Shown: one piece after another, positions 1 through 64,000 of the stretch | Layout of the letters: each line of letters begins with the position of its first letter | Numbering within the stretch: position 1 is the first letter of the stretch | Origin: Paramarasmius palmivorus | Taxonomy: Eukaryota; Basidiomycota; Agaricomycetes; Agaricales; Marasmiaceae | Direction of reading: 5' to 3' | Length of the DNA: 64,000 nt | Assembly: GCA_037176845.1 (NCBI GenBank) | Contig: JAYKXP010000008.1 | Coordinates: 930,001 to 994,000 of the forward strand | Translations under genes and position numbers: made by a program | The notes under the pieces: generated by a model | Database searches by the model: none | Told to the model about the DNA's origin: nothing | What the model saw: the letters and a program-made list of their open reading frames with translations, nothing else

Positions 1-790
1 ATGTCCTTCCCGGCCACTTTTTGGAGTTTGAGGACCATGGCAAGTTTCTCTGGCGTCCACACCTTCCTCTCTTCGAATAATTTTTGGACAGTCAAGCTCA
101 GAGCCTCATCCTTCCACGGTACCTCCGAGTTACTCAGCGCGTCGATTGCCAGTGCTATGGACCACCACGCGCTTTCCCTCAACCACGACTTTTTCTCTCC
201 AAGTGTAATCAGCTGCGTCAAGACTTCTTCGTAGCTTGAAAGGGACGATGCTTCTGTAGCAGACGAAGGAGAAGCCGTTAAGGGCGTTAACCGAACCAAC
301 AAGCCCGACTGTATTATCGACGTGAAACCAAAAAGACGAGCGAAAAGAACGTCTCTCTCCTCCTGACCGGTCGATGCCCCCTGCGCTTTTGTGATATCGA
401 TAATCAATTTTGATATTTGTGCACAAGTCACTGTCTCCAACCGGGAGAGTAACTGTAATGCATATACTTTGAGAAAACACCTTGAAAATTGATAACAAAA
501 CGCACCTCAGTTAACGCAACTGCAAATCCTAATCTACTGCTCTCCCTCGGACTCGCCAGACCTCGAATTAACCTCCTCACAGAATATGAGACATCCTGGG
601 CGTTCATAGTATCCAAAGGATCTGCGTTTGTCGTGTCTTCATCCTCGTCAGAACCCGCACTTGGTATTTCATGGTGACTCTGGAATTTTTCGAGTGCGGT
701 TATGAGCTTGACAGAGGCATCTATGCGCTCATTTTTCGAGGCTGAAGATAGATGCCAGAAGAGAGGAAGAGTGGTAGTCGCTGCAGACAT
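1..790 (-). CDS. POL5: POL5 / MYBBP1A-like nucleolar protein, N-terminal part
   Basis: This is the 5' end of a gene that runs off the left edge. Homologues (yeast Pol5, animal Mybbp1a) act in the nucleolus in rRNA synthesis and ribosome assembly; despite the name they are not typical polymerases. The first exon (790 down to 506) starts MSAATTTLPLFWHLSSASK and ends near VRRLIRGLASPRESSRLGF followed by AVALTE. This matches the family pattern of a short head, then an armadillo-like start with a VRRL-RGLASSRE-ARLGFAVALTE block. An intron (505-453) joins it to an exon beginning LLSRLETV, which stays open to base 1. An upstream in-frame ATG at 892 is possible, but the ATG at 790 gives the usual short N-terminus. 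The end of the protein is not in the window. Confidence 0.85.
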
Positions 791-1088
791 TGCTGCCCGA
801 GTGGGTGCTACAGTCCAAAAAATTTGTGACTTTGCGATCAAAAAAGAAGTATCCCCGTTTGGATACCGTATCCCACTGAGTGACATGGCCATGGACCTCT
901 CCCTGTCTCAAAGGCAACAATCATTAACGTGGAATGGAGTGAAAAATTATACGTATAATAAGGTACAGTGATCAGCGGTGAATAAGTTACATTCATGCAC
1001 AATTCCGAATAAATGATATGTCCTTGTCCTTGCACTGATGTCACCACCACCATCACATCGCTTTCCAGCAAAGCATATCCATCCTGTG

Positions 1089-1905
1089 TCAATCAAGGTG
1101 TACCGAATGTCCTTTCACTCCCAAACGACACTTCTCGCAACCCGCCCGAGGACCCATGGTAAATTTTTGCCGTCTTGATGGCGAACTTATGCCTGTCACC
1201 GGTGAGTTCGATATTGACATACTAACATCCAATGTTGGACTTGATGAACGAGTGAAACCCGGATTCACGATCACATCGGGTGTGGGTGGTAGAACATTGA
1301 TGGAAGGAGGCAGTTCCGCAGGAAACGGTCGATGCGGGTGTAAGTGAGGTTGCGAATGTGAAGATGACTGCGGATGTAGGTGGTTTGTGTCCATTTGCGT
1401 TTGCATTTGAGAATGAAGAGGATTATTGGGATATGAGGGGGTGGTTTATAGTCGAATGAAGTGCGTAGTGGTGCAAGTTGAGGTTTGGATGGTACGGAAG
1501 GAGTCATGACGGGCTAGAAGAGATGAGAAAAATGGACTTTGACTGTCCGAGTCGAAGACTCACTTCGGCTTGCATTGCTGTGGTTGATGCACTGGAGTCT
1601 ATTGGTCCGTTATGACTCTCTATTGTTAATCCGCTGGCTTGCTGAACCCAATCTTCGGATGTAGACCGACTGCCACTGGACGCGGATCCTGTCGATAGAA
1701 ATATAGGATATAATCGGTCGCTTCTTGAGGGCTCATCATATATCTTTTCTATATGTCAAAAGGAATGAGCATCTGCATTAGCCACGTAAATAAGCGAAAA
1801 ACCCACTGAAGCCCGACTGGGAGAACCCATGTCATCCGGAGAGCGGCCGCGTTTGGATGCTCTATGACCCATTGAAGTGGTAGGCATGTCAATTTCCATT
1901 TGCAT
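1089..1905 (-). CDS. Unrecognised Ser/Pro-rich protein with C-terminal CEKC motif
   Basis: I do not recognise a function. The model starts at 1905 (MQMEIDMPTTSMGHRASKRG) and continues into Ser-rich sequence (SRSTSEDWVQQASG, exon near 1688-1570). It goes on through PVMTPSVPSKPQLAPLRTS to a His/Pro/Ser-rich stretch and ends GPRAGCEKCRLGVKGH..HLD. The compact C-terminus with Cys-x2-Cys looks like the conserved part. Three or four introns are needed, and the splice pattern between 1806 and 1689 is uncertain. The reading frame breaks at a run of five G on the plus strand (1437-1441). One extra base there would join the two halves (PPPSYPNNP), so this is probably a consensus error. Confidence 0.5.
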
Positions 1906-2690
1906 GACTGATTATCCTGAATTTCCGGGGAGATTATGAGCAATCGAACAAGTGATGGTGGTGGTGGTGGTGGCAAAGAGATGAGAAGATGAGAATGTTA
2001 GAAATAAGACGCGTCAGGGTCCAGTGTCACGTCTTTAGAATAGGATAGATAGATAGCCGGTCTCTTTGCCAAAAGACAATCATCCGACAATCTTCTTTTG
2101 TTCGTTGCAAGTAGCAGGGATCCTAGCTGGTTCATAATGCCTTGTGTACAAGAGGGAATGGTGATGAAGATAACCTGAAATCTCTAGGAATCTTTGAAGA
2201 GCTCCTACTGCCAAAATGCCAGTTTCGCAGCTCTTTTTCGACAGCGTGTAGTAGGGGCTGAGCGCTGAGCTCGGTCTAATTGCTTTTACTAGGGTCGTTG
2301 AGGGTGAAAGGCAGTTTTGGCTGTTCAGATTCCACTGGCACAGCATCCATATAGTAATTACCAGCATCTCTTCCCGAACTATTGAAAGCTGTAGAGCTCG
2401 ACACCTTTTTACACCTTTCACCTCTTCCTCTGACTCAAGCTCCCAGAACCAGTGCAACTTTGGAGGTTGAAAGAACGTATTGTGACAAAGTGGCGATGTG
2501 GCATTCGAGCATGGAACAAGCATGGAATACCACAGAAAATGTTTTTATGTTTCTGTGGGTAGTTTATACATACGCAACAAAGCTAGAAAGGCCTGTCGAA
2601 CGAGGGTAATTTCCTGGAACACTGTAGAAAGAACTTTGAAGATTTGCCGACGTCTAAATCGATGGATAGATAGATAGATGGCGAGTACTT
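1906..2690. other. Intergenic region between the 1089-1905 gene and HSP90
   Basis: No convincing gene is seen. It contains short GATA-rich simple repeats (for example around 2047-2056 and 2664-2680), and an ACGCGT box at 2009-2014. Open frames here are not conserved-looking. Confidence 0.6.
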
Positions 2691-2746
2691 TTCGAGAACC
2701 TTCTCTCGCATATGCCAAAACAGGCAGTCGCAGGATTGTTCTGGAA
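2691..2746 (+). promoter_or_regulatory. Heat-shock elements upstream of HSP90
   Basis: TTC-GA-GAA-CC-TTC at 2691-2703 is a perfect three-unit heat-shock element (inverted nTTCn/nGAAn pentamers). A two-unit copy, TTC-TG-GAA, lies at 2739-2746. They sit about 90-150 bases before the HSP90 start, where the heat-shock factor HSF1 would bind. An ACGCGT box follows at 2774-2779. Confidence 0.8.
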
Positions 2747-2837
2747 CTAAAATTTGAGCGTACATAAAGATCAACGCGTCTGCGCTCTTTCCTCACTTTC
2801 TACTTCCATCATCACATACCCCTCACACTCTTCAAAA

Positions 2838-5373
2838 ATGTAAGATAGTCTTTTTAAACCCGTGTATACTTCTTTTTTTTGCTCACTTGTTCGCTTTGAA
2901 GGGCTACAGAAAGCTTTGGATTCCAAGCCGAGATCAGTCAGTTGTTGGATCTCATTATCAGTATGTTGCCACGTTTCTCTTTGCATGATTGGTATCTGAC
3001 ATACTGCGACAGACACTTTCTACAGCAACAAGGAGATCTTCCTTCGGGAAATCATCTCAAATGCCTCTGATGCTCTGGACAAAATCCGATACGCGTCACT
3101 CACCGACCCTTCGGTCCTCGACACTGAGAAGGAGCTCTTCATCCGAATCATCCCCAATAAGGAGGCGAAGACTCTTTCCATCCGTGACTCTGGTATCGGT
3201 ATGACCAAGGCTGACCTTGTCAACAACCTTGGTACCATCGCCAAGTCCGGTACAAAGGTGCGTTCACGTTCCTCAATCGCTACATTGGTACTTACATCCA
3301 TTCTCAGGGCTTCATGGAAGCACTCTCATCTGGTGCCGATATCTCCATGATTGGTCAATTCGGTGTCGGTTTCTACTCCGCATACCTTGTTGCCGAGCGC
3401 GTTCAAGTCATCACAAAACACAACGATGACGAGCAATACATCTGGGAGTCTGCTGCCGGCGGTACCTTCACCATTACACAAGATACCATCAACCCACCTC
3501 TCGGTCGCGGTACGGAGGTTCGTCTCTATCTTGAAGGAAGACCAGCTCGAGTACCTCGAGGAGAAGAGGATCAAGGAGATCGTCAAGAAGCACTCAGAGT
3601 TCATCTCATACCCTATACAGTTGGCCGTCACAAAGGAGGTTGAGAAGGTTTGTGTTCTTTCTTACGTCCTTTCATATGATCTTTGTTAAACGTTTGCGTT
3701 GTAGGAGGTCGAGGACGACGAGGAAGAGGCCAAGGAGGAAGATGAAGACAAGCCCAAATCGAAGAAGTCGATGACGACGAGGACAAGCCTAAGGACAAGA
3801 AGACGAAGAAGATCAAGGAGGTCGAGACTACCAATGAGGAGCTCAACAAGACCAAGCCCATCTGGACGCGTAACCCCAGCGAGATCACTCAGGAAGAGTA
3901 CGCTGCCTTCTACAAGAGCTTGACCAACGACTGGGAGGACCACCTCGCTGTCAAGCACTTCTCCGTCGAGGGTCAACTCGAGTTCAAGGCCATCCTCTTT
4001 GTCCCCAAGCGGTGAGTAGTGTGGTTTTCTCGTTCTATGCTCGATACTTACGTGGCTTTCTAGTGCTCCCTTCGACCTCTTCGAGTCCAAGAAGAAGCGC
4101 AACAACATCAAGCTCTACGTCCGCCGTGTCTTCATCATGGACGACTGCGAGGACCTCATCCCCGAGTACCTCAACTTCGTCAAGGGTATCGTCGATTCTG
4201 AGGACTTGCCTCTCAACATCTCTCGTGAGACCCTCCAGCAGAACAAGATTCTCAAGGTCATCCGCAAGAACATTGTCAAGAAGTGCATGGACTTGTTCTC
4301 CGAGATCGCTGAGGACAAGGACAACTTCAACAAGTTCTACGAAGCCTTTGGCAAGAACTTGAAGCTCGGTATCCACGAAGACGCTCAGAACAGGAGCAAG
4401 CTCGCCGAGTTCCTCAGGTTCTACTCCACCAAGTCTACTGATGAGCAGACTTCACTCAAGGGTGAGTGCTTCTTGCTCGGTGTTCAGTGTTGCCAATACT
4501 GACCTCGATTTACAGACTACATCACTCGCATGCCGAAGTCCAGAAGTCCATCTACTACCTCACCGGCGAGTCCCTCGCTGCCGTCAAGGACTCACCTTTC
4601 CTTGAGGTTCTCAAGAAGAAGGGCTTCGAGGTCCTCCTCCTTGTCGACCCCATCGATGAGTACGCCATTACCAACTCAAGGAGTTTCGATGGCAAGAAGC
4701 TCGTCTGTGTCTCCAAGGAAGGCCTTGAGCTCGAAGAGACTGAGGAAGAGAAGAAGGCACGTGAGGAGGAGGCTAATGAATTCAACGAGCTCTGCACTGT
4801 CGTCAAGGACGCTCTTGGTGACAAGGTTGAGAAGGTCGTTGTCTCCAACCGTATCACCGACTCGCCATGTGTTCTCGTCACTGGTCAATTCGGTTGGTCA
4901 TCAAACATGGTAAGTCGCTTTCCGCTGCCACGTAGCTCTCCAGACTGACTTGTCTTTCTTCAGGAACGTATCATGAAGGCACAGGCTCTTCGTGATTCTT
5001 CGAATGTCCTCCTACATGGCATCGAAGAAGACTCTTGAGCTCAACCCTCGCAACCCCATCATCAAGGAGCTCAAGCGTCAAGGTTGCTGAGGACAAGGCA
5101 GACAAGTCTGTTCGTGACCTCACCTACCTGCTCTTCGAGACTGCCCTTCTTACATCCGGATTCGCTCTTGACGAGCCTACTTCCTTCGCCAAGCGTATCC
5201 ACAGGATGATCTCGTGAGTGTTTCTTATCTTGATGGTTCCTTTGGTTATACTCATACCCTATCACAGACTCGGTCTCGATGTCGATGAGGAGGAAGAGCC
5301 TGCTGCACCCGCTGCTGAGGCACCTGCACCTTCAGAAGGTGCATCAACGTCGGCGATGGAGGAGATCGATTAG
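2838..5373 (+). CDS. HSP90: Heat shock protein HSP90 (HSP82/HSC82 type)
   Basis: This is the cytosolic ATP-dependent chaperone. Nine exons fit: 2838-2839, 2902-2960, 3013-3257, 3308-3647, 3705-4011, 4064-4461, 4516-4909, 4964-5213 and 5268-5373. After correction for indels they give about 699 residues, the normal family length. Hallmarks are [20 protein letters not shown], the ATP-site block [30 protein letters not shown], the acidic linker ([18 protein letters not shown]), [32 protein letters not shown] and the C-terminus MEEID, a variant of the MEEVD co-chaperone tail. Intron 1 splits the start codon (AT|G). Seven apparent single-base indels (near 3532, 3768, 4534, two compensating ones at 4665-4685, 5004 and 5085) break the frame. 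All lie in short homopolymers and all flanking residues remain conserved, so I read them as consensus errors. Confidence 0.93.
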
Positions 5374-6039
5374 ACACCTGATTGACTTCGGGAGACGTGT
5401 CGTCGTGCTTTGGGATTTTTTGTTGTACATTCTGCTGCATTTTCTGATCATCGAACACAATCAATGTATCATTTACCTACTCAAAAGAATCGATTAATAC
5501 TTTTTCTGATTCTAAAGATGATAGAAGGGTTGAGAAGGTTCTTGCCTAGTGCGGTAGCGAGTTTCAAACATCGCTTAGCTATTGTAGACAGTCCCCATGT
5601 TTGTCCTATTGTACTCGCGCTACGATTGAACCATTGTTCCCAAAGGCTCACGTCGATATACACGTGTGATCGGTGTGCTAAATCAAAGCGTCGAGTCAGA
5701 AACGCGACAAACGCGTGTGCTGTTCAATAATCGAGTCAAAGCGCGTGTAGAACGCGAGAAAGACGCGTGCCAGACCCGAGTTTGACTGCCAAACTAGTCC
5801 ATTGACGCGGTTTGACGGACGCTGACTCGGTTAGGACTTGCCTGTTGTGGCAATCGATAGCCCCAGCTGGGTGCTCCGCGTGATGCTGACTAATCACAAT
5901 GGGCAAGCGGGGAGAACCGTTTTTGTACCTCTTGCTCTTACTGCCATTATCCTCTTTTGTTACCTCATGATCTCCTCTTTATAGTCCTATCTTTTCTGTA
6001 TCAATACCGTCGCCCACTTCATTCTTTCCAAGCAAATCC
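5374..6039. other. HSP90 3' region and promoter of the 6040 gene
   Basis: No gene is seen. The first part is HSP90 3' flank; the second holds the ACGCG cluster described separately. Confidence 0.6.
5700..5809. promoter_or_regulatory. Cluster of MluI-box-like ACGCG sites
   Basis: Six ACGCG/CGCGT cores lie in about 110 bases (at about 5702, 5711, 5741, 5752, 5763 and 5805), including two full ACGCGT. In ascomycetes ACGCGT is the MCB element bound by MBF (Mbp1-Swi6), which drives G1/S genes. The cluster lies 230-340 bases before the gene at 6040. Confidence 0.5.
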
Positions 6040-6764
6040 ATGTCGCGACAATCCATGAACAAGTCTCGTAAAGAAATGGCTCCCTCTACAGTTATTTATC
6101 GATCCAATGAGGTGAGCTTTCTAGCTGTGGTTTTTCTCGATTTTTCGCTGACATATAGGTCGTCTAGCCTCATCCTGCTGATATTCCACGACTCGGTTCT
6201 CCTTTTCAGTTTGCTTCTAATGCCACAGTAAGCGTGAAAAATACTATAGGAGTATCGCAGACGAGCTAACAGAGGCGCTAGGTATCTGCATCTTATAATT
6301 ATCGCGTCACAAAGTCGACGCCAGCTCGGAGATCGCAGCGCCATTGCGCTCGTATAGATTGCCCAATCCCCACGATTCCTCACGCCTTCGACCGCCTACC
6401 ATGGATATCATCTATGGATATCCAGCCTTCCCAATCCCAATCTGTTCCGTCCAGTGATTTTGCGGACATTGCGGATCTATCCCAGCTCGAGGTAGACCCA
6501 GGTCACCAACAGCGCTCTGCTCCTTCCCATCGTGTGGGCCCAGTTAGACGTCGCAAGACGTCATTTCGTTCCAATCCAATTGCATCCTCGGAATCACCAT
6601 CGTCATTACTGCTCGAATATACTAAATTATCGACTTCGTCATCAACACCGCCTCCCAAGCATTCGAAACGATCCCACTCCAACGCCTTATTCCATGATCT
6701 CATGCCGATGCTCTCCTGCGACACCCGGCATCGTGCAGATTTTTCTGGGCCATTTATGCCCTAG
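6040..6764 (+). CDS. Unrecognised basic Ser/Arg-rich protein (about 204 residues)
   Basis: I do not recognise a family. Three exons (6040-6111, 6168-6227, 6282-6764) join with consistent phase. They give MSRQSMNKSRKEMAPSTVIY..., then PHPADIPRLGSPFQFASNAT, then a longer exon with a basic patch (RVTKSTPARRSQRHCAR), a Ser-rich middle, another basic patch (GPVRRRKTSFRSNP) and the end HDLMPMLSCDTRHRADFSGP. The pattern suggests a mainly disordered nuclear protein with several possible phosphorylation sites (SP/TP). The ACGCG-rich upstream region suggests cell-cycle control, which is only an inference. The long exon is open for 160 codons, which supports it as coding. Confidence 0.55.
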
Positions 6765-7262
6765 TCCACCCGTTTCGTTCTCGATATCGTTTTTCATCGC
6801 CGTTTCGCGCTATTCGTTCTGATCACTGCTCTCTGACTGCATCACCATCATCGTTCTCATTATTGCTCTGCACGTATCCTGAACACACTGACACTGCACT
6901 TGTACCAACAGACCTCTGTGCCACTGCTCAACTCTGTATCTTCATGATTTATTCGTGATTTATTCGATTTCCGCTCGCACCGCTTTTTTTAGCATCACGT
7001 CTTTCCCAGTACGCGCTATTAATTTTTGCGCCCGTTTTTTTGACGCCATCTTTTGACGCCATTTACTGCACCAGTTCCATCCCAGCATTTATAAAACCAT
7101 ACCGTGCCTCAACGTAATCTCTTAGGCTACTGCTACTGCTACGTATCATGACTCGATATTTACTGTATTCGTCCCAGCAAAGAATATGACTCGAAATGTG
7201 TACTTTTGATATAAGGAACGACCATCATTATCGTTGCTTGACATTGAACGATCACAACATCC
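6765..7262. other. Intergenic region before phosphoserine aminotransferase
   Basis: No gene is seen. It is AT-rich with pyrimidine runs typical of fungal promoters. Confidence 0.6.
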
Positions 7263-8514
7263 ATGACGCGAGCTATCAATTTTGGTGCAGGTCCATCTGC
7301 TCTTCCTGACTCGGTCCTCGAAGAGGCTGCTAAAGGGCTGCTAAACTTCAAAGGGACCGGGATCGGGATTGCAGAGATCTCACATCGCTCAAAGGAGTTT
7401 GTCGGTTTTCTGAACGATCTCGAGTCACTCATACGCACCCAACTCGACGTACCACCGACTCACAAGATTCTCTTTACTCAGGGAGGAGGAACTGGACAGT
7501 TTTCTGCTGTCGTATTGAACCTTCTTGCTCGGCATCGCCTGCTACACCCTGATCTTCCTGGTGATGAACGAGTCATGGACTATGTTATCACAGGTTCTTG
7601 GAGTAAAAAGGCTGCGGAAGAAGCCAGACGTCTCGGCGGAGGAAAGGTCAATGTTGCTGCAGATGCACGGAAACATTCGAGCGATGGAAAAGCGTTCCAA
7701 TGCGTCCCTCCTCACGACGCGTACTCGTTCTCCCCAGACCCAGCGCTCATCTATTACTGCGAAAATGAAACGGTCGATGGTGTCCAATTTCCATACGAAG
7801 ACTCTTCACCTTCTTCGTTCCCATTCCATCTCTTGCCTCAAGGTGGTTTATTACCACTCGTCGCAGACTACTCTTCCTCCTTCATGTCCCGCCCCATCCC
7901 CAGACTCGCTGATCACGCGGTCATCTTTGCAGGTGCCCAAAAGAACATTGGACCTGCAGGTCTAACGATCCTCATCGTTCGAGAGGATTGTATTGTCGAT
8001 GTAGACGCCGCTACAAAGCTTGGCGCAGTCCCTGTACCGATCACCATGTCTTTCAAGACTCTGGCAGATTCGGCGAGTCTGTACAATACTCCGTCGGTTT
8101 TGCCTATTTATATTGCTGGGTTGGTGTTGCAGAGGATGAAGGATCAGGGTGGATTGCAGTATTATGAGAAGCTGAATCGTAGCAAAGCAGAGAAGGTGTA
8201 TGGGGCATTGAAAGAGGGAGAAGAGAAGGGCGTCTACCGTGGAAAGGTGAAGGAAGGCTCTGGGAGTTGGATGAACATTGTTTTTGACGTGTTGGGCGAG
8301 GGCGCAGAGGCGCGATTCCTGAGTGGAGCGGAAGAACAGGGCATGAAAGCTTTGAAGGGTCACAGGTCGGTCGGAGGTGAGTAACTTGCTGATATACGCG
8401 TCGAAGATACTTATCTGTCTCCTAGGCATTCGAGTGTCCCTTTATAACGCGATCACCGAAGAACAGACCGACAAAGTTGTAAAATACATGAAGGAGTTTG
8501 TTGCAAACGCTTAA
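7263..8514 (+). CDS. SER1: Phosphoserine aminotransferase
   Basis: It converts 3-phosphohydroxypyruvate and glutamate to O-phosphoserine, the second step of serine synthesis, using PLP. Two exons (7263-8376, 8426-8514) give 400 residues, the normal length. The N-terminus INFGAGPSALPDSVLEEA, the glycine-rich FTQGGGTGQFSAVVLNL and the PLP-lysine motif AGAQKNIGPAGLT (Lys near residue 227) identify the family. The short last exon ends EEQTDKVVKYMKEFVANA. The gene is tail to tail with TRAPPC10, only 78 bases away. No frame break is seen. Confidence 0.95.
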
Positions 8515-8592
8515 GGGTTGCCATCTGGCAGAGTTCATAGACCAAGTTCAACACTTGTACAAACTACACTAATCATCATCTCCCTGTCATTG

Positions 8593-11500
8593 CTACAACA
8601 TAGGTACTACGCCCTCCCTTGGCAGTATCAATACACTCTCTGCGCCATGGGTTTGATACGCCTCCGTGGTAGGAATGGCCATTGAACCCATCGTAACCTC
8701 ATCGGTGAGTGGTAAAGCCAGAACAGAGACTTTAGGAAGGGTATATTCTCCGTGATGCAGAGCTACCAGCGTTATTGGTACAGTGAATGTTGCATTGTCC
8801 TGTTAGTTCACGCAATGTGAATACTAGTCCACACACCGACCGGGTCTACTTACCTTGGCAATAAAGTTTCCTCGTTTCTTCCCGCTGATTAACCACTCCT
8901 TGACCATTTCTTCTACGTCGTACTGCATAGCATATGTACGCGTGCGATCTCCGTGGCTAGAACCCCAATGGAACGAGGTGTGAATATTTATGGTCGCTGG
9001 TATTGGCTGGCCAGCGTAGAGTGGCGTGGTTTCTTGCCCTGAAGGCTGGGATAGCTTCAAGGTGACAGCAGCAACGATCTTGTCAACGAGAGACAGTTAG
9101 CAAGGGCTGGAATTCCTTTGAAGAGTTCATACGAACATTCATCTGAGGCACATCAACAGGAATCTTAACTGTGTGCCAAGGCCCTCGCGCACTGTCCGCC
9201 TCGGAGTGTCTGTGGACTTGTAGGACCTAGCGGTAGAGGAAACCGGTCAGATGTTCATGACACCTTTATCTTCAATTACTTACTTGTTTTGATCTCTCAA
9301 CTGCTTCACTGATATCGCCCAGTTCATCATCTTTGGAAGGTAGGAATACCTCGCCAGATATCTCATACCGTTCTATCCAGCCAGGATCCGATTCCAGGAT
9401 TTCCACTAGCTTATTGATTATAGCAAGGCTGTGGTCTCGCCAAGACGCAGTCTGTATCAACAAGTCGTCGACGGTCTTCTCGATCAACGATTTGACCTCT
9501 GAAAAGCTCCGTCAGAAAGAACGATTACTGTATATCGGACAGAGCTGACCTTCACGTAGCATGCGATATCGGACGCGTAGATGTAACGGGTCTCTTACTA
9601 GAAGTCGTGAGAACTTCTGACATATAAAGGTACGGTGCAGGAATACCTGGTCCTTCGCTCGAGTTAACCTGGAAAATGAAGCTGACTGGCTGAGAAGGTT
9701 TGACAGTCTAATGCTGTCATAAGTATCCAGTTTGAAGTCACAAACTATACGGAGGACCCACATATAAAGGTCGAATCGCAGAGGTAGAAGAGACAATTGA
9801 TACACTTCCGGCCGTCGCGTCTAGACGGACGTCGGCTATACGAACGTGTTGGTGTGTCAATGTAGATATCGTGAACCTGGAGAAGAGCCTGAGCGGACGT
9901 GAGTTGCTTAAAGCACCCTTCTCAACGACCCAACACGCACCGTGTCCCACGGAAGAAATCCTCTACATTGACTGAGATAGGTAGAACGACCGCAACATTT
10001 GCGGCAGATCGCAAAACCCTGGTTATACCTGGTTCTGAGGCAGTTACATACTTTGCTTCGACTGTGAGTTTCTGCATGGGGAATCAGTGGCATTGCAGGA
10101 TTCTGTTGTCAAAACCAACCAGTTCTTGTCCGCCGATAACCCGGGAATGGGGTACCAACAATTCAATGGTAGTATGACTGGGAATGTCTTGAAACATCAC
10201 GGCCTCCGTTGAGCTTTCAAAGTTTACCCCATCGGTGAGTAGGGTGGCGCCTTTGAGATCGAACTTTGCAGCCGTCGAAACTAATTCAATTGTTGCGTGC
10301 TTCACATCATTCCGACCCGTCGTAACCGTGACAAGCAGCTTTGGCGTCCCGTCCAGTTCAACTTGGTATCAATAAGTTCAGGAACCCTGTGTTGAGTATG
10401 TAGGTTGAGAAAGATTACCTTCTGGAGGTGGCGAAGTCTCGATGCCAAACGCGAGATTATCTCGTGGTATCTTGACTAGGTATGGTCTAAAGCTGGTTCG
10501 AGAACCCTTTGGCATGGGTTTCCGATGATTCCACTGTAGTAAGGAGTCGAGATATACGAATCTCACTGCTGTCTAGCATGAACGCGCCAGTGGAAGGATT
10601 CTGAGGCAAAGTTGGTGAGGGTGTAAGCTTGATCTTGCCACTGACTTACCGGGCAAAATAATCGAAGACAGGACTTTCCTGACTCAAGAGAGGCCCTTCC
10701 ATATGTGAACTCCAGCCTTTCTGATTCCCTTCCGAGGATTGTCACAATGACATCAGTCACTGGAATGGCCTGACAACAGAATGAAACAATCAGAACGGTG
10801 CGATGCGCAAGAAATCAGATGGGCTCACACATGGCAGGTGATTGAAAACTGTGACTTCCAAAAAGGAGCCATCTCTTTCACCAGAAAGTTCGGCCATTGG
10901 GTTGACGTGTAGAGACAGAGATGGGTGATCAGGATGGTGCAAATCTTCGTGACAGCTCAAAAAGCGAACTCCAGATAATACGCTGAGCATACCTGTCTCC
11001 AATTCAGCGGCCGCTTTAATCATCATATCTACCAGGTTTGAGATGTATGCAGTTTTGTCTTCTTCAGTTATGAGGAGCTCAGCCCCGGCACTCTCCGTGT
11101 ATGTCTTCATGAAAGACAATATCAGATGCATCCAATCTCCATCTCTCGGCTTTGCTAAACTCGAATGTGTATGCAATGCATTGCAAAGTGCCCAGGACTC
11201 GAGTGAGGTCCACTTGTGAAGAGCATAATGTGCGGGAAGTGAAGTATATGTCGAAAGAGCCGTATCTAAGCGTCCCCGGTGCCTAGCAAAAGAGTCAATT
11301 GATAGGACACATTACTCTGACAGGGGCTCACAAGTCTAGGGCGGCGAGGCTCCCGTGGAGTTTCAAAGCAAACTTGCGTCGGCCGGATTTGGCGTACAGT
11401 TCTATTGCACGGTTAGTTGTCAAAACATATAGTTCGTAAAAGGCCTCCGCGTCGGCGAATGTAGCTAGAAGCTGGGAGTTGCTTATTTGTCCGGAATTCG

Positions 11501-13041
11501 ATGGCTTTTCGGTCCCAGCGTTAGAAGGAAAGGCACTCGAGAAGGGTGGTTTCAAGGGGAGATGTTCCAGCTTGATACCGATTATATCGAGCTAAGGTTC
11601 CGTTAGCCAGATGATAAAATGAAAGCAGTATACATTACTTGATGCCTCGCCAACTCCACTAATTCAGCCTTGCCAGCATTGAACGCCGATACGCTAGGAT
11701 CCAGAGACAAATCGGCAACCCAAAGGTCACATTGCTCCACTACGCTCAACGCAGATGAATAGATCCACGATTCTATGAAAAATGGCGGCAGAGTTGCCTA
11801 ATCGTGAGGTCAGTCCATCATTAGTGGCCGTTATAGCAAGACTGACCTCTACTTCTCGAAGTCGGCGACCAAAGGCTCCCAGAAACGCACCAGCTTTCTT
11901 GCATATCTCGACAACGCGTCCTGATTGAGCAAGCAGCTCGCATTGTCGTGCAAGAAGGTATATTCGGAAATCAAAGACCGATATCGTGTTTGCTAGAATC
12001 AGATCGCGATATGGCTTTTTCGAAACGGAGAGGAAGCTGTGCAGAATCGTCTTTGGAATCGGGAGTGATGAGGGTGCCGAACCAAGAGAGGTTCTTTTCT
12101 TTCAGAACTTGATAGAAGGATGCCTCGAGTTCATCGTACTGCAACAAGGATTCGTCGAATAGCTTGACTCCCTCAAAAGAACTTGCAAGGCTTTCCTGGT
12201 AGTGGGAGTGGGGGTGAGGACGTGGGTACCGACGTGAGAGACCATGGTTACGGAACCTTTAGGATGAAGAATGTGCAAAAGTTCCACCCCGGCATTTGTC
12301 TCTGACCTTCGGACCTCTTGACATCTTCCTCTCGTTGAGCAACGGACATTTGGAACGCTTGCAAGACACCGTCTTTGAGCTTGTTTATAAACTCTCCCCA
12401 GGCAGCTGGGTTTTCCATGCCAGTCGTCCATAGTAATTGAACGCATCTATAAAAACAGTGAATATACGATTGTTAATGAGTACAAGCCTTCGCACCTATC
12501 TCGTTTATCCGAATTGAAGTCTGCCCTTATCTTGTCTATAACTGATCCCTTCAGCTGGAAGAAGTTTCCACTCTGTGCCCTCGCATCCGGTCGCACGACA
12601 TGAAGTATTAACCACTCTTGATTCTTTCGGCTTGATATTGTTGAATGCCATTCTTTAATCTGTTTCTTCACGGTTGTTCTGTAGCCTTCCAAATCTGTAT
12701 TCTGGAAGTATGCACGATATCAGCTCTTGCACGAGGTATTCAAGCAGCAGGTTCATTACTTCGCAAGACACAATATAGATATTCAGCAACGGCTTCTCCA
12801 ATATTGTTGCAGGTACTTGTGAGGCAAGCTCGTCTCGTCGCACAGTATCCAAAGGAATCAAGGATACACCTAATTCTTGGATGGTTCGTATGGATGTTCG
12901 AGAAGCAGGTTTCCAATGCAGATTACGAAGCGGAAAATGGGTAAGAAGGGCATTGTGAATTTGGGACCATGTTGGTGTAGAGAGAAAAGGACTGGAAGCA
13001 GCATAAGAGATGAGGACACTTCTATTGTTTGGCGCGTTCAT
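8593..13041 (-). CDS. TRS130: TRAPP complex subunit TRAPPC10 / Trs130
   Basis: It is a subunit of the TRAPPII tethering complex, a Rab GTPase exchange factor in late Golgi traffic. The gene has many short introns. The N-terminus (SQIHNALLTHFPLRNLHWKP, then VSLIPLD, LLNIYIV) is the conserved trafficking-subunit start. It continues EWHSTISSRKNQEWLILHVV and PDARAQSGNFFQLKGSV, then KPYRDLILANTISVFDFRIY, a middle part (LAKPRDGDWMHLILSFMKTY) and a C-terminal beta-rich domain (WGSSHGDRTRTYAMQYDVEE ... VTMGSMAIPTTEAYQ). The end is at 8593-8595. One frame break near 12030-12038 (CAG CTT CCT CTC) is cured by removing one C and looks like a consensus error. It starts head to head with CBC2, 55 bases apart. 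Confidence 0.92.
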
Positions 13042-13096
13042 GACATGGACGCGAAAGAGTTGAATTCGTGAGAATTTTTCTGCAGCTCGCTCTCCA

Positions 13097-13928
13097 ATGG
13101 CCCATGTAGTTCAGGCCCTCGACTTGCCTTCCAATTATAAGGATTCTCAGAGTCGTATTGACCGCCAAAGACAAAATGATCTTCTGTCACTCTCGACAAC
13201 TCTATACGTGCGTTATTTGTTGGTCTTTTAGCTTGAATCTAATTACTTATATGTTCCTTGTGCAGGTCGGAAACCTGAGTTTCTACACCACGGAGGAGCA
13301 GATATATGAGCTATTCTCAAAATGCACGTCTCCTGAGGATGGAGGTGGAATAAAGCGTATCATTATGGGCCTCGACCGAAACACAAGGTGTGTAACAGTA
13401 TGCTTGTATTAAGACTGCACTGACATTTCGCCCGTAGGACGCCTTGCGGATTCTGTTTCGTCGAATACTACACACACGCTGAGGCACTTGCAAGTATGAG
13501 GTACATTAGTGGGTCTAAACTGGACGAACGGATAATTCGATGTGATCTCGACCTTGGCTACAAGGAAGGCAGGCAATTCGGTCGTGGAAAGAGCGGAGGT
13601 CAGGTCAGAGACGAGCACAGACAAGATTACGACCCTGGTAGAGGTGGTTGGGGCGCTCAGGCACAAAAAGCTGAAATTGAAAGAAGGAAACAAGGTGGAG
13701 GAGAGATACGCAGACGCCCAGGATGGTCCTGGTGCGGTTGCTGGTGGAGGAGAAGACTGGAAGGAGACAGAAGGAAGCGAAACCAAGAAACGTGGACGTT
13801 CTCCGGAGGATGAAGGCGACAATGACAGACTGGTACAGTGCAACTTTGATTATCCTATATCTTCTTGCATTTCTCAATGGTTCTATTAGGCTCAGCGAAC
13901 TAAAATGGACGAAGCAGAGCGCATGTGA
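13097..13928 (+). CDS. CBC2: Nuclear cap-binding protein subunit 2 (CBP20)
   Basis: It binds the m7G cap of nuclear RNA together with CBP80. Exons are 13097-13207, 13266-13387, 13438-13832 and 13890-13928. The protein starts [19 protein letters not shown]. The RRM shows RNP2 ([20 protein letters not shown]) and RNP1 ([20 protein letters not shown]), with the cap-contacting tyrosines and the typical [20 protein letters not shown] and RGGWG tail. A frame break near 13690 in a run of three A separates ERR from [14 protein letters not shown]; removing one A restores the expected acidic tail ending [10 protein letters not shown]. It shares a 55-base promoter region with TRAPPC10. Confidence 0.92.
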
Positions 13929-14046
13929 GATGTTATTCATCCAATGCTGCCCCGACTTTTTGATTGGTATCAATATATGACATGAGCATGCACAGTATGC
14001 GACGTTTCGTCTGTTCCAAGAGGGAATTCCGCCATATGCAGCTTCC

Positions 14047-14749
14047 TCACCAACCTATGCGCTTCAGACTCGGATGTGAGTGTGACCAAAAATCGCGCCA
14101 TTGGGCTTGGTTTGCTTCTGGGATTGTATCTTCGTTTTTAAGTATTAGAAAGTAATCATGTATTGTACGATGCAACTCGACGTACTTTATCCTCTCCAAT
14201 GGTCCCACTGTCTGGAAGCCCTCTAATAGAGAATTTACACTCTTCGTCCACATTTCATACGGTAGTCCCCATATTAAAACAGTCTTTCCTCTTTTCTCAG
14301 CTGGCAATCCCGCGTGTATTCCACTGCCGGCCTCATACTTTGGTGTATGTCTTGAGGCCTTCATCATTTAATTCTCGACTGACGAATGGTACGCCGTAGA
14401 ACGTCGCCTTTTCGAGTGCGCGTAGGTTGTCCCGGAGGAAATTGGGACCAATTAATGTAACCACTGCTTCTCGAGTATGGTGGCCACGCTCGTAATGTAT
14501 ACCCACTAGAAAACATTTGACTCCATGAACCTATACGGCCAAATAAGAGCATGAACACACCATCCTCTATGCCTTGGACTTTAGAACGTCGAAGTACCCG
14601 TTGAACGTCTGCCGGTGTCGTGCTACTCGGAATATTCTTGAGCAGTATATATCTCGACTTTGATAAAGCTCGAAGGATGTTAGTCACCAGCTGAAGCGCA
14701 ACAAGGAATACATACGAGCTGCCGCTGCCCGGAGGACTGTCGAATTCAT
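14047..14749 (-). CDS. RRM-like protein, probably mitochondrial
   Basis: Exons starting at 14749 give MNSTVLRAAAA followed by LSKSRYILLKNIPSSTTPAD, then VQRVLRRSKVQGIEDV, HYERGHHTREAVVTLIG and NFLRDNLRALEKATFYGVPF. The short Arg/Ala start without acidic residues looks like a mitochondrial presequence. The next part resembles an RNA-recognition motif (an RNP2-like ILLKNIP, then a helix). The second half contains GKTVLIWGLPYEMWTKSVNS, which looks like a second RNP2-type strand. The frame breaks once in a run of three A near 14342; removing one A joins TYTK to YEAGSGIHAG. The function is unknown; a mitochondrial RNA-binding or ribosome-associated role is an inference. It starts 78 bases from the head-to-head SNRNP27 gene. 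Confidence 0.6.
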
Positions 14750-14827
14750 GGGATGGATGAGTGGAGGAACTTGAATTTGAAATAGCCGACAAAAACTCTG
14801 ACGCGTGACAGTCGTGACGACCACACC

Positions 14828-15740
14828 ATGTCTTCACGCAACGACCACAGACGGCGCGACCGGAGTTGGGAACGAAGTGACAGAGATAGGGACAGAGACC
14901 GATACTCAAGAGGTGGACATGGGCACCGTGATTCTGGGAGAAGGAGGTCTAGTAGGTCTGCCAGTCCTCGAAGGGGAGATCGAGACAGGGACCGTCGAGG
15001 TCAGTTTTCTTGTCTTTTTATTCACTATATATGCTTATACGCTACGCCACAGACTATCGTAATGAAAGAGATGATAAGGAAGGGACAGAAGAGACCGCGA
15101 CCGCGACCGATACCGTGAAAGTGACCGAGATAGAGAACGAGACAGGGACCGCGACAGAGAAAGGGATAGAAGCGACAGAAGAGATAGAGATACCAAAACC
15201 GAATCTTCACGAAGGGACGACCGAGATGGAGATTCCATACGAGACTCTCAGCCACCTGCTTCATCCTCACGTTCAGGTAAAGTTTCCCAAAATACATTCT
15301 TATTCCGTTATTGAGACTTCCTATAGACAACCCTAAACCTCGTATAAATCTGGATCCAGATGCACCTGACTACCCAGAGAATGGTGAAGCTATGGACGGC
15401 GTCGAAGACGATGACTCTGCTATGATGGCAATGATGGGCATGAGCGGTTTCGGCACCACAAAGGTGAAGCTAATCTTCGTGCACCACGGACGCTACTAAC
15501 AACCTCATGACTAGGGAAAACATGTTGAAGGCAACCAGGAAGGTACTGTGGACATCAAGAAGCAAAGAACATGGAGACAGTATATGAATCGGTCAGTATT
15601 TTTTGGTCATGCTGCTCATGGTATGCCACTAAACCAACTATATCTATAGGCGTGGTGGATTCAACAGGTCAGAGGCAATACCTTGGTCCTTCTCTTCGTT
15701 TACTCAGTCACAATCTAGACCTTTGGACAAGATCAAGTGA
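14828..15740 (+). CDS. SNRNP27: U4/U6.U5 tri-snRNP 27 kDa protein
   Basis: It is a spliceosome component of the tri-snRNP. Six exons (14828-14999, 15079-15276, 15327-15463, 15515-15591, 15650-15667, 15719-15740) give 207 residues in frame. The N-terminal half is an Arg-Ser/Arg-Asp repeat (RS-like) region. The C-terminal conserved block reads MMAMMGMSGFGTTKGKHVEG, then KKQRTWRQYMNRRGGFNRPL and DKIK, which defines the family. Exon 5 has only 18 bases and exon 6 codes for only seven residues and the stop. An alternative acceptor at about 15053 would put exon 2 out of frame, so the acceptor before 15079 is preferred. Confidence 0.92.
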
Positions 15741-16069
15741 ACGACAAGCATTCATTCCAGATAAGTTCATGAACATCTTTATCCGTAACCGATGGTTTCA
15801 CGGAATACGCAGAACAGTGCAGAGCCCGAATATCTCTCTCATTTCTTGTCATGTAGTTGTCATGAATCTAATCCATTAGCGATCACAAATAAGGCTCGAT
15901 GAATATAGATGTTACAAAGGCATGTAGCTAAACAACAAGTAGCGAAAAGCAATAAGTGTTCGCAGGTTGGTTGTATGTACGTGTACAGGTGAGGTAGCGG
16001 CGGCAGCGGGCGTAAGGTGCCATTGGAACGGGGGAAGTCATGAAATCGTACATTGCCCAATGGTCCATC
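15741..16069. other. Convergent 3' regions of SNRNP27 and eIF1
   Basis: No gene is seen; this is the shared 3' flank of two convergent genes. Confidence 0.6.
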
Positions 16070-16594
16070 TCAGAACCCGTGCACCTTGATAGTGGACCTC
16101 TCAATTCCGTTCTCGGTGAGGAAGGTGGAGATCTTGCTGCGCTGGTCACCCTGTAGTTGGATAACCTGGCCCATCTTCTCGTCGTCAACGAGTGTACCAT
16201 TGCAAGCGAATTCCTATGTAAAATTAGTTGAGCATCGTGACAATACGATAAGGGATCGGAATATGTGGCAAAATTACCTTCTTGAAGGCTTTCAATAGCT
16301 TCTTGGGATCATATTCTGTCAGGAAGAGATGGGTGTCAAAAGCCATATCTAAAAGGTGCAGAAGCTGGGTAAACTCACGCCTTGGCAAGCCCTGCAGAGT
16401 AGTGAGCGTCTTCCTTCCATTCCTTTGCTGAATACGAATATGGATGTAGTCGGCCTGAGAGCCAACGTCTTGGTTGTCTCCAAGTGGGTCCTCGTCTGCA
16501 AAGGGATCTGCGGATAGCGAGATATTGAGCCACCACCCTCTACCTGAGCAACAACCATGCAAAATAACGCACCGATGGAGTTAAGATTCTGCAT
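16070..16594 (-). CDS. SUI1: Translation initiation factor eIF1 (SUI1)
   Basis: It binds the 40S ribosomal subunit and controls start-codon choice. Exons (minus strand) 16594-16573, 16507-16379, 16315-16278 and 16213-16070 add to 110 residues, the normal length. The core SQADYIHIRIQQRNGRKTLT followed by TLQGLP, then DPKKLLKAFKKEFACNGTLV, MGQVIQLQGDQRSKI and the C-terminus IKVHGF is characteristic of SUI1. The first exon encodes only MQNLNSI. The gene is head to head with the FYV7-like gene, 125 bases apart. Confidence 0.96.
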
Positions 16595-16719
16595 GCGATG
16601 TGTGGGCTGAAAAGTGGGTGAAAAGTACAAGTGAAGGATATAAAAGACAAACTAGAGTCACAGCTTCACCGTGCGTACTTCGGTTGCGCATTTGTCAGCA
16701 ACCACTGCCATCTTCAGCA

Positions 16720-17317
16720 ATGCCTCCATCCAGGACAGAAAAGAAGAAAAAACCGCCTTCGTTCCAGCACTTCCCTGCTGAGAGAGGTATTTATGTTCTT
16801 ACATGCTGTGGTTCTATACTAACTCATGGATTCACAGCCAAGGTTCTCAAAAAAGCATGGGTAGAAAAGGGCAAAAATTAAAAGCAAGTGGAAAACGGAG
16901 AAGCGAAAGATGGGTCTGGCCGACATTCCCAAGCCTTCCTTGAACGCCATCGATGACGTGGGCGATGAGGCAGCGCAGGAAGGCCCACAAACAAGTGACT
17001 CGGAGGCCAACGCACAGGTCGTGGATAGCCCGAGCGCTCGTGTGGAAACGAGCAAGGCAAAGCGCGGATCACAACCCAAGAAATCCGCAGAACCGATATC
17101 TGCAGACGCAGACAGAAAGGATACCAAATCGGACGAACTCCGCGATTTAGCACGCAAAGCTTACTCTCGCGATTCTCTGCATACGTACAAATCTGATCCC
17201 CTCAGTCGTCGAAACAAGGGAACTCCGGCGAATAAGAAAGGAGGAGGTAAAGGTCAACCCAATATGAAGCTGCGCATGAATTACATGCTTGAAAAGATCA
17301 AACGGGACTATTCATGA
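16720..17317 (+). CDS. FYV7: Fyv7/TAP26-like rRNA-processing protein
   Basis: Two exons (16720-16786, 16838-17317) encode a small Lys-rich protein beginning MPPSRTEKKKKPPSFQHFP. It continues AKVLKKAWVEKGK..KSKWKTEKRK, which matches the Fyv7 family of nucleolar factors needed for 18S rRNA maturation. It ends RRNKGTPANKKGGGKGQPNM followed by KLRMNYMLEKIKRDYS. The frame breaks in a run of five A (16873-16877). Removing one A restores KGKIKSKWK, so this is probably a consensus error. Its end is 45 bases from the convergent PP4R2 gene. Confidence 0.75.
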
Positions 17318-17362
17318 GTGTATGTGCATCCAGATTTCCTATACGTATCGACGCTTACAGAT

Positions 17363-18508
17363 TTATGTTCTAGTATTCTCCTTATTTTCGTCCACCATCA
17401 TCGCATCTCCGTCTCCTTGCTCCGTAGATTCAGGTTCAGAAGGCTTCACGAATCTCTCCTCTAATGACTGAAGAATCGGTGCTCCATCTTTTCCTTCTTC
17501 AATGGCCGTGACCGCAGTCAGTGCTGTTGGACGGTCGCTCATGTGCCCAGGACCAGGATCATCGAGTTCATCGACCAAACCAAGGGCTTTGGTTTCAAGG
17601 GGCTCTGGATGGCTTTCGCCGACAGGTGCCACGGCACCGAGAGCCAATGGGGAAGGTGGAGGACTACGTGACTTGGATCGTCGCGCGTCTTCATGAAGAA
17701 ATGGTATTGGAGAGAATAAGGGTGTCGTCGGTGTAGATTGTGATGTAGACCCAGAGATTGAAATAGAACGCGTTAGACCATTGGCATCTGTGTCTGTTAT
17801 CGGCGGGAAACTGTCTTTTGAAGATGTCACGAGAAGTGATTTCTCGACGGCGCGTAGGTACTTTCCAACGGCCTTGTAGTGTTTCTTGGGCTCGAGACAG
17901 AGTTCGCAGACGCGTTGTATGGTGAATGGTGGTTCGCTAAGGGTACAATCAGATCGATCGTGTAGCAACGGGTGACGGTGACGCACGACTCAAACTCGTC
18001 TAGTGATCTTCGATGTACTGCTTCATCTGATTTGTCTGTGCCTCGTTCATATAATTGACAGGAGGTTCAAACGATGTTATACCGGCTTGTTGGCGTGGAG
18101 GAAATGGAGGTAATCTGAGGCCACCATTGATTAGACTAATTGGCAGGAAATTGGGCGGAGTTGGAGGTGGGTTCGGATCCTTCAAGAATAAAGCAATGTT
18201 CTACATGTGCAATGTTTTCGTTAGCATAACTGCGCATTGCTAGGGGTTGACACTGACTTCGGAGAGCTTTAATTTTATGATACTGCGCAATTTGATCCAT
18301 TCTACTCTGGACAGCAGACATGAGGGGTATAGATGAGCGAGAAAATCCTCGAGAAACGAACGCACTCTAGCACATCGTTTGACGCGACCGCAGCAAGTAT
18401 TGAATCAAATTCTAGGTTTCCTATTAGTACCAACGAAAAACGAGGAGATTTGAAGGCATAAATACCTGGCGACCAGCGTGTTGGTACAGCCTCGTTGGAG
18501 ACAGACAT
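17363..18508 (-). CDS. PSY4: Protein phosphatase 4 regulatory subunit 2 (PPP4R2/Psy4)
   Basis: It is the regulatory subunit of the PP4 phosphatase, which works in DNA-damage recovery. Exons run from 18508 to 17363. The protein starts MSVSNEAVPTRWSP, then EFDSILAAVASNDVLE, then NIALFLKDPNPPPTPPNFLP. The diagnostic block is PPFTIQRVCELCLEPKKHYK followed by AVGKYLRAVEKSLLVTS, the PPP4R2 core where a helical domain meets the catalytic partner. The C-terminal third is Ser/Pro-rich and acidic (DELDDPGPGHMSDRP ... EQGDGDAMMVDENKENT), as in the family. The start is 165 bases from the divergent PAP2 phosphatase gene. Confidence 0.88.
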
Positions 18509-18673
18509 GACGACAGAAGACAAGACCTATATAAAGAAAAGCTTGGCTGCGGGCCACAGGGTAACAAAAGAGTACGTCCGTGCAGCCGATTTGTTTCAAC
18601 CTTGATGCCCTTCAGGAGGCCTGCCAGATACGCTCAAATATTCGACTCTTCAAATTCACCCAATTCCTCTAGA

Positions 18674-20361
18674 ATGGCTATCCAACCCAGAACCAGAAAA
18701 CTTATTTTCAGTTACCTTCCAGATTGGTATGTCAATCATGACCGACTGTTCGCAAAGCTATTTCGGCTGATTCGTTCATTTCAAGGCTCTTGACAATTGC
18801 TTTAGCGTATGTCTTTCTCGACATGAAATCCATCAATACATCTTGTGTTAATCAGTAAACAAGTGCCATCTTTTTCTCCCTGGATAAAGTAGAAGGATTT
18901 CGCAGAGAATTCTCCCTTGAAAATGCAACGTGCGTCTGTCCAAACCAGGTCCACGGCCCTGACAACGATATACTCAAATCTGTTACCTTTATAGGATCCG
19001 ATACCCGTCAGTCCTCATCTAGACCCTCTCATCTTCTCTTCAATGACATTCATATCCTGTCAGTTACGCCGTGCACGAAAGAGTTCCAGTGAGCAGCACA
19101 CCTTCCACCTGTCGTGCGCACAGCATCTGACCTGCTCGCTCTCAGAATATCGCTCTGTATTTTATATGTTTCGTCGCCCCTGTACTCTTACAACCAGTCG
19201 TCAACTTTTTAACTGTGCGCTCATGGTGGGACCTCCATAATAGTGCGTCGTCTTTGACCATCTTCATCCCATACACGTTTGCTGACCCACGCGTGTAGGT
19301 ACTCTTGGCCGTAAGTCTCTTGGAAACACGAAAGCTGTTCAACTCTGACAATCTCCTCAAGTAATCTTGGGTCTCGCTCTTACTGGCTCGATCACCCAGT
19401 TCGTTAAAATTACCGTTGGTCGTCCCAGACCCGGTAAGTCACTAGCCATAACTGGCAGTCTACGAGCGGTACTCATCTATCGGTCATTATAGACTTGATT
19501 GACCGCTGCCAGCCTCCTTCTGGCGCTGTGAACCCCGAGTTTGGCCTACAGACATGGCATATCTGCACTAAGACCGACCTACTCAGAGATGGATTCCGTA
19601 GTTTCCCTTCTGGCCATTCCAGCTGTAGGTCCCCCATCAAAACCTACTTTGACCAATAGTCTCACTCCACTCTAGTGTCATTTGCTGGTCTTGGATTCTT
19701 CGCTTTCTATCTTGCCGGAAAGCTTCACCTATTCGACAAGCGTGGCCATGCAGTGAGTGGCTATTTCCGTACATGTTTGACTGAAACTCAAGCTCTACTC
19801 CCAGGGCAAGGCTTGGATATCTCTCGCTCCATTCTCTGCGGCAGCTCTAGTTGCCATCTCACGAACCATGGATTACCGCCGTAAGCCCGCACCATTGTGT
19901 CATCGACATTCCAACTAACTTTTCCGCCACAAGATCACTGGCAAGACGTTCTTGTTGGCTCCATCCTCGGCACTGTCATGTCCTACTTTGCATACCGCCA
20001 ATACTACCCCCCTCTTTCATCCGAATTGTCACACAAGCCTTATTCTCCTCGTATCAAGCGTGAGATGGATGCCATTATCCCTATTCATCATAACGAGGAG
20101 TCGCGCCACCACCGCACGCCTTCTACTACGCCCATGTCAACTTCTACTCCTCCGAATGGCACTAATGGAGCCGCATACCCACACAGTATGACGCGCAGGT
20201 ATACAGATGAACCGATGTCTCGGGATGATTATGAGCTTGCTGGGACGGTTAGACGGCCTGACCCTGGTCCTCTTGAAGAAGTATGGAAGGATGGGGATAG
20301 TGATGGCTCAGAACGACATGAGCAGGTTAGGGTTGGTACTCCAAGTGGCAGGAATAATTGA
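18674..20361 (+). CDS. PAP2-type lipid phosphate phosphatase (DPP1/LPP1-like)
   Basis: It is a membrane phosphatase acting on phosphatidic acid or diacylglycerol pyrophosphate. The protein starts MAIQPRTRKLIFSYLPDW. Three catalytic motifs are visible: KITVGRPRP (KX6RP), FPSGHSS (PSGH) and SRTMDYRHHWQD (SRX5HX3D), the last one spliced at CGC C|AT CAC. Hydrophobic stretches between them fit six membrane helices (for example LLTIALAAIFF and LAGLGFFAFYL). The C-terminal 90 residues are hydrophilic, with His- and Thr-rich tracts (ESRHHRTPSTTPMSTST), probably cytosolic. About nine exons are needed. Confidence 0.9.
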
Positions 20362-21036
20362 GAAGTTCACATTCTTGTTCTTTGTTTCTTTTCCGGCGAA
20401 ATGATTCCGCAGGATACGGACGCGTTATTAATGATGTTCTATACCACCGAAGCTATGATACAAAGTAATGGATATCTATTTGTTTGAGTGCGATGGCGAC
20501 GAGCTGGGTGTGGGGGTCTATATTTCTTTCCATTTGGATTAGTGCAAGTACTACATAGCTTCTGTGGTATCGATGGCCCTGTTTTTCTGGCCCTGGCCCC
20601 TGTCGCCTCGCGAAGGCCGCGTGTTTCAGGCGACATGCCCAAGAATTAGAGATGACCATGATTTATGAATAAACCCCACAACGCCTATAGATTGTGAACC
20701 CTGTTCGGATAAACCACCGATATCATTTGAGAAGTAATGGAATCATACGACAAGTACGTGGTATGCGTCTTTAGAATGCTTGTCAGAAGAAGAGACTCGG
20801 ATATGTATGAGGGTTGCGTACACTGACGGACCGCGCGCCGACTTTGTGGGTTCAGAAAATAAGGAAGTGTATGGTTCAAGTATGAATAGAACACGCTCGT
20901 GGGATAGTACGCGTAGCCTGATCAGAAGAGATGTGAATCGCGGGAGGCAATATGTAGCGGAAAGTCACATACCATACACAGCAAAAACAAGGCAAATCGT
21001 CTTTGATTCGCAAGTTGCCAGGTAATGCATCCGAGA
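20362..21036. other. Intergenic region between PAP2 phosphatase and BRF-like gene
   Basis: Convergent 3' regions. I see no convincing coding sequence; short open frames on both strands lack similarity and splice structure. Confidence 0.5.
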
Positions 21037-22987
21037 CTAAGGAGAGCAAGGACGCCACTCATCAATCACATCTCCATCTCCTGTGTCCCATGAAGTTGCA
21101 AATGAAGGCCTTGGTGCGTCTGCATCGGAGTTATCGTCACTGTCGTGGTGATCGTCATCGGAAACATCGGAATAGTCCTCAATCCCGAGCGCAGAGTCGA
21201 TGCCAAGGAACTCTTCTGACTCTTCGTTATTCATGAAAACTTTGAATGCGTCGAGGTTGATTCTCTTCGACATCTTTCTTCTTCTCCCATCTCCATCCCT
21301 GTCACCTTCTTCACTTCCGTCCTTGATCTTTCTTTTCTTGGACTTGATGGGCCTTTCAGGCTTGTCCACCTGACTCTGTGCCTTCTCAATAGACTCGAGT
21401 GTTCCGTCTATTCGCCATTTGTTCAGAATCTCCTCGATCTCCGATGAACTTCTCTGCATTGCTTCCCATTCACCGTCAGCTAGCAGTTCCTCGTCAGGGA
21501 TTGTTTCGGGACCGGAGCCTCCCCGCGTAACGGCTAATAGCTGCAATCGGGACGGTACAGTCTTGACAGTGTGTACTTGCGCTGGTGTTACGAGGAGATA
21601 CTGTACTAATGAGAGATGGTGATGTGTGATATCATACGAAGTTGATACGTTGCGAGGGGAAGATGCGGGGTTATTGGTTGTGGAAGTAGAGTGGAAGCTT
21701 GAGGAAGGTATGGGGCCCGTGAGCGGATCAGCGAGAAAGTGTGCAGCATCACCGATGGCACGATGGACTCTCCTTCGTTTTCTCGAACGACCGTCATCCT
21801 CGGGAACGGCACTGAAAGTGGATACAGTGGAGAGTGGGACATCATCTTCCACTGCATTGGGTTCTCCAAGTCTGTCAATTTCTGCACCAACGGAAAAGCA
21901 ATTGGAAGCCTTGAGTTTTTTCTTCCATATATCGTCTTTCCAGCTGATGAGATCTTTGAGCGCACGCGCTACTAGAAGCCGTTTTGCGACTTTAGCACGC
22001 CCACGGCCGGATTTCTCGTACGTATCTAGCCAATTGAGTTCTTCGATCCATTGAACCAATTCGTCCTGCATCGATTTGTAGCAGCGCAATGCGATACCCT
22101 TTCCGATGTGACATCTGCCGGCAAAGCATGCTGCAAGTTCAGTCACATTCGAAAGGGCAGCCCGGGCCTCGGCTTCGATGGAGAGTATGAACACGGCGCA
22201 TGCGGTCGGTGCCGATGGATGTCGCACTGTGAGTCCTTCTGACGCCGGAGAACGATTCAGCAAGTCAGAAAGGGTCCTTGCAGTCTCCATGGCCGAACGT
22301 ATATTGAGAGCCTTTAGTTCGCTCAAGAGAGATGGCGGAAGCTCCGCATGGTGCGAAGAATCACCCAGGATAGACAATAAATGTGACTGTAAAGTAGAAA
22401 GATGCTGATGAGGTTCAATGGGTATGAGGGAAATCCCGAGGGCAGACAAAACAGACGCGAGGACGCGTTTAAGGTTGGGTAGGCCTTGCTCAACGAGGAT
22501 TGCAATATCGGGTAACGAGTCTGGACGTTGTGATTCTCTGAGAGCTATAGACAGACAGGCACCTGCGACCATCTTGGCTTTGGTTCCCCATCTGAACTGA
22601 CCGGTCGCCATGGCCTGGCCGCAGAGCGTGGTAGCACGTAATGTCAGCCCTGGGACATGCAAAGCATGGGCGAGAGACTTGATGAATTCGTCAATCAGAT
22701 ACTAAAAAGAACAATGAGGTTAAGGGTAGAATGAATGTGCGAGAATTACATACGGTGTTTCTTCTCTGGGATGCTTCCTTGCTCTGACCGGCGAGATTCC
22801 AGTTTGAGGTCCCGCGAAAAGATTTGAGAACGGAAGGTTCATGCTGGACCTGGACGTTCTGGCTCGAAGAATCTGCATCGATGAAGGAAATGCCTATATC
22901 AAGAACCGCGCCGCAATCTGTGCACACAGAGGCACCGTCGAGAGAAGTGAGATTGCCCGAGGTGCATTGAGGACAAGAATCAAGCAT
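21037..22987 (-). CDS. TFIIB-family (BRF-like) transcription factor
   Basis: Two exons (22987-22754 and 22701-21037) give 632 residues without a frame break. The N-terminal zinc ribbon MLDSCPQCTSGN...VCTDCGAVLD is TFIIB-type. The following region (YLIDEFIKSLAHALHVPGLT, AMATGQFRWGTKAKMVAGAC) looks like the first cyclin fold, with a second helical region (ELAACFAGRCHIGKGIALRC) further on. The C-terminus is acidic (SDVSDDDHHDSDDNSDAD). The family includes TFIIB, Brf1 and Rrn7; the long acidic tail and length fit a Brf1-like factor of RNA polymerase III, but the sequence is too diverged to be sure. An in-frame ATG at 23011 would add eight residues. It is divergent from trehalose phosphorylase. 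Confidence 0.75.
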
Positions 22988-23128
22988 GCAGGCGGACAGC
23001 AGGTCAGGCACGTGGGATACCTCGAGTTTAGGCGCTCGTCTCGGCTAGGTCTAGCCCTTTGCTTCCGACTTCCTCTTTCAATATTTGGTTAGAACTCAGC
23101 TTGTCAATGATAATATAGTTTTGGTAAG

Positions 23129-23136
23129 TATATATA
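23129..23136 (+). promoter_or_regulatory. TATA box of the trehalose phosphorylase gene
   Basis: TATATATA lies about 41 bases before the start codon at 23177, implying a very short 5' leader. It lies in the shared region with the divergent BRF-like gene. Confidence 0.55.
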
Positions 23137-23176
23137 CCCCAAACTTTGTCCATTTTCTTTCCTTCTTACCACCAGC

Positions 23177-25985
23177 ATGGCCCCCAATCCCCATCAGTTC
23201 GAGTCGGTTCCTTCTGCTGCTGTCAGGCGTCGTCTCTCCTCGACAATTGCTCCAAAGCAGAAGCCCAATGTTGTCCCTGCGTTCACCAGTCTCACCGTAT
23301 GTCTCCATGCCACTCGGGTCTTGATAAACTATCTGATCTCGTCGCGATTCTAGCCGATGTGGGCAGGTATTGCTGCAAGCCCTATCAACAACAACACTCA
23401 GTTTGAGATTGCCATTTCCATCCACGATTCCGTCTACAACACCGATTTTACCTCCTTGACCGTTCCGTGGAAAGCCGGAAACCTTGACAAGACCGGGAAG
23501 GAGATCGAAACTAAGATTCTCGAGGTCCTTCGCAAATTCTCCAATGAGCATCTGTGCAAGTTTCTCGGTGCTGGTGTTACTCTTGCCCTGCTCAAGGAGG
23601 TAAGGAGCAATGTACATCTACATCTTTTATAATTGTTGACATGTCTTCAGGCACCTAACCTCACAACGCGTCTATGGCTAGACATGGATATTGTGCCTAT
23701 CGTCTTCAATATCAAACCCTTCCACACTGATTCTGCTACAAGACCTAATGTCAAACACAGGATCTCCTCCACAACTGGCTCATATGTTCCTTCTGGTACC
23801 GAGACACCTACCGTGTACATTGATTCATCCCAGGTTGCTCTCCATGCCCCTCAACTCGGTGTTGGTGTTTCTGGCAAACTTCCCATCCCACGAACACTGG
23901 ATGAACAGGCCGATTCCGCGGCTCGCAAGTGTCTGATGTATTACGGTCCGAACAACAACCCACGTCTCACGATCGGACCTCGCAACCAAGTCACTGTTGA
24001 TGCGGGTGGTAAAATACATCTTATCGACGACTTGGATGAGTACAAAAAGACAGTAGGCCCTGGGTATGTGAAACTGACGTTTATGATGGCGTCAATTTTG
24101 ACTGAATACAATCTCGGCTTCTTTGCAGAACTTGGGGCGCGGTCAACAAACTTGCCGACGAACTGAGAGAAAGGAACGTCAAAATAGGGTTCTTTTCATC
24201 AACTCCTCAAGGAGGTAATACATCCGCACCGTCTTCTGCCAATGAAAATTTCTGATGTGAGAATGTCTCTTTCAGGTGGTGTCGCTTTGGTATGTGGCTC
24301 GTGTCTCTATCTCCTCCTTGAACTGACAGCGTGAATGTAGATGAGACATGCGCTGATTAGGTTCTTGACCCTATTGGATGTTGACGCAGCGTGGTATGTC
24401 CATCATTCATTCTTTCTACGGGATTACGACTCTACCCCACACTCCTTTTCTTTATCCCCACAACCCCAATTCTGATCAATTTTCCCCAGGTATGTGCCGA
24501 ACCCCTCGCCAAGCGTGTTCCGAACCACCAAAAACAACCACAACATCCTCCAAGGTGTCGCTGCTCCCGATCTTCGTCTGACTGATGAAGCCAAGGAAGC
24601 GTTTGATGCCTGGATCTTGAAGAATGGTCTCCGCTGGACCGCTGAGGGTGGCCCACTTGCACCGGGCGGTGTGGATGTGGCCTTCATCGATGACCCTCAA
24701 TGTGTCGGTCTCATTGGTAGGTTGCCTCTGAAAACATGCTCTTAGTATCTCCTTCATGTGAAACTCTATTTGACAGGTCTCATCCGTAAAGTCCGACCTG
24801 ACTTACCTATTGTCTACCGTTCCCACATCGAAATTCGCTCGGATTTGGTCCACATCCCCGGATCACCTCAAGAAGGTGTATGGAAACATCTGTGGAGTTA
24901 CATTAAGTTGGCCGACTTGTTCATCAGTTAGTTTCTCTCCTTCCAGTAATCATTGCGTCAAAGCTAACGCAACTTGTGTTCCCCTAGGTCACCCCGTGAA
25001 TAAGTTTGTACCGGATGATGTTCCACCTGAAAAGGTGGCTCTTCTAGGAGCTGCAACTGATTGGCTTGATGGGCTGAACAAGGAACTCGATTCTTGGGTA
25101 TGTCCCCCTTTGCCCGACGATAATCAGAGTCGAATGCTGACGGATGTGGACAGGACTCCTCGTTCTACATGGGCGAATTCCGCAGCCTCTGTGCTAAAGA
25201 AAAGATGCACGAGTTGAAATGGCCTCACCGGGACTACATCATTCAAATCGCTAGGTTTGACCCCAGTAAGGGTATCCCCAACGTTGTGGACTCTTATGCG
25301 CGCTTCCGGAAACTATTATCCAAGGACGTTTCCGAAGACGAGATTCCTCAACTACTCATCTGTGGTCATGGTGCTGTTGATGATCCAGATGCCAGTATCA
25401 TCTATGATCAGACAATACAGTTGATCCATGGCCAATATTCCGAGTATGCAAAGGACGTTGTCGTCATGAGGTTGCCTCCTAGTGATCAATGTAGGTTATC
25501 CTAACCTGGTTGCGGCAATCACTAACGAATTTTTACTAGTATTGAATGCTCTCATGTCCAACGCTCGTGTTGCCCTCCAGCTTTCTACCCGCGAGGGTTT
25601 CGAAGTCAAAGTCTCGGAAGCCATCCACACCGGTATCCCTATCATCGCCTCTCGCACTGGTGGTATTCCTCTTCAGATTGAGGACGGCAAGTCTGGATAC
25701 CTCTGCGAACCAGGCGACAATGCTTCTGTGGCCAAGCACCTTTATGACCTCGTCACCGACGAAGCTCTTCACAAGAAGATGAGCGAGTACGCCAAGACCC
25801 ACGTTTCGGACGAGGTCGGTACTGTCGGTAATGCTGCTGCATGGTTGTACCTGGCAGTTATGTACACTCGTGGTGTCAAGATTCAACCTAATGGTGCTTG
25901 GCTCAATGACATGTTGCGTGCTGAAACGGGCGAGCCCTATGTTGAGGGTGAACCTAGGTTGCCTCGTGTCAAGGTCGAGAGTTAA
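23177..25985 (+). CDS. Trehalose phosphorylase (retaining, GT4-like)
   Basis: It catalyses reversible phosphorolysis of trehalose to glucose and glucose 1-phosphate and is the typical mushroom enzyme. The protein begins MAPNPHQFESVPSAAVRRRL. About ten short introns fit. Diagnostic parts are FFSSTPQGGGVALMRHALIR, IVYRSHIEIRSDLVHIPGSP, LFISHPVNKFVP, and the C-terminal nucleotide/phosphosugar-binding domain with IIQIARFDPSKGIPNVVDSY and STREGFEVKVSEAIHTGIPI followed by IASRTGGIPLQI (EX7E region). The end is LPRVKVES. No frame break is seen. The product supports use of trehalose reserves in mycelium. Confidence 0.95.
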
Positions 25986-26200
25986 AGGATGAGATATATG
26001 TTGTGTTATTACATGTAGAGTAGATTGAGTATGCATGTAGAGTCGGAAATTTGTACTAGTGTATTTTGTGCCCCGATCTTAAAAGTATCGTTGTTTTTTT
26101 GTCCTTCCATGTGATTGGCGCGTTCTGGAATGGTAACGGGATTAGCGCTAAACTCTACCTTCCGCAATCATCGATCCATCCCTCCTCGACACGACTTGTC
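25986..26200. other. 3' flank of trehalose phosphorylase
   Basis: No feature other than the 3' flank and a possible promoter for the small gene at 26201. Confidence 0.5.
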
Positions 26201-26614
26201 ATGGGCTTCGCCTTGGCCGCGAAACGCAGGAGATCCTCGGCTCAAAAGGAAGCACTCAAAAGAGCGGGCCAGGCTCGGCACAATCCTCAGAAACGCGCCG
26301 ACGTCACGAGTACTGCAAAATCGACAGACTCTCCGAACCCCATGGTTGAGGAACTCATTAAACTCATTGCGGAGACTGAAGTACTGGAGAAGCAAAAAGA
26401 AGAGCTTGGACGCTCGGTAGAGGAGCTGCGAGAAAGATTGAAAGAGGCTGACAAGAAGTTGAAGAGGGAGAAGTGGAAGAATCGGCAGATTGCAACAGGA
26501 AGATTTAGATGGAGAAAATACGAGCTATGTCCCAATCTCACAGTGAGCCATTCATCTAGACACCATCTGACTATTGCTAACTATGGTATTCAGCGTATAA
26601 GAACGCGTTTTTGA
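26201..26614 (+). CDS. Small basic coiled-coil protein, function unknown
   Basis: One open frame of 137 codons starts MGFALAAKRRRSSAQKEALK and is rich in Lys/Arg. A long amphipathic stretch (ELIKLIAETEVLEKQKEELG and RSVEELRERLKEADKKLKRE) predicts a coiled coil. The last 35 residues after KYELCPNLT look less coding-like and may be intron or read-through, because GTGAGC follows CACA near 26540. I do not recognise the family. Similar short Lys/Arg proteins occur as lineage-specific genes in agaricomycetes; expression is not shown. Confidence 0.4.
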   Translation: MGFALAAKRRRSSAQKEALKRAGQARHNPQKRADVTSTAKSTDSPNPMVEELIKLIAETEVLEKQKEELGRSVEELRERLKEADKKLKREKWKNRQIATGRFRWRKYELCPNLTVSHSSRHHLTIANYGIQRIRTRF

Positions 26615-27033
26615 CGCGACTTCTGCATCCTGGACTGGCCTTCCATATATACTTCTCTCGAAGCTTGTTCAACACAGTGTCCAAACTAAATTCGTGTAAT
26701 CCTGGTTCATATCTCACTATTGTATCTCAGTGAATAGAGTGCTATCGAAATTTTGACCACAACAAGGGATTCAGAACTCGGCCGAAGGTCCGTGCGTGAG
26801 AGAGCTGTAAATAAAGGAAGGCTGCAGTGTTTCCCGCATCATATCCATCACTCTCATTATCAACACACGGTGGGCTGCCGGCTGGGATTTCAGATAGGGT
26901 GTGGGAGGCCATTTCATTTGGTATTCCCATTGTTTCTGACCATGTTTCTTACTGATTAACTGTCGTGAAGTTCCGGCGGGACCTTTCTGATAGGACCTAA
27001 TACAACGAATTCACTTTCATACTCAGAAGCAGG
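26615..27033. other. Intergenic region before the first F-box gene
   Basis: Nothing recognised. Confidence 0.5.
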
Positions 27034-28776
27034 ATGGGCAGCGCCATAGGCACGGAACCGGAAGTTCTTGAGGCTGCTTTATCGACAACGGACCAATCAG
27101 CCCTCAGAGAGCTGTTGCACCTTGCTTCCTCGTCCAATAGACGCGTCATCGCCCGTGCCCTTTGCGACGCAGAGAACACAATCAGATACTACGAGGCCGA
27201 GATTGCACAGCTACTTGCTCAACGCCAGAGATTCGTCAGAAGAGCAGAAAGATGTCGATCGCTACTATCACCTGTCAAGAATATACCACCCGAAATCCTG
27301 TCCCTCATCTTCGAATTCTACTGCCAAAAGAATATCCTACTTCCAGACACACTCTCCCCTGCTTCGACGCTTTGCGCAGTTTGCTATCGTTGGCAACAGA
27401 TTGCGCTGTCGATACCAAGACTTTGGTCGTCTCTAGATATCGACTTTAGCTCTTGGGGAACAAGACACGGCTCGCGTCTCGCCCGAACCATCCAAGCATT
27501 CATGGAACGATCCAAAACGAATCCTTTAACACTTCGACTGAAGATAGACGAAGAAGATGATAGCGACGACGATAGCGACGAGGACGTGAACTCTCCGCTA
27601 GATCGTATCAATAGGTCTGCCTTGGAGATCCTTGTCCGGAATTCGTGTCGTTGGTTTGATGTTGAGTTCGATGGTCCGACGGATATTCTGGACCACGATG
27701 ATTTCCTACCCATTGGAGGATGTCTTCCGCGGTTGAGATACGTCAATTTCGGACTCGTTGAGCCTTACGGTCTCTTTTCGGATGCTCCCAGCCTCTGTTC
27801 CGTGACCTACACCCCAGGGTCTAATGTCCCAGTCCCGTCATTGCCATTGGATCATATCAAACTCCTAGAGCTCAGGGAATGCGATGGGCCCTCTGCCCTC
27901 CGAATGTTGCAGGCTTGCAAAGCCATAGAGGAGCTGAAGCTATACTGGGTTGGGGGTGGTGTCGCTGAAGCCCTGATGGAGGCTTTCCCTAGCATGAACA
28001 CCCTGAGGGTAGAGACGAGAGATGAATGTGACATCTCTTTAGTCTTGCAACTGACACTTCCTGTCGTCACCCTTATCGAGCTTAAATGTTTCGATAAGCG
28101 TCGAACCGAGCTTGGCTGGACAGTTTGGGATACATCCAGTGTTCAAACATTTTTCGGCGATTCACCAATCCTAGAACTCCGCTTAGACAATCTACCTATC
28201 ACCGACACCCAGGTCATAGGCATCCTCTCCTGTCTCCCTTCTCTTCGAAAGCTTCATATTCGAGACCTTGGTAGGTGGGTTTTAGATGGTCCTCCAGGCC
28301 GCCAAACAGGGAACAGGACCATCACCTCCCCGTTCTTCCAGAGTCTCACTGCAGTCGGACCTTCAGATACAGTCCTGATACCCCGCCTTACGGACTTGAC
28401 TCTGGATGCCTCGGGCGACATGTTCGATCCTGGGCCCTTGTTGAAACTCATTCAATCCAGGTTGGGACACGATAGTGGCGAGATAGAAAATTTACACTCG
28501 GTGCACTTGCAGTTGAGAGGTGAAGGGAGTACACCGGGTGTTACAACACCGATATCGGACCATACTTTTCCAGGATTACAGTTCACGTTCGCGTTCACGC
28601 AGATTAAATATCAGTGGACCATCTTTGTAGGTATACAAGAAACTGAAGTAGTACTTGGGCAGATTCATAAACCAGTCAGTTTCTTTTCGCGCCGGCGTCT
28701 GAGCAAGGTTAGTTGCCATCGTTGCGGCACTACAGAAATCATGTTATTAGCGAAACGTCCTTTACGAGCCTGTTGA
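27034..28776 (+). CDS. F-box / leucine-rich protein, copy 1
   Basis: A single uninterrupted frame of 580 codons. After an N-terminal helix (RRVIARALCDAENTIRYYEA, EIAQLLAQRQRFVRRAER) comes an F-box-like segment NIPPEILSLIFEFYCQKNIL and the signature WQQIALSIPRLWSSLDIDF, common to a large agaricomycete family. The rest carries irregular leucine-rich repeats (LKLYWVGGG, LPVVTLIELKCF, LPSLRKLHIRDLG). Such proteins are expected to be SCF ubiquitin-ligase adaptors, but members of this expanded family are mostly unstudied. Its 3' end (28709-28776) overlaps the antisense secreted-protein gene, so the true stop or transcript end may need revision. Two relatives lie at 30736 and 32474. Confidence 0.8.
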   Translation: MGSAIGTEPEVLEAALSTTDQSALRELLHLASSSNRRVIARALCDAENTIRYYEAEIAQLLAQRQRFVRRAERCRSLLSPVKNIPPEILSLIFEFYCQKNILLPDTLSPASTLCAVCYRWQQIALSIPRLWSSLDIDFSSWGTRHGSRLARTIQAFMERSKTNPLTLRLKIDEEDDSDDDSDEDVNSPLDRINRSALEILVRNSCRWFDVEFDGPTDILDHDDFLPIGGCLPRLRYVNFGLVEPYGLFSDAPSLCSVTYTPGSNVPVPSLPLDHIKLLELRECDGPSALRMLQACKAIEELKLYWVGGGVAEALMEAFPSMNTLRVETRDECDISLVLQLTLPVVTLIELKCFDKRRTELGWTVWDTSSVQTFFGDSPILELRLDNLPITDTQVIGILSCLPSLRKLHIRDLGRWVLDGPPGRQTGNRTITSPFFQSLTAVGPSDTVLIPRLTDLTLDASGDMFDPGPLLKLIQSRLGHDSGEIENLHSVHLQLRGEGSTPGVTTPISDHTFPGLQFTFAFTQIKYQWTIFVGIQETEVVLGQIHKPVSFFSRRRLSKVSCHRCGTTEIMLLAKRPLRAC

Positions 28777-29214
28777 CGAGGCTCATGACTCACGCAAACT
28801 GAGATTTTCCGGCCATTACACGAGCCAGAGTTGGGGTCTGGTCGGCATTTGTACCTGTTTAAAAGTTAGCACAGGGTGACACGACTTGCTGGTAGACACA
28901 TACTCGAGTCCATTGCGAGCCTTATACCAATTGAAGGTAACGGGAGGGGGCGTACATCCAAATTTACCAGAGGTACAGGGATTATCTCTCGTTGCGCCAT
29001 AGGCATCGACAATGTTGCAGTTGGCATCATGAACGTCCCCTAGGGCAATGATGAGACAGAACACCGTGGAGAGAGGATGGAACTAACATCGCTTATAGTC
29101 GGGCCCTAGAGAAGCATATCCTTCACCAATACCAAAGTTGAAGCCGGGACAGATAGAGAGGACAGGCGAAGCAAGAAAGAGTAGTGTAGGGAGTACGAGG
29201 GCTTTGGTGTGCAT
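28709..29214 (-). CDS. Small secreted cysteine-rich protein
   Basis: Four exons (29214-29088, 29039-28904, 28854-28794, 28729-28709) join in frame. The signal peptide MHTKALVLPTLLFLASPVLS is followed by ICPGFNFGIGEGYASLGPDY, then HDANCNIVDAYG, NPCTSGKFGCTPPPVTFNWY, CRPDPNSGSCNGRKISVC and the end CRNDGN. The pattern of about nine cysteines and the CPGFNFGIG start occurs in many small secreted proteins of agaricomycetes; I know no assigned function. The last exon (21 bases) lies inside the reading frame of the convergent F-box gene. Cys spacing suggests disulfide bonds in the mature protein of about 95 residues. Confidence 0.75.
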
Positions 29215-30615
<1,401 letters not shown>

Positions 30616-30735
30616 TGTGTTGTCATCATTGTTGTATTATCATAGCCAATCCACATTATTTTGGGCTGTCAATGTTTTCTCATCCAATACCCTCTGGAGG
30701 CACTACTCAACATTTTCACTTCTACAAAAATCTAT

Positions 30736-32325
30736 TCAATTATGGTCCTTGGTCCTAAACATTGTCACTGTGAGTTGTAGCCCCGCAGCTACCAGAGGCT
30801 CCAATGCCGATACGTCTATGAAAGGCATATCTCGATCATATCCCAACACAACCTCGACAACTTGCACACGGTCGATACATGTACCTCTAATATCTCGAGG
30901 AATCCATCTCGAAGACACCATTTTCACCAGCTGCTCGGAATCAAATCCTCTCGAGTGGGCTTTGAGGAATAGCGCTGTGAGGTGGGTACGATTACTGATG
31001 ATTCTTCTGTACTCTCCGGGAATGAGAGGTGCCGAAGGAGAAGTGGGGGTAATGGTTTGGTTGACAGGCGAGTCAACAGCGAGTTCGGGTATGGTAGCTG
31101 CGTCTTCGATGTGAAGTTTTCGAAGGGTAGGTACATAGGTGAGGATAGTGATAATCTGGGTGTCAGAGAGGGGTAGATTCTCGATACGGAGGTTGGTGAT
31201 ACAAGAGCATTGTTGGAAGAAAGATTGTACCATGGGTGTATCTTTCCACATCTCCCAGGCCCCCAGATCATCGATGAACAAAGCGACGAGCTCGAGAGAT
31301 TCGAGTCGGGGTAGAAGCAAGTGGGCAATTGCGAAACAAATGTCGTACTCTCCACCAGAAACTTTGAGGGTATCCACACTGGGCATTAACACTTGCGGTT
31401 CGATAGGGAGACTGTTTTCGACCCACAAAAGTTCTAATCGCCGCACTTGCCTACATTGTTGAAATATACGGGTGGCCACGAAATCGTTGTAACAATGCCT
31501 GAGCGTCATGTGGATGAGCTGACTGTAGGGCAGGGATGGGGCGTAGTCTGGCATGCAAATGGCGACCGACGTCAAAGCGGGAGCATCGTCAAAAACGTCA
31601 AGCGTTCCAAAATCGATATCCAGTTGTCGCAACAAGGGAAGGCGCCCTTTGATTCCCTTGAGAACCTCTGCCTCCAAAACACCTGCGTCACTGAAGAACA
31701 CCACTTCAGACCAACGCGACGAATGATCGGCAAGGATGCGCATTGTAGGATTGACGATTTCGGTGTAGTGGTTGTCGTGCCAAATAGTGTGTATCTTTAG
31801 CGGCATGGCTTTGGATCGTTCCATAAAAGTTCGAACGAGATGTGCCAATCCACGCTCCGCTTGCCCCCACGAAGTAAAATCAATCTTCAATGAAGACCAC
31901 AATGCGGGCGTCGACAACGCAATCTGTCGCCAATGACAGCCAACTGCGGATATAGTTATAGCAGCTATCTGTTTCGAACTCCCGAATGTGTTGGTCTCGC
32001 AGACGATCTCGAATATGTACGAAAGGATTTCGGGTGGAAAGTTGTTGATGAGTGACAGCGCACTTTTGCACTTCTGTATGGTCTGAACGAGCCTTTCGCG
32101 ACGAGAAAGAAGAGCTGCGATCTCTGCGTCGCAAGCTTTGAGATCGCTTTCTGCCACAGACAGAGTCTCCTCTACGATGTTTTGCTCACTCAAGGTCTGG
32201 TCAGTTAAAATGGCCAGGTTGGGCGAGTGGATGGAAAGGGTGCTCATGAGTTGTGACGATACCCTTGAATTTACCGGGTTGTCAAAAAGATTGGAATTGG
32301 CAAGAAAGGCTTGACACAATGACAT
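30736..32325 (-). CDS. F-box / leucine-rich protein, copy 2
   Basis: A single frame of 566 codons from the upstream ATG at 32436; the ATG at 32325 (MSLCQAFLANSNLF) is the more likely start. The order of parts is the same as in copy 1: helical region (AESDLKACDAEIAALLSRRE), F-box-like INNFPPEILSYIFEIVCETN, signature WRQIALSTPALWSSLKIDF, SKAMPLKIHTIW, then leucine-rich repeats ending near LQLTVTMFRTKDHN. It is likely a ubiquitin-ligase adaptor by family. No frame break. It lies tail to tail with NAC-alpha. Confidence 0.78.
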   Translation of the reverse strand: MSLCQAFLANSNLFDNPVNSRVSSQLMSTLSIHSPNLAILTDQTLSEQNIVEETLSVAESDLKACDAEIAALLSRRERLVQTIQKCKSALSLINNFPPEILSYIFEIVCETNTFGSSKQIAAITISAVGCHWRQIALSTPALWSSLKIDFTSWGQAERGLAHLVRTFMERSKAMPLKIHTIWHDNHYTEIVNPTMRILADHSSRWSEVVFFSDAGVLEAEVLKGIKGRLPLLRQLDIDFGTLDVFDDAPALTSVAICMPDYAPSLPYSQLIHMTLRHCYNDFVATRIFQQCRQVRRLELLWVENSLPIEPQVLMPSVDTLKVSGGEYDICFAIAHLLLPRLESLELVALFIDDLGAWEMWKDTPMVQSFFQQCSCITNLRIENLPLSDTQIITILTYVPTLRKLHIEDAATIPELAVDSPVNQTITPTSPSAPLIPGEYRRIISNRTHLTALFLKAHSRGFDSEQLVKMVSSRWIPRDIRGTCIDRVQVVEVVLGYDRDMPFIDVSALEPLVAAGLQLTVTMFRTKDHN

Positions 32326-32473
32326 ACCAGTTGTAGATTGATGGTGAATGAAGAAAAACAAGGCGTGTTTCACTCTCCGACCCCGGCGCGATGTAAACCG
32401 ACATATTGGATTCAAGGGTAATTTCAAAACCTCCATTGCAAGCTAAAGTACACGACCTTCTTGAACCACATTA

Positions 32474-33908
32474 TCATATCTTTTCATATGCGTTAAACCC
32501 GAACCCAAGCCTCTGCAGTGGTTCCAATCTCGAAAACTCCTGCGCAACATCACTGTCGTCTTTGAATTTCAACCCAACCTTGACAGTGCATAAACAATCA
32601 TCGTCAAATGTCGCAGGCCCACCGTTCCGAGGTCTCCACCTAGAGAAAATCATGTCCACAAAACTCCTGGCATCAAAATCGCGTGGCAGGGACGCCAGAG
32701 TCAGTTCCGTGAGTTTGGGCACAATAACTAACTCCTCCGCATCTTGTTTGACTGTGAGACGTTGTATGAACTGGGAGCTGATAGTCCGGTTGGAGGGCTG
32801 GAGGCTGTATGATTGTGCATTCGGAACGTACCAAACTAGGTTCCGAATGCTGAGTTTTCGCAACTGAGGGAGGCAGGCGAGGATACGAATGAGCTGTAGA
32901 TCGGAGACTCGCAAGCCCTTCATCTTGAAAGTGGTGATACAAGAGCAGTCCGTGAAGAACCTCTCTATCAAGATATCGTAGCCTGCCTCATCTAATGGTG
33001 GCTCCCTGGTCACGTAAACGTCGTTCTGGAGCACAAGGAAATCGAGTTGAGGGAGACGTAGTTGGTTGCAAGTGAAAATCACTTCTTCATCGTTGGAGGC
33101 AGTGATCACCATCGAACGCATGTTAGGCATTGTGACCCGATCTTGGCCCTCCCAGTCTATTATATTATCGAGCTCCGCGTGCTGCACGTTTGTGCAACGC
33201 TGTAGGATGGGGATGGCAACATCTCCCTGGCAATAGTTGAGATTCAATTTTGTTAGCTGGTCGTAAGGCAGCTGCCAGTCTGGGTCCGGTGTGCCCCCGA
33301 TGGATATCAACGCAGGTGCATCTTCAAATAGGTCCTGTCGTCCAAGTTCTGTGCCAATCTCCAGGCATCGCAACAGGGGAAGTCGGCCTTTGATTCGAAC
33401 CATGACGCCGGGATTCGGTGCTGTATCGTCTGAAGGAAAATGGACTTCCAACCAACGAAACGAGTTGCTGGCCAGGATTTGCATCGCAGGGTCTCCAACA
33501 TGGCTGATATACCTATCCCAACTGAGAACGAATTTTAGTGGCATGGTGCGAGATCGGTCCAGCAAGCCCGGATCCGTTTTTCCACATTGCGAGGTCAATA
33601 TAAAATGATGACCAGAGTCCTGGTGTCGACAAGGCGATCTGGCGCCAACGTCGGCAGACCGCAGAAATGGTCACGATAGCTGACATGCCCTCCCCATGAC
33701 GAAGGCCTGAGCTTAAAGCAGGGAAGCTATAAATTTGTGGGTCGTCCTCGCGGAGAACATGGAATATGGAGCAGAATATCTCGTTTGGGAGATGGAGGAT
33801 TGTGTTTGACGGTGCCAGAATGATTTGTCGGTCAAGGGATGCTGGGGTTTGTGGTGATGATAAAGGTGCTTGGCACGGTGAAGATGAGGTGTAGTGTTGA
33901 ATCGACAT
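32474..33908 (-). CDS. F-box / leucine-rich protein, copy 3
   Basis: The start at 33908 gives MSIQHYTSSSPCQAPLSSPQ. The F-box-like segment is ILHLPNEIFCSIFHVLREDD and the signature is WRQIALSTPGLWSSFYIDL. The frame shifts at a run of five A on the minus strand (about 33577-33581). Removing one A joins IDLAMWK to DPGLLDRSRTMPLKFVLSW. The second part then runs 374 codons with leucine-rich repeats to the end RLGFGFNAYEKI. It is about 40-50% similar by eye to copy 2 and probably arose by tandem duplication. Confidence 0.75.
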
Positions 33909-34816
33909 TGTTGTCCTAGGCCAGTCCAATAGTCAGCGTATGGAGCAGCAGAGCAGTTGGAAGAAGGATACTCACCTGAAGGGCAAAGGGAAAAAAGACA
34001 CAGCCACATCTCATAACCTGTCGCATACGGTCATGCGACGGTCATGCAACGGTCATGCTCAATACTGCTTGTTTTGAAAAGGTTTGCTATATCTCAGAAG
34101 ATTATGTATGATTTTCTGACTCTGAAGTACAGATATTCTTGATCGTGACTTTTAGGCCAATCAATGCGGAAAAGGCACGATATCTACAAGCTTCAAAGCT
34201 TCAAACCTCGGAACACAAAAGGATCCCTGTATAGAGGGCGAAGATCTTGGGCTGGAACCTGAAGAAGTTTCCAGTAAGTGGTCCAGACGTCGATGCTAAA
34301 CAGCTGTTCATCGTCGTGCTGGCCACTTGAACTTCTCATAGATGATGTCCGAGCTCGTCCACTCTTTGACCTTCTACCGTCGTAGACAACATACTTTTTA
34401 AACCAGAAACAGCGTAACTAACTCGTCAGTACTCTCGTATTCGATCCAGCTTCTATGGGCGTACCTGCGTCATAGGAATAAGTGGCACTTTTCCAGGCAT
34501 TACAACTACGCTCGATCCTCGCCTTTGATTCAACCTAGTTTCGATAATTCCCCCTTAGCACGGTTTCGATCCGTCCCTCAGTCTTCGTCAAGAACCCGAT
34601 CAATATTTGGACGCGTCTCGGACGTGTACTGGCCATTTACCAACTAAAACACTCATTTCCGTTCAGCTGTTACTTCATATTTCGCCTTTGGTAGCTCGAT
34701 GGTCCCCCGACTCACCTCTGGACAGCCGATCCGAGCCTCATGATTGTAAAGGCGGAGGCTATAAAAGGCGTATACTGTGCAGAGAGAACGGTAACTCAGT
34801 CTCCATCCTGTCTCTC
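33909..34816. other. Intergenic region before the first KMO gene
   Basis: No gene seen. TATAAAA at 34760-34766, 57 bases before the KMO start, is a likely TATA box. GGTCATGC-type short direct repeats occur near 34031-34056. Confidence 0.5.
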
Positions 34817-36617
34817 ATGGTACCTCTGCCTTCGTCTCGTCAAAGAATAGCTGTCGTGGTTGGCGCAGGTCCTGTTGGCTGTCTAACAGCCATCATGCTG
34901 GCAACCCGCGGTTGGAAAGTAAAGGTCTACGAAAGCCGAGCAGGTACCTGTCTCCGTGCATTCTTCTCTCTACGTTGTGCTGAATCTTCGTATCCATTAG
35001 ATTTGCGTTTGCCGGTGGTTCAGGCCAATACTCGCCAGAGGTCTATCAACTTTACCATTTCACATCGTGGTATTGCTGCTCTGGAGGCTATCTACCCAGA
35101 GGCTGCTGAACGTTTCATAAGGAACGTCAGTATTCCAATGCGAGGTCGAATGATACACCACGCGGACGGTAGATCAGAAAGTCAGCCGTACGATCGTCAT
35201 GGACAGGTAAAGAGTTGAGTTTATGTTCATCGCTCACCGCTGATGTACCGTATTGTAGTGTATCAATTCTTGCGACAGGGCGCTCTTGAACGTGGATCTT
35301 CTGGACCAGGTCTGTAAAACAGACGGCATCGAGGTTTATTTCAGGCATAAGGTTCGCGCTATCGATTTCGACAAGCGGAATATGGTCGTCGAAGATTTGG
35401 ATCAAGCTGATGGTGAAAGAACCAAGACCGTCGAGTTTCATCTCTGCGTAGGCGCTGATGGCAGTTACTCGACGGTACGAAGAGAAATGATGAAAGTCGT
35501 GAGGTATTGAGTCCCTTCCTTCTTTCTAATCTTGACCTAACCAATTGGCTTTATGATCTAGGATGGACTTTCAGCAAGAGTACATCGACCACGAATACAT
35601 GGAGCTACGCATGGCGCCGGGACCCAAGAAAACCTTCCTTCTTGACCCAAACCACCTCCATATATGGCCTCGTCAATCGTTTATGCTCATTGCCATGGCC
35701 AACAGGGATTGTACATTCACTTGCACGTTGTTCGCACCCAGAGCCCAATTCGAAAGTTGGATACGCCAGAGAGGTTTCTGGAGTGGTTCAAGGGAAATTT
35801 TCCCGATGCACTCCAGGCAATCGGGGAGGAGAGCCTGCTTAGGGATTACTTGTCCAACCCGAGGAATGCGTTGATCTGTACAAAGGTCCCCCGATTCTAC
35901 CTAAATCTAGAGCTATGGCTAATTTTTTCTCTTTGGTTTTGTAGGCGAACCCATACCACTACAAGGACCGTGGAATCTTACTTGGGGATGCTGCGCATAG
36001 CATGGTACCCTTCTACGGGCAAGGCTTAAACTGTGGCATGGAGGACGTCAGAGTGTTGAAGATTCTATTCGACAAGGAACGTGTACAGACTGTCGTAGCA
36101 GATTTCGAGCAAGAAGACGAACGGCTCACGCGTGCCTTGGCAAGATTCTCTGAAGAACGACACCAAGATTTGATTGCTATCACTGATCTAGCCAAATCCA
36201 ACTAGTGAGTAACTGTTGTATCGAAGTAGAGGCTTTTTTTTGCTAATAACACGGTTCTTTAGCATCGAGCTACGTCACCTGGTGGCCACACCGATGTACC
36301 TCCTCCGCAAAGTCCTGGACAGTTGGCTGCACTCTCTGAGTGAAGCGAAGCCGCTATCTGCTTTGAGTGAGCTCCTTGGTCGGGAGCTTTACGATGCGGC
36401 TGAACCAAAGGCATGGGATTGGCTGCCACTCTATACTATGGTCACCTTTCGTCCAGATATCAGCTATGATCAAGTGAGAAGGAAAGCGTTGACGCAAGCG
36501 AGTGTCCTCACTTGGCTGGGCTACTTCGGAATGGTCATCCTTGGATTTATGTGTTGGTGTATTCTACGCGTGACATGGAGGCTATTTGGGCTGGATGCCA
36601 GCTGGGAAGTAGCGTAA
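34817..36617 (+). CDS. BNA4: Kynurenine 3-monooxygenase, copy 1 (frame break)
   Basis: It is an FAD enzyme of the outer mitochondrial membrane that hydroxylates kynurenine on the route from tryptophan to NAD. The Rossmann motif [20 protein letters not shown] is at the N-terminus. [20 protein letters not shown], the second FAD motif [20 protein letters not shown] and DVRVLKIL follow. A C-terminal membrane helix ([20 protein letters not shown]) fits the family anchor. About six introns. At 35750-35757 one base is missing relative to copy 2 (AQFES / [11 protein letters not shown]), breaking the frame. This is either a consensus error (TT for TTT) or the first sign of gene decay. The intron after NALICTK starts GTCCCC, a weak donor. 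Confidence 0.82.
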
Positions 36618-38917
36618 ACATAGGACTATTCACAAATCTTTCGCGTTCTTTCAGCTTTTTGTCGTATATAGAACATACAGATTCGATGCTTAAAATTGTG
36701 GTATATATTTTGTCCAGCTTGAATGATCATTGGAGTTGGAGTGCCGGGTGGCACCAGGATCCGGTATCTCGGCAGGGCGCATCGTTTTTCTGGCATTTCT
36801 GACCGAGATGCCGACTGGGAATGCCGGGAGGATTCCTCTTCACTTCCCTGCCTCAATAACACGCTGACAAATTATACTAAGACTGATAGGTCTAGCATGA
36901 AATTGTAGAGCTTTTGGAGAAAAGCTGGTTACACTCTGCAAGCCAACCTTCTCGAGATTTTGGTTCTTCAAAGGCACCTTTGATGCAAGAAATGCCGCAG
37001 GTAGATGACATAATATACCGAAAGGTACGCGGCTGGGCGTCAAAATTTTCTTTTCTTTTTTTTTTTTGTGGAACGCATAGGATAGGTGCACAAAGGTGCT
37101 TTCGCACTCTTCCTTCCACCCGTGACCGGGTTTCCTTAGGCCAACATAGTCGGTGCACACCGTAACCGCGTGTAGGGGGCAAGGAAACGAGACCTCGCCA
37201 GGCGTCAAAATTTTCCCTGACTTGACTCTGTTCCTCATCCAACTCTCTCCAGCACCCTTGTGTCAAGAAATGCGAGCGTTGAGTTTATCTATGTTGCCTG
37301 AGCTGCTTTCTCAAGACCAGGGTCTTTGAAATCCCAAAGTTCGTTCGGATGCGACCTCGGAAATCCCGCATCGCACTCTACTAGTTGCAGGAGAAAATGC
37401 CATCGTTTCTGCAAGGGAATGGGCACCCGAAACAATCAAAGGCATCATGTGCGTCCTACTTCTCTTTTCTGCGCTCCTTGTTGACCCCTGTCTAGTTTTA
37501 GTCGGCCATACCTAGGATATCCTTAGCAAATCTGAGTCAACAGCCTTGTAATGTGATATCGTCATTCTTCCTCATCCTTTTCGCTACTCTGAGCTACGGA
37601 ACAATCAATATAAGTACGTCCTGTCAGTGCTGGCGTTGCAATGTCCATGATGTCTGAGGTGACTATTTCGGTCTTGTGAAAGCATACGCCAAAGCTTACA
37701 GGTATTGACCTGCTGCATGGGTGTTCAGGTCAAGTTCAGGTTCTTTTCGCTCTGAGGTGCACACAGGTCTGTTGTTCGAGCTGCATGGGTATGGCTATTT
37801 GTCCATCCAGTGTCTTCTGTCCTCGGAAGATAGAAGGACACGAATCTCGAGTACATGTCACTTCTTTCCATGTCCGTCTCGATGATGGGTCGTGTCTGCA
37901 TCACAAGCTCCATTCACACTGGCCCAGATGTTCTGTATTATTATGACCATCTTATTGTACCGATGCTCGTGTTCGTAATTCTACTTTCTTCTTGTCCAAG
38001 CCGTTCGCTGACTACACAGAACAACAGCTATCTTTGAAGGGTGATTTCCACGCAATAATCAGTTTCTGTTTTGTAGAGCAACAGGACTTTTACTGCGGCA
38101 CCAGAGGGCACCAGGTGTCATCGTTTTCAGGCCCATTCGTGAATCAATAAATCACCGCTCATACCCGTTGGCAGGATCGTAGTCCAGTGGACTAGCGTGC
38201 TTTATTATGACTCGGAAATATTGTGCAATGTCCGGATCTCAACCAAGTTGCGCCCTACAGCAAACCGGGGGGTAATTAGCAGGCCAGGAATCGTACGGCC
38301 GACACACGTCAGCCTAAGGGTATGTACGTACCAATGCCCAGTATACGCACGGGAAAGTCAGCTGGGCTCTTAGTGTGTTTAGGTGATGTTGCCAGCTCGA
38401 TTCTCGCTGGCATTGGCACCAACGTTGACGACTTTTCTGCGTAACATACTCATCCAAGATCATGTCGCAAGATTAATCGATCAACAATATAAAGGCGGCC
38501 CGTTTATTCACCCCTGCGGGATCCATATCACTTCGGTGAGCCAGGGACGACAAGTCATAAATGGACATCTCTATGTGACCCAAAGAGGTACTAGCCAAAA
38601 ATGCAGGAGTTGGAATGAACCGTACAGTGATATGGCAGCGCCTTTTCCAATGTATTCTTCGTTGGTCGTTGCCACGAACTCCTTCAAATCCCAGAAGAGA
38701 TCCCAATCGATATCCTGTCTCATCCCGTCTTACGAGATCGACGTCAATAGCACAAGTCATCTTGCAGTGGACCGCATGCAACAGTATAGCTATATGACGG
38801 ACCCTACCCGCCATCTAGACCATACGTAAGGAAATTTGTTTTTCTTACTGGTGTTGTTAAGCGCTACAAATACGAGGCCGATATGCGAATGGTGAGTGAG
38901 TTACTATCCTGTCTCTC
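36618..38917. other. 2.3-kb spacer between the two KMO genes
   Basis: No convincing gene. It holds a 15-base direct repeat (GGCGTCAAAATTTTC at 37036 and 37201) and a run of about 11 T near 37060. Several short open frames look random. The block TAGTCCAGTGG at about 38179 resembles a tRNA A-box but lacks the rest of a tRNA. Confidence 0.5.
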
Positions 38918-40703
38918 ATGGTTCCTCTATCTCCATCCTGCCAAAAAAGAGCTGTGATCGTTGGTGCAGGCCCTGTTGGCTGTCTGACAGCTATCATGTT
39001 TGCTAATCGCGGATGGAAAGTAGCAATCTACGAGGCTCGAGCAGGTATTGGGCTTTGCACTCTTCCGTCTGCGCCGTGCTGAATCTTAGATTTGCTACTA
39101 GACCTACGTCTGTCCGCGGTGCAAGCCAATACTCGCCAGAGGTCCATCAATTTCACCATTTCCCACCGTGGCATCGCTGCTCTCGAGGCTATCTTCCCAG
39201 ATGCTGCTGAACAGTTCATACAGAATGTCAGTATTCCCATGCGAGGTCGCATGATTCATCGCACGGATGGTGGGCTGGACAGCCAGTTATACGATCGTTA
39301 CGGACAGGTAAAGCATTCGACTCGTTTCATGTCCTGTCACTGAGTGTACCGTTTGAATGTAGTGTATCAATTCATGTAACCGAGCACTCTTGAACGCTGA
39401 TCTCCTGGGACGGGTCTGCAAGACAGAGGGCATCGACGTTTATTTCAGGCACAAGGTCTGCTCCGTGGACTTTGACGGACGAAGTATGGTCGTCAAAGAC
39501 TTGGACCACACTGACCAGCAGACCGAGATCGTCACATTTGATCTCTGCGTAGGTGCAGATGGGAGTTACTCTACGGTACGAAGGGAAATGATGAAAGTTG
39601 TCAGGTAACGAGTCCCTTGATGTCCTCGCCCAATTATTGATCCGCTTGCATCCCAGGATGGACTTTCAACAAGAGTACATCAACCATGAATATATGGAAC
39701 TTCACATGCCCCCCGGACTCAACAATACGTTTTGTTTCGACCCGAACCACCTCCACATATGGCCTCGTCAATCGCACATGCTCATCGCCATGGCCAACAG
39801 GGATCAAACCTTCACATGCACGTTGTTCGCACCCAGCGCCCAGTTCAATAGCTTAGATACGCCAGAGAAGTTTCTTGAGTGGTTCAAAGACAATTTTCCA
39901 GATGCATTCCAGGCAATCGGTGAAAAGCGGTTGCTCCAGGATCATTTGTGTAACCCAAGGAGTGCCTTGGTTTGTACAAAGGTGGCGACCCGTTAAAATC
40001 GTAATATAAGACTAGACCTTCGGACTGACTTTCTCGATTCGTAGGTAAACCCATACCACTACAAGGATCGTGGAATTTTGCTTGGAGACGCTGCGCATAG
40101 CATGGTGCCCTTTTACGGGCAAGGTCTAAATTGTGGTCTGGAGGACGTCAGGGTACTGAAGATTCTACTCGACAAAGAACAAGTGCAGTCTATCGTAAAC
40201 GACGCCGAAAAAGCGGACGAATGTCGTGATTTTGAGCAAGAAGGCGAACGGCTCGCGCGTGCCTTGGCAAGGTTCTCAGAAGAACGCCATAAAGATCTCA
40301 TTGCTATTACTGATTTAGCTATGACCAACTAGTGAGTAACTTATTGAGCTTAAGGCATTGACACTGACGCGATTTTTGCAGTATCGAGCTACGTCACCTG
40401 GTAGCCACACCGATGTACCTCCTCCGCAAGATCCTGGATAGTTGGCTGCACTCTCTGAGTGAAGCGAAGCCACTGTCGGCTTTGAGTGAGCTCCTCTGTC
40501 GGGAGCTTTACGACGTGGAGGAACCAAAGACATGGGATTGGCTACCACTTTACACTATGGTTACCTTCCGCCCGGATATTAGCTATGACCAGGCGAGAAG
40601 GAAAGCATTGCGGCAAGCAAGTATCCTGACTTGGGCAGGCTATTCTAGCATAGCGATCACTGGACTGATGTGCTGGTGGATTTTACGCATCGTATTGTCA
40701 TGA
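38918..40703 (+). CDS. BNA4: Kynurenine 3-monooxygenase, copy 2
   Basis: It has the same exon layout as copy 1 and about 85% similarity by eye. The Rossmann motif is [20 protein letters not shown] and the second FAD motif [20 protein letters not shown]. The end is [20 protein letters not shown] followed by a membrane helix, ending RIVLS. All exons join in frame, including [16 protein letters not shown], where copy 1 is broken. It carries about 10 extra residues (DAEKADECR) before [12 protein letters not shown]. Both copies share the context CTGTCTCTCATGGT around the start codon. This copy is the probable functional enzyme. Confidence 0.88.
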
Positions 40704-41013
40704 GCTATCTAGTGTAGCCTCGGATTCTTGGGGCCCGTTCTGTATTTTCTGTCCAGATAGACCGATCGGACTTGAGTAGCTTGAGTAGCCATTGAGGACC
40801 ATTCACGAACACTACGCATTGTTTTTTTTTTCCGACGTATAAGTACATGTGCAATCCAAAATCCAACTGATAAATTTTTATCTTTTTCTGCTTTTTTCTT
40901 CATAGAACCCGAGAACAGACGAAATTGAAACTGAAGTTACCGTGGTCAGTGTAAAAAATCCAAATGTATGAAAGGTAGGACCTACGACAATATTTGTTCA
41001 GTGTACACGCCAT
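40704..41013. other. Spacer between KMO copy 2 and proline-rich gene
   Basis: Convergent 3' flanks with a run of T near 40821. Nothing else seen. Confidence 0.5.
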
Positions 41014-41444
41014 TTAGGCGGAAGAAGAGGTTGGCACGGGAGGCTTGCTCGGCGTGACAGTAGGCTTCGGAGGCTTAGGTGTGCCTGACGGTGGTACAGG
41101 CACAGAGGAAGGTGGCGGCGGTGGAAGCGAGGATGGAGGTGGCTTAGGTGGGCCAGAAGGGGGAGCTGAGGACGATGGTCCTGGTGGCGGTGGTGGCAAC
41201 GAAGAAGGCGGCGGCCTGGGTGGGCCTGAGGACGGAGCGGAGGAAGATGGCCTCGGTGGTAGCGATGATGGTGGCACGTGCGGCACTGAGGAAGGCGGAG
41301 CTGGCGCACTAGATGCCGGAGGAGGCGGGAGCTAGAACCGAAACATCAATAAGCAAAGTGCCCGGCATCGTAAGAAGATATTCAGATACATACAGCGGCC
41401 ACCAAAGAAGCAGCGAGAAGGGCAAAGAAGAGCGTGAACCTCAT
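41014..41444 (-). CDS. Small secreted proline/serine-rich protein
   Basis: Two exons (41444-41394, 41331-41014). The first encodes a signal peptide MRFTLFFALLAASLVAA that ends exactly at the intron. The mature part is almost entirely Pro and Ser in repeated modules such as SGPPRPPPSSLPPPPPG, SGPPKPPPSSLPPPPPS and SGTPKPPKPTVTPSKPP, ending SSSA. No cysteines are present. The composition suggests an extended, possibly O-glycosylated cell-wall or secreted protein. The low-complexity DNA gives long open frames on both strands, but only the minus strand carries a signal peptide joined by a proper intron. Confidence 0.6.
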
Positions 41445-42135
41445 TCTGGATGCGAGTATGAGAGCTGGAGTCTGCTATTGAGCTGAAGGATATCTTGGAT
41501 TGTTCGAGGTTTTTATACCTGGAAGATCAAGGCTTTCTTCGTTTAGTTTCTTGGAGTCATTAGAGAAACCAGCGCGGAAAAATGGGGTTGCTTGCGGCGT
41601 ATGAACATTAGGCACAAGGGAGTGGCGGGCTGGCTCGAACGGCGTGAACGCGCGATCCTGAAAAGATTCTTCCTGCATTTTACCGAACAAGTTTAACGGT
41701 GGTATAGCCCAATGTGAAAGTGAGTAACAAATGTCCAGATGGCCCCGGTTTTGCTTGAATGTTTACCCAACCTCTGCCCCTGCGAACTGTCGCAATTGTA
41801 TTCTTTACCGGTCAAATCTCGCCAACCACTTAAATGGTAGATGCAATAACGAGTATTGATTTGCACAATATACGTGCTCATATTTCTTCGTAGTGCGACC
41901 GTTCGGGATTGCGTGCCTATTAATACATTTGACTACTTCGTTTGCAGCGCGTCAAGGATATTTCTGTTTGTATAAGATCACGAGACATCTTACCACTGGT
42001 AAAAACCTCGCTTCAGGCCGCAAGTAATATAGACGTAAAAAATCCGCGTTGCATATGTAGTACATAGATCGACTGAAGCATGTCGAAGAGTAAGCAGTAG
42101 CAAACACCGAGAAAGTAAGTCGTACCATGAGATAT
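41445..42135. other. Spacer between proline-rich gene and TSC1
   Basis: No gene is seen; promoter of the proline-rich gene and TSC1 3' flank. Confidence 0.5.
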
Positions 42136-43917
42136 TCAGCCACCCCCGCTCCGAGCTCTCAGCACTTCTACCATGGCTCTCAGTTCTTCTACTTCTTCTC
42201 TGAGATCGATATTCTGTTGGCGTAACTTTCTGACTGTCTTCCCGGCATCTTGGTTCTCAGGTTCATGATGAGGCCTTGGTATCGATGCAGCAGAGAGCTG
42301 CGCTTCTAAAGACTCGACATGCTTTCTTTGCATTCTAGAAGGGCTGTCAGAACGAAGGGGGACAACGCAGAACCAGACATACTGAATTGTACGCTCTTGC
42401 TCTGCTCCCGTCTCGTACAGGGCCTGTACGCGGATATCAAGCTGTTTCATTCGCGTCTTCATTTCCTGCATTTCTTCTGCACGCTCGTTGAAACGAGTAA
42501 AATCTGCCTCCCTGGAGACGGTCAGGACATCGAGTTATGATAACAAAGGACATGCGCACCATAGTGCCCTTGTCACCTCATAATCTGCGATCTGCTTTTC
42601 GTACGTGTCCAATCGATCAATTTTGTGCTGGCTTGCTTTCCGCTCAGTTTGAAGACGGAACAGCTCTCTGGATGCCTCGTCCAAGAGCTTGCCTTGGGCT
42701 TTAAATAACGCCTACAACTAGGTCAAAAGACCAATGGTAGAACAGACAGATCGGAAGACCATACCTCAAGCTCATTGTATCCACTCCGCAACGATGCCGC
42801 ATCTCTCAACCACACTCTTTTCTCTTCCCTCAGCTCCTTCAACTTGCTCTGTAACTCTGTGTTCCAATCCAGATATTTCGTTTTAGCAGAGTGGGATTGC
42901 TCCTTATGCTCTTTGAGTTCGCTTTCCAATCGAACCACCTGCGCACGATAGTTTCGAAGCTTGTTGTATAGCCCTTGACGTTCCACTTCGGCATTACGAG
43001 CGAGGACACGGTCTTGATATAGTCTTCCAATGTGTTTGATGTTTTGTTCCTGAAGGTAGGATGTGAAACGTGCTTGGGTCTGTAGGAGAAGGAGGGCATG
43101 TTGAAGTGATGCGAGACTTTCGTCCGAATCGGCAGAATGTAGTGACGTGGATTCCAACGGTCTCGGTTCTTGGATAGGTGAAGTTTCGGGTGGGATTAGT
43201 GCAGGTGTGTACAACTCGAGTAATTTCTCGGCATCTGGCTTCGCCTCATCGCTCGAGTATCGTTCGTGTAGTGCAATGGAAGTATATCGAACGTCCATGA
43301 GCATACCTTCACTCGCTATCCGTGCCGAGTCGTATAGTTCTTCCTCTTCTTCCCAAAAGACCTTGTGAGGATAGAGTAGGTAGGGATGTGTAATGTGTGT
43401 TCTTAGCAGCGACTGTGCCGTTCCTCAGTATATTTCGGAGCAAAAGAAATGAGATTCGCACCTCTGACAACATTTGGATTTTGTCTTCGTCCCATCTTCT
43501 TTCTGTATCCATTTCCGCTGGTTTACGCAAGAAGTCGAGGATTTCGCATGGAAAGAGATAATATAGATAAGTGAAAAACCGTCTGTACTCTGGCGGTTTG
43601 ACTCCAACAGGAACCCCTTGGTCGTCTGTTTCATCCGAGACAGCGGGATCCCAGCAAATCATGCGTGCCAGAACTGCACAAAGTTCCCGGAGCCGGAATT
43701 TCATTCGTTTCGGTGCAGAAATAACAAGTTTGGTTAAAATGGAAAGCGCGATGGTTATGGAAGTGGTGGACTTGTCGTCGAGTAGTAACGCAAATAAAGC
43801 ATCGAGAAATGAATGACTGGCGAGACGAACCAAGTTCTCCTCACCGAGTACATCCAGTAAAAGCAATAGCTGAATCTTGGATTCGGGGTGTGTGAAATGC
43901 TCCGTGACTTGATCCAG
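42136..43917 (-). pseudogene. TSC1: TSC1 (hamartin), C-terminal part, separated by KDZ insertion
   Basis: Tsc1 with Tsc2 forms the GTPase-activating complex for Rheb, which restrains TORC1 growth signalling. This part starts at the insertion and reads LDQVTEHFTHPESKIQLLLL followed by LDVLGEENLVRLASHSFLD, the conserved hamartin helical domain. It continues SLLRTHITHPYLLYPHKVFW and a long C-terminal coiled coil (EVERQGLYNKLRNYRAQVVR, KLRQQNIDLREEVEELRAMV) ending RARSGGG. Introns join in frame (for example GAG|TCG CTG CTA near 43455-43406). No other break is seen. An open frame starts inside the transposon terminal repeat (MDNQRNTKISVQCEGESL, 44022) and runs in frame into these exons, so a shortened protein could be made. 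Confidence 0.85.
43910..43917. repeat. Target-site duplication, left copy (TGATCCAG)
   Basis: The 8 bases TGATCCAG lie just outside the left terminal repeat; the identical 8 bases lie outside the right end. They belong to the TSC1 exon (CTGGATCA on the coding strand). Confidence 0.92.
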
Positions 43918-44129
43918 GGGACAGCTGATGGTGAAAAAACACTGGTTGTGTAATCGGTGTCCCGCGCCGAGTGACTCGCCCTCGCATTGCACAGATATCT
44001 TTGTATTCCTCTGGTTGTCCACTCACTGGAATCTCAGGTACGTCTCATTTAATTTCTCCGAGAAAGCTGTTGATAATGTCGGTGCAATCCACAGGTCTTC
44101 TCGCTTAGCCGGAGAAAACAATCATTGGC
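43918..44129 (+). repeat. KDZ left terminal inverted repeat
   Basis: It begins GGGACAGCTGATGGTGAAAA and ends near GAGAAAACAATCATTGG. It matches the reverse complement of the right end over about 211 bases with about 16 mismatches (counted by eye), clustered near positions 58-90 and 125-175 of the repeat. Confidence 0.9.
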
Positions 44130-44401
44130 GAAGACATCCCCGAATTTCGCTGGTTTACAAGTGGTTAAAAGACTGGAAGCCCAAGAAAACTCCCATTTCC
44201 CCCTTCCCTACACCGTCACCTTGTCACATCGTCGTCGCGTTTCAGCTCCCTGGGCTGCTCTTTCTTTCCTCACATCATTTCACGTTCCTCTACGCGTCGG
44301 GTCCCGCTATGCCTTAAAAGCAAGCATCCGGGAGATGTTTTGTCCTCATCTTCTCTGCTCTTCATTGGATATACTGTGTCGAGTCAGATTTAGGTCTCAG
44401 G

Positions 44402-45826
44402 ATGTCCAGTAAGTCAACTCAACGAGTTTGGAGGCTCCCTGCTGACACATTTCAGATTTATGCCACAAGCATGATTGTGCTATAGTCAATGGTGGTCGTG
44501 CACCATCACGAAGAGGGCACATCTGTGTGGGACTTGGCCATTTTGTATGTACTCTTGCTCTATCTTAATGAACTGTATCTTAATGCCTTGCAGCTCCCAA
44601 ATGTTCCCTCACCCACATTTACAGACTCTCCAATCTCCGCCACTGCAACTCCCGTCGAAAATAGTATGCCCTTCGCTTCATCATTCCAGTTTTCACCCCA
44701 GTACTCGCCTCCATCATCTGGTGATGACAGCAACAGTGGAATATTGGACGGTATCGTTTCGGCGCCCACACCCATTTTCGATACCGCAATGCAAGGTACC
44801 CCCTCCGAGACTTATCCGGGTATCTTCGATGCTCCTGTAGAGCAGTATCCGCTACTCAATGGGTCGGACTGGAGTCTCCCTTTCGAGTCCTATGTCGGGA
44901 TGAACATTGACTTTCCAGGAGATGCTTCAGGCATTGGTACGTGTCATTTATTAGTTACGATCTTGAAATACATTCTGATATCTGTTCGGAATACAGGTTC
45001 TTCCCCAATCAACCAGAGTGGTGCAGATTCATGTGATTGGACCCAATTCATCCAAACGACCCCAACCCAGGTCCCGACGCCGGAGGCTTTGGCTGAGACA
45101 CTGTCCAGTGTCCAATTGGAAGGGCCAGCCACTATTATCAACAACTTTGATGCTACGCCACAAGTACAGAGCTATGGTAAGCATGTTTAGTTGACGCTTT
45201 TCAACAGTCTAATTTGTTTCTAGAACCAGTCAATACAGAGCACGCAACCAAGAACCCGGCTTCAGGGCGGCAGCCCAAAAAGCGCAATAACAGGTCGGTG
45301 TCGGCACCGTACACTGAGCGGCCGTCGGGGCGACGAAAAGCAGCAGGTAGATCACAATATTTCCTTTTAAGTTATCAATCCATACTGATTTTTGTGTCAG
45401 TCAATGTTCCTGCGTTCGTCGAGGATGATCAAAAGAGAACAGATGCATTTTCAGAACGATCAAAGCGGTTCCTCAGAACTGTGAGTGAATTTTCGTACTC
45501 AAATGTATTTCTTGATACCAATGTATTGAGCAGGCCGAAAATCTCTCTTCTGCCTGTGACCCCTTTGTATTAGTCTACTGCTCTCGGTACGTATCTGTCC
45601 CCTTCTTACACAATCTGGTCTAACTTTTTGATTCAGGCCTGAGTCTATTTCAGATCACCGTGGCAAAGCTAAGAGCTTTGTCTCGCCTCAACTTGAGCAG
45701 GCTCTTGCGGATATCGGCAAGTCTCATCTCATTGATGAGCTTCACGTAGCTCTTAGTGAGTGGAAAAGGGGCCAGCTATCGACCCGTGCCAATACTGCTG
45801 CTGTAAATGCCTCAGTATATGGTTAA
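44402..45826 (+). CDS. KDZ companion protein with MADS-box-like C-terminus
   Basis: Eight exons (44402-44408, 44456-44544, 44594-44936, 44997-45176, 45224-45346, 45401-45480, 45534-45586, 45637-45826) add to exactly 355 codons, 354 residues. The N-terminus is MSNLCHKHDCAIVNGGRAPS with closely spaced Cys/His. A long Ser/Pro/acidic middle could be an activation region. It is followed by a basic patch (RQPKKRNNRS, ERPSGRRKAA). Residues of about 252-292 read FVEDDQKRTDAFSERSKRFL and RTAENLSSACDPFVLVYCSR. These align almost without gaps to a MADS box (pattern R-x2-FS-R-x3-L-x2-A-x2-LS-x2-CD-x-V-x-S). This suggests a DNA-binding regulator carried by the element; it is my inference, not a known annotation. 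It ends 71 bases from the convergent transposase. Confidence 0.75.
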
Positions 45827-45897
45827 GTAGAATCATAGTTATCATGGAAACCTCTAGGTACTTAGATATAGGTAGAGCTTATGAATCATAATACATG

Positions 45898-48870
45898 CTA
45901 TTTAGCCTTTGACATGCGCCGTTCCACTTCTCGGTTCCAAATATGTAAGAATACCCATATGAAGAGAACAGCGTTCTCAAAGTTCATGAAGCTAACACTC
46001 TTGCGGATGCGCTTCATGCCCTGATTTCCACACTCTGCGGCACTTGTATTAATCTTGCGAATTTCATTGTCATACCGCATCCAGTTGCTGGCAAAACATG
46101 CTTGACCACAACGAGTATGGTCATGCGCATGTAATTCATCGATGAGGAATTGTGTATCTCGGAAGTAGCGAGCTTCGCGTACCAAACAGTACGTCGCCAA
46201 CTGACATGCAAAGTCGTAGATAATGATCCTCGGCGCTTTGGGAAATCGTGTATAGATGGCCGAAAAGACATCGTTCCGGCCTTCGGCAGTTGGTATTGAG
46301 TGGAATCCAAGGCAAATAGAGTGGCGACACCATAATACCATGATCCCGCCCGTCAGATTATTTTTAGAGTACGTCTTGTAGAACTTGTTGCAGTCTCCCA
46401 TCTGCTCGGCTGCGCGATCTAATGTAGAACCATCGTGATTCAGCTTGGCATACCTACGCCTAGATCGGACGGCAGGAAGACCATAATAAGTCCCCGTCTT
46501 ATACCAATCCTGAGAGGCAGCCGACTGCAAGTTGTAATTTGGCGGGCTAGGATCATGTCGAGCTAGCCGCATGTAGACCTCTGTTGCTCGTGATGCAAGC
46601 CATCCAGCTAACACTCGAAGGGCAGCAGGCAAATCTGTATGACTGCGTCGATGCACTTCTGCTACGACACCAAACGCTGGGAAGTCGCGTTGAAACCAGT
46701 CTGGTACAATGCCGGTGTCTTTGATTTTGTTGAGTGTGTCGATGGCCCGATATGGAACAAGTTGAAGAACAATATCTGGAGCCGAAATTTGTTCAAGGAG
46801 GTTCCGGTAGCTCTTGAATAGAAGTGGACGTAGGTCATTGTTACATCCGATCGAAATGTATAAGAGAATAAAGTTATAGAGTTCGGGATGTTTTGAAGGT
46901 ATTGTGGAGGCATTGACTTCATGGGTAACTGCGTCAAGCGTATAGGCTCCCGATGTTAGGTTAAGTATCTTCTTCACGAAATTTCGTTCGGTTTGTTTTG
47001 GGATAGTTGGAAGACACTGTGCAATATAAGAGGAGATCGACTCGATCCTCTCACTTTGCGTATCAAGGAAGGTAGGGGGTTTGACATGGGATGTAACCTT
47101 CGAAACATGTGTACCGAGGCTAATACCATCTGCGATAACAATATCCGGCTGATCTCCACAAGTTGAACATGCCATGCCGCTGTCCAGGGCTTGAAGCTTC
47201 ACAAAGCTGAACCAAACCCGCACAAAGGTTTCATTAGAGCAGAACTTCATGCTCGCAGACTGCTCCTCGTATGCACGTCTCCGAGTGAGACAGAAGGCTG
47301 AGAAGGGTGTTTCGGATGCTGTGTAAGTACTGGTGTATTCGTTGAGAAGGTCGTGCGTGAAGAGCATGGTATTGTTCCAATTGAAAATCCCAAACTCGCT
47401 CAGATCAGGACCTATATGACGGCGGGCATGACGACATCGGGGGCATGGAACGACCTCAACAACAACTTCACTGCTAAATGCAGTGTGAAATAGGATTGCT
47501 GGTTGGAATGTTGCCGGAAGAAGGTCCATGTGATGCAAGTTCTGCGCGTCTACCAGTGACAGCCCACAGCTGCAGCGGGCAGAAATGGGGTTGATAGGGA
47601 ATGTGGACATCTGCATTGGGTCGACCTTGGGCACAAAATATGCCATTTCATGAGGAGATGCACACCATCTCGGCGGGAGAACCATTATATGAGAGACGGA
47701 ACCTCGGGCTCCCACATCCCCGCGGCCACTGATTGCACGCCCAAGAAGCTCATCCTCCTCATCTTCACCTTCATCAAGGTCATTACCGTCATCCTCAACC
47801 TCCTCAGCTCCATCCTCGATGAATTTCGCCTTGACAAGGAAAGCCTTGGCTTGTGGTCGATGCTTACAACTATCTGAAAACCCGCAAGAATCACATTGCC
47901 AGCGGCCGTCTTTCCGAAGGCTCACAATCGCACGCTTTGTTGAGTGGTAACGCTCGGAAGATGAACCAGAAGTTGAAGAAAATATATATTTCTTCCGATA
48001 TGGTGTTACATGAAGAAGAACAGCATCGGGAAGCGGAGCGCGGACGATACATTCGAGAAGCATACAGTCGACGTGATAGCGGACAAAGATATGACAGTGG
48101 CGGCAGTCCTCTCGTGTCTTGTACGATGGGCAAGTACAGCTAACAGTAAACGTAGCCGGACCCTCGGGAAGAAAACTAATGTGCTCGTACTTGCCAATCT
48201 GGATTCCCGTTAAACATAAATGACAGATCACAAGAATACAACTTTACCTTCAAACATTGATGTTCCGAATCCCAATCTTGGAAGACGAAAAGCTTGTCGT
48301 CTAGGCGCAACACCATCTCCAGATGTGTCAGGGCATACCAATAATCATCTAAGTCATCGCTAAGCGGTGCAGATGGATTATCGGTGTTTCCGTTGGGTAC
48401 AGGCATCTCCAGACCAACGCCATCTGGTATGGAATCTATTCACCATATTGTTAGCCCTTGCCATGCCCGGAAATAAGAGAAAACATACCTCCATGCAAAG
48501 AAAGACCTGAGTCATTGACCGAGGTATAAGAGGTTTGGTCTAGTTGAGTTCTCACATCAGCGTGAGCAGCATGTGTGAGACAAGGTGAAGAATACAGACC
48601 ACGCAACAAGAATGAAGGACCCCCTAAGTCCAAATCATTGGAAAGGGTACCAAAACCTTGATGTGTCTGGAGTTGGGAATGAGGCTGAAGCTGAGGCTGA
48701 GGCTGGGGACGAAGACGAGGCTGGCGCTGATCTTGTGATGGATGCGATGTTTGCGATAGATTGGTGTCGAGACGTGCTTGTCCAGTGAGCGCCGAAACTC
48801 GCTCGCGAGGAGGTAGATTTGATTTGGTTGAGATGAGTCTTGCTCTCTTCGGTCGGGACTCGCTGGACAT
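45898..48870 (-). CDS. KDZ transposase with CxC zinc clusters
   Basis: Three exons (48870-48489, 48435-48248, 48198-45898) give 956 residues with no frame break. The N-terminus MSSESRPKRARLISTKSNLP is basic, then Gln/Pro-rich. A Cys-rich part follows: CTCPSYKTREDCRHCHIF, CDSCGFSDSCKHR, RCSCGLSL and CPRCRHARRH, as in the CxC clusters fused to KDZ transposases. The C-terminal catalytic part contains GGIMVLWCRHSICLGFHSIP, RIIIYDFACQLATYCL (Asp near 852), DELHAHDHTRCG, and NTSAAECGNQGMKRIRKSVS (Glu near 912), ending with IWVFLHIWNREVERRM. D...E residues fit the RNase H-like fold. Minus-strand start chosen at the first ATG giving a continuous basic head. Confidence 0.9.
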
Positions 48871-49224
48871 CGAAAGGAAAGGAAATGAGTGCGACAGAAG
48901 AAGGAAAGATGAACATGCGACGCACACGTTGACTCGTTGAGTACCCTGGCCCACACTCTTTGGTACCGCACCGGAAAATGAAATTTCCAACCTATTGTAC
49001 AACCTCCTCCCGCGTAGTGGACCGTCGGATCTGTATAGACAGGTGCCAGTGAAGATTTAAGCAATGAGGGATGTAAAGTCACCTTTGGGGCAGTAGCGGC
49101 GGGCTCCGAGCCCGCATAGTCATAGCCTCCACCTGTGGGGAGACCATGAATTTGCTTGACCTAGAGCCCTACCTTTATATGAATAGTCAACCAGTGGAAT
49201 ACGGGGGTTTGTCTGGTTTGTTCA
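48871..49224. other. KDZ subterminal region, transposase promoter
   Basis: It is non-coding between the transposase start and the right terminal repeat. A perfect 7-base hairpin with a 3-base loop (GCGGGCT-CCG-AGCCCGC) lies at 49099-49115. Confidence 0.55.
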
Positions 49225-49435
49225 CCAACGATTGTTTTCTCCGGCTAAGCGAGAAGACCTGTGGAATGCACCGGTGTTATCAACAGCTTTCCCGGAGAAA
49301 CTAAGGGAGACGTACCTGAGATTCTAGTGAGTGGACAACCAGCGGTATGCGAAGATATCTGTGCAATGCGAGGGGAAGTCACTCGGCGCGGGACACCGAT
49401 TACACAACCAGTGTTTTTTCACCATCAGCTGTCCC
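49225..49435 (-). repeat. KDZ right terminal inverted repeat
   Basis: The minus strand begins GGGACAGCTGATGGTGAAAA at 49435 and matches the left repeat inward to GAGAAAACAATCGTTGG. Reading from TSC1 into this repeat adds 36 residues of transposon origin before a stop at 49324. Confidence 0.9.
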
Positions 49436-49443
49436 TGATCCAG
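49436..49443. repeat. Target-site duplication, right copy (TGATCCAG)
   Basis: Identical to 43910-43917. It is followed by CAGCTG, the TSC1 codons for Leu-Gln before LDQ on the coding strand. Confidence 0.92.
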
Positions 49444-49911
49444 CAGCTGTGCGGGCGGCAAATGTACCAAAATCCACTCCAAGTTCTCTTTCCAACACTC
49501 TTTTATGCCTTTGTCCTTGTCCCTTCCCGTATACTCCAATATATCCTCACCCAGAGGATTAATCACGTCGAGAAGGTATAATTCCATTAACCGCTTAGCA
49601 AATCTCGGGTCTATGCCAGCGGTCAATACCAACTCCCTTGCCTGCTGTTTTGCTTGTGTACCCAGACCGGACATCTTCAAAGCAGGTCTCAATGTTGAAT
49701 CGAACCAACTCTCGATGATGCTTTCCACTGAGGGCTTGAAGTGGTAGAGGACGGCGAGAAAGACATGTATATGAGACGAATCGGGGTATTCATCGAGAAC
49801 ATCTTGAATATCTTCTTCCCATCCTTCGCTAGATGGAGGAAGAGAGGAGAGGAGGTCGTTGAGAGGAAGGGTATTCTCGAGTACAAGGCGAAGGGAGTGT
49901 GAAAGGGACAT
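49436..49911 (-). pseudogene. TSC1: TSC1 (hamartin), N-terminal part
   Basis: The start at 49911 gives MSLSHSLRLVLENTLPLNDL, followed by IQDVLDEYPDSSHIHVFLAV, PALKMSGLGTQAKQQARELV, and ENLEWILVHLPPAQLLDQ, where the transposon begins. The 158 residues match the hamartin N-terminal helical region and continue at 43917 as LDQVTEHFTHPESK. Reading on into the transposon gives GQLMVKKHWLCNRCPAPSDF and a stop at 49324. A truncated protein of about 195 residues is therefore possible. The start lies 82 bases from the divergent CXC gene. Confidence 0.85.
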
Positions 49912-49993
49912 GTGTTGGGAGATAAGATAAGATGCTTGATTTGCATAAAAAAGTTTCGCACGGTAAATTTACCCTTCAACCAGTGGCACCACC

Positions 49994-50677
49994 ATGGCTA
50001 TCCTCAAGTGCCTCCGAGTCGGGTGCGATTTCGAGCAGCCTTTCCACGAAACACGTCGATCTGTTATACGTCGAGACGCGCAAGGTCGTATTGTTCAAGA
50101 AGACGAGTGGACGTTTGACCCCGCCACTGGCAAGTGCATTCGCGACGCGTCAGACAGGACGGGCAGAAATCAGCCATATTTTCGCAGGTGCTTTGGTTGC
50201 TTCCAGAATACCGGATGGGTACACTCCTCTGAACCTACCCAAAGATCGTCCCAGTGGGTACCCCCAGCTGCCATAGCGGCAGCTCACCAAGCACAGGCGG
50301 TCGCGAATGGGCAGGAAGCACAACCGGACCCTGTCTGGAGCGTGAGGAGGGGCGGCAAGACGTGTGAATGTCGCGGTCGATGTCAACTCCGCGGTGGTGG
50401 TATTGGTGGATGTGGGTGCTCTAAGGAGGGCAAGGCTTGCTCCGTGCGTTGTGGATGTGGCGGACGCGGCGAAGATGGGGACTGCTTGAATCCCTATACC
50501 CCTCCGAGAAACGTCGATCCCCCAGCTAGCAAGAAATGCACATGCTCCGATAGCTACAATGGACGGTGCCGTATCGACAGAACACGCATAGGCAGCCAAT
50601 GCGGATGTGCGGTATTGGGAGTAGGGTGCTCTGATGGATGTGGATGTCGTGGAACGTGCTCAAACGGTGCTCGTTGA
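49994..50677 (+). CDS. Double-CXC (Tesmin/TSO1-like) zinc protein, copy 1
   Basis: An intact single-exon gene of 227 codons. The N-terminal domain starts MAILKCLRVGCDFEQPFHET and has the shared block RRDAQGRIVQEDEWTFDPAT, plus CFGCFQNTGWV, with five or six cysteines that could bind zinc. The C-terminal part holds two modules of nine cysteines: C-x-C-x3-C-x9-C-x-C-x6-C-x3-C-x-C-x8-C-x-N, then C-x-C-x7-C-x10-C-x-C-x6-C-x3-C-x-C-x3-C-x-N. That is the pattern of the CRC domain in Tesmin/TSO1/LIN54 proteins, which binds DNA. No signal peptide. Two further copies follow in tandem. The DNA-binding role is inferred from the cysteine pattern only. Confidence 0.72.
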   Translation: MAILKCLRVGCDFEQPFHETRRSVIRRDAQGRIVQEDEWTFDPATGKCIRDASDRTGRNQPYFRRCFGCFQNTGWVHSSEPTQRSSQWVPPAAIAAAHQAQAVANGQEAQPDPVWSVRRGGKTCECRGRCQLRGGGIGGCGCSKEGKACSVRCGCGGRGEDGDCLNPYTPPRNVDPPASKKCTCSDSYNGRCRIDRTRIGSQCGCAVLGVGCSDGCGCRGTCSNGAR

Positions 50678-51282
50678 AGGACTATGGCTCTGGAGTGGCT
50701 TAGAAGCTTTAGACGCGAATCTGATATTTTTGAGTACATTGCATAAAACGACGGGTCATCCTAGTAGACATTGAATCGTTCTGTACTCGCCTTTCTTGAA
50801 TACTTAACTATACTACATTGATGGTTCATAGCAGAATCTTCAGAAAAATCTAATGTAATGCGGTAGCCTCAGGACATAGCCGCCACCAATCCGCTGCTCG
50901 AGACTAACGACAGAATTTTGTGGGCATCGTCTTATGGGTCAATTTTTCGTATATTACACAGGGTCCCGGTCCGATCATTAACGCGTACTATTACATCGCA
51001 ACGGTAATATTTCCCCTTCTGGATTGGGACACTTGAGAGTATGAAAAACACGTTTTTCCATCACTCGGTCGAGCATTTTTTGGAGTATACACCAGCATTG
51101 ATGTCTGGAGAGTCTCCTGAGTACTGAGTTCTGAGTGTTTTGATTGCTCGGCGATGGATGTATAAAACAGGGAAGATTGCATTCGCGTAATGAGTACGTA
51201 AATTTTCCACGGTCAAAAAGGTCTAGTTGATTGCCACCGTGACCGCTTCGACCAGTGCCACTTCTACTACCACCACGACACA
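50678..51282. other. Spacer between CXC copies 1 and 2
   Basis: No gene. The last about 90 bases before copy 2 resemble those before copy 3 (see the repeat at 51190-51282). Confidence 0.5.
51190..51282 (+). repeat. Duplicated promoter block before CXC copies 2 and 3
   Basis: The segment containing CGTAAATTTTCCACG and GCCACCGTGACC...GACCAGTGCCACT just before copy 2 recurs before copy 3 at about 52245-52328 (CGTAAAATTCCACG ... GCCACCGTGGCC ... AACCAGTGGCACT). A shorter remnant, CAACCAGTGGCACCACC, precedes copy 1. The duplication unit therefore includes upstream sequence. Confidence 0.6.
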
Positions 51283-51991
51283 ATGGCTATCATCAAATGC
51301 GAAAATCCAGCCTGCAGAACCATTCTACATCAGTTTCCCCCATCAAACCTCTCTCTATACCATCGAGATGCGCAGCTGCGTATCGTACAGGAGAACGGGT
51401 GGACGTTTGATCCAGCCACTGGCAGGTGTACCGCCGACGCGTCGAACGGGAGCAACAACAACTCTCCGCTGGCATATCTCTGCAGCCACTGCAACGCATA
51501 CAGTGGACGGGTTTTTCTTCCGAACCCCTTACACAACAGGCCTTGCTTTTGCTTGGTATCCTGTTCGCGCTTCTAAGCCTCGGGGCAATACAGGCAAATG
51601 CTGGCACCCCTGCCCATCAGGAGATTTCACAGCCCCACAATTCAGCATGGCGTTTGGGAGGACGTTGTGAGTGTCGTGGTAGCTTCTGCCAACTTGCGGA
51701 TCAGGGCCCAGTATGCGGCTGCGCACGCCGTGGTGGAGCATGCACGGTATTCTGTAGATGTCTCGGACGTAGCGTAAACGGAACGTGCCTGAATCCCCAC
51801 ACCCCTCGTCAGGATGCCATTCCTCCACCTACCAGGAAATGTTCATGTTCCAATAGTGGGGCGTATGAGCGCTGCAGCATCGACGAGTTTCGCATAGGCT
51901 CACATGTAGTTGCGCTCTACTAGCAATTGGATGTTCAAGTGACCGGTGCGATTGCCATGGATCGTGCTCAAATCCATTCGGGACTCGCTGA
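51283..51991 (+). CDS. Double-CXC zinc protein, copy 2 (two frame breaks)
   Basis: It starts MAIIKCENPACRTILHQFPP and keeps the block RDAQLRIVQENGWTFDPATG. The frame breaks once between about 51530 and 51600 and again near 51902. The middle segment reads GGRCECRGSFCQLADQG, CGCARRGGACTVFCRCLGRS and NGTCLNP. After the second break the second cysteine module continues CSCALLAIGCSSDRCDC and ends SCSNPFGTR at 51991. The cysteine pattern is otherwise kept, so it is either a recently broken paralogue or an intact gene with consensus errors. Confidence 0.6.
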
Positions 51992-52328
51992 GGATTTGGG
52001 AAGGGTAGGGAATGATCATACAGCATGGGTGCTGGATGAATCGGAAGTAATACACTATTTCTTGAAAACGACTCCACGATCAATTGTCCCTTATGATATT
52101 GTTTTGTACTTTCGAACTAGAAACACCAGAAATTTTGACAGCTGGATCCTGACGGTTGTTCGGACGGGTCGTCACCGTGACCGGCATACGAGAAAGGAGA
52201 ATGAGGGAATTTCGGCTATCCGCCTTTGAAGGTTCGCGCTGGTATACGTAAAATTCCACGACCCTTAAAAGGTGGAAATTACTGCCACCGTGGCCACTTC
52301 AACCAGTGGCACTACCACCCAACAGACG
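51992..52328. other. Spacer between CXC copies 2 and 3
   Basis: It contains the duplicated promoter block at about 52245-52328. No gene. Confidence 0.5.
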
Positions 52329-53021
52329 ATGGCTGTCATCAAGTGCGAGAATCCAGCCTGCGGATTCGTACTACCTCTATCTTGGCACCCACAAACCATA
52401 TTATACCTGGATGCACAACGACGTGTCGTACAGGAGAATCAGCAATGGGCATTTGACCCAGCCACGGGAAGGTGCATTGGTGATACGTCGAACATGATGG
52501 GGAATAATGCTCCATACGTGCGACAATGCTCCCTCTGCTTTGCGTATAGCGGGTGGATCTACGCGTCGGAACTTCCCCAACTTTCGGTCCCGGCTCCCCC
52601 AGCGGCCACACCAGGGGTAACTCACGCGGGACAGGGAGGACAGGCAGTCGCGAATGGGCCTGTAGAAGTGCCAGTGTGGACAGTGAGGTCGGGCGGGAAA
52701 AGATGTACGTGTGCTTGGAGCCAGTGTGTTCCTGCTCAAAGAGGGCCTTCGTGCAGCTGCGCTCGAGACGGAGTGGCCTGCTCTGTGCTTTGTGGATGCC
52801 ATGGACGCAGTGCAAATGGCACTTGCCTAAACCCCTTCACCCCTCCGCCAAACGTCATACCTCCGACTAGCAAGATATGCTCGTGCAGTGGCACCTTTTG
52901 TAGCATCGACGAGAAACGCACGGGCAGCCAATGTGGTTGTGCGCTACTAGGAATTGGATGCTCACAACAGTGCAAGTGCCGCGGAGTGTGCTTAAACCAG
53001 TTTGGTTCTCGTGGACAATAG
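52329..53021 (+). CDS. Double-CXC zinc protein, copy 3
   Basis: An intact single exon of 230 residues starting MAVIKCENPACGFVLPLSWH, with the block DAQRRVVQENQQWAFDPATG. The two nine-cysteine modules are complete: C-x-C-x4-C-x8-C-x-C-x6-C-x3-C-x-C-x8-C-x-N, and C-x-C-x4-C-x10-C-x-C-x6-C-x3-C-x-C-x3-C-x-N. The linker FTPPPNVIPPTSK matches copy 1 (YTPPRNVDPPASK). An upstream ATG at 52272 is in frame, but the similarity among the three copies starts at MAxIKC. Confidence 0.72.
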   Translation: MAVIKCENPACGFVLPLSWHPQTILYLDAQRRVVQENQQWAFDPATGRCIGDTSNMMGNNAPYVRQCSLCFAYSGWIYASELPQLSVPAPPAATPGVTHAGQGGQAVANGPVEVPVWTVRSGGKRCTCAWSQCVPAQRGPSCSCARDGVACSVLCGCHGRSANGTCLNPFTPPPNVIPPTSKICSCSGTFCSIDEKRTGSQCGCALLGIGCSQQCKCRGVCLNQFGSRGQ

Positions 53022-54205
53022 TTGAGGACGGTGAAGCTGCTCAGGGACATTGGCAATTAAATTTTACTGTTTCTTGAATAAATGTTATCCCACATTGATA
53101 CTTACTTACAATACGTATTACTTTGTATCCAGACTCGGGAGAACGACACATTTACGATCACAGACTGAAGAAGCGATATCGTATAATGGGCGCGTTTGAT
53201 GCTGTATTGCGAGCTCTAATTTGCTGTGATAATTGTAAGCCTCTGACACTGTCAGTTTCTTGCTCGTCCTCGGCCGACAAGACGTGAACTTCAGAAGCAT
53301 TCGTCCTATAACCAAAACCGACGCGTCTTCTGTCGCATCCTCTGTCAAATGTTGAGTTTAGTCGGAGATCGACAGAAAGGAAACATATCCTCGTACTTGA
53401 CGGTTGAGTCCAAGACGCTGTCCTAGGTGATGCTCTGCAGAGCTCCGATTATGTGATGGAATCCCTTCTCAGCGAGCCTGAAATTGGACGGTGTCCATGC
53501 CGCGCAGATACCCAAAAACCACCACGACAACCACTTTTCCGTCGCCTAAGATTTTCGAAGGTATTGGGGGAATCAGGCAATTGATGTTCTGCTTCACATG
53601 CGAGCGGACGATTGTTATCATTATGCTATGAGGACGAAGATCAATGAGACGTGAAGAAATGTGATAGGAATAAGGCATACGGGATCAATGTGGTTAGTCT
53701 TCTCTGAAACCAGTGTTGCAGGCGGTCTTTCCCTATAAAATTCTGGGGAGGAGACGCCTTCGATACCGAACCGGGTGGGATCGTGTTATTCCAAGGGACA
53801 TTCGCTGAACACGTTGAAGATGATACAGACCATCGGAAATGATGGTCATAGTACCATAATATAGGCTGCATTCCTGCCACCAAAACAATGTGTCGAGCTC
53901 TAAGTGATTCGAGACTCCAAAGAGAGGGCCATTTCTAGATATGCATCGGCTTTCGTGTTCACGATCTGGCGAAATACGTAGAGCGTGCTGCAGTTCCTCG
54001 TTACACATTGATATTATTCTTCCACGACGTGTTGTGGTATTTTTTTGTGATGCCCGAGAGCTTGCTATGATTCGATAGAGACCAACGAATTTGCATCGAC
54101 GAATTTGAAGAATCGATGGTGGTTTGAGTCCAAGGTGCGGCAGGCAGGCAAAAAATTCCAGCTCAGACGCCTCACTTCTCCGCCCAATCATTGTCCCAGG
54201 CCTCG
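53022..54205. other. Intergenic region between CXC copy 3 and TRM9-like gene
   Basis: No reliable gene. A minus-strand frame (54224-53733, 163 codons) and a second one (53883-53641) contain fragments such as HLELDTLFWWQECSLYYGTM that faintly resemble decayed F-box repeats, but no start, domain or splice model can be supported. Confidence 0.4.
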
Positions 54206-55137
54206 ATGCCTGCAGTAACTCCAACCGTCATAACCAGCGATCCTCAGTCCTACGAAAACACACATGTTCACACTGTATATGAACAAATTGCACCCCACTT
54301 TTCATCGACGCGGTATAAAGTAGGCATCCATTGATACCCTTTCATTCCAGAGTCACAGATCTGCTTAGCCTTGGCCAGTGATTGCCAAATTCCTTTCAGA
54401 GATCCCAACAGGATGGATTGGCCTTGACTCTGGAACCGGGAATGGAAAATATTTACCACTCACCGATTCCCAGAGCGTACACCATTGGTCTCGATAGAAG
54501 CAAAAACCTACTGCAGATTGCTCAACGCGCAGGAAATGGACAAATTCTGAGGGAGGTAGTATGTGGAGACGTGTTGGATTCAGTGTGGAGGGAAGGTCTA
54601 TTTGTACGTGCGTTTTCACTACATCTCGTTTTTTGTTTTTACTAATGATATACATAGGACTACGCCATCTCAATCGCAACCATTCATCATCTAGCCACAC
54701 CAGAGCGTAGAAGACGTGCCGTTCAGGTCGGTATTATCATTATGTCCTGTTGTCGATGACTAGTGCCGACAATCCTTCAGAGACTTCTACAATCAGTATC
54801 GCCGAAACATGGTCGAATTTTGATCTACGTGTGGGCAACAGAACAGGATTCCCTTTCGAAGCGCAACATTCCAAGTAACGAAGGCGAGGTTGGAGAAGGT
54901 GTAGATGTGTTCGTCCCTTGGGTAATGAACCAGTCCAAGAATGGAGAAGTTTTCAACCGATACTACCACATGTTTGCAGAGGGCGAATTGGAAGGACTCA
55001 TTGAGGATGCCACTCGCGAGTTAGGATTAAGCATGGGATCGCCAGATGGAAGGGGCGCCAAAGGCGTGGAGATGGTACAAAAAGGCTGGGAGAGATCGAA
55101 TCACTACGTCGAGCTCAAGCGCTGGGTCTCGGAGTAG
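54206..55137 (+). CDS. TRM9: tRNA wobble-uridine methyltransferase TRM9-like
   Basis: It completes mcm5U in the wobble position of tRNA using S-adenosylmethionine, with Trm112 as partner. The protein starts MPAVTPTVITSDPQSYENTH. VHTVYEQIAPHFSSTRYK joins across an intron to PWPVIAKFLSEIPTGWIGLD, and motif I is GLDSGTGNGKY. Later parts are GLDRSKNLLQIAQRAG, DYAISIATIHHLATPERRRR and the Trm9-typical DVFVPWVM, NRYYHMFAEGELEGLIEDA and SNHYVELKRWVSE. A frame break near 54452-54462 (GGAAAATATTTACC) is removed by deleting one T. It is a likely consensus error. Confidence 0.88.
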
Positions 55138-55658
55138 GCGCACGGCGCTAAGATTCTCGGAATTGGGTCTGTCGTCGAGGTGAATCATTGCAGCCTCCGG
55201 TTATTCAAACCGATTTCGAACCCGATTTCATTCTCCTAGGACTTAAGCTGCCTGTCCCTCACACAATGCGGTCACTGTCACCCGTGCGTTCTGCTTAAAT
55301 TAGAAGTCAAGTCATTCATCTGATGCTTTTAAAGATCAAATAAATCAAAAAAGTCAAGAGACACGGGTCGGCGCATGCAACAGTCGCTTTGAGGAATTGA
55401 GATGCACTTGTTGAAAAGAACTGATCATGATGCGAACTCACCGGTTTAACTTTTCAGTGCATCAGCACTATCCACATGATTCCAGTTCACTCTCTAGAGT
55501 ACTCCAGCCATGTAACACGGGCAGAGCTACCCGTTCTGGGAATAGATTCCAATTCTCTGAACAGATTTGCGGCGTGCCATCTCCATCACACGGAGAATTC
55601 CTGTTCGCTTTCATGAGTATAAAAGGACGGCAATGAAGTTATTTCAAAAACCAGCAAA
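55138..55658. other. Promoter region of the secreted protein gene
   Basis: No gene. TATAAAA at 55618-55624 lies about 35-41 bases before the ATG at 55659. Confidence 0.55.
55618..55624 (+). promoter_or_regulatory. TATA box of the 55659 gene
   Basis: TATAAAA, 35 bases before the start codon, implies a very short leader as in many strongly expressed fungal genes. Confidence 0.55.
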
Positions 55659-56471
55659 ATGCGCAAGTTGTTCGTAGTCTTCTCTGCTCTTCTATTCGGT
55701 AGCCTCTCAGCTGTCGGTTCGGTCTGTCCAGGGCAAGAGAGCCTTGGAGAGACTACGATTGGTCCCAACAACGAGGTCAAGGTCGAGTTTGCTACCTGTC
55801 CAAACGCCACACCAGAGGCATTGGCTGCACGCCAGATCGTTCCCCCTGTGAACGTCTGTGGGGCAACATGTAAGTCCAGAGCCTGAACACGTCTGGAATC
55901 AAGGCTTACATGATCTGTTGACTAGGTAACACCAATTGCTTTACGCCTGCTGGTGGAGGACCAGACCCCAATGACTGTCATGTCATTGCCGATGCTTTAC
56001 GCTTCGCCTCTCAGAATACAGGTGGGTCAGCTGTTTGCCTGTTATGCAACCATGCTTAAAAACTACGTCAGGTCCACTCTTTGTCGTTGCCAATGGGGTG
56101 AGTGCTTCGATGGGTTCTTCGATATGCTATCCTGAAATTGCAACACCAGGCAAATAACACAGTCGTCATGACCTACCGTACCTGCCAAAGCTTCTTCGTC
56201 AACCAGGCCACTAGCGTTAGCCTGGAATACTGCCGCACTGATTGGGTAAGTCGAGGGTATCTAGGGGCCAGTTCATTGACTCAATCTTGAGGAATCAAGG
56301 CTGCCGTTCTCGATTGGGTTGCGCCCAACTGCCAGGCTACACAGAATGCTCACGGCGGTAATTGCATCGCAGCCGATCAGCGCTGGTTCATTCAGTGAGT
56401 CTCTAGTTGAAGTCAACGATGATGGGCGCTAATGGGCGCTTAATGACAGAGCTCAAACCACACCCTCTTAA
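55659..56471 (+). CDS. Secreted cysteine-rich protein
   Basis: Six exons join in frame. The signal peptide MRKLFVVFSALLFGSLSAVG is followed by SVCPGQESLGETTIGPNN, then VCGATCNTNCFTPAGGGPDP and NDCHVIADALRFASQNTG. After that come VVMTYRTCQSFFVNQATSVS, LEYCRTDW, AAVLDWVAPNCQATQNAHGG and NCIAADQRWFIQAQTTPS. The CNTNCFTPAGGGPDPNDC and CQATQNAHGG blocks occur in a family of secreted agaricomycete proteins of unknown role. About nine cysteines suggest disulfides. It is convergent with the GH31 gene. Confidence 0.78.
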
Positions 56472-56618
56472 TTTAATATCGACCAATTGTTGGGCCTCTC
56501 CAAGGCAGGAGCTGAACCAATGATTGAATTCCATGATATTTAAGAGCTAAAGCTTAAAGCCGTATTTCATGTTCTGTACAAATTGTCATATCGAGATGAA
56601 GACAATGCCGTCCTTCGT

Positions 56619-59600
56619 CTAGTTCCATGAAAGCATCTGGGCAACGTTCAAATCAATGGTGAGGTTCTGGACCTTGAGTTCCTTCAGATCTGGGTTGTAG
56701 TCCCAAGATCCTGCTGTAGCATTGTCCAACGAAATTTCTCGTGGTTCCCCTGCGACGCCGAGAATGACAATCTCTTCCAACTTTTGCTCGACGTGGAATT
56801 CTCCAACGGGGTTCAGATGCAACACGTTACCCGCCACAGAGAACGACACGGTAGTGTTGGGTCCAGGTGGATTACTGATGCCATCATCAAGGTACGAGGA
56901 GCCAAACGCTTCCCCGGATTGTGAGAGTGAAATGAGTAGGGAGAATGGGCCTTGACGCGTCTCTTCGGTGGTATATGCTGGCTTGGCATGAAGAAGAATA
57001 GCAGAGCCATCTCTGACATGAACATTAATATGCCCAAGAGGAGCTGAGAGTGTTGCAGTGCCTTCGGATGAAGGCTCAACCACAGCATGAGTGTAGAAAT
57101 CACGCCATATAACTTGGCCTCTACCAGGGAATGTTCCTTCAACCGTGGTGACATTGGGTGTCAAAACAGGCGTGACCAGTATGTCTCTTCCAATCATGAA
57201 TTGGCGGTCCAAGCTGAAGAGCTCTGGTTCGTCTGGGAATTCGAAGAAGAGTGCCCGGACAGGGGGTGTACCTCGTGTTGAAGAATTGGCGAATAGGGTA
57301 TACTGCCAGAGGTCAGCGATCTTTCAGATGCTAGTGGACAAACATACCCAGTAAGGCAGCATGGAGTATCTGGTTGCAATAGCTGTCCGAGAGGCATCGG
57401 CCACGCTCTCCCAGCGGTACGGCTCTTGTGAGATTGCCCCAAGAGTGTTGTGGTTGCGGTAGAACGGCGTAAACGCAGACAGCTGCATCCAACGATTGCA
57501 AAGTTCCTCGTCCGTATTACCATCTAGCAATGTAGATCGATCAGAGGCTAATGTTAAGGTAATAGTATGCTCGACTGACTGAATCCACACGCATCGGCGC
57601 CCACGAACGGAATTTGGAAAAGCTGGAACTGCAATACACCTTGAATATTGAGGTACAAGTACTTCCCATCTGAAAAGCCATATTGACGGTCAGCAGTAGA
57701 TTGGGTGCACGTATCAATCTCCCTACTTTGAGAAGTTGTCACCGAGCTGATAATGAGAGTTTAGCCTCAAAGATGTTTCTGATACAAATCGAGAAAACCT
57801 ACCCAGTGACCAGTCCACTTTCCGGACGACGGGAAAGTTGATCGTGATATGATGAAAGGTCGTTTTCCCGGCTGAAGTTGTTGCAAAGCCAGGTGGGTAG
57901 TCTTTTCCTCCATCATCCCATACATGTTATGCACATCGATGTCGAGGACTTCCGCCTGCATGTGTGGCATTTGTTGCTAAAGTCCTGACATACAGAGGAC
58001 CGTTTGCTGATCGAGGGTGTGAGCGTTTGGATTCTCCAGGCCAGAGTGTGCATACCATTATGGATAGCATAGGGGGGAGAAACGACGTCGATGTTATCTT
58101 GATCGCCAGCCCCCAGCCCGCGCTTTGAGACTGCATCCTCAGGCTGACAGGTCAGGGTTCCGTTGACGGTGATATTGCCACTTGGTCCAAATTGTTCGGA
58201 GTCGTAGCTTTCTTTGAAATGAGTTTCACGAATCGATTGTTGAACAGTGAATCACTCGCCATTCGGGGTATTCGGTGACTAGATTTCCTGGACTCCCAGG
58301 GAGAACCAGCGGAGGCACCCCAAGGGCGCCAAGATCCTCTCCTGTGCCACTGTCCACGAAGTACGTCAGTCTGAGGCCGCGTACAAGTAAAGCTGCTAAC
58401 CAAGACCCGTTGCAGAATGATGCAATCTCGTTCATGTCGAGCCATATACCGGAGTACTCAACCCCAGAATCGCTCCAATTTTTGAGCGCTTCAGACCACC
58501 AATCCTGGGTGTTTGGCGCGAACCAATCAGGGAATACCTAAACATCACGTTATAATAAAAAAAAAGACCAATACAGAAACAGCATCGTACGGTATACCCG
58601 GGCCACACCTGTGTTTTGTGTCAGATAAGAGGTGCCAGTATAACATATCTAGACGTACTATTCCGACATGCTCAGAGCCATCAGGGTTCTTGACGAAAAC
58701 ATCCCTATCTCGAACGTCAGTACCTGTGATGAACCTGATCAAACAAAGGTGCTTACATTTCAACCCCTTTGGTGTATGGGTCGTACTGTTGAAGAGTAGC
58801 TGTTAGTATTGTCGTTGGAATACCCATGAAAACTTACAAAATCGGTATCATTAACCTGTTTCGCAAGAGCCGCATCAACAATAGGGATATCTAGATGGTT
58901 CTTCTGTATCAGTGCTTTATAGAATGACTGTATAGAATGTCCATACATTTTTGGTGATTGGAAGCCTACAAAGATATTGATACTTGTTTGAACATGCGAA
59001 TCGAAGTAACGGCTCACCAGTTCACGGATCAATTCTCTCACTTCTTCTGCGGGGAAGCGACCGGCGTCAGTCGTGAAGTCGCGGAATGTGTTGTATAAAT
59101 CGATATCGTTCCACATGACTGTAACATATTCAGATTCAAACTGTACCCCTCTATGATGACACTCACCTTCAAGCGGCACGCCAGCAGCACGCATATTCTG
59201 AACTTGAAACTATTGTATAAGCAGAAAGTATATGTAATGCGAAGTGCCCTCACCTTGTTCACGCGTCTCGTTTACATTGTGGTATCCCCAGCTATCACAG
59301 TGCACTCATGAGCCCCCGAGCTTCAAGGACGCGTTTAAATACCCACCGGCATAGATGAAAACCAAAGCCCCAGAGAGGTTGCCACGTCGGCAATCCTATC
59401 ATTTCACCGTATTGTTCGACGACAGCCGAAGGACTCGGTCCAGAGAAAAAGTAAAGATCGAGTGTCCCACCAATCATCCTGTATTGAACAAGAGATTGAA
59501 CCGCGTTTTGAGGTGTCAGAAGCATGATATCTCCTCCAGCGGAACTATTCAAACGTGAGTTATATCACTCCGACGGTAGATCTAGATGCTAGCTCACCTC

Positions 59601-60569
59601 ATTAAGAAGACGCCGTGAGACATCGAGGTCTGTGTGGTCTCGTTGTATCGATGCTCCAAGTAAAAGGGATGGGAACCATACCTAATCGACGATGATTTCA
59701 GCAAAGTATAGCACTTTCACGGCATTGCTTACATGTTCTCGTCGATTGGGTCGGCAGCGTCTCGAGCCCACATAGTCTGTATCGATCCTCCCCCTTCGAC
59801 TATACGTCTTCTAAACCCAGTTTCAGCGTAATACTCTCCTAGGCCATATATATTCGCATCTTCGGGAAGAGTGGAGGTAAGCTATTCTGACGCGTCAGTC
59901 TTCCCATATGATGGTAACGCGTGAAATCAAATACCTGAAGGTACTGGTCCTCGAAGACAAGGTCGAACCCGTCTAATGCCGTACTGGTGTCACTCTCAAT
60001 AGCTGGTGGGAGTGGTGCAGAAGGAAGCGAGCCAAGCCTCGTGTCAAATAGCGGGGGCAGGGAAGGGTCGGTACGCCGAGTAATCCAAAATGCAAAGGGG
60101 GCGGGTTCATAATTGAATACAAGATCCGAGCTCTCTTTGAATGAGTCGGATGGTGCAGGAGGTCGCGAAATAATCGATTCTGGGATGGTGTACTGTTTCT
60201 CGTCTGAATCATATATGTTGACGCGCAATCTAAGTCAATGAGTTTAATATCTGTTACGCAAAAAGTGTTTCTCTCCCACCTTGATATACTTTCATATGCA
60301 ACTTCAATAGTCAGACTTGGAACATCGGTCCCAAATGCATTACACGGAGCCCCGGCAAGGCTTAGCTGGGCAGTGAATCCTGTCGCAGTTTCAGAAATGG
60401 AACCAAGAGAGTAACCTAGAAGGTATTAGATACGACAAGAGCCGAAGTACTGAGCGTACTCACCTGGACAGGTTGAAACATTGCGCGAATAGACATTATT
60501 ATCAGCATTTAGGACTGCCTGAGCTGCTGGGGCTAAGAAACCCACAGCGCATACAGTCTGAATCCGCAT
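56619..60569 (-). CDS. Secreted glycoside hydrolase family 31 alpha-glucosidase
   Basis: It releases glucose from the non-reducing end of alpha-glucans outside the cell. The signal peptide is [18 protein letters not shown] (an ATG at 60644 would lengthen it). The N-terminal domain follows, then [35 protein letters not shown] and the nucleophile motif [17 protein letters not shown] (Asp in WLDMNE). The acid/base region is [36 protein letters not shown] and [20 protein letters not shown] come next. The C-terminal beta domain ends [10 protein letters not shown]. More than ten introns. A frame break near 57655-57662 is cured by one T fewer, joining NFSKWEVL to [10 protein letters not shown]. The 114-base intron 59017-58904 is open and divisible by three, so retention would insert 38 residues. 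Confidence 0.9.
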
Positions 60570-60909
60570 GATGGTTAATGCAAGAAAGAGAATGCTGTGG
60601 AACCTTTTGAACGAGAAACTTCTCTGGAGCGGGAAGCTAAACATGGTGTTTGAGCTTCAGCCGACTTCTTGATCGCACAGAACTGAATAGTTTCATACCT
60701 GAAGCTCATGACACATGTACGTCAAATGCCGTATAATTCTCCTCTTCCTTGAGGTCATTCTTCGTCAATTGCGTGGATTCCTGATATTTTCGTGGGCGGA
60801 AGCATGAGGAGTGGTGATGAGAGTGGTGAAGCACAAGAATAGATGGGTCAAGCGCCTACAAACCCCGCGTGGGATCTGGCATTTCCCTTGCTCCTTGCGA
60901 CCTACCACG

Positions 60910-61843
60910 ATGGTCAAGAAGAATTCGAAGCTCGCACAAAACAAGACTTCTCGTTCTACCCAGACGCCTGCCATTGCTTCCAAGTCACCTTCGATATCGT
61001 TTCCAACAATCTACCCAAAACAAGAGGGAGATATTGACTCCCAAATTGTTCTAACAGACCAAATAATCCTTCTGAATGGCTTCTTCACAGCATCAGAGTG
61101 TCAGGCATTTACAAGACTAATCGACGGCTTACCATTGGAATTGACACCTCCTAAAAAGCGTGGCGAAGCAGAACGCGTCAATTGTACGTTTGTTCGACTT
61201 CATGGACTTGGCGGCTGATCGCAATGCAGATCGATTTAGCGTTCAGTCTTCGGAGTTTGCTCAGATATTATTTTCCTTACTTGTTCCTCATCTACCAGAG
61301 CTGTCAACAGACGGGGGCAAAATGAAGCCCGTAGCATGCAACTCCAACATCCGGATGTACAAATATACACCTGCTCAGTACTTCGGGTGAGTTTCGCCAA
61401 CACTCAAATTCTCGTCCAGCACTTGACCGAGCATGCTGGCTTAGTCCACATTACGATGACTCTGTCAATGATCCATTAAATGGCACGCATTCAGAGTGGA
61501 CAATACTCATATACCTAACTGGTGTTGAAGACGGCGTTGAAGGTGGAGAGGTAGGCATAACTGTACTCCTGGCGCTGTTCTTAGAATGTAACTCAACGCC
61601 TGCTACAGACATTATTCTACAAAACTGAGAAGCGCAAACCAGCCGATACCATCGTTGCACCGCTTATCCGAGGGACAGCACTCCTCCATCGGTTAGTGAG
61701 ATTGTGTAGATTCCGTAGCACGTCTGCTAACCCGTGCACTGAACAATGACAGTCACGGCCAACATTGCTTGTTTCACGAGGGATCAAAAGTCCTCAAGGG
61801 TACCAAATATGTCCTTCGGTCAGACCTCATGTTCCGCCGATGA
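60910..61843 (+). CDS. 2-oxoglutarate/Fe(II) dioxygenase (prolyl 4-hydroxylase type)
   Basis: Exons 60910-61183, 61230-61386, 61445-61550, 61609-61691 and 61753-61843 give 236 residues in frame. The start MVKKNSKLAQNKTSRSTQTP is basic. The double-stranded beta-helix carries the iron ligands: His and Asp in YFGPHYDDSVND, and the distal His in HRHGQHCLFHEGSKVLKG, with Lys or Arg after it for 2-oxoglutarate. ILIYLTGVEDGVEGGETLFY is typical of the family. The substrate is unknown. An ATG at 60811 in the same frame seems less likely. It ends 17 bases from the convergent RRP3 gene. Confidence 0.85.
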
Positions 61844-61860
61844 ACGGAACGGCCCAGGGA

Positions 61861-63364
61861 TCATCGACTCCTACTCTTCTTCTTCCTTTCCGGTAAACCA
61901 GCCTCCACTTCATCATCGTCCCTGTCTCCACCGTCGTTCTTTGCACCATTGCCTCGACGTCTCTTCTTGCCGCTGGCGTTCTGCTTGCTCCTTTAACTCA
62001 ACCGTAGCCAGTCTACCTGCTTCTGCTACTCGCTCCTTCAGCAAAGCAACTTCTTCGGCATCTGATGGCCATAGGTCCATCTTCTTCCAATCACTTTTTC
62101 GATGCGTTGTATCAATTCAACATCGTACTGGGTGACAAGGGTAATGGATTTTCCTGCTCTCCCAGCCCTAGCAGTACGTCCTACGCGATGGATGTAGTCT
62201 TTAGAATGGGTTGGAATGTCGAAGTTGATGACTACGTCCACGGAAGGTATATCGAGACCCCTTCGAAGTAGTTTAGCGACATTCTCAGGACGAATTAAGC
62301 TACTCATACTCACCTGCTCGCAACATCAGTAGCCACTAGAACCTTCCTTCCACCACTTTTAAACTTCCCGAGTGCACCGAGTCGTTGACTCTGGCTTAAC
62401 TGCCCATGCAATGGTACCGCAGGAAATCCTAGTGAACGCAGAATGATGGATAATCGGGATGCATCGTGGACGGTGCGAGTGAATATGATGATTGAATTTT
62501 GAGCTAGTGAGTTGGCAAGATAAACCAGATATGCGTCCTTGTCCTTCAAAGGCATCAAGAGATAATACTGTAGTAGAGTGGATACAGTCTGATATCTGAC
62601 CGAGTATAATTGAGCTAGTTGAGCAGAGATAAACAGAATCGAACTCACTTTTCGGACACTTCTACCCTGATGGGGTTCGAAAGACTTGCTCGTTGAAGTT
62701 TTGCTACCTTGGTTGTCATTGTTGCCGAGAAGAGGTAGGTGGACCGTTCCTTGGGTATGACCTTGAGGATTTTATCAATGACTGGACCAAAGTCCATGTC
62801 AAGTAGCCTATCGGCTTCATCCAGAACCTAGGCGCATAATCAGAATAGAACAACCGTGACGAAGTATAACTTGCGCACCAAAAATTTTAAGCTTCGCAAG
62901 TTGAAAACCTTTGGTGTTTTCCAGGTGATCGTTCAACCGACCAGGAGTAGCGACCACAATGTGTGGACGCTTTCGCAAGAGCAACAGCCTGTGCTGTAAT
63001 CTCCATCCCACCAACAATGACCGCACATCTCACACCCATAGCAGCACCTAACGCCTCGAATTGATTTGATATTTGATAGGCTAGTTCACGGGTTGGAGCA
63101 AGAACGCAGGCGAAGAGTCCCTTTGGGTCATCCCATAGCTTTTGAAGGATAGGTAGCGCAAATGCTGCTGTTTTTCCAGACCCAGTAGCAGCTACCCCGA
63201 TGATATCTCGGCCTTCGAGTGCATGGGTATAGCTTCTGACTGGATTTGAGTTGGGGTGGTGAATTTGAGTTGCTCTAGGGCTTCAAGTAAAGGATCTATA
63301 AGGCCCAATGAGCGAAAAGTGACTGGTTCGGCGCTAGAGGTACTTGCTTCCTCTGGAGATGGCA
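61861..63364 (-). CDS. RRP3: DEAD-box RNA helicase RRP3 / DDX47
   Basis: It is an ATP-dependent helicase for 18S rRNA maturation. The start at 63364 gives [20 protein letters not shown], then the Q motif [10 protein letters not shown], Walker [26 protein letters not shown] and SAT. The second domain has [33 protein letters not shown] and [15 protein letters not shown]. The C-terminal tail is Lys/Arg-rich ([16 protein letters not shown] ... [11 protein letters not shown]). At least three frame breaks: one C missing in ATACCC (about 63210), one A extra before CGTCCACAC (about 62974), one A missing in GGAAGAAG (about 62085). All are homopolymer positions, so an active gene with consensus errors is likely. 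Confidence 0.9.
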
Positions 63365-63502
63365 TGTGGTGAGAGTGAAGAGCAAAAATTTCTGTCCTAT
63401 CGCAAAAGGAAAGCGGTTCTCACAGCGCATTCCCAGAGAACGCGTCACCCGCGTCGACCTTTCGCACTTCAGAATCACATCGACCACTACACCTCTAAAG
63501 CT

Positions 63503-64000
63503 ATGGATGAGATTGGAATTGAAATACAGAAAGTCGTGCGTATTTCTCACATAGTCCTATACGTTTGGCTAAGAAGTTACCAAGGAACCAACCTTTGGCT
63601 CAGTCGTGACTGAGAAAACGGCATTGTATCAGGAATTACAAGAGGAGGATCTCTACACGAAATACAAGAAGCTTTCTCGTCATCTAGAGCTTTTGGAGAT
63701 CCAGGAAAGCTATATCAAAGATGAACAAGCGAACCTCAAGCGCGAGCTCATTCGTGCCCAAGAGGAAGTCAAACGGATTCAATCCGTACCACTTGTAATT
63801 GGTCAATTCTCGAGGCAATAGACCAACACACTGGAATCGTTGGTTCAACAACAGGATCGAACTATGTTGTTCGGATACTGTCTACTCTCGACCGCGAGCT
63901 CCTGAAAACCCTCATCATCCGTAGCCCTACATCGCCACTCCAATGCTCTCGTCGACATCCTCCCGCCCGAAGCCGACTCTTCAATCTCAATGTTAGGGAA
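63503..64000 (+). CDS. RPT3: 26S proteasome ATPase RPT3 (PSMC4), N-terminal part
   Basis: It is a subunit of the hexameric AAA ring of the 19S particle. Exon 1 (63503-63539) starts [12 protein letters not shown] and joins across a small intron to exon 2 at 63574: [20 protein letters not shown]. The coiled coil [22 protein letters not shown] continues [20 protein letters not shown], then [20 protein letters not shown] and the OB domain. Two single-base breaks, TTCTCGAG near 63809 (one base missing) and AAAACCC near 63908 (one A extra), must be bridged. The gene runs off the right edge before the ATPase domain. It is divergent from RRP3, 138 bases away. Confidence 0.9.

Follow-up and report, generated by a model that had tools for sequence, protein, structure and literature searches.

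Among the described systems, the excerpted text of one report presents KDZ1, KDZ2 and KDZ3 of Cryptococcus neoformans as elements with a KDZ and CxC transposase and terminal inverted repeats (TIRs) of 241, 139 and 169 bp, respectively (PMC12810828). These elements are flanked by target duplications of 8 bp or 4-8 bp, insert within a gene (in exons for KDZ2 and KDZ3), and have few full-length copies, with 1 to 5 per genome named (PMC12810828). In the excerpts of a second report, the TET+ Kyakuja, Dileera and Zisupton elements of fungi combine a KDZ transposase with a passenger gene, and 8-bp duplications accompany Zisupton and the Dileera example (PMC12730594). The element described here resembles the former in transposase type, TIRs, target duplication, exonic insertion and low copy number, and the latter in its passenger gene and 8-bp duplication.

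Paramarasmius palmivorus is a plant-pathogenic fungus that forms mushrooms. It has been reported, as Marasmius palmivorus, from cacao thread blight in the excerpted text of two papers (PMC8581569, PMC11053350). The window, a stretch of 64,000 nucleotides, comes from contig C8 of its 68.3-Mb assembly; a limited literature search did not find a paper on the nuclear genome of this species. The original prediction placed a complete KDZ transposon in an exon of TSC1 (hamartin), and this reading is supported by both TIRs, an open transposase model and an intact Moniliophthora roreri TSC1 that is continuous across the site (Table 1). As expected, the two TSC1 halves lie on the minus strand in the same frame with the element between them. 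The predicted break within the L-D-Q codons of both halves agrees with the alignment to M. roreri TSC1, on which the halves abut at adjacent residues, LLD/LDQ; the LD encoded by the duplication is common to both halves. The foreseen 8-base direct repeat, TGATCCAG, is perfect over 8 bp, with a mismatch at the ninth base. Together, the element and one repeat measure 5,526 bp, which is divisible by three, so that the halves rejoin in frame once both are removed.

Table 1. Features of the interrupted TSC1 locus and the inserted element (positions in the window).
Feature	Position	Strand	Basis
TSC1 N-terminal half, 158 codons, open	49436..49911	-	alignment; sole genome match
TSC1 C-terminal half, five exons, modelled exons without stop	42136..43917	-	model, alignment, NCBI annotation
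KDZ-type DNA transposon, 5,518 bp, complete	43918..49435	.	TIRs, 8-bp target duplication, transposase domains
Left TIR, starts GGGACAGCTGATGG	43918..44132	+	TIR alignment; 6 genome matches
Right TIR	49221..49435	-	TIR alignment
Target-site duplication copy 1, TGATCCAG	43910..43917	.	direct-repeat comparison
Target-site duplication copy 2, TGATCCAG	49436..49443	.	direct-repeat comparison
Transposase gene, CxC4 and KDZ domains	45898..48870	-	domain search and hand-made model, 956 aa
Second gene, 354 aa, 8 exons	44402..45826	+	hand-made model

The assignment to TSC1 is based on the annotation of relatives and the M. roreri alignment. The N-terminal half (49911-49436) shares 78% identity with M. 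roreri TSC1, the first exon of the C-terminal half (43917-43462) shares 63%, and the C-terminal half as a whole shares 69% across 99% of its length; over all pieces, the identity ranges from 63 to 80%. Among 7,999 scored candidates, 118 proteins are related to the C-terminal half, many of which are named Hamartin or Tuberous sclerosis 1 in their source. The Pfam Hamartin model scored 22.6 bits on the first piece of the C-terminal half, below its cut-off of 25.9, and the N-terminal half had no Pfam match. Compared to the interrupted P. palmivorus gene, the relatives have uninterrupted full-length proteins, of 688 aa in M. roreri (P0052) and of 830 and 848 aa in two Marasmius species, rather than two separate halves. 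A second TSC1 was not found in the assembly: the full M. roreri protein gave four matches at E <= 10, all at this locus, and the DNA of the N-terminal half matched only itself. A 9.9-kb left-flank DNA query gave no long second match and also missed its own place, and is not counted as evidence.

The anticipated inverted repeats are present at both ends of the element; however, they measure 215 nt instead of about 211, with 92% identity (17 mismatches). The six genome matches of the left TIR correspond to the ends of three element copies, including the one in TSC1. The other two copies are bordered by GTTCTGGAT (9 bp) and AAAATTAA (8 bp), giving three duplications of 8, 9 and 8 bp with different sequences. 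These different duplications sit exactly at the same termini, so that the arrangement is not a product of chance. Both of the other copies have a transposase cut by insertions. The TSC1 copy differs from one of them by 30 substitutions and from the remaining one by 15 substitutions and an 18-bp gap, and the copies are 98.6-99.9% alike. The element is repeated and near-identical elsewhere, and contig ends break within one of the other copies, a nested break indicating that contigs C8 and C28 adjoin; both points could favor a misjoining of repeats that placed the element between the TSC1 halves. Such an artefact is extremely unlikely, since the perfect 8-bp duplication was found only at the TSC1 site and substitutions separate this copy from each of the others; the shared TSC1 frame on both sides also argues against it. 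With the junctions read from the assembled sequence, the arrangement of an element within TSC1 is confirmed. Traces of methylation- or RIP-like decay are few in the element, which has a CpG observed/expected ratio of 0.85 (0.95 in either flank) and a (TG+CA)/(AC+GT) ratio of 1.26 (1.16 and 1.21 in the flanks).

The transposase was modelled by hand from three minus-strand exons (48870-48489, 48435-48248 and 48198-45898), and its reading frame is open. Pfam search revealed a CxC4 domain (PF18717, 132.9 bits, E 8.1e-39, cut-off 26.9) and a KDZ domain (PF18758, 31.1 bits, cut-off 26.6), which bears out the KDZ identity proposed earlier. The model and P0001, the protein annotated in the C28 copy, closely agree over their shared part. 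The KDZ domain, CxC cluster, TIRs and target duplication of about 8 bp together identify the element as a KDZ DNA transposon. Altogether, it is very probable that cut-and-paste transposition brought a complete KDZ element into a TSC1 exon of the sequenced haplotype. The transposase would have cut the two target strands 8 bp apart, with the duplication arising when the gaps were repaired. The insertion is probably recent, because the reading frames of both TSC1 halves remain open and the element copies are so similar.

The insertion would leave either no TSC1 product or only a C-terminal part of it, about 456 aa long. The N-terminal half reads for 195 aa and then meets a stop inside the TIR. 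Upstream of the C-terminal half, the last in-frame stop lies 36 codons before it, and the first in-frame ATG thereafter is its own codon 72, the start of the 456-aa protein that NCBI annotates as a separate gene (VNI00_003440). Given that stop and the lack of an ATG before codon 72, TSC1 is probably lost in the sequenced nucleus. The annotation of the C-terminal half as its own gene would suit a reading in which TSC1 now works as two genes, or in which the element is spliced from the mRNA as a large intron; the TIRs do hold a consensus-like donor, CAG/GTACGT, at element base 121 in the minus-strand reading, and a pyrimidine-rich acceptor, TTTTTTCACCATCAG, at 5509. However, the in-frame stop of the N-terminal half precedes this donor, the nearest upstream GT, after LLDQGQLM, puts the C-terminal half out of frame when joined to that acceptor (by eye), and the C-terminal half offers no in-frame ATG ahead of codon 72; this reading is very unlikely.

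TSC1 is missing in some fungi, namely S. cerevisiae and B. dendrobatidis in the excerpted text of one paper (PMC2997006), and in this lineage it could likewise have become a relic, no longer needed, by the time the element inserted. This is very unlikely, as about 680 modelled codons (intron-corrected) contain no stop, the pieces retain the above identity to M. roreri, and relatives have TSC1 proteins. The partner gene TSC2, on contig C53, also argues against it, with an open GAP domain (Rap_GAP, 6.6e-54); the TSC2 pieces score below the Tuberin Pfam cut-offs. A cell whose only TSC1 allele is this one would have a weaker TSC1-TSC2 brake on Rheb and TORC1. TSC1, which acts with TSC2 to restrain TORC1, is here cleanly disrupted in nature, and a homozygous or monokaryotic strain would provide a natural TSC1-deficient mushroom for study. 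A limited literature search, by title, did not find TSC1 with a transposon insertion in basidiomycetes.

Agaricomycete isolates are commonly dikaryotic, which counts for a reading that is compatible with transposition into TSC1: the strain may be a dikaryon heterozygous for the insertion, with an intact TSC1 in the other nucleus and normal growth control. We give this about an even chance. Two RNA polymerase families each occur at three places in the assembly, as in one haploid set; judged on these two families, the assembly seems to hold one haploid set, and may therefore have collapsed or omitted an allele of the partner nucleus. The empty-site sequence was not found in the assembly, which weighs against heterozygosity but says little if the assembly is collapsed.

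Neither the second gene of the element nor the other element copies appeared in the original prediction. The second gene is convergent with the transposase gene, and its protein consists of a Cys/His N-terminus (C-x4-C ... H-x-C), a Ser/Pro/Thr-rich middle and a weakly MADS-like C-terminal part, which gives it a faint resemblance to DNA-binding regulators. VNI00_003474 on contig C8 is a partial NCBI model of this gene, without the six residues deleted in the copy at the C8 end. At E <= 10, Pfam search of the protein found SRF-TF and KI67R only, with no TET/JBP domain; the SRF-TF score (PF00319, 13.7 bits, E 0.042) is below the cut-off of 26. Scanning the whole genome with PF00319 at E <= 10 gave six matches, none at the element, and the C-terminal 101 residues matched no solved structure by sequence. 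A two-sequence model of the MADS exons of the genome scored 7.9 bits on the second gene, a score that none of 20,000 shuffles attained, with a HMMER i-E-value of 3 for a family picked after inspection; the protein is thus labelled only weakly MADS-like, and not MADS-box. Two weak MADS matches, one on C66 and the other on C113, resemble each other at 93% across 3.1 kb; they were dropped as extra copies of the second gene, and the C113 stretch reads P450-type by eye. A Cys/His motif scan missed the known copy at the C8 end, and its misses say little. A limited literature search found no paper joining KDZ and MADS.

Contig C313 of this genome holds a diverged KDZ element (L041 3123-8932), whose transposase is 58% identical to that of the TSC1 element and whose inverted repeats likewise start GGGG. 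It also has a convergent second gene, which in hand-made models matches that of the TSC1 element in its location and in where its first intron falls; the tried exon choices hit stops, and this gene may be decayed. In contrast to the TSC1 element, it spans 5,810 bp with a 6-bp flank duplication, GTGTCT. The second gene is probably an inherited part of this KDZ subgroup, and most likely encodes an accessory or regulatory protein. The convergent position and first intron are kept between elements with such diverged transposases. We tentatively suggest, as a possible if somewhat doubtful reading, that a mushroom KDZ subgroup carries its own regulator, a protein that combines a Cys/His cluster with a diverged MADS-like domain and would govern either transposition or host expression. 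If true, this regulator would be a KDZ passenger of another kind than TET/JBP. The element thus offers a complete, little-decayed KDZ structure, and the recurrence of its second gene makes the role of non-TET/JBP passengers testable. The undescribed second gene is less expected than the TSC1 insertion, which is of an ordinary kind, though it struck a notable gene.

Compared to the C. neoformans elements in the excerpted report, the transposase carries CxC4 instead of CxC1, and the element is shorter, 5.5 kb against about 9.2-11 kb (PMC12810828). Movement of the C. neoformans elements was caught in a drug-resistance trap (PMC12810828), whereas the evidence of movement here comes from sequence alone. 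Unlike the TET+ elements of the second excerpted report, the P. palmivorus element has a second gene without a TET/JBP match (PMC12730594). It also differs from the two Kyakuja families of Laccaria presented there, which have 7-bp duplications and CA..TG ends and lack TIRs (PMC12730594).

The KDZ element inside TSC1 (copy A) is bordered on both sides by TGATCCAG, identical over exactly 8 positions, and separates the hamartin gene into an N-half and a C-half. The original prediction of a complete KDZ transposon within a TSC1 exon was borne out by the element ends, the duplication, the domains and the alignment with Moniliophthora roreri; the 8-base direct repeat is as it had described, and the inverted repeats are present at both ends, with a length of 215 bp (92% alike) instead of about 211. 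Of 7,999 scored candidates in a search with the C-half, 118 proteins reached E <= 0.001; besides P. palmivorus's own annotation, the nearest is a 688-residue M. roreri protein, which one source labels Tuberous sclerosis 1 and which shares 69% identity across 99% of the query. At the break, M. roreri reads RLLDQVEHHF, the N-half ends with QLLD and the C-half starts with LDQVTEHF; the duplicated bases encode the LD common to both halves. The M. roreri alignment is continuous over the site and the element plus one duplication measures 5,526 bp, which is divisible by three; the TSC1 exon is thus interrupted by the element. Removal of the element and one 8-base copy would join the halves in frame, as had been claimed, and relatives have an uninterrupted TSC1, not two separate halves. 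The full-length M. roreri protein gave four matches in the assembly at E <= 10, every one at this locus, and the N-half DNA gave one; no second TSC1 was found with these two queries.

Features of the TSC1 locus and of related KDZ elements (unprefixed positions are those of the window; L-numbers are excised loci)
Feature	Position	Strand	Description
KDZ element, copy A	43,918-49,435		5,518 bp; in TSC1; uninterrupted
TSC1 N-half	49,911-49,436	minus	encodes 158 residues
TSC1 C-half	43,917-42,136	minus	five exons; first intron corrected after NCBI model
Second gene	44,402-45,826	plus	eight exons, 354 aa (hand-made model)
Transposase gene	in copy A	minus	three exons, 956 aa (hand-made model)
Cysteine-rich frames beside TSC1	49967-50677, 51411-51923, 52269-53021	plus	
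Copy B	C9:31,523-37,758		99.4-99.5% like A; 9-bp duplication GTTCTGGAT
Third copy, left half	L040 1932-4272 = C8:1051911-1054251		near C8 end
Third copy, right half	L039 4328-7496 = C28:8327-11495		near C28 start
C313 KDZ element	L041 3123-8932		5,810 bp; transposase 58% identical to copy A's

Three cysteine-rich frames, spanning 49967-53021, adjoin TSC1 and look by eye like tandem paralogs; a Pfam scan of the first alone gave no match at E <= 0.1. The stretch 27001-33670 holds an F-box-like frame (27001-28776, Pfam) and long frames at 30736-32442 and 32474-33670 (minus) that resemble it by eye.

Continued into the element, the N-half reading frame meets a stop once 195 residues have been read. 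The nearest in-frame stop upstream of the C-half lies 36 codons off, within the terminal inverted repeat (TIR), and the first in-frame ATG after it is C-half residue 72, at which the NCBI model VNI00_003440 (456 aa) begins. TSC2 is present on contig C53, where open frames encode a Rap_GAP domain (6.6e-54) and, under the family cut-off, two Tuberin pieces. The simplest reading is a recent loss of TSC1 in a pathway otherwise retained. As the TSC1-TSC2 pair has a known role in fission yeast and other eukaryotes (available text of PMC2997006), such a loss would raise TORC1 activity. Both genes are reported from the basidiomycete Phanerochaete chrysosporium (available text of PMC7032718). The accessible part of a 2025 survey states that only Tsc2 was observed in Basidio- and Zoopagomycota (PMC11836306); the C-half search is at odds with this, since its mushroom hits include proteins that carry the names Hamartin or Tuberous sclerosis 1.

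The assembly comprises 393 contigs and 68,308,996 bases; positions 930,001-994,000 of its contig C8 form the window. Two RNA-polymerase families occupy three places each in the assembly. Three places per family is the expectation for one haploid set (Pol I, II and III). Most likely, then, a single haplotype is represented, and the assembly cannot tell whether a partner nucleus carries an intact TSC1 allele. As an insertion the event is ordinary; the gene that it hit is notable, and zygosity is the uncertain part.

The transposase possesses CxC4 (132.9 bits) and KDZ (31.1 bits) domains over the Pfam cut-offs. Among 8,000 scored candidates, 49 proteins are homologous to it at E <= 0.001; where an organism is named, they belong to what we take to be mushroom-forming fungi. 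Searched against the genome, the transposase gave 73 reported matches (58 scored, 105 candidates): five represent three element copies, 52 are 41-58% identical and 16 are 32-38% identical. Six TIR matches genome-wide correspond to the ends of these three copies, which share 98.6-99.9% identity. In copy B, an insertion of ~710 bp (L038 4519-5233) with imperfect edges GTTAC/GTAAC disrupts the transposase. Both parts of the third copy, which share the outer 8-bp duplication AAAATTAA, are broken at the same point by an insertion that is flanked by the 10-bp duplication GACATCGTTC and has the inverted ends GAGTA...CGATGGGTACCGCCCGATCC. This breaker would measure ~14 kb, provided both contig ends belong to it, and has no own frame >201 aa in the stretch read, which leaves out C28:1-3999. 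Since one KDZ copy is split between their ends with an identical outer duplication, C8 and C28 probably adjoin in the chromosome. With the other two broken by insertions, copy A is the only uninterrupted copy among the three found.

The second gene is oriented toward the transposase gene. A protein search revealed one homolog of its product, from contig C8, which lacks the same six residues as the C8-end copy. Its best Pfam match is SRF-TF (E 0.042; 13.7 bits, under the cut-off of 26); an exon-by-exon genome-wide scan for PF00319 gave six matches elsewhere and none at the element, where the MADS-like part is intron-split, and the C-terminal 101 residues matched zero solved structures by sequence. 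A model built from two MADS stretches of the P. palmivorus genome scored 7.9 bits over residues 242-288 (HMMER i-E-value 3), reached by 0 of 20,000 shuffles; because the family was picked after inspection, this score is support for a MADS likeness, not proof.

A relative of the second gene is carried by the diverged KDZ element of contig C313. Four segments match on the same strand and in order; they form two linked pairs, whose E-values are 1.3e-6 and 4.5e-5. The best segment (54% identity over 24 residues, NLCHKHDCAIVNGGRAPSRRGHIC / DLCRKPECKIANGGEAPPMRKHKC) scores 33.5 bits, only narrowly above the top of 500 shuffles (32.3), so the order of the pieces weighs as much as the score. One piece crosses a stop, which may mark the place of an intron. 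In the hand-made models the first intron follows the seventh base in both genes. Among the loci scanned, the Cys/His motif of the second gene occurs only in the families of copy A and the C313 element; its absence at other KDZ loci is weak, because a known copy escaped the scan and those loci were covered with flanks of only 1,500 bp. The C313 element is flanked by a 6-bp duplication, GTGTCT, and its inverted repeats contain an A/T-rich stretch.

In the available text of PMC12810828, the TIRs of Cryptococcus neoformans KDZ1-3 are 241, 139 and 169 bp long; these elements make 8-bp or 4-8-bp duplications, are present in few full-length copies and insert into FRR1, exons included. The accessible part of PMC12730594 gives 8-bp duplications for Zisupton and one Dileera example, 7-bp duplications without TIRs for two Laccaria Kyakuja families, and TET/JBP passengers in fungal KDZ elements. 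No publication linking KDZ with MADS was found in a limited literature collection. The P. palmivorus element matches the KDZ kind in every feature tested; its second gene has no TET/JBP match, and this recurrent gene is the part worth following.
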